Shown one piece after another: positions 1-30,021 of a stretch of 30,021 nt of DNA. The translations under genes were made by a program, and so were the position numbers. Under the pieces are notes generated by a model, which saw nothing but the letters and a program-made list of their open reading frames with translations, did not search any database and was not told the DNA's origin. How positions within the stretch are numbered: the first letter of the stretch is position 1; every line of letters starts with the position of its first letter. The stretch lies in IMG/VR virus record IMGVR_UViG_3300044954_000245, positions 1 through 30,021 of that record. One strand, given 5' to 3'. The DNA comes from a virus.

Positions 1-72
1 GCTGAAAAAGCTCCAGAGGAACAAAGTAAGGACACAGCTGCATCCTTAAACGTACTTAAAACTACAGAATAA
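1..72 (+). CDS. C-terminal end of an unknown protein (partial)
   Basis: Frame 1 is open from the window edge to a TAA at 70-72 and gives 23 residues of a polar, Glu/Lys/Ala-rich tail (begins AEKAPEEQSK, ends KTTE). The next gene starts five bases after the stop, which fits the tight spacing seen elsewhere. Nothing can be said of function. It could be chance, since the open stretch is short, but the same-strand context makes a real gene end likely. Confidence 0.5.
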   Translation, partial: AEKAPEEQSKDTAASLNVLKTTE

Positions 73-77
73 ATATA

Positions 78-725
78 ATGGCTGAAGAGTCAATCAATAG
101 AGTACTTACTCCAGCAAAAGCTGCATCCTCCCCACTCAGTACTGAATTGGTTATTGAGGATGCGGTTGCACCGCAAGACGAATTACAAAGTTGGGCTAAG
201 GATTATAGTCTATTTTTTGTAAATACTCTCCATATGTATTTGCGCATACCAGTAAGTTTGTTTGAACTGTATGCAAAAGAATTCAACAAACAGCTCAAGA
301 TCACGCACTTTGTGTTGCCTGAGCCACTGCTTGTTGAAGATGTAGTCGCCTCTACTCAGTTTGCAGCTCCAGAACCAGGTTGGAGCAAATACCTACACGG
401 TATGTCAAAAGAGGATTGGCCGCATTTTAAAAACTGGCTGAGTAATGCTAAATGGTTAGCCCACAATTCCATGGGCGAAAAAATAATGTATGGCTGCGAG
501 ACCGAAGACGTTGAAGTCAGAGATCCAGTAAAGCTACAAACCCTACAGGTGGTAGGTATAAAGGAATTTGTACCTATCACTTTTTTCATGCCCTGTAACT
601 CTTCAGGAAAACTGTATCTCAACATAAAAAACGGACCTCCGTTTAACTGCATATACGTCAATCGAAGCGGTCCAGGGGGCGGAGAAGTCGTATCTCTATT
701 CAAGAAACTGAGGGAAATGTTTTGA
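78..725 (+). CDS. Hypothetical phage protein, 215 aa
   Basis: ATG start with no convincing Shine-Dalgarno, five bases after the preceding stop. The 215-residue protein has no signal peptide, membrane segment or motif that I recognise. The first 35 residues are low in structure-promoting residues and the remainder looks globular, with a Trp/Tyr-rich middle. The C-terminal part contains a Gly-rich turn (NRSGPGGGE) before a basic end (FKKLREMF). The stop overlaps the proposed TTG start of the next gene, so the two are probably translationally coupled. The opposite-strand reading frame over 356-739 is a shadow. Function unknown. Confidence 0.75.
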   Translation: MAEESINRVLTPAKAASSPLSTELVIEDAVAPQDELQSWAKDYSLFFVNTLHMYLRIPVSLFELYAKEFNKQLKITHFVLPEPLLVEDVVASTQFAAPEPGWSKYLHGMSKEDWPHFKNWLSNAKWLAHNSMGEKIMYGCETEDVEVRDPVKLQTLQVVGIKEFVPITFFMPCNSSGKLYLNIKNGPPFNCIYVNRSGPGGGEVVSLFKKLREMF

Positions 726-982
726 AAATTAATTTCCATGAAGCAGACCCTATGGAAGCCGAAGCGTCTTTTCCTAAAGACGGCAAGGGTATTGCCATGG
801 CGGTAGAGCCGTCGTTTTACGGCAAGTCTAGGAATGCTATGGTCTGCGTACTGACATCTGCAAGTAATACTGGTAAATGGCTGTATCGCTATAAGCTAAA
901 AGTAACCGATACAGGCAAACTCATGCTTGAAGATTTAGGCGAAAAGCGCAAACTTGACGTAGATGCACCTACGCTTAAATAA
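722..982 (+). CDS. Hypothetical small protein, 86 aa (TTG start)
   Basis: I chose the TTG at 722 because it overlaps the previous stop (TTTTGA) and has a GAGGG ribosome binding site seven bases upstream at 710-714. The first in-frame ATG, at 752, has no such site and would cut ten residues. The protein is short, soluble and charged, with a predicted beta-rich middle (AMVCVLTSASNTGKWLYRYKLKV) and no family I recognise. It probably ends the first operon, because a rho-independent terminator follows about 75 bases after the stop. Confidence 0.65.
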   Translation: MKINFHEADPMEAEASFPKDGKGIAMAVEPSFYGKSRNAMVCVLTSASNTGKWLYRYKLKVTDTGKLMLEDLGEKRKLDVDAPTLK

Positions 983-1019
983 ACGTTTAAACGCGTTAAA
1001 ATAATTTAATCACGTTTCG

Positions 1020-1051
1020 CCATGAATCGGTCATGGTGAACTGGATGACCG
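1020..1051 (+). promoter_or_regulatory. Two mutually exclusive leader hairpins
   Basis: CCATGA (1020-1025) can pair with TCATGG (1031-1036). Alternatively CGGTCAT (1028-1034) can pair with ATGACCG (1045-1051). The two pairings share bases 1031-1034, so only one can form at a time. They lie just upstream of a terminator (1058-1083) and of the start of the next gene, as in an attenuator. No ligand or regulator can be named. Confidence 0.35.
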
Positions 1052-1057
1052 GAATCT

Positions 1058-1083
1058 CCGCCGATTTACAGTCGGCGGTTTTT
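1058..1083 (+). terminator. Rho-independent terminator or attenuator
   Basis: A perfect 7-bp stem CCGCCGA/TCGGCGG (1058-1064 with 1072-1078) with a 7-base loop, followed by five T. It ends the 78-982 operon or attenuates the 1102 gene, whose ribosome binding site lies about ten bases further on. Confidence 0.85.
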
Positions 1084-1101
1084 ACTAAAAGGGGTGTACA
1101 A

Positions 1102-2169
1102 ATGAGACACTGCACGGAAGCAGTAGTCAACGAACCATTGGCCATAACTAAAGCCTATGGTTACATTAACGAATGGGGTTTTTCATATGCTGAGAGGTTT
1201 AGGCACAGAAACGCCTTGTTCATCGGATCAGCAGACACCACGGCTTGCGCGCTAATCATGCGCATGCCTAAGGGTGCAACAGACGTCTACTGCCTACTCC
1301 ACCATTGGAACGAGGGGCAAGTCAGGCATCTGAACTTCTCTACCAGCGTACCTTTTTTCGTAAATCTGGAAAATTTAGATACACCCAGATGGATGTTCGA
1401 CGGAGAACAGGTACAGCTGCAAGACCTGGTTTTGACTAGAAATGAGGAGGCCGCCCAAAGAGCCAGAATGGTGGTGTCCGGTCTTCCGGCGCTGGCAGGT
1501 CTGGCTTACAAGTCTCATCTAATCAATGAGGCTTTCAATCAACCGCGGGTATTGACAAACGAACCAATTTTGATGGTGCCTAGGAGTAGTGGTAAGGTAG
1601 ATACGGCTCCAACTGTAGTTGAACCTTTTCTGAGTTTTATATGCTCGGGCATAGGCAGCTTAATGTCGCCGGCGTATCTACGAATGAAGCAGTTGATTGC
1701 AGAGTACAAAATAACACCATGGGAGATGTATCTCAACGCTGGATGCGACCCTCAGACCATGATGTCCGATTTCGGTCGGAAACAGGGGATGCTGGGGCGA
1801 CTTATCAAGATTGTTTCTGATATGATTGAACATCCGCTTGAGATGCTGGGAGTGGATCAAAACAGTTTACCGCTGTTGTTGACTAACTCTCAGATTACGC
1901 AGTTTAAAAACTGCCTGCCATGGTTTGTCATGGATGTGGAGGAATACGTAGTGCCTGTCCATAAGGAGTGTTTTCTAATGGGTAGGCGCACGGATACTTT
2001 CCACACCAAAAATAAAAGTTATATCGCCTGCAAACAACTAGGTTTTGAGATTCCAAATCTCGAACAGCTTCGACAGCAAACGCGTTCTTCCGATACTCCA
2101 AAGCAAAAGCCTCCAGCCCTGGTGGAAATAAAGCCCTCCATCAAAGAGCTAGAGCCTAGCGAATCTTAA
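1102..2169 (+). CDS. Hypothetical protein, 355 aa
   Basis: The frame is open from 1033, but the ATG at 1102 is the better start: it has a strong AGGGG site nine bases upstream and lies downstream of the terminator at 1058-1083, which an earlier start would translate through. The 355-residue protein is soluble, with no signal peptide. It has an N-terminal half rich in aromatic and small residues, a helical central region (about 200-270), and a Lys/Pro/Glu-rich flexible tail from about residue 325. I do not recognise a family. It stands alone between two terminators, so it is probably a single-gene transcription unit. Confidence 0.8.
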   Translation: MRHCTEAVVNEPLAITKAYGYINEWGFSYAERFRHRNALFIGSADTTACALIMRMPKGATDVYCLLHHWNEGQVRHLNFSTSVPFFVNLENLDTPRWMFDGEQVQLQDLVLTRNEEAAQRARMVVSGLPALAGLAYKSHLINEAFNQPRVLTNEPILMVPRSSGKVDTAPTVVEPFLSFICSGIGSLMSPAYLRMKQLIAEYKITPWEMYLNAGCDPQTMMSDFGRKQGMLGRLIKIVSDMIEHPLEMLGVDQNSLPLLLTNSQITQFKNCLPWFVMDVEEYVVPVHKECFLMGRRTDTFHTKNKSYIACKQLGFEIPNLEQLRQQTRSSDTPKQKPPALVEIKPSIKELEPSES

Positions 2170-2191
2170 AAAACCAGTCACACCCCGTATT

Positions 2192-2237
2192 CCCCGGTAC
2201 CACATGCTGATTACATGCGGTACCGGGGTAGGGTTTT
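2192..2237 (+). terminator. Rho-independent terminator
   Basis: A perfect 10-bp stem CCCCGGTACC/GGTACCGGGG (2192-2201 with 2219-2228). A short inner CATG/CATG pairing lies inside it. TAGGG and then four T follow. It sits 22 bases after the stop of the 355-aa gene. Confidence 0.75.
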
Positions 2238-2283
2238 ATATTTTAAACAGGCTTTGCATTGTATTTAATTATCAAAGGATCTC

Positions 2284-2739
2284 ATGGTTTCAGACTATAT
2301 AGCTTGCGTAATTACAGCATTAGACAAAGCGCAGATAATCTCTGCAGATCAAATTCAAAAAATTACCAATCTGGACGAATCCACTTATAAGGAAATTTTG
2401 CATAAACAAGACGGCAGCAAACTGACCATAGATAACATCAACCGTATGGTTAACTTTTTTGGTATGTGGATATTTAACCCAACTTTCGTCAAAGAGTCTT
2501 TCGTATGTATGGGGAATGGGTCTCACTCTAGAACCTGGGAAGGTTTAGACGATGAAGAGAAAAACCTGATCAATATTGCTGGAGTCTACACCTGCAACAC
2601 CACTTCTAAAAATTCAATCGCAGCATTAAACTACATGAAGGAATGCGGTTATTTTCTTGAGAGTTGCGACAATTTAATTTCAATTCTTAAAGATACAGAG
2701 GCATTTGATGACGACGGGACAGACTCAAAAAACAGCTAA
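2284..2739 (+). CDS. Hypothetical protein with HTH-like N-terminus, 151 aa
   Basis: ATG with AAAGGA seven bases upstream. Residues about 20-60 (from AQIISADQIQKI through IDNINRMVNFFG) have the spacing of a Cro/C1-type helix-turn-helix: helix, short turn, recognition-like helix, then a final helix containing an asparagine and a phenylalanine. The similarity is by eye only. The remainder is acidic with several cysteines (C75, C103 and others) and ends in a DDDGTDSKNS tail. It overlaps the next gene by about 30 bases. It could be a small regulator for the MoxR/VWA pair downstream, but nothing in the sequence proves this. Confidence 0.7.
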   Translation: MVSDYIACVITALDKAQIISADQIQKITNLDESTYKEILHKQDGSKLTIDNINRMVNFFGMWIFNPTFVKESFVCMGNGSHSRTWEGLDDEEKNLINIAGVYTCNTTSKNSIAALNYMKECGYFLESCDNLISILKDTEAFDDDGTDSKNS

Positions 2740-2962
2740 AACAAGAAATCTTTTCTTGCTCAAAATTCCATATGCATGGGATACCAAATGCCAAATAGAG
2801 ACTATTCCCGTGGAGTCTTGTGAAACAGCAAAGGTATATGCAACTGAATATCTTGATAAATTAAAGGAGCAGACTTCCCCACACTATTTTATGCTTATTG
2901 AGGGTTCTATCATTCCTACGGCAGAATGGATAAGCAGTAACGATTTCGTGCATCATCCATAA
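2708..2962 (+). CDS. Hypothetical small protein, 84 aa
   Basis: The ATG at 2708 has AGAGG at 2697-2701, spaced six bases away. A TTG immediately before it is also in frame. It overlaps the end of the preceding gene by 32 bases in another frame, so the two are likely coupled. The protein has a basic N-terminus and a compact alpha/beta-looking core containing CETAKVYATEYLDKL and a conserved-looking IEGSIIPTAEW segment. No family recognised. It lies 20 bases before the MoxR gene. Confidence 0.65.
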   Translation: MTTGQTQKTAKTRNLFLLKIPYAWDTKCQIETIPVESCETAKVYATEYLDKLKEQTSPHYFMLIEGSIIPTAEWISSNDFVHHP

Positions 2963-2982
2963 TTAAAGAAATTAAAAGAAAA

Positions 2983-4008
2983 ATGACATACTCAATCAAC
3001 TACGTACAAAAGCTAAAACAATATCGCAACGCCAACGTTCCCCTGCTCATCTTCGGCGGTCCCGGCATCGGCAAGTCCGAGATCTGCAAGGCGGCAGCCG
3101 ATGGCGACGAGGTCAAAGACGTCCGCCTCTCAATGCTGGAGCCGGTCGACATGCGTGGCATGCCTGTCGTTAATCGTAAGGGCGACGGCACCGAGTTCAG
3201 CGTCGAGTGGGCAAAGCCCGACTTCCTGCCCCGGGATGGCAAGGGCATCATTCTCTTCGACGAGCTGAATACTGCCGACCCCAGCGTCCAGAATGCAGCC
3301 CTGCAGTTCATCTTGGATCGTCGCTGCGGTCCGCACAAGCTAGGCGATGGATGGTGGATTGTTGCCTGCGGCAACAAGTCCAGCCACAAAGCTCACGTCA
3401 ATCCGCTGTCTGCTCCTCTCCGCAATCGCTTTGTGATCCTGGAGATGCAGCCTGATTTCCAACAGTGGCGAAACTGGGCAATGAGCAATTACATCCATGA
3501 GAACGTTCTTGGCTTTATGTCCAGCACCAGTGGGCAACACCTGTACTCCGACCCACAGGACGAGTATGGCAACTTCCCTACTCCTCGTGGCTGGACCATG
3601 GTATCTAATCTGCTCAAGGCAAATATCACTGAGCGTGAGGCTATTGAGGGTGCAATCGGCAGGGGTGCTGCAAACTGGTTTGTGCAGTATTGCAATGAGA
3701 TCAAGGTGATGCCAAACATCGATGACTTGCTGGAAGGCAAGGCCACTTACCAGGATGGTCCCAACAAGCTGTCCATCACCTATGCCGTGGTCAGCAACAT
3801 CCTCTATCGTGCCCTGCGCAATCTAAACATGATCGACAAGGGTGCGGCAGTCATGCTTTCAATTCGCCCCGAGATCGGCTCGCTGTACTTTGGAGGTCTG
3901 CTACAGCAGAAGAACGAAAAGTTTATGATGGCTGTAATGAAATCTCAGAATTCAAAGAACTGGCTCTCCAAGAACCGCAGTCTTCTGGTTCCATTCGAGG
4001 TTGAATAA
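2983..4008 (+). CDS. MoxR-type AAA+ ATPase, 341 aa
   Basis: An AAA+ ATPase of the MoxR clade. Residues 25-32 are a Walker A (GGPGIGKS) and 88-94 a Walker B (GIILFDE) followed by LNTAD. A sensor-1-like ACGN lies near 128, with an arginine-finger-like PLRNRF after it. The length is normal for the family (300-350 aa). MoxR ATPases typically act with a von Willebrand factor A partner as chaperones or remodelling complexes, and the next gene, overlapping by one base, is such a partner. Base composition changes sharply here: the line at 3061 is 39/60 G+C, while 2341 is 20/60, suggesting recent acquisition. Substrate and role in the phage are unknown. Host takeover, virion maturation and defence or counter-defence are all possible. 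Confidence 0.92.
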   Translation: MTYSINYVQKLKQYRNANVPLLIFGGPGIGKSEICKAAADGDEVKDVRLSMLEPVDMRGMPVVNRKGDGTEFSVEWAKPDFLPRDGKGIILFDELNTADPSVQNAALQFILDRRCGPHKLGDGWWIVACGNKSSHKAHVNPLSAPLRNRFVILEMQPDFQQWRNWAMSNYIHENVLGFMSSTSGQHLYSDPQDEYGNFPTPRGWTMVSNLLKANITEREAIEGAIGRGAANWFVQYCNEIKVMPNIDDLLEGKATYQDGPNKLSITYAVVSNILYRALRNLNMIDKGAAVMLSIRPEIGSLYFGGLLQQKNEKFMMAVMKSQNSKNWLSKNRSLLVPFEVE

Positions 4009-5252
4009 TGTCTATTACTCAAATAGATCCAATGCTGCTCCAGTCTGCCAAAAAGAGGCTGGATAGATGTATGTTCCGTATGTTCCAGGACTTTCCGTTC
4101 TGGGCATTTCTGATAGAAAGGTGCAACGTTAAGCTGACCGAGGATGCGAAGAGGGTTCCCACTGCATGCATTGACCGCAAGGGGAACATATACCTCAACC
4201 GAGAGTTCTTCAACTCCCTGTCCGATACCATGATGCATTTTGTGCTGGCACACGAGGTCATGCACATGCTGCTGGACCACCATAGCAGACAAGGCGGACG
4301 CCAGAAATTTCTGTGGAACGTGGCCGGAGATATTCTCATCAATGGGATGCTCGAGGATCACTTTGCAGAGAAGAGTACAAGACTCGATCTGACACCCTAC
4401 ATTACAAGTAGCAGCTTCAGCTTAGAAAATGAAATAGACCACAACACAGCAACCACCGAAGAAGTCTACGATCTGATTCTGAAGAACAATCCTCCCGAGA
4501 AAAAGAAGGAGGATGGCTTGTCGGTAGAAGGCGGCATTCAGGGTGGCACCGACTTGGCAGACTTTGAGCCAGGCGACGATCCTGATGGGGAGAACATTAG
4601 AGCAGCGTCTGAGGGTACTCCGCAGAACGCCAAAGAGTGGGCAGATGCGGGTCTAGAGGCTGCTACACGCAGCCGAATGGCTGGCAACTGTCCGGCATTC
4701 ATGGAGCGGCATATAGACAAACTGCTCAATCCAGAGATTGCCTGGAACGAGGTACTAGCGTACTACCTGCGGAACAAATTCTGCATGAAGAGTAAGAGCC
4801 GGCATACGTTCACTCCACCAAATCGGCGGTATCTGTATCAGGACATGATCCTAACTAGCCGTATTGGCAAAAAGAAGCCCAGCATTGCCTTCTCTGTAGA
4901 CACCTCTGGATCTATGTCCGAGCAAGACATTTCCAAGGGAATTGCCGAAATGGACGCCATTCGTAAGATGTATCGGGTGCCTGTCTATCTGCTGGAGGCG
5001 GACTACACGGTGCATCGAGCAAAGTGGGTTGAGCCAAACGAGGAGATACCTTCGCTCAAGGGCGGAGGTGGAACTTCGTTTGTGCCAGTCATAAATCACT
5101 TAAAGGAAAACAAACCTGACGTAGATGTACTCGTATACTTTACTGACGGCTACGGAGAATTTGGAGAGAATCCGGAATTTGATGTTATTTGGGTCGTAAA
5201 TAGTTCAGTCCAACCACCCTACGGAAAAACAATCCGTATCAACACCGAATAA
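4008..5252 (+). CDS. VWA-domain / HExxH metallopeptidase-like protein, 414 aa
   Basis: Starts on TAATG, overlapping the MoxR stop. The N-terminal half resembles the putative metallopeptidase domain DUF2201. It has a zinc-binding HEVMH at residues 82-86 within a helix (AHEVMHMLLDHH), and His90-His91 may supply a further ligand. A flexible acidic linker covers about 165-215. The C-terminal half is a VWA-like domain with a metal-ion-dependent adhesion site DTSGS at 298-302. A later GGGTSF and a YFTDGYG complete a plausible MIDAS. This two-domain layout next to a MoxR ATPase is a known bacterial pairing. It could be a client adaptor or protease whose access is gated by the ATPase. GC content matches the MoxR gene, so both probably moved together. 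Confidence 0.88.
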   Translation: MSITQIDPMLLQSAKKRLDRCMFRMFQDFPFWAFLIERCNVKLTEDAKRVPTACIDRKGNIYLNREFFNSLSDTMMHFVLAHEVMHMLLDHHSRQGGRQKFLWNVAGDILINGMLEDHFAEKSTRLDLTPYITSSSFSLENEIDHNTATTEEVYDLILKNNPPEKKKEDGLSVEGGIQGGTDLADFEPGDDPDGENIRAASEGTPQNAKEWADAGLEAATRSRMAGNCPAFMERHIDKLLNPEIAWNEVLAYYLRNKFCMKSKSRHTFTPPNRRYLYQDMILTSRIGKKKPSIAFSVDTSGSMSEQDISKGIAEMDAIRKMYRVPVYLLEADYTVHRAKWVEPNEEIPSLKGGGGTSFVPVINHLKENKPDVDVLVYFTDGYGEFGENPEFDVIWVVNSSVQPPYGKTIRINTE

Positions 5253-5286
5253 AACATGAGTAAAAGTACGGGGAGGGCTGTTGGTA

Positions 5287-5296
5287 CCCCCCCCCC
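5287..5296 (+). repeat. Homopolymeric C10 tract
   Basis: Ten consecutive C between a G-rich stretch (GGGGAGGG, about 5270-5277) and the start of the next gene 18 bases later. The G-rich stretch could pair with the C tract to form a hairpin that sequesters the region before the start codon. Such tracts are prone to slippage. They can also be sequencing artefacts. Confidence 0.8.
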
Positions 5297-5313
5297 ACCT
5301 TTACATCTTCCTT

Positions 5314-6819
5314 ATGAATTACTACACAACGTTACAACAAAACTTCATAGATATTCGCAAATTTATGGACATTATGACTAATAATGGTATATCTATATTT
5401 GCGAGTAGTTCTACCCATACCCCCTCTAACTGCTTCTTTATAGGAAATATATTACACTATCCAGTTACCATAGGACTCAGCAATCCTGCGTCGCAAGGAT
5501 TAGGAGGTGTGATCGGCTTTCTAAAGGCCAAGATTATAAACAATCTTGATCTGGGCGATAACGAATATAAGATTATAGATAATCCTGAAGCTCTGAAGCA
5601 GGCGGGGGTTAGGCTATCCCCTCAAACCATCAAGATGTTTAAGGTCTTGCGGCTTGGCAACAAGATATTTGATGGCAATTACAACAATAATAGAGGATTT
5701 AAATGCCGTGCTGAGGAGGTCATCAAGTGCCTCAGTTTTGGGTATTTTGCATTTCCTGATGATCGTGAATTCCTAGGGCTAATTACTGCACACAACTACT
5801 CTCTCCGCAGTCAGGTTGAAGATAAGCGTATCCCTATTGAAACTATTTACAGCGACATTATTAAGCATTTTAATAGCAGAGAGCGAAATAGCTGGCAAGA
5901 TCAAGGCCTAGGCAATCGAATAGCTAACAGTCTGTTTCGTACAATGGTAGATATTGACGAAGACTGCGTGGTCAAGTGGCGCAAGCCCAGCAAGAAAAGT
6001 AAGTGGCCATATACTTTGGAGCACCATTGGTTCTGCTGCCAGGAGTCGCCTATAGCCATGGCTCACTACACTATGGCTGGGCTCATAGATAAAGGAGTTA
6101 ACTATAGGGAAACCAAAGAAAAGTTAATGTTGAATTTGCCTATTTTTACGAATATTCGTACACTAGATACGTGCAGAAAAGTTTTGGAAATATTCTTCAA
6201 TAACTTTCCGAATGTCTTTTATGCTCACTCTGATGCTATGTCTCGATGCTGTTCTATAATACAGAGCTTTGATTGGCCTGAGGGGGTTGGCAAAAAGTAC
6301 AGTAGGCTGTTGCCTCCAGAGATGTTTTTTATAAAGGCGGCACTAGCACTCGGCGTAATGCCAAAGTTTTACGATTCTGGTGCATTTGATAAGTTTGTTC
6401 CTATCAATGGTGCTCTACATGAGAATTCTGAGACTATATATTTTGACCTAAGTAAAATTTCAAATTGGCTCAGTTTAACTCAACCGACGACGTCCTATAG
6501 CTTTTTGGCGAGGCAAATAATTATGTTAATGTACAGCACTGGCCTCATCTGTTTAAAGGATCTGGAAAAAATTCTGGGCCTTAACTTTCATGATGACTTA
6601 CAAGAACCTAACCCAAATAATTCAAATACGGTTCAGTTGCGAATGAGTAAAAACGTCGTATGCTGCCTACCTGCAAACATAACAAGTAGTTCAGTTTACT
6701 CTGCGTTGACAAAGTATGGGATTCACAAGACCGTGGATTCTTACCCAGAAACTCAGATAATCAATAAAAAGTTAGTTGAAACCCATCCAGATCCAAAGAA
6801 CAGCACAGATTGCTTCTAA
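5314..6819 (+). CDS. Hypothetical protein, 501 aa
   Basis: The frame is open from a TTG at 5281, but that would translate the poly-C tract. The ATG at 5314 is preferred, although its ribosome binding site is poor. The 501-residue protein is soluble-looking, with no signal peptide or clear membrane segment. It contains many Asn, Phe, Tyr and Cys residues, with basic clusters near 195-230 (KWRKPSKKSKW) and a hydrophobic helix near 405-420 (SFLARQIIMLMYSTGLICL). I recognise no catalytic motif. AT-rich composition and codon use differ from the GC-rich MoxR/VWA genes just upstream, supporting a boundary here. Being before the portal gene it could be a virion protein, but that is only position-based. 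Confidence 0.8.
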   Translation: MNYYTTLQQNFIDIRKFMDIMTNNGISIFASSSTHTPSNCFFIGNILHYPVTIGLSNPASQGLGGVIGFLKAKIINNLDLGDNEYKIIDNPEALKQAGVRLSPQTIKMFKVLRLGNKIFDGNYNNNRGFKCRAEEVIKCLSFGYFAFPDDREFLGLITAHNYSLRSQVEDKRIPIETIYSDIIKHFNSRERNSWQDQGLGNRIANSLFRTMVDIDEDCVVKWRKPSKKSKWPYTLEHHWFCCQESPIAMAHYTMAGLIDKGVNYRETKEKLMLNLPIFTNIRTLDTCRKVLEIFFNNFPNVFYAHSDAMSRCCSIIQSFDWPEGVGKKYSRLLPPEMFFIKAALALGVMPKFYDSGAFDKFVPINGALHENSETIYFDLSKISNWLSLTQPTTSYSFLARQIIMLMYSTGLICLKDLEKILGLNFHDDLQEPNPNNSNTVQLRMSKNVVCCLPANITSSSVYSALTKYGIHKTVDSYPETQIINKKLVETHPDPKNSTDCF

Positions 6820-6834
6820 TTTATATTGAGATCC

Positions 6835-7491
6835 ATGAGCAAAAGCAATCCCCCAAGACCAAACACTAACTCCCCACTTGGGATGAAAGTTGCACGTGGA
6901 TCTGCAGCTAATGAAGTAGTACAGGTAATAGACAACAGTAAAGGTTGGGCTACAGTTGATAATATTCCTGTACCTCCAGTAGCAGAGCACCGCAGCTTTA
7001 AGAAACCTCTAGGCTTAGGCCCAGCACTGATTAATGGGGGTATAATCCCCACAAAAGCGGTATTTAACCCGGAGTTAAAAGAAACGCCAAGGGTCGAACA
7101 ACTAAAAGCAGGCCTTGGGGGAGATTTCCCCCAAGGCCTTTCTTCTACTTCTCAAATCCAGCAAATGCATACACCGGTAAAGAGCGTCTCGGTAGAAGTG
7201 GATTGGTATGGTGCAAAATTATCTCTTAATTGTTTAAATGCCGTATATCAGTCTGCGATCGAGGGTAGGGGGAATCAAGGTTGGATAATGTTAGAAATGA
7301 CTTTAGACGAAAAAACCGGCAATCCCCCATGGATACCTCCTATCGCAGAACTGCAAAAAGATGGTAGAATATTCGTACCAGAATTAAAATGTAAAATAAA
7401 TGGCAAAGTTTTGCGCTGTCAAATACTGAATATTGAGTTATTCGACAAAATAAATAGCAAGTACATAGTGGTGTTCCGAGTGGTAGAATAA
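6835..7491 (+). CDS. Hypothetical protein, 218 aa, with hairpin between its two halves
   Basis: An in-frame TTG lies at 6826, but the ATG at 6835 is the likelier start; both have weak ribosome sites. The first 95 residues are Pro/Gly/Asn-rich and probably flexible. Residues about 112-218 (from PVKSVSVEVDWYGAKLSLN onward) form a compact beta-rich domain. The linker is encoded by a perfect 13-bp hairpin (7110-7139). The protein resembles a tail-accessory or phage structural component in its layout (flexible arm plus beta domain), but I cannot identify it. An alternative is two ancestral genes joined at the hairpin. Confidence 0.7.
   Translation: MSKSNPPRPNTNSPLGMKVARGSAANEVVQVIDNSKGWATVDNIPVPPVAEHRSFKKPLGLGPALINGGIIPTKAVFNPELKETPRVEQLKAGLGGDFPQGLSSTSQIQQMHTPVKSVSVEVDWYGAKLSLNCLNAVYQSAIEGRGNQGWIMLEMTLDEKTGNPPWIPPIAELQKDGRIFVPELKCKINGKVLRCQILNIELFDKINSKYIVVFRVVE
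7110..7139 (+). repeat. Perfect 13-bp hairpin inside a coding sequence
   Basis: AGGCCTTGGGGGA (7110-7122) is exactly complementary to 7127-7139 with a GATT loop. TTCTTCT follows. It looks like a terminator stem but sits in mid-gene, around codon 92-102, and keeps the frame open. Confidence 0.9.
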
Positions 7492-7570
7492 TCAATATTA
7501 TTGATTAAAAAATTATAAAGTAAAAAACAGCCAGTAATAACAAAACTTCAAATAACTTTTTTTAAATACT

Positions 7571-7741
7571 ATGTCAAATCCAGAGTTCATTAAAAAAGGT
7601 GTGGTTGAGCAGGAGACAGAGGCGCAGCCTGTTAAGACCGCCTCTGATGAAATCTTCGAAAAAGTAAAAACCTGTACTCCCGCCTGTCGTTGTAGTTGTA
7701 AAATAAAACAACAGGAAGATCAGAATGAACAAAGTAAATAG
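7571..7741 (+). CDS. Cys-rich miniprotein, 56 aa
   Basis: ATG at 7571 opens a 56-codon frame (begins MSNPEFIKKG) ending TAG at 7739-7741. The first 35 residues are charged and the tail has a tight cysteine cluster TCTPACRCSCK (residues 34-44, four Cys). It could bind a metal ion through this cluster. It overlaps the ankyrin gene start by 17 bases, which suggests coupling. The upstream 80 bases are very AT-rich and carry no good Shine-Dalgarno, which lowers confidence. No family recognised. Confidence 0.5.
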   Translation: MSNPEFIKKGVVEQETEAQPVKTASDEIFEKVKTCTPACRCSCKIKQQEDQNEQSK

Positions 7742-8057
7742 TATCACAGAAGCTATTCCTAAATTAATAATGGCACTTTTTAGTGGAGATCTGCCAATGG
7801 TAGGTGTACTATTAGACACCTTTCCAAGGTTATTAGAGTTGAGAGATAGAAGAGGTCGAACCCTGCTTATGATGGCCGCCTACATCGGCAATCCGACTAT
7901 AATCAACTACCTGATATCCTTTTACGTCATTGCCAATCCAATACTGGACCCCAATGTAGAGGACGAAGACGGGCTTAATGCTCACGATTGGGCTGTGCTA
8001 GGCGGTAGCGAGTTCAGCAGAAGTCTGCTGATTAAGGTCATGGGTATCGAGGAATAA
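7725..8057 (+). CDS. Small ankyrin-repeat protein, 110 aa
   Basis: ATG preceded by GGAAGA. Residues about 37-70 (DRRGRTLLMMAAYIGNPTIINYLI) match the ankyrin consensus DxxGxTxLhxAaxxGxxxiVxxLl. A second, weaker repeat starts at about 83 (DEDGLNAHDWAVLGGSEFSRSLL), with a degenerate one before the first (KLIMALFSGDLPMVGVLLD). Three short repeats are enough for a small protein-binding solenoid. The stop is one base from the portal start, so it belongs to the portal operon. It may be a chaperone-like binding partner or a host-directed protein. The target is unknown. Confidence 0.8.
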   Translation: MNKVNSITEAIPKLIMALFSGDLPMVGVLLDTFPRLLELRDRRGRTLLMMAAYIGNPTIINYLISFYVIANPILDPNVEDEDGLNAHDWAVLGGSEFSRSLLIKVMGIEE

Positions 8058-8058
8058 T

Positions 8059-9921
8059 ATGCCTGATTTCTCTTCGTCAGCTTTGCAGATGCCTGTTCGT
8101 CGCTCTCTGTCTCATGCAGAGCATGTGCCTAATCCGTTTCTGGACTACGCTTCTCTGCACCTTCCAACCAACCTTAATGAGGCGTTTGAGCTTGCAGAAA
8201 TGATGTACTACAGCAATAGAACTTTTGCTCAGGCCATAGAATATGTGGTTTCATACTTTACCGGCACAGACATCAACATTATTGCCGACGATGAAGAAAA
8301 GGCAAATCAATATAAAAAGTTTCTAATTGAGAAGCTAGACTTAAAGTCCATACTCTTCATGATTGGAAGAGATGTAAAGATATACGGCAATAGCTGCATA
8401 TCAGTACTTGCGCCTTTCAAAAGATTCCTTACTTGCGATAAATGTGGCGCTTCCAAACTCATTCAAAACATCGACTACAAGTTCACGTTAAAAAATGGAT
8501 TCAGCTTTACCTGCGATACCTGCAAAAAACACACCACATGCCTCAATCCTGATGATCGCCCTACGCTGCAGGAAAACGAAATTTATATCAAACGCTGGCC
8601 CATAAAACAAATAAAAATTATATCCCACCAATATGGCGGAAAGCCTGACTACTTCTTTGAGATACCCCAGCAGGATATACAGCAGATACAGTTAGGAAAT
8701 AAAAAGTATCTCGAAAGCATACCCTGGAGTCTGGTGCAGTCTGTGAGATCTAACACTCTGTTTCAGTTCAGTGAAAACATGGTGCACCATTTGTCCGTAG
8801 GCAATCTAAGCGACATCAAGATGGGGACGTGGGGTCTGCCCCCAGTCATTGCAGGATTCAGAGATGCATACCTAGCTCAGATCCTAAAGCGCAACAATGA
8901 AAGCATCGCCCTAGATCACATGCTACCCATCCGCTTAGTAACCCCTACCTCTGTAGGAGCAGGCGGTGACTTTATGAAGTCTGTAAATATCGGCAGCTTT
9001 GGCCAGTCCGTGCTTAGATCCGTGGAAAGAGCCCGCAAAGATCCCACCGGTTGGCAATGGATGCCGATTCCAGTCAACTACCAGTTGCTTGGCGGTGAGG
9101 GCAAGGCTTTTGTTGTACCACAGCTACTGGAACAGGCTCAGGCAGATTTCCTCAACGGCCTAGGTATTCCTGTAGAACTGTACAGAAAAACCCTCAGCGC
9201 TCAAACCGCACCTTTTGCAGCAAGACTTTTTGAAGCAGGAGAAACCCACTTCCTGCACAGTCTGCAGACCTGTCTTACCTGGATAGTCGACAGAATCAGC
9301 GCCATCCTCAACTGGATGCCCTGTGAAGTAAGCTTGACAAAGCCGACCCACGCGGATGACATTGAGCGCCGCATGCTCATGCTACAGATGATGATGCAGG
9401 GCCAGGTCGCAGAACAGGATGTACTCACGCTATTCGGCCTGGACTGGAAAGACACCTTCAAGAAGCGCCAGGCGGAACAAGAGTTCAAAATGCGCGCCGA
9501 GAAGGAATATATGGACAAGATGCGCAAAGCGGAGGAGAACGAGCAGATCATGGCTGCTCCTCCTGGAGCCATAATACCAGGACCAGGCGCTCCGATGGGA
9601 GCCGGCGGAATACCTGGCGGTCCAAACCTCGGAATACCTCCCATGGTGCCTTCCATGCCGATCAACGGCGTTGCAGGACCAATGGCAGCAGGGCCAAGCA
9701 AGGATCTCGACAGCTTCTTTGCCGACGCGCAGGCAAGAGTCAACGAGATCATGGCAACTGCCCCACTTGGCTCTCCACAGCGTAGACAGATCCTTGATCA
9801 GATCAAGGGTCAGGATCCCAATCTGCATGCCGTCGTCAAGAGCATGCTGGATCAAATTACCCAACAGGCGGAAAGCCGAGGCAAAGAGCAGTTACGACAG
9901 CCAATGCCTCCTCCGCAGTAA
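8059..9921 (+). CDS. Phage portal protein, 620 aa
   Basis: The portal forms the dodecameric ring through which DNA enters and leaves the capsid. The length and layout fit T4 gp20-like portals: an N-terminal wing with NLNEAFELAEMMYYSNRTF, a core, then the clip/stem-like part QADFLNGLGIPVELY followed by SAQTAPFAARLFEAGE, and a Gly/Pro/Met-rich flexible C-terminus (about 495-545). GAGGA is upstream (GAGGAATAATATG). An unusual insertion carries two CxxC pairs (C126/C129 and C152/C155, plus C161), probably a zinc ribbon. The GIPVELY segment is encoded by bases that recur exactly at 15326-15350. The call rests on overall resemblance, not on a search. Confidence 0.75.
   Translation: MPDFSSSALQMPVRRSLSHAEHVPNPFLDYASLHLPTNLNEAFELAEMMYYSNRTFAQAIEYVVSYFTGTDINIIADDEEKANQYKKFLIEKLDLKSILFMIGRDVKIYGNSCISVLAPFKRFLTCDKCGASKLIQNIDYKFTLKNGFSFTCDTCKKHTTCLNPDDRPTLQENEIYIKRWPIKQIKIISHQYGGKPDYFFEIPQQDIQQIQLGNKKYLESIPWSLVQSVRSNTLFQFSENMVHHLSVGNLSDIKMGTWGLPPVIAGFRDAYLAQILKRNNESIALDHMLPIRLVTPTSVGAGGDFMKSVNIGSFGQSVLRSVERARKDPTGWQWMPIPVNYQLLGGEGKAFVVPQLLEQAQADFLNGLGIPVELYRKTLSAQTAPFAARLFEAGETHFLHSLQTCLTWIVDRISAILNWMPCEVSLTKPTHADDIERRMLMLQMMMQGQVAEQDVLTLFGLDWKDTFKKRQAEQEFKMRAEKEYMDKMRKAEENEQIMAAPPGAIIPGPGAPMGAGGIPGGPNLGIPPMVPSMPINGVAGPMAAGPSKDLDSFFADAQARVNEIMATAPLGSPQRRQILDQIKGQDPNLHAVVKSMLDQITQQAESRGKEQLRQPMPPPQ
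9161..9185 (+). repeat. 25-nt sequence repeated exactly at 15326-15350
   Basis: Within the portal gene, 25 bases from TAGGTATTCC to CTGTACAG are identical to a stretch of the structured non-coding region. The match ends on both sides with a mismatch. Confidence 0.95.
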
Positions 9922-9943
9922 TAAACAGTCTAAACATAAACAC

Positions 9944-9970
9944 AACAACCCGGAGCAATCCGGGTTGTTT
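9944..9970 (+). terminator. Rho-independent terminator after the portal gene
   Basis: An 11-bp perfect stem AACAACCCGGA/TCCGGGTTGTT with a GCAA loop (9944-9954 with 9959-9969), then TTGCATTT. The U-run is short but the stem is strong, and it lies between the portal stop and the next gene's ribosome site. Confidence 0.75.
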
Positions 9971-9988
9971 GCATTTGAAGGACTCACA

Positions 9989-10363
9989 ATGAACAACCGT
10001 AATCGCAAGCTGAGAAACCACTTTACCTCAGCCTGGGAATATACATCCGCAGCAGACAACAGAGCAGTTCGGGTGATAAAAAATGAGAAAACCACTACAG
10101 TCCTGGGATTTTTGCATAAAAGCGCAATAGTCAAAAAAATCATTGACGAGCATGGATCCAGCACTGTTTGGATCAACTATTGTAATTGGAGAACGAGAAC
10201 AACGACTAAAGCCATGAATGCATGCATACCTGCGGGTTGGACTGTACGCGGAGGTAGACTATATACCCCTAAACAGACATTTATTGTGATACCAGATACG
10301 GGATGGGTAATGCTGGAGGAGCCCATAAATACCTACTTTAGGCAGTGGGGTTTTAGCAGCTAA
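9989..10363 (+). CDS. Conserved phage hypothetical protein, 124 aa
   Basis: The frame is open far upstream into the portal gene, but the ATG at 9989 has GAAGGA seven bases before it and lies after the terminator. It resembles a group of small phage proteins of unknown function that carry a pattern like W-x-N-Y-x-x-W-x-T-x-T-T and N-x-x-(I/L)-P-x-G-W. Both are visible here (WINYCNWRTRTTTKAMNACIPAGWTV, residues about 58-85). It is basic at the N-terminus and probably soluble. The recognition is from memory of such families and is moderate. Confidence 0.7.
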   Translation: MNNRNRKLRNHFTSAWEYTSAADNRAVRVIKNEKTTTVLGFLHKSAIVKKIIDEHGSSTVWINYCNWRTRTTTKAMNACIPAGWTVRGGRLYTPKQTFIVIPDTGWVMLEEPINTYFRQWGFSS

Positions 10364-10420
10364 AAATAACCCCCTTTTGTGTTATACATATTTGCAGGCT
10401 TGTAATTGTTTTATAGGCAT
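10361..10420 (+). promoter_or_regulatory. Extra upstream promoter-like block (cassette A)
   Basis: Sixty bases beginning TAAAAATAACCCCC and containing TTTTGTGTTATACATA precede the common leader. The block is identical to 13261-13320 at 59 of 60 positions, and the motif it contains also opens the common leader (AAAAATAACCCC, then TTGTG, then ATACATA). Likely a second copy of the same promoter in tandem. Confidence 0.55.
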
Positions 10421-10524
10421 AAAAATAACCCCACATTGTGATATACATACATAGAGGCTCTATAGGTATTCCGACAACGTTGTCGGACCACCAAAACAAT
10501 ATAGACCTTAGAAAGAGGACACAA
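10421..10524 (+). promoter_or_regulatory. Cassette leader copy R1
   Basis: A 104-bp leader shared by four genes. It has a promoter-like AAAAATAACCCC...TATACATA block, then CTATAGGTATT, an 18-bp perfect palindrome TCCGACAACGTTGTCGGA (10470-10487), then CAATATAGACC and an AGAGGA ribosome binding site. It ends directly before the GTG start at 10525. The palindrome could be an operator, an RNA hairpin or a processing site. Confidence 0.8.
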
Positions 10525-10995
10525 GTGAAGAAGTTTATGAAGGCCGTTTTGTTCATGATTTTGCCCGTTGTGGTTACAGTGTTACTGGCCCTGACGGCAA
10601 AGGCTGTTGTGGGGGCGCCGACCGAGGTGCCGGCCATCGTCGACAGCGGGGAGCGTTGGTACAACCCGATGTCATATGCTCTTGACGAAAGTGCAGAGCA
10701 TGCCAAAATGACTGCAGACAGTGCGCTGCGGCTGAGTGTTGACTACACCCAGCTCATGTTAGTGGTGGGCGCACTCGTTGCAGGCGTCGTTTTGACGATG
10801 CTGATAGTGGCCATCCAGCAGGGGTGGGTGATACAAAAGAACCTCGACGTTATTCCGTCACAGGCTCTTACTGAAACACACACCCCTCCGCAGAGACCTC
10901 CGCAGATCTCGGCAAAGCCATCCAAGAAACGCGACAGTCGGGATGAGGCTTTGCAGGAAGAACCAATGGCTACAGCCACAGCCAATGCTTACTGA
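10525..10995 (+). CDS. Cassette A: two-TM membrane protein, 156 aa (GTG start)
   Basis: The start is fixed by comparison with the other three cassettes: their leaders end in CACAA followed by ATG, and here GTG is in the same place. Residues 6-30 form an N-terminal hydrophobic segment, possibly a signal peptide with AKA or VGA as cleavage site. A second membrane segment covers about 77-97 (TQLMLVVGALVAGVVLTMLIV). The C-terminal 50 residues are polar and Pro/Lys-rich with an acidic end. It therefore probably has a short exposed loop and a cytosolic tail. Function unknown. It could be an inner-membrane cargo protein. The terminator at 11032 follows. Higher GC than the neighbouring core genes. 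Confidence 0.75.
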   Translation: MKKFMKAVLFMILPVVVTVLLALTAKAVVGAPTEVPAIVDSGERWYNPMSYALDESAEHAKMTADSALRLSVDYTQLMLVVGALVAGVVLTMLIVAIQQGWVIQKNLDVIPSQALTETHTPPQRPPQISAKPSKKRDSRDEALQEEPMATATANAY

Positions 10996-11031
10996 GAGTA
11001 GGTTAAATCTACTTCCTCAGTAGCAAAGTAA

Positions 11032-11065
11032 CTCCTACCACTGGGTCAGTGGTAGGGGTTTTTTT
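11032..11065 (+). terminator. Terminator of cassette A
   Basis: A 10-bp perfect stem CCTACCACTG/CAGTGGTAGG (11034-11043 with 11047-11056), extended by two weaker pairs, then seven T. A second, imperfect hairpin (ACTGAGAGTAG.../...CTACTTCCTCAGT, 10992-11022) overlaps the stop codon just upstream. Confidence 0.9.
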
Positions 11066-11190
11066 AGCTATTAAATAATTAGGCATAAAAATAACCCCAC
11101 ATTGTGATATACATACATAGAGGCTCTATAGGTATTCCGACAACGTTGTCGGACTGCCAAAACAATATAGACCTCAGAAAGAGAACACAA
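11065..11190 (+). promoter_or_regulatory. Cassette leader copy R2 with conserved spacer
   Basis: TAGCTATTAAATAATTAG (11065-11082) follows the terminator T-run and is repeated at 12059 and 13241. The 104-bp leader (11087-11190) is then nearly identical to R1, with palindrome 11136-11153. Its ribosome site is AGAGAA and it ends at the ATG 11191. Confidence 0.8.
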
Positions 11191-12000
11191 ATGCTTGTGA
11201 AGACATTTAAGTGGGATAAGTGGGATCCCGGTTACCACACAGTTGCGCTCAAGTCGGACGGCACCGTCGTCGCGTGGGGGTACAACGAGTACGGCCAAAC
11301 GAATGTGCCGCAAGATCTGACGGGCGTGGTGCAAGTCGTGGCGGGCGGGTACCACACAGTTGCTGTGAAGTCGGATGGTACTGTTGTGGTGTGGGGGGAC
11401 AACTGCTGCGGCCAAACGACTGTGCCAGAAGGTCTGACGGACGTTGTGCAAGTCGCGGCGGGCTATTTACACACAGTTGCGCTCAAGTCGGACGGCACCG
11501 TTGTTGAGTGGGGCGGGAACGGCATTGGCCAAACCACTGTGCCAGAAGATCTGACGGGCGTGGTGCAAGTCGCGGCGGGCGAGGCACACACAGTTGCTGT
11601 GAAGTCGAATGGTACTGTTGTGGTGTGGGGGGAAAACTACTACGGCCAAACGGATGTGCCAAAAGGCCTGATGGGCGTGGTGCAAGTCGCGGCGGGCTAT
11701 GCACACACAGTTGCGCTCAAGTCGGACGGCACAGTCGTATGTTGGGGGGACAACTGTCTTCCCCAAACGGATGTGCCAGATGGCCTGACGGACGTTGTGC
11801 AAGTCGCGGCGGGCTATTTACACACAGTTGCGCTCAAGTCGGACGGCACCGTCGTATGTTGGGGGGACAACGGCTGGGGCCAAACCACTGTGCCAGAAGA
11901 TCTGACGGGCGTGGTGGAAGTCTCAGCGGGCGAGGAGCACACAGTTGCCCGGAAGCAGGACGGCACCGTTGTTGCGTGGGGAAGAGTCCCCGCGAACTAA
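11191..12000 (+). CDS. Cassette B: RCC1-type seven-repeat beta-propeller, 269 aa
   Basis: Built almost entirely of 39-residue RCC1-like repeats. The motif HTVAxKSDGTVVxWGxN begins at residues 16, 55, 94, 133, 172, 211 and 250, so seven blades are expected, the classic propeller number, with the last blade closed by an N-terminal strand. There is no signal peptide or membrane segment. RCC1 propellers bind proteins or chromatin in eukaryotes and serve as binding scaffolds in bacteria. Repeat variation is confined to the residues before HTVA, those between WG and Q, and those around VP. The DNA repeats are near-identical. The ATG at 11191 follows AGAGAA in the shared leader. Likely a protein-binding cargo or effector, target unknown. 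A tail adhesin role is less likely, given the isolated promoter. Confidence 0.9.
   Translation: MLVKTFKWDKWDPGYHTVALKSDGTVVAWGYNEYGQTNVPQDLTGVVQVVAGGYHTVAVKSDGTVVVWGDNCCGQTTVPEGLTDVVQVAAGYLHTVALKSDGTVVEWGGNGIGQTTVPEDLTGVVQVAAGEAHTVAVKSNGTVVVWGENYYGQTDVPKGLMGVVQVAAGYAHTVALKSDGTVVCWGDNCLPQTDVPDGLTDVVQVAAGYLHTVALKSDGTVVCWGDNGWGQTTVPEDLTGVVEVSAGEEHTVARKQDGTVVAWGRVPAN
11236..11997 (+). repeat. Tandem 117-bp repeats encoding RCC1 blades (gene B)
   Basis: Seven units of 117 bp (the last one partial). Two synonymous versions of the SDGTVV codons alternate: GGACGGCACCGTCGT and GGATGGTACTGTTGT. Both versions are also present in gene C, showing mosaic ancestry of the units. Confidence 0.9.
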
Positions 12001-12028
12001 CTGAGTACGCCCAGCCCGGCGTGCTCAG

Positions 12029-12059
12029 ACCTGAGTACTCCGACGTACTCAGGTTTTTT
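12029..12059 (+). terminator. Terminator of cassette B
   Basis: A 10-bp stem ACCTGAGTAC/GTACTCAGGT with loop TCCGAC, then six T. The hairpin is nearly the same as that of cassette C (loop TCCAAC), so the terminators were duplicated along with the genes. Confidence 0.92.
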
Positions 12060-12182
12060 AGCTATTAAATAATTAGACTAAAAATAGCCTCATATTGAGT
12101 CATTATATAAAGAGGTCCTATAGGTATTCCGACAACGTTGTCGGACCGCCAAAACAATATAGACCTTAGAAAGAGGACACAA
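12059..12182 (+). promoter_or_regulatory. Cassette leader copy R3 (most diverged)
   Basis: The conserved TAGCTATTAAATAATTAG spacer comes first, then a 103-bp leader (12080-12182). The promoter-like part differs most here (AAAAATAGCCTCATATTGAGTC and TATATAAAGAGG), while the 18-bp palindrome (12128-12145) and ribosome site AGAGGA are unchanged. Retention of the palindrome indicates selection on it. Confidence 0.78.
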
Positions 12183-13118
12183 ATGGAGGCATCTAGCGAA
12201 CTCGTCGATTCCACAAGTATTTTGCAAATTGAGCCGGGCCGTGGATACATAGTTGCGCTCAAGTCGGATGGTACTGTTGTGGCGTGGGGGGCCAACAACG
12301 ACCGCCAATGCAATGTGCCAAAAGGTCTGACGGGCGTGGTGCAAGTCTCGGTGGGCGCTTACCACACAGTTGCGTTGAGGTCGGACGGCACCGTTGTTGC
12401 GTGGGGGTACAACGGCTACGGCCAAACAGATGTGCCAAAAGGCCTGACGGGCGTGGTGCAAGTCTCGGCGGGCTATGTACACACAGTTGCGCTCAAGTCG
12501 GATGGTACTGTTGTGGCGTGGGGGCTGAACGACTACGGCCAAACAGATGTGCCATCAAATCTCACGGGCGTGGTGCAAGTCTCATCGGGCGCGTACCACA
12601 CAGTTGCGTTGAGGTCGAACGGTACTGTTGTGGCATGGGGTGACTACAAGTACCACCAATGCAATGTGCCAGAAGATCTGACTGACGTGGTGCAAGTCGC
12701 GGCGGGCGCTAACCACACAGTTGCGCTCAAGTCGGACGGCACCGTCGTCGCGTGGGGGTGGAACGGCAGCGGCCAAACGAATGTGCCAGAAGATCTGACT
12801 GACGTGGTGCGGGTCGCGGCGTGCCGTTTTCGCACAGCTGCCCGGCTGGCGAACGGCACCGTCGTCTCGTGGGGTGCGCCGGTTAAAGGTTCTTCTTCTT
12901 CTCAGGAAGCGGCGGATTTTTCTCTTGCCATTTTTGGCTTGCTTTCTTCTCATTCCCCCTTGCAAAATGTTCCAAAAGGGAGCATACTATGCCCTTTATG
13001 TAATAAGGGACATATGCCCTTTAAGGACATAGGGGGAGAAGTTGAACGAATCGAGGGCGTTATTGGCAAGTATGCAGCGAAGCGGCTCCTGGATTGGTGC
13101 AAGGTTGTGCCATGGTAG
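12183..13118 (+). CDS. Cassette C: RCC1-type beta-propeller with CxxC tail, 311 aa
   Basis: Six RCC1-like 39-residue repeats begin at residues 22, 61, 100, 139, 178 and 217; the first and last are diverged (GYIVALKSDG and RTAARLANG). An unrelated C-terminal extension of about 75 residues follows. It is Ser-rich first (SSSSQEAADF), then has a hydrophobic stretch, CPLC, and a helical end (GEVERIEGVIGKYAAKRLL). CPLCNKGHMPF could be half of a zinc site. The gene is the sister of B: same leader, near-identical terminator, shared repeat DNA. The extension and the missing seventh blade suggest a different partner or an open ring. Start fixed by the shared leader. Confidence 0.88.
   Translation: MEASSELVDSTSILQIEPGRGYIVALKSDGTVVAWGANNDRQCNVPKGLTGVVQVSVGAYHTVALRSDGTVVAWGYNGYGQTDVPKGLTGVVQVSAGYVHTVALKSDGTVVAWGLNDYGQTDVPSNLTGVVQVSSGAYHTVALRSNGTVVAWGDYKYHQCNVPEDLTDVVQVAAGANHTVALKSDGTVVAWGWNGSGQTNVPEDLTDVVRVAACRFRTAARLANGTVVSWGAPVKGSSSSQEAADFSLAIFGLLSSHSPLQNVPKGSILCPLCNKGHMPFKDIGGEVERIEGVIGKYAAKRLLDWCKVVPW
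12246..12870 (+). repeat. Tandem 117-bp repeats encoding RCC1 blades (gene C)
   Basis: Six units in phase with the coding frame, closely related to those in gene B. The reading frames on the opposite strand and in the +2 frame here are also open because the unit length is a multiple of three. Confidence 0.88.
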
Positions 13119-13208
13119 GACTACAAGGACTACACATGGGGGAAGTGAGGAAGAAAAGAAGTTGCACTCTTCCTTCTTTGCTCCCTGAGTGTTTCTTCTT
13201 CTAGCTGC

Positions 13209-13240
13209 AAACCTGAGTACTCCAACGTACTCAGGTTTTT
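13209..13240 (+). terminator. Terminator of cassette C
   Basis: A 12-bp stem AAACCTGAGTAC/GTACTCAGGTTT with loop TCCAAC, followed by TTT. Almost identical to the cassette B terminator. Confidence 0.92.
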
Positions 13241-13320
13241 TAGCTATTAAATAATTAGGCTAAAAATAACCCCCTTTTGTGTTATACATATTTACAGGCT
13301 TGTAATTGTTTTATAGGCAT
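13241..13320 (+). promoter_or_regulatory. Conserved spacer and extra promoter-like block (cassette D)
   Basis: The TAGCTATTAAATAATTAG spacer (13241-13258) is followed by the 60-base block (13261-13320) that also precedes cassette A, with one base different (13294). Cassettes A and D thus have two promoter-like motifs, B and C one. Confidence 0.6.
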
Positions 13321-13424
13321 AAAAATAACCCCACATTGTGATATACATACATAGAGGTCCTATAGGTATTCCGACAACGTTGTCGGACCACCAAAACAAT
13401 ATAGACCTTAGAAAGAGGACACAA
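13321..13424 (+). promoter_or_regulatory. Cassette leader copy R4
   Basis: A 104-bp leader nearly identical to R1, with palindrome at 13370-13387 and AGAGGA before the ATG at 13425. Here AGGTC upstream of the palindrome could pair with GACCT downstream of it. That pairing also fits R3 but not R1 and R2. Confidence 0.8.
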
Positions 13425-14153
13425 ATGGATAGTTTTTTCAAGTTTGTCAAGGGTTGTTTTGTTGCCGGCGTCATCTCCCTGAATAGTCTGGGTGTGTTGA
13501 GCCTGGTACTGTTTTTGGGTTGCGATTCTTCGGCTGAAAGTTTGGTTGACCAAAACCAGCAGAAGGAAGGCCAAGTCAACCAGCAGGAGTTCATCGAAAA
13601 CTTGCAGTCGCTTTTGCGGCAGTACGAGAAACTCGAACCTCGACTCTCGCTGACTGAAAAGATGGAAGTCGCCCCAGTGCGAGCTCGTTTGATGGAGGCG
13701 TTGAATGCTGCTCAGCAGACGGCAGTGAACACTACCTGTTGTAGGGCCTCCAACCAGCAGGTGGAGCAGGAGAAGGCGTCAGTTAGTTACATTCAGAGCA
13801 CGAAGACGGAGTTGTCAAATCTCGTTCCCGTTTATGCGGGAAATGAAACCGACAATCCAACCGGCTTCGGCAATGTGTTTGCTGCCGCTTTGACTCAAGT
13901 CAACAAAGAGTCTCCACAAGTCAAGTTTGTCAAGTCGGCAGTTGTCAACAGACTTCAGGAAGCCCACACAAGGGCTGTCCTAGGTCAGAGCCGACTGCAC
14001 ATCCCAGAGTACACTGTTCTGCTCAATCAAGTCGGTCCTGACGCCGTAGTTCTGGAAACCATCCAGCACGAACGTCTGATGGATGAGCAAGCGGTGGAAG
14101 AGCTGGCTAACCCCAGCTACTGGCAGATGTTTAAGTGGTGGTGGAAGAGCTAA
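13425..14153 (+). CDS. Cassette D: membrane-anchored or lipoprotein-like protein, 242 aa
   Basis: Residues 11-33 are hydrophobic and end in LFLGC (Cys33), a possible but non-ideal lipobox. Alternatively the segment is a signal anchor. After it come a Gln-rich region (QNQQKEGQVNQQ), two helical stretches of coiled-coil character (about 50-85 and 107-130, VEQEKASVSYIQSTKTEL), and a C-terminal basic aromatic end (WQMFKWWWKS). It has four more cysteines, including a CC pair at residue 104. It would be exported, with most of the protein in the periplasm. No family recognised. Start taken from the shared leader. The terminator at 14172 closes the cassette. Confidence 0.75.
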   Translation: MDSFFKFVKGCFVAGVISLNSLGVLSLVLFLGCDSSAESLVDQNQQKEGQVNQQEFIENLQSLLRQYEKLEPRLSLTEKMEVAPVRARLMEALNAAQQTAVNTTCCRASNQQVEQEKASVSYIQSTKTELSNLVPVYAGNETDNPTGFGNVFAAALTQVNKESPQVKFVKSAVVNRLQEAHTRAVLGQSRLHIPEYTVLLNQVGPDAVVLETIQHERLMDEQAVEELANPSYWQMFKWWWKS

Positions 14154-14171
14154 CTGCTCAAGAAAGCCAAG

Positions 14172-14201
14172 AAAGCCAGGGGTAAAACCCTGGCTTTTTT
14201 T
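14172..14201 (+). terminator. Terminator of cassette D
   Basis: The stem AAAGCCAGGG/CCCTGGCTTT (14172-14181 with 14188-14197) with loop GTAAAA, embedded in a run of seven T. Not related in sequence to the B/C terminators. Confidence 0.93.
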
Positions 14202-14213
14202 AGGTATCAGAAG

Positions 14214-14243
14214 TTGACAACCCTTAGGCTTCATGCCTATGCT
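14214..14243 (+). promoter_or_regulatory. Sigma70-like promoter candidate
   Basis: TTGACA (14214-14219), an 18-base spacer, then TATGCT (14238-14243), directly after the cassette D terminator and 34 bases before the phosphoesterase start. This is the best host-type promoter I noticed, and it looks different from the cassette leaders. Confidence 0.5.
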
Positions 14244-14277
14244 CCTCGCGCTGCATATCGCAGCTACAGGAGAACCT

Positions 14278-14958
14278 ATGAGCAGAGTTTTAGTTATCGG
14301 CGATACGCACGTGCCTGCTATGCACAAAGGCTATGTGCAATTTCTAAAGGATATAGCCAAGAAATGGAGGACCGACAAAGTAATACATGTGGGGGACGTA
14401 GTGGATCATCACTGCATCAGTTTCCACGACAAGCACCCCGACAATCCGGGAGCTAAGGAAGAATACCTCCAAGCCTACAATCAAGTGCAAAAACTATACA
14501 AGGAGTTTCCCAATGCCGTTATTATGGTAGGTAATCACGATATGCGTGTATTGCGTCTTAATGCCAAGATGGGAATTCCCAAAATGTATCTTAAAGGATT
14601 TAATGATTTATACGCTACAGCCTCCTGGAAGTGGGTAGAGCACGTCGAAATAGACGGAGTCTACTACTATCACGGTGAAGGGTGTGGAGGACAACATCCG
14701 GCGTTCAATGCAGCCAAGATGCGCATGCAGCCGACTGTAATTGGACACTATCACAGTGCCTGCGGTATTTGGTATCAAGCAGGACCAACTGCAAAAGTAT
14801 GGGGAATGAACGTTGGATGCGGTGTAGATCGTAATCACTGGAGCATGCAGTACAGTTCAGCCTTCCTTAAAAAGCCAATTGTCTCTTGCGGAGTCGTGAT
14901 TGATGGAGATCCGTTCATTGAAACGATGAATTTAGGTAAAAATTCATCAGTTAAATAA
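14278..14958 (+). CDS. Calcineurin-like metallophosphoesterase, 226 aa
   Basis: A two-metal phosphoesterase. The signature motifs are in order: GDTH at 8-11, GDVVDH at 39-44, GNHD at 85-88 and GHYHS near 158-162. This metal-ligand set is typical of calcineurin-like enzymes, including phage and bacterial phosphodiesterases. The ATG at 14278 follows ACAGGAGAACCT, a strong ribosome site. The upstream in-frame ATG at 14233 is inside the presumed promoter. The substrate could be nucleic-acid ends, cyclic nucleotides or a phosphoprotein and cannot be told from sequence. A 29-nt stretch of this gene (14799-14827) recurs at 17703. Confidence 0.88.
   Translation: MSRVLVIGDTHVPAMHKGYVQFLKDIAKKWRTDKVIHVGDVVDHHCISFHDKHPDNPGAKEEYLQAYNQVQKLYKEFPNAVIMVGNHDMRVLRLNAKMGIPKMYLKGFNDLYATASWKWVEHVEIDGVYYYHGEGCGGQHPAFNAAKMRMQPTVIGHYHSACGIWYQAGPTAKVWGMNVGCGVDRNHWSMQYSSAFLKKPIVSCGVVIDGDPFIETMNLGKNSSVK
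14799..14827 (+). repeat. 29-nt sequence repeated exactly at 17703-17731
   Basis: The bases coding WGMNVGCGV of the phosphoesterase, from ATGGGGAATG to GGTGTAG, occur again, identical over 29 bases, in the gap after the Pro-rich gene. Confidence 0.95.
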
Positions 14959-14987
14959 AAGTAATAATTGAGTTAACATGATTTATA

Positions 14988-15007
14988 AAGAGTTCATTAG
15001 AGCTCTT
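14988..15007 (+). terminator. Weak hairpin after the phosphoesterase gene
   Basis: AAGAGTTC/GAGCTCTT with an ATTA loop (8 pairs, one G-U), followed by ATTT. A weak terminator, or a leader hairpin for the small gene that starts 17 bases later. Confidence 0.4.
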
Positions 15008-15024
15008 ATTTAGGTATTACATAA

Positions 15025-15222
15025 ATGGGACGGAGAAAAAAAGAAAATTGCTTTCCATACAAAGATATAGTTGTATCAACATACATTAAAAGCCAAGATT
15101 ATCAGAAAGCTCAGCTTCAATATTCAAATAATATCAGTACTGATCCTACCATTGACTTAAATAGTGTAGACGACTTTATAGATGCCGATATGGAGGACTT
15201 TAACAAGGACGAAAGCTACTAA
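15025..15222 (+). CDS. Small acidic protein, 65 aa
   Basis: ATG at 15025 with only a poor upstream site (GGTATTACATAA). It has a basic N-terminus (MGRRKKE) and a strongly acidic C-terminal half (VDDFIDADMEDFNKDESY). This polarity is common in small DNA-mimic or adaptor proteins of phages, but nothing specific can be claimed. It ends where the structured non-coding region starts. Confidence 0.6.
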   Translation: MGRRKKENCFPYKDIVVSTYIKSQDYQKAQLQYSNNISTDPTIDLNSVDDFIDADMEDFNKDESY

Positions 15223-15325
15223 AATATCCCCATATATAAGGTAATATTATATAATCCTCTTTAGTAGCCTTCAGAGGACTGCAAACACCAACTCGACTAT
15301 GCGAGTATAAATAGGGTTATAAGCA

Positions 15326-15350
15326 TAGGTATTCCTGTAGAACTGTACAG
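15326..15350 (+). repeat. Exact 25-nt copy of portal gene sequence
   Basis: Identical to 9161-9185. Its last part makes up the left half of the palindrome at 15338-15355, so only one arm of the hairpin matches the portal gene. Confidence 0.95.
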
Positions 15351-15355
15351 TTCTA
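15338..15355 (+). repeat. 18-bp perfect palindrome (TAGGTATTCC context)
   Basis: TAGAACTGTACAGTTCTA is a perfect palindrome placed shortly after TAGGTATTCC, where the four cassette leaders have their unrelated palindrome immediately after TAGGTATT. The sequence differs and the symmetry and length are kept. Confidence 0.85.
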
Positions 15356-15404
15356 TAGGCGGCGTTTCATGTATATCCGTTTATACATGGAGGAACCAGA
15401 GTAT

Positions 15405-15460
15405 CCTTCAAGTTAATTTAGTGGAAGTGAAACACCCGCTAATAGACTGTTTCATGAAGG
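15405..15460 (+). other. Pseudoknot enclosed by a helix
   Basis: TAGTGG (15419-15424) pairs with CCGCTA (15436-15441, one G-U). TGAAACA (15428-15434) pairs with TGTTTCA (15448-15454). The two helices interleave with loops of 3, 1 and 6 bases, an H-type pseudoknot geometry. CCTTCA (15405-15410) and TGAAGG (15455-15460) close the unit. Confidence 0.55.
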
Positions 15461-15523
15461 TATCTCCCTTGATCAAAGGATCTGACCCCGACTTTGATCT
15501 CTGTAATATAGTGGGTTAGCGCG

Positions 15524-15558
15524 GTATCTACAGGTGAAATACCCTGTAGGTACTTTTT
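15524..15558 (+). terminator. Terminator-like stem, family-2 copy 1
   Basis: GTATCTACAGG/CCTGTAGGTAC, 11 pairs (one G-U), loop TGAAATAC, then five T. Two related copies follow at 15898 and 16685. Confidence 0.85.
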
Positions 15559-15574
15559 CATTCTCCCAGGTGTC

Positions 15575-15605
15575 AAGTAAGAGGATTGTTATTTTCTTAC
15601 TTGGT
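15575..15605 (+). repeat. Hairpin family-3 copy 1
   Basis: AAGTAAGA/TCTTACTT with an inner GGATTGTTATTT, followed by GGTATCTC. A diverged copy (17122-17149) keeps the pairing through a G-U pair. Confidence 0.75.
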
Positions 15606-15637
15606 ATCTCTAATAATCGTAAGCGGTTATTAGAGAT
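15606..15637 (+). repeat. 14-bp stem with TAAG loop
   Basis: ATCTCTAATAATCG pairs with CGGTTATTAGAGAT across all 14 positions (one G-U). It is the strongest helix of the region and has no T-run behind it, so it is not a terminator. Confidence 0.85.
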
Positions 15638-15814
15638 GTCAAGAAGACACACGATTATTCGACATGCCATTTTAGGATGGCTAAAGGAGATAAAATACCA
15701 GGAGGGATGTCAACTACGACGGTAGAAGACTATCCTTTAGGGAAGATAATCTCTGAGTCGGAAAACTAGCACTTTTTGAGTGTGGATGTGGCTGGTCTAT
15801 TTAAAACACTCAGG

Positions 15815-15880
15815 ACCCCTCTAGCCTAAACTAGGGGGGTATCCTTTAGCATCACCTTATTAGGTGATCCCAAAGGATAC
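15815..15880 (+). repeat. Two successive strong hairpins
   Basis: ACCCCTCTAG/CTAGGGGGGT (10 pairs, one G-U, loop CCTAAA, 15815-15840). It is followed by GTATCCTTT/AAAGGATAC (9 pairs, 15839-15880) enclosing ATCACCT/AGGTGAT with a TATT loop. Two bases are shared, so the helices compete slightly or stack. Confidence 0.85.
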
Positions 15881-15897
15881 AAAAGTGAGTCAGGTCA

Positions 15898-15958
15898 GTA
15901 TCTATAGATGAAATACCCTGTAGGTACTTTTTTTATCTGTTGTCTATGTTGACAATAG
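15898..15958 (+). promoter_or_regulatory. Family-2 leader: terminator-like stem plus 8-bp hairpin (copy 2)
   Basis: GTATCTATAG/CTGTAGGTAC (10 pairs, three G-U) is followed by seven T (15928-15934), then CTGTTGTC/GACAATAG (15937-15958). The arrangement recurs at 16685-16737 with compensating changes. It precedes the 65-aa gene by 40 bases. Confidence 0.7.
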
Positions 15959-15997
15959 ATTGTTCAGTCCTTCTTTAGGAGAAAAGGAATAATTACT

Positions 15998-16198
15998 ATG
16001 GATTGGACTACTATCGCTAAACAAACGAGGGAGCATTATGCTTCACTTTGGTTTCTGCTTGACCTTGAACAAACGAGGGAACATTGTCGTGAACTAAGAG
16101 AAGAAAACCTAAAACTAAAGGGTCGGCTTTATGAATTGGAGGCTCTACTTCGGGATAAGGCCGAAACAAGTGTAGATGAGGGGGTAAAGCCTACCTAG
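15998..16198 (+). CDS. Short coiled-coil protein, 66 aa
   Basis: ATG with AAGGAA nine bases upstream. An internal duplication, KQTREHYASL and EQTREHCREL, is visible also in the DNA (ACAAACGAGGGAGCAT and ACAAACGAGGGAACAT). Residues about 25-55 (TREHCRELREENLKLKGRLYELEALL) have leucine/hydrophobic heptad spacing like a leucine zipper. It probably dimerises. The leader carries the family-2 hairpins, and the tRNA begins eight bases after the stop codon. Function unknown. Confidence 0.65.
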   Translation: MDWTTIAKQTREHYASLWFLLDLEQTREHCRELREENLKLKGRLYELEALLRDKAETSVDEGVKPT

Positions 16199-16206
16199 CC
16201 GCATTA

Positions 16207-16280
16207 GGGCTGGTAGCTCAGCGGTCTAGAGCCGTCGACTCATAATCGACATGGCGTGGGTTCGAATCCCACCCGGCCCA
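16207..16280 (+). tRNA. tRNA with CAU anticodon (elongator Met or Ile2)
   Basis: A complete cloverleaf of 74 bases: acceptor GGGCTGG/CCGGCCC (one G-U), D arm GCTC/GAGC, anticodon stem GTCGA/TCGAC with loop CTCATAA (anticodon CAT), variable region ATGGC, T arm GTGGG/CCCAC with TTCGAAT. The discriminator is A, and CCA is not encoded. Position 1-72 is a G-C pair and the anticodon stem lacks three G-C pairs, so it is not a bacterial initiator. Whether it is elongator Met or lysidine-modified Ile2 cannot be settled from the anticodon. It follows a structured non-coding region. Confidence 0.95.
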
Positions 16281-16297
16281 CTATAAGGATATCACCA

Positions 16298-16678
16298 ATG
16301 GAAATCACCAACACAACAGACATCGAAACGAAGAAGATCCTCGTCGCTCATCCATTCATCCTTGGTCGCACCGTTGAGAAAGAGCCACGCTTCCGTTCAT
16401 GCCAAAACAATGGCTTTCAGATGGTCTTCTCCAACGGATGGATGATCTCCGTCCAGTTTGGGGCGTTCAACTACTGTTCCAATAGAGTCTTGCGTTCCTT
16501 GAAAGTGTCCCTCAATGGTCAGGAGGGGATTTTTGAGTGTTCCGATGCCGAGGTTGCTGTCTTCAACCCTAAAGGCGATTTTGTTCGCCCCGATGGTTTT
16601 GATTTTAGTGAGGATGTGAAGGGTTTTGTAAAACCTGACGAGGTTTCTTTGTTGATCAGATGGGTTTCTGGTCGATAA
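16298..16678 (+). CDS. Conserved phage hypothetical, NYCSNR motif, 126 aa
   Basis: The frame opens within the tRNA (GTG 16256), but the ATG at 16298 has AAGGAT upstream and avoids the overlap. It has a pattern I have seen in uncharacterised phage and bacterial small proteins: C-x-N-x-G-F-x-x-x-F-x-N-G-W-x-x-S-V-Q-F-G, then N-Y-C-S-N-R (residues 38-64), and a late acidic FECSDAEVAVF segment. A beta-rich fold is likely. No signal peptide. Function unknown. Family resemblance is from memory. Confidence 0.75.
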   Translation: MEITNTTDIETKKILVAHPFILGRTVEKEPRFRSCQNNGFQMVFSNGWMISVQFGAFNYCSNRVLRSLKVSLNGQEGIFECSDAEVAVFNPKGDFVRPDGFDFSEDVKGFVKPDEVSLLIRWVSGR

Positions 16679-16684
16679 ACGGCT

Positions 16685-16737
16685 TCTACAGAAAGAAACT
16701 CTTGTAGATACTTTTCTATTGTCTCTGTTGACAATAG
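16685..16737 (+). promoter_or_regulatory. Family-2 leader copy 3
   Basis: TCTACA/TGTAGA (16685-16708) then TACTTTT, followed by CTATTGTC/GACAATAG (16716-16737, 8 perfect pairs, loop TCTGTT). It is followed by ATTGTTCGGT (ATTGTTCAGT in copy 2) and an AAGGAG site before the ATG at 16768. Confidence 0.7.
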
Positions 16738-16767
16738 ATTGTTCGGTAACCATTTAAGGAGATTTCT

Positions 16768-17127
16768 ATGGATCTTGAGTATCACAAAATTCCTCAGCAT
16801 ATCAAAGATTGCCTGTTGAGGTATCTGCAGTTTGGCTATTCACCGGGCTCGTTCCTTATGGCCGTACTTACGAATAACCTGGGAGAAGCTATCAGTAATG
16901 CCGATAAACACTCTATGGAGAAGTTAAAATTGATATGGCTGTTTACCGTAAACGCCATGCCTGGAGTGGCAGTCGGAAACCGTAAAATCGTAGATCAATG
17001 GATGAGCGACGAGGATCTTCGTAAAGAGACTATGGATTCTTCGCTTGGCAGAGAGTGTATTGAAATGCTGTCAACAACGACTGTACCAGAAGTCTCGGAA
17101 GTTTACAAAGAGGCGATGATTAAGTAA
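16768..17127 (+). CDS. Conserved phage hypothetical, PGSFL motif, 119 aa
   Basis: ATG with AAGGAG eight bases upstream. It resembles small phage proteins with R-Y-x-x-x-G-x-x-P-G-S-F-L-x-A-V-L-x-N-x-L-x-E-A-x-x-x-A-D (residues about 18-47, here RYLQFGYSPGSFL and so on). The rest is alpha-helical and ends in charged residues. No catalytic motif. The stop TAA lies inside the left arm of the family-3 hairpin (17122-17149), so translation termination and RNA folding overlap. Confidence 0.75.
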   Translation: MDLEYHKIPQHIKDCLLRYLQFGYSPGSFLMAVLTNNLGEAISNADKHSMEKLKLIWLFTVNAMPGVAVGNRKIVDQWMSDEDLRKETMDSSLGRECIEMLSTTTVPEVSEVYKEAMIK

Positions 17128-17155
17128 GAAGATTGTCATTTTCTTGCTTGGCATC
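17122..17155 (+). repeat. Hairpin family-3 copy 2
   Basis: AAGTAAGA/TCTTGCTT (17122-17149, one G-U pair), then GGCATCTC. The inner stretch AGATTGTCATTT differs at two positions from copy 1. It contains the TAA of the gene upstream. Confidence 0.75.
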
Positions 17156-17169
17156 TCATGCTGACCCGC

Positions 17170-17193
17170 ACGCAAGGGCATCGAGAGATGCCC
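17170..17193 (+). repeat. 24-nt direct repeat with hairpin, copy 1
   Basis: From ACGCAAGGGC to GATGCCC. GGGCATC/GATGCCC form a 7-bp stem with a GAGA loop. An identical copy lies at 17734-17757, so the two copies flank the Pro-rich gene. Confidence 0.9.
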
Positions 17194-17247
17194 GAGCGTC
17201 CGAGCCAACGTGGTAAGGAACCGCAAGACAGACACATAGGAGACGCC

Positions 17248-17697
17248 ATGATCAATGACCTGAGGACCGTAACCGCACACCTTCGCATCGCCATCGCTTC
17301 GCTTAAGAACGCACACCATAAGGCAGACCGCGACAATAACCTGTTCGGAGAACTTGTCCTGCGTGACCTGCTCAAGCAAGCGCACGAACTTGAGCATCGT
17401 CTAAACGAAATAGTACATACGCGGCGTTGGGCAAAAGAATGGGCAAAAGAAGAGGTGCGCGACTGCAAGACCAACACGGCTGATTCACGTTCTGATGAGC
17501 ACTATGGGGACCTTGATCCAGACCTTGATCCAGACCCCTGTAACCCACCCCCACCCCCTGCTACGTCAGGATCTACTCAACGAACTACTCGGAAGAGCTA
17601 TGATCCAGACCCCTATGACCCACCCCCTGCCACGTCAGAATCTACTCAACGAACTACTCGGAAGAGGTGCTGGTCAGGCTACGATCCAAACCCTTAG
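17248..17697 (+). CDS. Pro/Asp-rich repeat protein, 149 aa
   Basis: ATG at 17248 with AGGAG seven bases upstream; the frame is open earlier but would include the hairpin repeat. Residues 1-75 are helical (LRTVTAHLRIAIASLKNAHH and RRWAKEWAKEEV). The rest consists of repeats: DLDPDLDPDP, then two copies of a unit of about 23-25 residues with PPPATSGSTQRTTRK, each followed by a Tyr-Asp-Pro-rich segment. The DNA repeats are nearly identical, so the tail can expand or contract by recombination. Probably an unstructured tail with basic anchors. Function unknown. Higher in GC than the adjacent genes and flanked by 24-nt direct repeats. Confidence 0.65.
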   Translation: MINDLRTVTAHLRIAIASLKNAHHKADRDNNLFGELVLRDLLKQAHELEHRLNEIVHTRRWAKEWAKEEVRDCKTNTADSRSDEHYGDLDPDLDPDPCNPPPPPATSGSTQRTTRKSYDPDPYDPPPATSESTQRTTRKRCWSGYDPNP

Positions 17698-17702
17698 ACC
17701 CG

Positions 17703-17731
17703 ATGGGGAATGAACGTTGGATGCGGTGTAG
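17703..17731 (+). repeat. 29-nt exact copy of phosphoesterase sequence
   Basis: Identical to 14799-14827, starting five bases after the preceding stop codon and ending two bases before the 24-nt direct repeat. Confidence 0.95.
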
Positions 17732-17733
17732 CG

Positions 17734-17757
17734 ACGCAAGGGCATCGAGAGATGCCC
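17734..17757 (+). repeat. 24-nt direct repeat with hairpin, copy 2
   Basis: Same 24 bases as 17170-17193. Here the flanks extend the stem to CGCAAGGGCATC/GATGCCCTTGCG, 12 pairs. Confidence 0.9.
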
Positions 17758-17821
17758 TTGCGACCGAACTAACGTGCTCAAAACTACGTATGTACGCTAC
17801 GTAGTAAAGACCCCCGGTTAG

Positions 17822-17857
17822 CTCCTGTCCGTTGACTTCGGTCCGGGCAGGAGTTTT
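17822..17857 (+). terminator. Rho-independent terminator
   Basis: CTCCTGTCCG/CGGGCAGGAG (10 pairs, one G-U), a 12-base loop, then TTTTAAA. Confidence 0.7.
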
Positions 17858-17918
17858 AAACACCTTTCTAGGCCTGCAGTCCCGGCGGGGACTGTGGGTC
17901 TTTCCCCCAAGTAGGCTG

Positions 17919-17951
17919 CTCTCGTATTAAACTCCGAGAGTTGCTTTTTTC
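17919..17951 (+). terminator. Rho-independent terminator
   Basis: CTCTCG/CGAGAG (17919-17924 with 17935-17940) followed by TTGCTTTTTTCTTTT. The stem is short but the T-run is long. Confidence 0.65.
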
Positions 17952-18046
17952 TTTTCTTAATCCAAATCTTCTAGATGTTTGAGATTTGGGTTTTCACCTG
18001 CCGGACGTTCCTGCAGGTAGTTTCAGGCAAAAAGGAGATAAATGCA

Positions 18047-18472
18047 ATGAGATCTGCTGTAAGATTTGTCGTGGCGATGATGCTATATGTCGCCGCCCCC
18101 ACTTCTGCCCAGGCTCAAACCTGGGACAGCTTTCTGAATGCAATTCAGAAGGTAGAAACGGGATCCCAAAAGGATCCCAACAATGCTGTTGGAGATAACG
18201 GCAAGGCCTTGGGTGCGTACCAGATTTGGTACTCATACTGGCTCGATGCCGTCGAGCATCACCCCGAGCTCAAGGCTTGTGGCTATGAAGCAGTGCGTGA
18301 TCCTGCTTATGCCAGAGCCATTGTCATGGCCTACATGGCCCGCTATGCCCCCAAGGACGCCACTTGGGAGAATCTGGCTCGGATACACAATGGCGGACCC
18401 AAGGGCTACCGAAAGGCCGCTACGGCCAAGTACTGGACCAAGGTTCAGACAGCACTGAAAGAGGCAGAATAA
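18047..18472 (+). CDS. Secreted lysozyme/transglycosylase-like endolysin, 141 aa
   Basis: It would cleave host peptidoglycan. Residues 1-23 are a Sec signal peptide (VAMMLYVAAPTSAQA, likely cut after Ala23). The mature domain has a lysozyme-like plan: catalytic Glu candidate E37 in QKVETGS, GAYQI (cf. the GxxQI of SLT-type enzymes), and a later IHNGGPKGYRKAA (cf. YNGG). The start is the second of two ATGs (18047); the first (18042) opens a two-codon frame ATG-CAA-TGA directly overlapping it, which could modulate translation. AAAGGAG lies upstream. A lysozyme-type endolysin with an export signal may be released by a pinholin or act without a holin. The stop overlaps the next start. Confidence 0.8.
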   Translation: MRSAVRFVVAMMLYVAAPTSAQAQTWDSFLNAIQKVETGSQKDPNNAVGDNGKALGAYQIWYSYWLDAVEHHPELKACGYEAVRDPAYARAIVMAYMARYAPKDATWENLARIHNGGPKGYRKAATAKYWTKVQTALKEAE

Positions 18473-18822
18473 TGTTTTTTATCTGCATCACTTTAAACCA
18501 CGGAAATGGCCCCCGAGGTTGGCACTTGGTCAAGCATATAGATCTAAGTCAGGCAATGCGTACGCCTGGGCTGATGGTGCTGATCAGCCGTGATCCCAAG
18601 GTTTCGTCTGCTATTGTTACCCAAGGCTTAGAGGAACAACAGCTACAGCAAGTTTCGTATGAGCTCGCCGTCAATCGAGCCAATATGATCATGAGGTGCT
18701 ATCGGCCGATGATCGTACAGGAGAACCTTGAGTTGCTCCTGGGTCTTGGCGCACCTGATGCCCATAACACACCCAACACCCCCACGGATGTCACCAAGCA
18801 TCTTATGGGGGAAGACGATTAG
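18472..18822 (+). CDS. Hypothetical protein, 116 aa
   Basis: ATG overlaps the lysozyme stop (TAATG), so the two are translated together. It is soluble, with a compact alpha/beta-looking N-terminal 90 residues (FFICITLNHGNGPRGWHLVKHIDL) and a Thr/Pro-rich tail. No signal peptide, so it is not an obvious spanin or inhibitor of exported lysozyme. A role in lysis control is possible from position only. Confidence 0.65.
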   Translation: MFFICITLNHGNGPRGWHLVKHIDLSQAMRTPGLMVLISRDPKVSSAIVTQGLEEQQLQQVSYELAVNRANMIMRCYRPMIVQENLELLLGLGAPDAHNTPNTPTDVTKHLMGEDD

Positions 18823-18871
18823 ATGCGACTGACTCTGGCACAGGTGTCCGCCTGACGGCGCATTTGTTTCC

Positions 18872-18907
18872 GAAAGCGGCAGACCGAAAGGTTTGTCGCT
18901 TTCTTTT
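18872..18907 (+). terminator. Strong rho-independent terminator with GAAA loop
   Basis: GAAAGCGGCAGACC pairs with GGTTTGTCGCTTTC (14 pairs, two G-U) closed by a GNRA tetraloop, then four T. It ends the lysozyme operon. Confidence 0.93.
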
Positions 18908-19120
18908 AGCTATGACTCTATACAGAGAAGCAAACAGTATGTTCAAATTTTAAGTATATCTCTAAAAGACCATACGCGACGTTTGCTATGTCTTATTCCT
19001 CTATACTTAATATGCTTTACTAAAGGTATTATCTGTAGTGTAGAGTATAATATAACATAGCAAACGTCACGCATGTTTTTGAGGAATCGAATATCGATAT
19101 TTGATATAATTATTAGCATA
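18908..19120 (+). other. AT-rich gap with long inverted repeat
   Basis: About 210 bases without a gene. It contains GACGTTTGCTATGT (18978-18991) and its exact complement ACATAGCAAACGTC (19055-19068), 63 bases apart, with TATACT/AGTATA and a TATAAT (19046-19051) between or near them. It is likely a promoter and operator region for the 19.1-26.6 kb block. A cruciform or long-armed RNA hairpin is possible. Confidence 0.55.
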
Positions 19121-19567
19121 ATGTTTAAAGCAGAACAATATAACTTACTCAAATCCTATTTACGTTTACGCCATAAGCAAGCAAATGAAGGCCTCAGGGC
19201 TTTAGTAGGTGCAGGTACTGGAGGTTTAGTTGGTGCAGGTTTAGGTGCTGGCGGTGGTTTGCTTAGAGAAGCCTTCTTTGTCAAACCTGAAGAGGCTCAA
19301 TATTTGCGCAGAGCATTACAGGGGCTAAGTATTGGCGGACTTGCAGGTGCCAGTCTTGGAGCAGGTATTGGTGCTAGTAGTGTCGGTAAACATATACAGA
19401 CTGCTTTAGAGGAGTATGGCAGTAGAGCCAATATCCGGCTACTGCAAAATATGGTAAATTTTTTAAACGCAGTAAAAGTTAAAAATCTACCTCCGTTTAT
19501 AAATAAACCAGAGTTTTACCTAGATCCCGAACCTATCAAATTATCAAATAACTTAATTGAAGGTTAA
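19121..19567 (+). CDS. Glycine-zipper membrane-active protein, 148 aa
   Basis: An upstream ATG at 19073 is in frame. The ATG at 19121 is preferred because its N-terminus (FKAEQYNLLKSYLRLRHKQA) resembles that of the next protein. Residues about 30-55 form a Gly/Ala zipper (LVGAGTGGLVGAGLGAGGGLL) and about 72-92 a second (GLSIGGLAGASLGAGIGASS). Such zippers pack into membranes and are common in phage proteins that enter or pass the cell envelope. The C-terminal third is polar. No clear ribosome site. Likely a virion-carried or injected protein. Confidence 0.7.
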   Translation: MFKAEQYNLLKSYLRLRHKQANEGLRALVGAGTGGLVGAGLGAGGGLLREAFFVKPEEAQYLRRALQGLSIGGLAGASLGAGIGASSVGKHIQTALEEYGSRANIRLLQNMVNFLNAVKVKNLPPFINKPEFYLDPEPIKLSNNLIEG

Positions 19568-19572
19568 CCTAA

Positions 19573-19974
19573 ATGTTGAATAAACAATCTCAATACAACA
19601 TGCTTCGTCACTACCTGATGCAAAAGATTGCCGCTGAGTGTGCTACTTGCGGAATGGAGGAGGGGGAGGATTGCGATTGCGATTGCGAAGAGGGCAAGGC
19701 TTCCTCTGATGCCTGGACTCGCTCTGAGGGTAAGAACCCTGAAGGCGGTCTCAATGCCAAAGGTCGTGCTAGCTACAACAAGTCCACTGGCGGCAATCTA
19801 AAGCCTCCAGTGAGCGCTGAGGCGGCTGACAAGAGCCCTGCAAAGGCAAAACGTCGTAGCAGCTTCTGCTCACGCATGTGCGGCATGAAGGCAAAGCGCA
19901 CAGGCTCTGAGACTTCTCGTGATCCAGACTCTCGCATCAATAAAGCTCTGCGTAAATGGGACTGCAGCTGCTGA
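19573..19974 (+). CDS. DUF6321-type protein, 133 aa
   Basis: ATG preceded by GAAGG. The N-terminus (QSQYNMLRHYLMQKIAAE) parallels the preceding protein. A Cys/Asp-rich stretch follows (CATCGMEEGEDCDCDCEEG, possible metal site). The main domain has SEGKNPEGGLNAKGRASYN near residue 57, SFCSRMCGMK at about 96 and RDPDSRINKALRKWDC at the end, the signature I associate with the DUF6321 family of phage proteins. Its function is unknown. Basic residues dominate the C-terminal half, suggesting nucleic-acid contact. Confidence 0.75.
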   Translation: MLNKQSQYNMLRHYLMQKIAAECATCGMEEGEDCDCDCEEGKASSDAWTRSEGKNPEGGLNAKGRASYNKSTGGNLKPPVSAEAADKSPAKAKRRSSFCSRMCGMKAKRTGSETSRDPDSRINKALRKWDCSC

Positions 19975-19989
19975 TAGAAAGGTAGACAC

Positions 19990-20433
19990 ATGTTTTCTCC
20001 TGAGCTTATAAGTCTTGTTGGCGGTGGCTTTGTCGGCTTTCTATTCAAGTATATGGCTCAAAAGAGTGCGGATCAGAAGGAGATGTTCAACCGGCTGATT
20101 CAAGCCAATAAGCTTACTACCGATAATCAGAACCAGGCGGCCAAGAGAGTGCCTTTGGATGCCGGTAGAGTGGTAAGGCAAATTATTGTTCTTACGGTAT
20201 TGTTTGGAGCTTTTGCGGCTCCGTTTATACTGCCATTCTTTGGAGTACCTACGTTTGTAGAGGTCGACGTCAACAATCCCGAGGCCATCTTTGGCTTGAT
20301 TCCGGCAACAGTCAAGAAGGCCTTTGTAGAGATCAACGGATTTTTTTGGACCTCTGAAAACCGCGAAGTCTTACTTAGCATCGTCGGCTTCTATTTTGGT
20401 ACTGCTGCTGCAACTCCTGGCAGAGACTATTAA
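19990..20433 (+). CDS. Three-TM protein, holin candidate, 147 aa
   Basis: AAAGG precedes the ATG. Hydrophobic segments lie at about 6-22 (ISLVGGGFVGFLFKYM), 63-83 (QIIVLTVLFGAFAAPFILPFF) and 126-141 (VLLSIVGFYFGTAAA), with a helical charged linker between the first two. This layout matches a conserved phage membrane protein often found next to a lipoprotein and lysis genes. Holin or superinfection-exclusion roles are plausible. There is no direct proof, and the lysozyme gene is 1.5 kb upstream. Confidence 0.6.
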   Translation: MFSPELISLVGGGFVGFLFKYMAQKSADQKEMFNRLIQANKLTTDNQNQAAKRVPLDAGRVVRQIIVLTVLFGAFAAPFILPFFGVPTFVEVDVNNPEAIFGLIPATVKKAFVEINGFFWTSENREVLLSIVGFYFGTAAATPGRDY

Positions 20434-20442
20434 GGATAAGAC

Positions 20443-20739
20443 ATGAGACTGCTTACTTTTATTTGCATATGTGTTCTTTTATTTGCTTGCTCCAGTAATC
20501 CTGTAATTATCCCAGATACCACTTCTGATAATGTGATTATGCTGGATATCAAGGATCGCCTGGCGCAACCCGGTGTTGCCAGCCCTAGCTATGGGTGGCT
20601 TTTCTGGTATGTACCGTTGGCTTTTCTACTTGTGCTGTGGGGTTATAGAAACCTCATCAAAAAGCCAATTGACTGTATTGAGCAAGAGCCTAATTCAATC
20701 AAAATTCAAGAAAAAATAGACGGCAATCCTAAAACTTAA
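20443..20739 (+). CDS. Lipoprotein with C-terminal membrane segment, 98 aa (spanin-like)
   Basis: AAGGA precedes the ATG. Residues 1-16 are a signal peptide with lipobox LFAC (Cys16). A second hydrophobic segment covers about 50-68 (YGWLFWYVPLAFLLVLWGY), followed by a polar cytosolic tail. A lipoprotein with a C-terminal TM is the plan of a unimolecular spanin, which links both membranes at the end of lysis. The periplasmic part is short, about 30 residues, for that role. It lies ten bases after the holin candidate. The spanin reading is moderate and inferred. Confidence 0.6.
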   Translation: MRLLTFICICVLLFACSSNPVIIPDTTSDNVIMLDIKDRLAQPGVASPSYGWLFWYVPLAFLLVLWGYRNLIKKPIDCIEQEPNSIKIQEKIDGNPKT

Positions 20740-20780
20740 ATTCTCCATACAGTTAATACACTTATAGATATTACTTTTGT

Positions 20781-22550
20781 ATGATTCCCTATCAGGCTTA
20801 CATCAAGCAATCTCAAGAGCCTGCAAGGCCTAAATATACCTCGGCTACGGAGACTGGATTTTTAAAACCCTATAAAGCTCCTCAATACTATACTCGTCCC
20901 GGCATGGATCCAAGGCTGGCAGCCCAAGGTAAAACCATTGAGGAAGAGTATGGTCGAATGTTTCCTTACGGAGACTATACTTACAGTAGTAAGGGTTGGG
21001 GTCATCGTCCGGTGAACCAAGAGCAGATAGATGTAAGAAATAGATTTAAATTCTACGAAGCTCAGGCAATGGGTGCCATGCCTAGCAATCCTCAGCTTAC
21101 TCAACAGAGTCCTAGTGCCGCTCAGGCTTTTATAGGTGATTTAGCTAGATCTCCAGTCATACCTCTTACGGCTTTGCCTATGTACGCTTATGACATATAC
21201 ACAAAGGGTCTTCAACAAGCTAATCAAGATACAGCTAAATCCAATACTGTTTATGCTGACATGCTTGCAGATGCGGGGAAACGTGTTGCCAATCGTTTCG
21301 GCGGAAACTTTGAATTAAACTATCCTAATGATACGGTCTTGGATTATTCCAGCTACGCCTTGGAAGCCGGCATGGGGGGAATAACGGGGGGCGGAAGCAC
21401 ATTACCTGCGATAGCGACACGATACATGGTTCCGCGTGTAGCTGCGCGTCTAGCTCCTTCTATTTTGACCCGGGGTTTTCAGCCTGTAGCGCAAGGCTCT
21501 TCAAATGTGTTTGCCAGATGGGCAGGAAACTATACTCCTGTTATGCTTAACTACGGCGTATCTTCCCTAAATCCGGTACCAATACTTACGGGTGCAGCTC
21601 GAGCAACCGGCTTGGCAGCGATACCTGCGCAGCTAGCTTCACATTTCGTAACGCGCGAAGCTGCAAATAACTACAGAAATGCCGTAACAGATACTAATGC
21701 TTTTAATGCGGCAAATCCGAATGCTGGACCGTTGCAGATTGGTTCGCGCTTTGCAAACTCTTTGTTAGCCGGAGGGGCTTCAATAGATCCAACTGTCTTC
21801 AATAGATATGGCCTAGGCGCTGGTGCAGTTGCTCCAGCATTTGAACAACAAGTAAAGAAGACAATAGATGAAAGAGTTAATAATTTTATTTCTAGATTAC
21901 CCCCTGATCAGAAAGATTCATTTATGAGTAATCCTCATGAATATGAAGCTCTAAGACGACTAGTTTCAGAGGAATATACCAAGAGTAATCCTATTTACCC
22001 TTTTGTACAGGCTGCCTCCCGGGGATCTACTTTTAATCCATTTAAATTTCTAGGAGCTACAACCTACTCTGAAGATTTAGAAAGAGGCAGAAACAATGCA
22101 ACTAACGTAGCTAGTAGTGTCTTAAATCTGCCTCCCATTGCGCTGCAAGATCGTAATTTTTATAACGATCTGCAATCCTTACAGCAGATGGTTATAAAGA
22201 ATCCTCAGGACATAGGGGGTAGTCAACTAGGTAAAAGGCTTATGAATTCGCCTTTGGCAGATCTGGTAGATCACAACCCGAAGGACCTAGTGACTGCAAC
22301 TGTAATGATGACAAATCTGAACGACACGCTGTACCGTATGTATCAAACCTATCAACAGACAGGGGAAGTACCTCCAGGCTATAAAGAGCTTGTAGAGCAT
22401 GCTAATAATCTTGCACAGGTGCAAAAAATGCCTGCGAATAGGCAGGAATCTGGTAATACGCCCTTCGTCGACGCTCTAATCCAACTCCAATCCACCATGC
22501 AAGATATATATGCTACAATGCAGCCAGTTCAAGCAGGAGTCCCGGAATGA
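20781..22550 (+). CDS. Hypothetical putative virion protein, 589 aa
   Basis: ATG with no evident ribosome site. The N-terminus (MIPYQAYIKQSQE) shares a Tyr...Lys-Gln pattern with neighbouring genes. Residues 35-75 are Tyr/Pro-rich. The centre (about 190-300) contains Gly/Ala-rich stretches (EAGMGGITGGGSTLPAIATRY) and an Asn/Ala-rich section (NAVTDTNAFNAANPNAG). The last third is helical and Gln-rich. It overlaps the next gene through ATGA, so the two products are made in ratio. Size and composition fit an internal or injected virion protein, but no family is recognised. Confidence 0.7.
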   Translation: MIPYQAYIKQSQEPARPKYTSATETGFLKPYKAPQYYTRPGMDPRLAAQGKTIEEEYGRMFPYGDYTYSSKGWGHRPVNQEQIDVRNRFKFYEAQAMGAMPSNPQLTQQSPSAAQAFIGDLARSPVIPLTALPMYAYDIYTKGLQQANQDTAKSNTVYADMLADAGKRVANRFGGNFELNYPNDTVLDYSSYALEAGMGGITGGGSTLPAIATRYMVPRVAARLAPSILTRGFQPVAQGSSNVFARWAGNYTPVMLNYGVSSLNPVPILTGAARATGLAAIPAQLASHFVTREAANNYRNAVTDTNAFNAANPNAGPLQIGSRFANSLLAGGASIDPTVFNRYGLGAGAVAPAFEQQVKKTIDERVNNFISRLPPDQKDSFMSNPHEYEALRRLVSEEYTKSNPIYPFVQAASRGSTFNPFKFLGATTYSEDLERGRNNATNVASSVLNLPPIALQDRNFYNDLQSLQQMVIKNPQDIGGSQLGKRLMNSPLADLVDHNPKDLVTATVMMTNLNDTLYRMYQTYQQTGEVPPGYKELVEHANNLAQVQKMPANRQESGNTPFVDALIQLQSTMQDIYATMQPVQAGVPE

Positions 22551-23767
22551 GCACTTTAGGAGACCTTAAAAAAGCTAAACGCTACTCTGATCACAAGCAG
22601 TATGATGAGAAGCATCAGCTTATTCATCAGTTGGTACGAGAGGCCCCAAAAGAATTTTATATTGACTCTGAGAAAGACGGCATATTAGGATTGACTCACC
22701 GTTCCACCAACTTTAAAATACACGTACCAAAAAACGTTATTGGCGGTTTGCAACTAGGCTCTGCCCCACAAAAAGAATCCGCTGTAGCCTCTCCTGTGGG
22801 TGTTGGATTCGGAATGCCAAATATCTTAGGGGGTGGCCAAGGTAGCTATACAAAGCTGCCATCTTTGTTTGGCAATATGAAGTCGCAGCTGACTAAAGCC
22901 ACCAAGCAAGTAGGTGAAGACGCCAAGAAACCTTATCTTAGTCAATACGGAGCTGCCGCTGATCTCTATCCCGCTACAGCAGAGTATGTTCGTAAGAAAA
23001 TGAGTCCAATTCCATTTGCCCATAAGCGTTCAGCATTTACTTCTGACGTATCAAAATACCTTGGTTACAGTCCGGGGATTTGGTACGGTCAAGATACATT
23101 TAATCCCAAAACTCAAACTCGTTTTGGCAACCTGCTTACTGGTGTCGGCCTTACGGCTATAGGATTGTCCTCTATTCCTGCTCTAAAGTATTTGTTTCCC
23201 GAGAGATTTGCAGGCAAAGAAAAGGCCCTTATGGCTCTTGCTGTATTGGGTGGTATGGGTGCTCCGTGGCTTATAAACGCCCCTTCAACCATGGCGGATA
23301 TATCAAGGCTGATTCTGCCAAAGAATGAAGACTATACTGACCATGACTGGAAAAAAATGCAGGCGAGATCTCGTATCAGATCCGGTATCATACCCACTGG
23401 CGATAATGCCTTGATTGCTCAAGGCAAAGATCCGACCAAAAGCAGCGCATATATTCCAATGGACATGCAGATTGCTCGAAGCCATCTGGCAAATGTCGTT
23501 GCGGAGCAAATGCGGTCTGGGTATGTGGACTACGGTCAGGCTGCAGGACTTATGATGAGGGCTGGTCAGGAATCTAACAAGCCTTGGTTTACCGTAAGAG
23601 ATATAGCACATGCTGCCATCGGAGCTGGTGCGGGTGCTGTCGCAGGTACTGCAGCCGCAAAGGGCATTGGTATGTTTGTTAATCTTAGTCCCAAGGAAAA
23701 GACTTTGATGCAAGGTACCGGGGCAGCGCTAGGCACTCTCATCAATCTAGGTAAACTATCTTTTTAA
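22547..23767 (+). CDS. Hypothetical putative virion membrane protein, 406 aa
   Basis: Starts on ATGA with the preceding stop, with CAGGAG upstream. The first 150 residues are polar. A hydrophobic block of two segments lies at about 197-250 (LLTGVGLTAIGLSSIPALKYLF and LMALAVLGGMGAPWLI), and a Gly/Ala zipper near the end (about 355-375, AAIGAGAGAVAGTAAAKGIG). This suggests a protein inserted in the host membrane on infection. The pair with the 589-aa gene may form one complex. No family recognised. Confidence 0.7.
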   Translation: MSTLGDLKKAKRYSDHKQYDEKHQLIHQLVREAPKEFYIDSEKDGILGLTHRSTNFKIHVPKNVIGGLQLGSAPQKESAVASPVGVGFGMPNILGGGQGSYTKLPSLFGNMKSQLTKATKQVGEDAKKPYLSQYGAAADLYPATAEYVRKKMSPIPFAHKRSAFTSDVSKYLGYSPGIWYGQDTFNPKTQTRFGNLLTGVGLTAIGLSSIPALKYLFPERFAGKEKALMALAVLGGMGAPWLINAPSTMADISRLILPKNEDYTDHDWKKMQARSRIRSGIIPTGDNALIAQGKDPTKSSAYIPMDMQIARSHLANVVAEQMRSGYVDYGQAAGLMMRAGQESNKPWFTVRDIAHAAIGAGAGAVAGTAAAKGIGMFVNLSPKEKTLMQGTGAALGTLINLGKLSF

Positions 23768-23804
23768 TTAATTTTTTATAAGGTAAAATTAAACCAGGAC
23801 TAAT

Positions 23805-24179
23805 ATGAAAGAACTACAAGCATTTAGACAAGGCTTCTGCAATAAGGCTGCAGAGCTTGGTATTCTGCCTTCTGAACTTCTGGCTTACTCCCGCTACAAG
23901 CAAGCTTTTTTTCATAAAGAGGTTACCAGCACTGGAAAAGATGTATTAGATGCTGCAGAGTCTGCAACTCGCACGGCGCTATTGTTAGGGTCTTTTGCTT
24001 TTGCGGCCGGTCTAGGCGGAGGCGCTCTAGGTAACTACTTGTACAACAAGGCAAAGTTTCAACTAGACCCAGACGACTCCATTCTTCCTAGCTACAGCGC
24101 TGTCGATGAAGCCAAGAAACTACATTTACTAGCAAAGTATCGTAATGCCAAGAAGATGGTAAATGCAGGACTTTCTTAA
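23805..24179 (+). CDS. Small glycine-zipper protein, 124 aa
   Basis: Start ATG after CCAGGACTAAT. The N-terminal 40 residues carry ELLAYSRYKQAFF, related to the Tyr...KQA pattern seen elsewhere. One membrane segment covers about 62-84 (ALLLGSFAFAAGLGGGALGNYLY) with an embedded GxGGG zipper. A basic helical tail (KKLHLLAKYRNAKKMV) follows. Likely one of the set of membrane-active virion proteins here. Function not known. Confidence 0.65.
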   Translation: MKELQAFRQGFCNKAAELGILPSELLAYSRYKQAFFHKEVTSTGKDVLDAAESATRTALLLGSFAFAAGLGGGALGNYLYNKAKFQLDPDDSILPSYSAVDEAKKLHLLAKYRNAKKMVNAGLS

Positions 24180-24217
24180 AGAGGCCCACAACAAAAAAGA
24201 AAACAAGGAGATCGATT

Positions 24218-24571
24218 ATGCATAAGATGGCCTTCCCTTTCTTCCTATCCCCAGCCTATAGAGGCGCTGCCAGTCTATACAGGAATTACTTGCGTGATCT
24301 CGACACTCAAGATGCTTTATACGCTGTTCTAGGCGCCGGATTAGGGGGTGCTGGGGGTTATGGTTTATATAAGTTGTTGACTCCTACTAAATATCAAACG
24401 ACTGGTTTAGGATTGGGTTCCGCCGCTCTAGGTGCTCTAGCCGGCGGAGGGTTAGGCATTATAGGCTCAAACAAATATGATGAAATTAGAGCCGCAATGC
24501 TGGCTGAGGGTTTAAAGGTAAAAGAAGAGATTGCTAAAAAGGTGCAAGATAAGATAAACGCGCTACCATAA
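24218..24571 (+). CDS. Small glycine-zipper protein, 117 aa
   Basis: The ATG has AAGGAG nine bases upstream. Residues about 1-30 are aromatic and amphipathic (HKMAFPFFLSPAYRGAASLY). Two glycine-rich membrane segments follow at about 33-50 (YAVLGAGLGGAGGYGLY) and 65-85 (TGLGLGSAALGALAGGGLGII). The C-terminal 30 residues are a charged helix (LKVKEEIAKKVQDKI). It is the most compact member of the zipper set, resembling a two-TM hairpin that could form or widen a membrane channel. Inferred only. Confidence 0.65.
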   Translation: MHKMAFPFFLSPAYRGAASLYRNYLRDLDTQDALYAVLGAGLGGAGGYGLYKLLTPTKYQTTGLGLGSAALGALAGGGLGIIGSNKYDEIRAAMLAEGLKVKEEIAKKVQDKINALP

Positions 24572-24586
24572 AGAAACATATAACCC

Positions 24587-24994
24587 ATGAATATTGGATC
24601 ACCAACTGACGTACCGCTTTTTACCTTTAAACACCAGAACTTAAGCGATCCGCCATTTTTTGGCTCGGTGTCGCCAATTATAAAAGAAAATGACGGTCAG
24701 GATAAACGACCGCAAGAAACTCCATTTTTTAATTCTAGACAGTTCTGCCTTTGGAAAGACGGCGAACTTACCCAATACAACCAATTAATAGATGTTTTGG
24801 TAAAATGGAAGGATAGAGGTTGGTGCGATTTTACAGAAGTTGCAGAGTGGGTGGAGGCCAAGGAAAACTGGACCTCCTGGGTAAAGTATTATGCCCTGCT
24901 GCAAATTCCTGCAGAAGAAATGCACCTTTATCTTTATGAAATGGATATAATGCGCATCAATGCAAATATTGCAACAGTTCAGGAATCACAATAA
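24587..24994 (+). CDS. Hypothetical protein, 135 aa
   Basis: ATG after a weak site. A soluble protein with a Pro-rich first 45 residues, then an alpha-helical Trp-rich part (WKDRGWCDFTEVAEWVEAKENWTSW) and ALLQIPAEEMHLYLYEMDIM. There is no zipper or membrane segment, which sets it apart from its neighbours. No family recognised. It may be a soluble chaperone or accessory for them. Confidence 0.65.
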   Translation: MNIGSPTDVPLFTFKHQNLSDPPFFGSVSPIIKENDGQDKRPQETPFFNSRQFCLWKDGELTQYNQLIDVLVKWKDRGWCDFTEVAEWVEAKENWTSWVKYYALLQIPAEEMHLYLYEMDIMRINANIATVQESQ

Positions 24995-25001
24995 TCTCGT
25001 A

Positions 25002-25026
25002 CTCTTATAAGGAACTACAACGATGA
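25002..25026 (+). repeat. AACTACAACG leader element, copy 1
   Basis: AAGGAACTACAACG ends at the ATG 25023 and supplies that gene's ribosome site. Two further copies lie at 25503 and 25551, without genes behind them. Confidence 0.6.
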
Positions 25027-25505
25027 TACCGTACTCTTATTACAGTCCAATTCTCAAACAAGCAGCTATTACTGTTGGAGATACTCTTGCTACTCTCTCT
25101 CCAACAAATAGTGCGCTAGCAAATTACGCCATTTACTCAGGAGGTGGCGGTCTTGCAGGCGCCGGTATCGGCGCCCTTGTCAACGCCCTTCGTGGTGAGT
25201 CTAAACTTAAGGGTGCTTTAATAGGCGGAGGTATTGGTTTAGGTGCTGGCGCCGGAATAAAGGCTCTTGGAGATTACACGCTCTCTGGAGAAAAAGCACT
25301 AATTGAAGCATTTAAAAATAGGAGAGAGAGGGACTTTCTTACTAAGCTTTATGAAGATAATATCCTGTACCCGGGTACATTAACTTCGGAGCTACTGGGC
25401 TTAGACAGAATTCCGGAAGAGCTAATTAAAGGAGAAACTTTATTGAGTAATCTCGGTAGAACTCTTGGAACTAGGTCAACACCCTCTTATAATACGTCCT
25501 TTTGA
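25023..25505 (+). CDS. Glycine-zipper protein, 160 aa
   Basis: ATG preceded by AAGGAACTACAACG. The N-terminus YYSPILKQAA shows the same Tyr...KQA pattern as other genes here. A Gly/Ala zipper covers about 40-85 (GGGGLAGAGIGALVNALRG and ALIGGGIGLGAGAGIKALG). A helical charged part ends about residue 118, and the tail is polar. The bases CGTACTCTTAT occur both in the leader and at codons 3-7, an odd local duplication. A likely virion or injected membrane protein. Confidence 0.7.
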   Translation: MIPYSYYSPILKQAAITVGDTLATLSPTNSALANYAIYSGGGGLAGAGIGALVNALRGESKLKGALIGGGIGLGAGAGIKALGDYTLSGEKALIEAFKNRRERDFLTKLYEDNILYPGTLTSELLGLDRIPEELIKGETLLSNLGRTLGTRSTPSYNTSF

Positions 25506-25564
25506 GGGTAACTACAACGATGATTTGGATCTTCTAACGTCAAAATTTTGAGGAGAACTACAAC
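25503..25564 (+). repeat. Two orphan copies of the AACTACAACG leader with a five-codon frame
   Basis: GGGTAACTACAACGATGAT and GGAGAACTACAACGATTT repeat the leader of the 25023 gene, but the first is followed by a five-codon frame (ATG ATT TGG ATC TTC TAA) and the second by no start codon. Probably remnants of duplicated genes or leader copies. AT-rich afterwards, with a small palindrome ATGGATATCCAT near 25580. Confidence 0.65.
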
Positions 25565-25631
25565 GATTTGGGTTTTGGAATGGATATCCATCCATTTGGA
25601 GTAGAGATTAAATTCATCTGAAACTTGTTAA

Positions 25632-26633
25632 ATGCCCGCTCAAAGCAGGAAGCAACAGCGTTTTTTTGGTTTAGTTAAAGCCATCCAAGAAGGTAAGGCT
25701 ATCGGCTCTGGTAAAGCAGAAGAAGCTGCAGTCAATATGTCCAAAAAGGATGTGCGTGATTTTGCCAAGACTAAGCATGAAGACCTGCCTGAAAGCGAAA
25801 AAATATCCATGGATCCAAACGTCAAACAATTACTTAATTATGCCGCTATTAGCACAGGTGTTGGGTTGGGTGCAGCGGGCCTTTACGGTCTTGGCAAGTA
25901 CCTACATGATAAGTCAATGTTTGGTTTGCCTGGTCAAGAGAGTCGGATCAAGACGATAGAGAAGCGCATAGCCATTCCAAAGAGCCGCAAGCTAGAAGCT
26001 TATATGCCGGAGGATGTTGCCAGTCCTGCCGATATGTTGCCTGAGAAAGCAGATGAGACAACTTCTGACTTATCTAAGGAAATCATTGAGGATATGGAGA
26101 ATCCCAAGGAGCCTGGTGAAAAGGTATCTAATTTAAAGAGCTACCTTACTGAGCCTATGCTTTATGGCATAGCAACCCCCACTGCTATGCTTGCTCCCGG
26201 AATCCTTACTTTTATGCTTGGCACTCGACTCATAGATCAGAGCCGTAAGCAGGAGATGGATAAAAAGATAGAGAAAGCCAAAAAGGAGTTTGAGTTGGCT
26301 CTCTCCAAGAAATCGTCTGACATTCAATTGCAGATTGATGGTTTAGCTAAACAGGCTTGGGATAGTATTCCCCGAGACAAGATTAAGAAAATTCCGGATC
26401 CTTATGGCGTTAATTTTAGCGTTCCCGGTGTTGCGTATGCTATCGGCTTGGCTCCTGGCGTAGGTGCTCTGCTTGGTTGGCTTTATATGCAGAAGAAGAT
26501 GGAGAATGACCCCGAGAAGGCCAAACTCAAGACTCTGCAGAGCATGCTCAAGCGTGACATTGCTTCGGGTGCACTTTCGTCCGGCATCGATCTTGAGGAG
26601 ACTGACGAAGGTAAGCCAAAGTTTAAACTTTAA
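25632..26633 (+). CDS. DUF3008-type putative virion membrane protein, 333 aa
   Basis: ATG with no clear ribosome site. Residues 1-50 match the phage DUF3008 pattern (SRKQQRFFGLV, then MSKKDVRDFAKTKHEDLPE). Three hydrophobic stretches follow, at about 68-90 (NYAAISTGVGLGAAGLYGLG), 180-200 (TPTAMLAPGILTFMLGTRLI) and 262-284 (VAYAIGLAPGVGALLGWLYM), separated by charged helices. DUF3008 domains are common in large phages and their role is not established. Placement before the RNA polymerase gene and after the zipper set suggests a structural or injected protein. Confidence 0.7.
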   Translation: MPAQSRKQQRFFGLVKAIQEGKAIGSGKAEEAAVNMSKKDVRDFAKTKHEDLPESEKISMDPNVKQLLNYAAISTGVGLGAAGLYGLGKYLHDKSMFGLPGQESRIKTIEKRIAIPKSRKLEAYMPEDVASPADMLPEKADETTSDLSKEIIEDMENPKEPGEKVSNLKSYLTEPMLYGIATPTAMLAPGILTFMLGTRLIDQSRKQEMDKKIEKAKKEFELALSKKSSDIQLQIDGLAKQAWDSIPRDKIKKIPDPYGVNFSVPGVAYAIGLAPGVGALLGWLYMQKKMENDPEKAKLKTLQSMLKRDIASGALSSGIDLEETDEGKPKFKL

Positions 26634-26648
26634 GAGAGTACAAGTTCC

Positions 26649-29600
26649 ATGCCTACGCCCGGTGCAGACGACTTAAACCAACTCGTAGCCCCTCCTGCTC
26701 CGGTGCTGAGGGGTTTTAACGATTACCGCGTTACACGCAATAATATCTTTGATGGAGTCAAGAATGCCATACTATCAAAGTTTCCCCTACAGAATACTCG
26801 CTACACGATAGAACTGTCTGAAGTAGACTACGGTCGCTCAGATCCCTACACACTCAAGGAGCAGCAGGAGGCTCTGATGCAGAATCAGAGTCTTTATTTC
26901 CCCCTGCGCGGCAAACTTGTCATGAGGGAAAACGCTACTGGTGAGGTCGTTGATAAAACAGATAGATCGGTAACTTTGGCAAGAGTGCCTTACCTCACAG
27001 ACCGTGGTACGTTCATCAATTTCGGCAGTGAGTATACGGTGGCCAATCAGTCGCGTCTTCTGGCTGGGCCTTATGTGCGCAAGCGCAAGTCTGGTGAGTT
27101 TGAGGCGCACTTCAACACCATGCCTGGCAAGGGTCGTAGTTTCCGCATGGCATTCATGCCGGATACCGGAAAGTTTGTTGCCGAGATCGGCCAGTCGGTT
27201 GCTCCGGCATATCCAATGTTCAAGGCCCTGGGTATCGATGATTCGATATTGGAACGTACTTGGGGCAAGGAATTACTGGCGTCAAACAAAGTTGGTTCTG
27301 CTTACGATGCTGTACGTATCTACGAACGACTAACCAATAACCCCTCCAAGGGCTTGGATGACGCCACGATTTATCAAGGGATCAAAGACGCTTTATATAA
27401 AACAGAGCTCGATCCAGAGGTTACTCGTCGTACTATGAGCTATGCAGGTGCGATACGCAAACAGGCTGATGTGCCTATGCGAGGCACCCTCAAGATCGAA
27501 GATGAGGGGTACATCACGGTGCCTGCTGGATTCGTAGACAGCGTGTTCTATGCTCTGCGCGATTCAGACAAGTCCCCAGCCATCTCTCCAGTGGGTGATA
27601 AGGGCAAGCTTGTAGTCATCACTGCCGAGGAACTCAAGCAACTCAAAAAGGTATTTCGTAAGGACTTTGAGACCACCTGTGGCTCTGGTCGTAGATTTAC
27701 TTATAATATTCGCAGCGTTCTACCTCCCAGTAATGGCCAGTATTGTATTGATATTGAGTGCTCTGAGCTGGAACAGCTGCGTAGAAGTCTGTTGTTGGAC
27801 GCTAAGCCCAAGGGTGGATTTAGACTAGCCGTAGGCACTAAGGCCGCTTTTGATTTAAACATGTTACTAACTGAGAAGGAAGCTGCACCCCAGCCGACCA
27901 TGCAGGACTTCGAGTATGAAGAAATGCAGCTCAACGATGAGGATCTAAGTCGAATAACGGGAAATACTCTACTGCGTGCTTCTCAAAAAATCCTTAATGC
28001 TCAGCGTGGGCTTGAAGACGAGGACGACCGTGATTCCTTGGCTTATCAGAAGTTTCTAGGGCCCGAGGATTTTTTTTCGGAAAGAATTCAAAAGGATGCT
28101 GGTGCTGCAGTGCGCACAGCTCTCTTTAAGGCAACCAATAAAAGTAATTTAAATGCTTTCCGTAACAGTGTGTTTACGCCAGTGCTCAATGGCGTACTTA
28201 TTGGATCTGGTCTTGGCGCACCCATCGAAGAAGTAAATCCGATGGAGATCCTGGATCAGAACATGCGTGTAATTCGCACAGGTGAAGGTGGTATCGGTTC
28301 AGCTACCCATGGCATTCCCATAGACAGTCGTTCGGTACAGCCTTCACACCTGGGATTCCTGGATCCAGTTCGTACTCCGGAATCTGACAAGGTAGGTATT
28401 GATCTAAGACTTACCGTCGGCTCTTACAAGGGCTCAGACGGCCAGATATACTCCAAGATGCGTAGCATCAAAACCGGCAAGCTGGAGCCTGTAGCAGCTC
28501 GTACGCTGACCGATTCAACTGTGGCGTTTCCTGGAGAGCTAGCACGCTCGGCGAAGACCGGAGATCCAATCCGAGCGATGGTGCATGGCCGTATTTCCTA
28601 TGTCGATCCTGCAGAGGTCGAATACGAAGTGCCTGCCCACAGCAATATGTTTAATATTAATTCCAACCTTGTGCCTGGTATTTCTGGCATTAAGGGTGGA
28701 CGTCTTCTCATGGGTTCCAAGTACTTCACTCAGGCGTTACCTGTCCAGGGTGCTGAAGCGCCCCTGGTACAGGCGTTAGATCCTAACGATCCGGATGGTA
28801 AGTCTTTTGAAGAGCAGTTGGTGCCTCACCTTGGTGCTGTTGCTTCTGAAGCAGAGCTAGGCAAAGGCCTTGTCACTGCGGTTACTCCGGAGTACGTAGA
28901 GGTAAAGCATGGCAAGCAAAAACGTCGCTACGAGCTGTACAACAATTTTCCTTTCAATCGTAAGACGTATATTCATAACACTCCAACGGTCAAGGTTGGT
29001 GATCAGATCGAGCCAGGACAACTTCTAGCTAAGTCTAATTACTCCGACGACCAGGGTAGGCTTGCCATGGGTCGCAACCTCAAGTTAGCATATACTGTGT
29101 GGGGCGATCCTGAGCTAGGCGGATCTAACTTCGAAGACGGCGTAGTGATGTCCGAATCGGCTGCCAAGAAGATGTCCTCGGAGCATATGTACACCGTGGG
29201 GTACGGCAACAAGGACGACTACGAGGCAAACTTCAACAAATTTATATCATTGTTTCCCGGACAGTACAGCAAAGAACAGCTCGTTAATTTTGATTCAGCT
29301 ACAGGTGTGGTCAAGCCGGGTGCTATTTTAAATCCGGGTGATCCAATTATCCTTGGTGTTGGAGAAAGAAAATCCGACGTATTTGGATTAATGAAGAAGG
29401 CTAGACCGACCTATATCAACCGTGCCCAGACCTGGGATCACAGTCAACCTGGCGTAGTTACCGACGTCACCAAAACTCGAAGTGGGTATCAGGTGGCAAT
29501 TAAGTCTTACAAGCCAATGTCTATTGGTGATAAGCTGGTAGGTCGCTATGGAGATAAAGGCGTTATATCTACCATCATTCCTGATGAGGATATGCCGAAG

Positions 29601-30021
29601 GATAAAGATGGAAACCCTTATGAAGTCATTTACAATCCCCTGGCTCTTGTCACTCGTGTTAATCCTGTTCAGGCCGTGGAGGCCTCAATGGGCAAAATTG
29701 CCAATAAGACCGGAAAGCCTATCAAGCTTCCGGCGTTCATGGATGAAAGTTTTATAAATTTTGCTCAGCGTGAACTAAAGAAAAATGGACTTAATGACAC
29801 CGAGACTATCTACGATCCAAGGCTTAATCGGAATATAGATAACGTTTTTACTGGTACTCGCTACTTCATGAACTTGCACCACCAAGCAGATAAGAAGCTA
29901 AGTGCTCGTGACGTCGGTGGTTATAGCACCGAAGAAACGCCGGTCAAGGGTGGAGAAGAGGGAGCCAAACGTATCTCCATATCTGACATGAATGCCATTC
30001 TTGCTCACGGTGCCATCGAGG
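26649..30021 (+). CDS. Phage RNA polymerase beta subunit (partial, runs off right edge)
   Basis: The frame is open from the ATG at 26649 to the window end: 1124 codons, no stop. It aligns by eye with bacterial RpoB. SVQPSHLGFLDPVRTPE near residue 562 corresponds to the beta VHPTHYGRICPIETPE region. GGSNFEDGVVMSE near 824 corresponds to the GYNFEDAIVISE region. IGDKLVGRYGDKGVIS near 959 corresponds to the GDKMAGRHGNKGVISK lysine motif. The C-terminal part (VKGGEEGAKRISISDMNAILAHGAIE) approaches the usual end of beta. The subunit is unsplit, unlike in phiKZ-type phages where beta is divided. Multisubunit phage polymerases read phage promoters, so the repeated AT/C promoter-like motifs here could be their targets. 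The partner beta-prime should lie to the right. Confidence 0.95.
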   Translation, partial: MPTPGADDLNQLVAPPAPVLRGFNDYRVTRNNIFDGVKNAILSKFPLQNTRYTIELSEVDYGRSDPYTLKEQQEALMQNQSLYFPLRGKLVMRENATGEVVDKTDRSVTLARVPYLTDRGTFINFGSEYTVANQSRLLAGPYVRKRKSGEFEAHFNTMPGKGRSFRMAFMPDTGKFVAEIGQSVAPAYPMFKALGIDDSILERTWGKELLASNKVGSAYDAVRIYERLTNNPSKGLDDATIYQGIKDALYKTELDPEVTRRTMSYAGAIRKQADVPMRGTLKIEDEGYITVPAGFVDSVFYALRDSDKSPAISPVGDKGKLVVITAEELKQLKKVFRKDFETTCGSGRRFTYNIRSVLPPSNGQYCIDIECSELEQLRRSLLLDAKPKGGFRLAVGTKAAFDLNMLLTEKEAAPQPTMQDFEYEEMQLNDEDLSRITGNTLLRASQKILNAQRGLEDEDDRDSLAYQKFLGPEDFFSERIQKDAGAAVRTALFKATNKSNLNAFRNSVFTPVLNGVLIGSGLGAPIEEVNPMEILDQNMRVIRTGEGGIGSATHGIPIDSRSVQPSHLGFLDPVRTPESDKVGIDLRLTVGSYKGSDGQIYSKMRSIKTGKLEPVAARTLTDSTVAFPGELARSAKTGDPIRAMVHGRISYVDPAEVEYEVPAHSNMFNINSNLVPGISGIKGGRLLMGSKYFTQALPVQGAEAPLVQALDPNDPDGKSFEEQLVPHLGAVASEAELGKGLVTAVTPEYVEVKHGKQKRRYELYNNFPFNRKTYIHNTPTVKVGDQIEPGQLLAKSNYSDDQGRLAMGRNLKLAYTVWGDPELGGSNFEDGVVMSESAAKKMSSEHMYTVGYGNKDDYEANFNKFISLFPGQYSKEQLVNFDSATGVVKPGAILNPGDPIILGVGERKSDVFGLMKKARPTYINRAQTWDHSQPGVVTDVTKTRSGYQVAIKSYKPMSIGDKLVGRYGDKGVISTIIPDEDMPKDKDGNPYEVIYNPLALVTRVNPVQAVEASMGKIANKTGKPIKLPAFMDESFINFAQRELKKNGLNDTETIYDPRLNRNIDNVFTGTRYFMNLHHQADKKLSARDVGGYSTEETPVKGGEEGAKRISISDMNAILAHGAIE

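Follow-up and report, generated by a model that had tools for sequence, protein, structure and literature searches.

A relative of the Pistol ribozyme heads a pseudoknotted noncoding RNA in a virus record and in other phages, a candidate ribozyme-released small RNA

The window considered here is a whole stretch of viral DNA, the 30,021-base record IMGVR_UViG_3300044954_000245 (positions 1–30,021). Three of its proteins were compared with those of named phages and show identities of ca. 24–40%, and similarity to named phages at the DNA level is confined to the tRNA. A 65-residue open reading frame (ORF, 15025–15222) and a 66-residue ORF (15998–16198) flank a noncoding stretch, downstream of which lies a tRNA with the anticodon CAU (16207–16281, + strand), outside the RNA described below and the sole match in the window at Rfam gathering scores. 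Elsewhere in the window, two adjacent ORFs (11104–13118) are rich in RCC1-type beta-propeller repeats and an ORF at 17975–18472 carries a Destabilase (lysozyme-type) domain (E 2.5e-9). A 36-nt repeat containing TTGACAATAGATTGTTC occurs at 15933–15968 and 16712–16747 with 89% identity; each copy follows a terminator-like stem and stands just before a gene start, and the repeat is an intergenic cassette.

A preliminary description had taken positions 15223–15934 for one structured RNA of about 710 bases lacking any credible gene. Structure is well borne out, with a minimum free energy of -242.1 kcal/mol against -183.9 ± 8.8 for shuffled sequences (z -6.6, reached by 0 of 20 shuffles). The two ORFs longer than 60 residues (15534–15725 on the + strand and 15473–15670 on the − strand) are not preserved in the closest homologue, where the start or the frame is lost, and no conserved reading frame was found across homologues of the stretch, in agreement with its noncoding nature. 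The 14-bp stem with a tetraloop (15606–15637), the H-type pseudoknot inside its own helix (15405–15460) and the two terminator stems (15523–15558 and 15898–15934) that had been pointed out are all present. The single long RNA had to be given up, because the internal terminator at 15523–15558 divides the stretch into two units, RNA1 and RNA2, the first of which is also met at other loci that lack the second. The start is placed near 15291 rather than at 15223, since homology with L029, a contig carrying a related RNA, begins at 15289.

The 5′ end of RNA1 (15291–15558) is identified, from its Rfam score and its alignment with canonical members, as a relative of the Pistol self-cleaving ribozyme (RF02679) spanning 15291–15397 on the + strand, as are all RNA features below. 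At a relaxed threshold the Pistol model matches 15291–15334 with 25.7 bits, below the cut-off of 34.5, and with an E-value of 1.6e-4 when the search is limited to the Pistol family and the window record. P1 (15291–15306; ACUCG/CGAGU) is followed by the junction AUAAAUA (15307–15313), and its loop pairs at 5 of 6 positions with the pseudoknot strand CAUAG (15324–15328); further on lie the GCG (15362–15364) and P3 (15365–15375/15382–15392). By inspection, P2 (ca. 15314–15317/15394–15397) appears to comprise 3–4 pairs, GGU(U)/(A)ACC, and the predicted cut falls near 15393|15394, at a G|A junction. The bases that matter in Pistol, A32, G33, G40, C41 and G42 (PMC6154101), can likewise be located by inspection, split by an insert.

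This insert, a 32-nt hairpin (15329–15360) common to the window and L029 only, separates the CAUAG strand from the GCG, unlike in all other aligned Pistols, and for this reason the element is termed a Pistol relative rather than a canonical Pistol. L037 is the sole other Pistol-pattern locus with an insert at this point of the core, of sequence unrelated to that of the window; most other loci flagged for an insert reflect G-U slippage in the detecting script. Over 28 bases, 15323–15350 is 96% identical to 9158–9185 within the ORF at 8059–9921, part of the insert matching this gene without a difference, and the insert looks like a copy from the phage's own gene that then became palindromic. With its core interrupted and its score below the cut-off, the window copy may not cut. 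A search of bacterial genomes for the exact Pistol core of the window sequence gave no match. A second Pistol-like copy at another locus (L067, 14056; 32.1 bits) has UACA in place of GCG and is probably inactive.

Past the ribozyme, and thus outside the Pistol model, RNA1 reads as a pseudoknotted RNA of ca. 165 nt with its own terminator (15523–15558). The first pseudoknot, PK1 (15405–15460), is enclosed by a helix (15405–15410/15455–15460) and built from S1 (15418–15424/15436–15442) and S2 (15427–15433/15449–15455). The sequence of S1 varies among lineages and the spacing of its pairing is identical in the window, L102, L070 and L107, and nearly so in L125, with a shuffle p of ca. 0.01 each; L007 forms 5 pairs (p 0.15). 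As MAFFT shifts S1 by one base where stem length differs, the stem was tallied on a trimmed alignment. There, 91.5% of cells are paired versus 61% in shuffles, and the covariation score is 0.871 versus 0.265, a value reached by 0 of 500 shuffles and abolished when the partner strand is slid. Both sides change in 6 of 7 pairs, a less unusual count that 47 of 500 shuffles equal. S2 (UGAAAC/GUUUCA) is invariant on both strands, so that conservation, not covariation, speaks for it.

The hairpin H3 (15471–15499) is completely paired in all ten members checked, and its loop (15482–15488) pairs with a strand close to the terminator (15513–15519) to form PK2; the pairing is present in every lineage, the partners being AUCCUU/AAGGAU in L102, AGGUCU/AGACCU in L070 and AGGGUC/GACCUU in L007; single-lineage shuffle tests of PK2 give p values of 0.02–0.2, several of them weak. 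S1, H3 and PK2 are intact in both the window and L029. A first model of the RNA (R1) scores its own members at 89–109 bits and the L007/L057 lineage, which was left out of it, at 24.6–26.9 bits. A second (R2), made without the window and L029, recovers the window (E 0.0006), L029 (0.0037) and L057 (0.0032), these E-values being rough, and did not report L007. No Rfam family matches RNA1 beyond its Pistol part, and it is for this part that the earlier suggestion of a possible new class holds; a literature search, largely of non-subscription papers, returned no described Pistol-associated RNA.

By sequence, the unit of Pistol plus pseudoknot is recognisable in at least six phage lineages. The phosphoesterase gene upstream of the stretch, used as bait, returned 24 loci. 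In L007, L008 and L013 a Pistol scoring 53.6 bits, above the cut-off, sits at the syntenic place, and L008 repeats the order of the window, namely phosphoesterase, small ORF, noncoding stretch and CAU tRNA. Near its Pistol, L008 also holds three dispersed hairpins, CCCACAnAGATCGnCnGGTCTGnGTGGG, at 7246, 7443 and 7552, resembling the P3 hairpin of several Pistols. L006 and L014, which have the phosphoesterase and a downstream CAU tRNA, gave no Pistol match, so that the RNA is variably present at this site. L029 contains a homologue of almost the entire RNA (85–92% identity piecewise), whose start coincides with the Pistol and whose second half, RNA2, recurs in tandem as far as the end of the contig.

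Searches independent of this gene gave the same arrangement. More than 100 viral stretches matched a Pistol-core pattern, several of them continuing after the ribozyme with a helix, S1, UGAAAC, the S1 partner, GUUUCA and a helix. A pattern of PK1 by itself matched 13 stretches. Wherever the match falls in noncoding, structured DNA, as in the newly found L149 and L150, it is preceded at a short distance by a Pistol; the remaining matches resemble coding DNA and have none. A pattern of the RNA1 3′ end added L158, also with a Pistol (60.7 bits). When 22 whole records were searched, all 12 with an R1 match also matched the Pistol model, upstream and in the same orientation, the weakest (L033, 20.6 bits) with its Pistol ca. 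120 nt further off than in the others. In every clear carrier the Pistol directly precedes the pseudoknot RNA. L096, L103 and L106 combine a Pistol with an L102-like 3′ end, differ in the middle and match neither model; they are possibly distant relatives at most. The folding z-scores of the stretches after each Pistol were given no weight, because they were derived from simple letter shuffles and did not separate carriers from the others.

Behind RNA1, RNA2 (ca. 15564–15934) is a separate, hairpin-rich structured RNA, with a folding z of -7.7 (-9.3 for its L029 homologue). It comprises hairpins at 15574–15603, 15606–15637, 15666–15681, 15705–15735, 15815–15840 and 15839–15880, a possible second H-type pseudoknot (15765–15812) and a terminator (15898–15934), and its final 49 bases copy the end of RNA1 at 86% identity. 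The last hairpin shows three double compensatory changes relative to L029, its innermost pair having been flagged as broken through a trimming artefact; together with S1, this supplies the covarying helices that the preliminary description had named as support. Two exact patterns for RNA2 relatives found L029's contig only. The pseudoknotted phage RNA manA (RF01745) was considered as its identity and rejected, with no match in 15560–15960 at E up to 10. In L107 the neighbour immediately behind RNA1 is a manA-like RNA (3926–4102; 38.8 bits, below the cut-off of 55.2), and a LOOT match in the same locus (22.6 bits, cut-off 46.4) was judged to be chance. The group I intron, also raised earlier, gave no match in the window, though the identical search found one in L027.

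A large RNA of the GOLLD or ROOL type assembling into a particle, the type first considered, is now very improbable. The resemblance is that of structured, noncoding phage RNAs often adjacent to tRNA genes, and the published GOLLD env-38 sits downstream of a Met tRNA (PMC12286853). GOLLD and ROOL are, however, hundreds of nucleotides longer and of other structure (PMC12286853); among 4227 Rfam models neither matched the window at gathering scores or with the E-value limit raised to 5 or 10, and in place of one RNA of ca. 600–900 nt there are two terminated units, of which RNA1 measures only ca. 165 nt after the predicted cut and occurs without RNA2. The CAU tRNA does lie downstream, as had been noted, but the meaning given to it is not borne out, such a tRNA being absent from most other carriers in the DNA examined; its adjacency is local synteny. 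The same absence counts against a role in cis, in which the Pistol and the pseudoknots would process or regulate a transcript running into the gene at 15998–16198 and the tRNA. Many phage Pistols directly precede genes, which lends this explanation some weight, yet RNA1 closes with its own terminator and the downstream genes vary among carriers by inspection, so we hold it to be unlikely. The plainest case of Pistols before genes is L135 (3360–8574; IMGVR_UViG_3300042922_000923, 120440–125654), where eight, at 53.8–68.3 bits and above the cut-off, stand on one strand within 5.2 kb, each ca. 30 nt ahead of an ORF start, apparently an operon with a ribozyme before each of its eight genes.

Somewhat less likely again is that in the window phage the RNA is a decaying or selfish element, hopping between intergenic sites and of no function for the phage. 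The ribozyme core broken by sequence that a gene of the phage itself also contains, the tandem duplication of RNA2 in L029 and the presence or absence at one site across related phages all fit such an element, while the compensatory changes in RNA2 and the intact S1, H3 and PK2 of the window and L029 argue against it. A trans-acting RNA released by the ribozyme is favoured over these explanations, at a probability of roughly 0.6, because of the canonical Pistols at syntenic places, the constant order of Pistol and pseudoknot, the covariation and spacing of S1, the H3/PK2 pairing, the matches to the held-out model R2, the closing terminator and the lack of a conserved frame. It is weakened by the interrupted, sub-cut-off Pistol, the invariance of S2 and the weak single tests of PK2.

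According to this favoured reading, the ribozyme would cut its own transcript near 15393|15394, leaving a product whose 5′-OH end would soon be closed by the enclosed pseudoknot and whose 3′ end would be set by the RNA1 terminator. The released RNA would be a stable, pseudoknot-capped small RNA of the phage, active in trans in the course of infection; its partner, a protein or an RNA, may be bound through the sequence-conserved UGAAAC/GUUUCA element. The chances are about even that it represents a class of small phage RNAs not described before, in which a built-in Pistol generates the 5′ end and an enclosed H-type pseudoknot shields it. A related system is that of the theta ribozymes, self-cleaving RNAs of gut phages found near tRNA genes and proposed to act in RNA maturation (PMC10879173). 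These are of an HDV-like class and are proposed for tRNA 3′ trailers (PMC10879173), whereas the ribozyme of the window stands at the head of a pseudoknot RNA, and its tRNA neighbour is not a constant one.

To our knowledge, the role of Pistol ribozymes in phages is not established. The conserved RNA downstream of the ribozyme, which has pseudoknots and a terminator of its own, is a concrete candidate for its product, a ribozyme-matured small RNA, and such a class, if real, would supply phage Pistol ribozymes with a biological product. Interruption of the core, seen in the window and, as a separate event, in L037, offers in addition a natural test of how much the Pistol active site tolerates.
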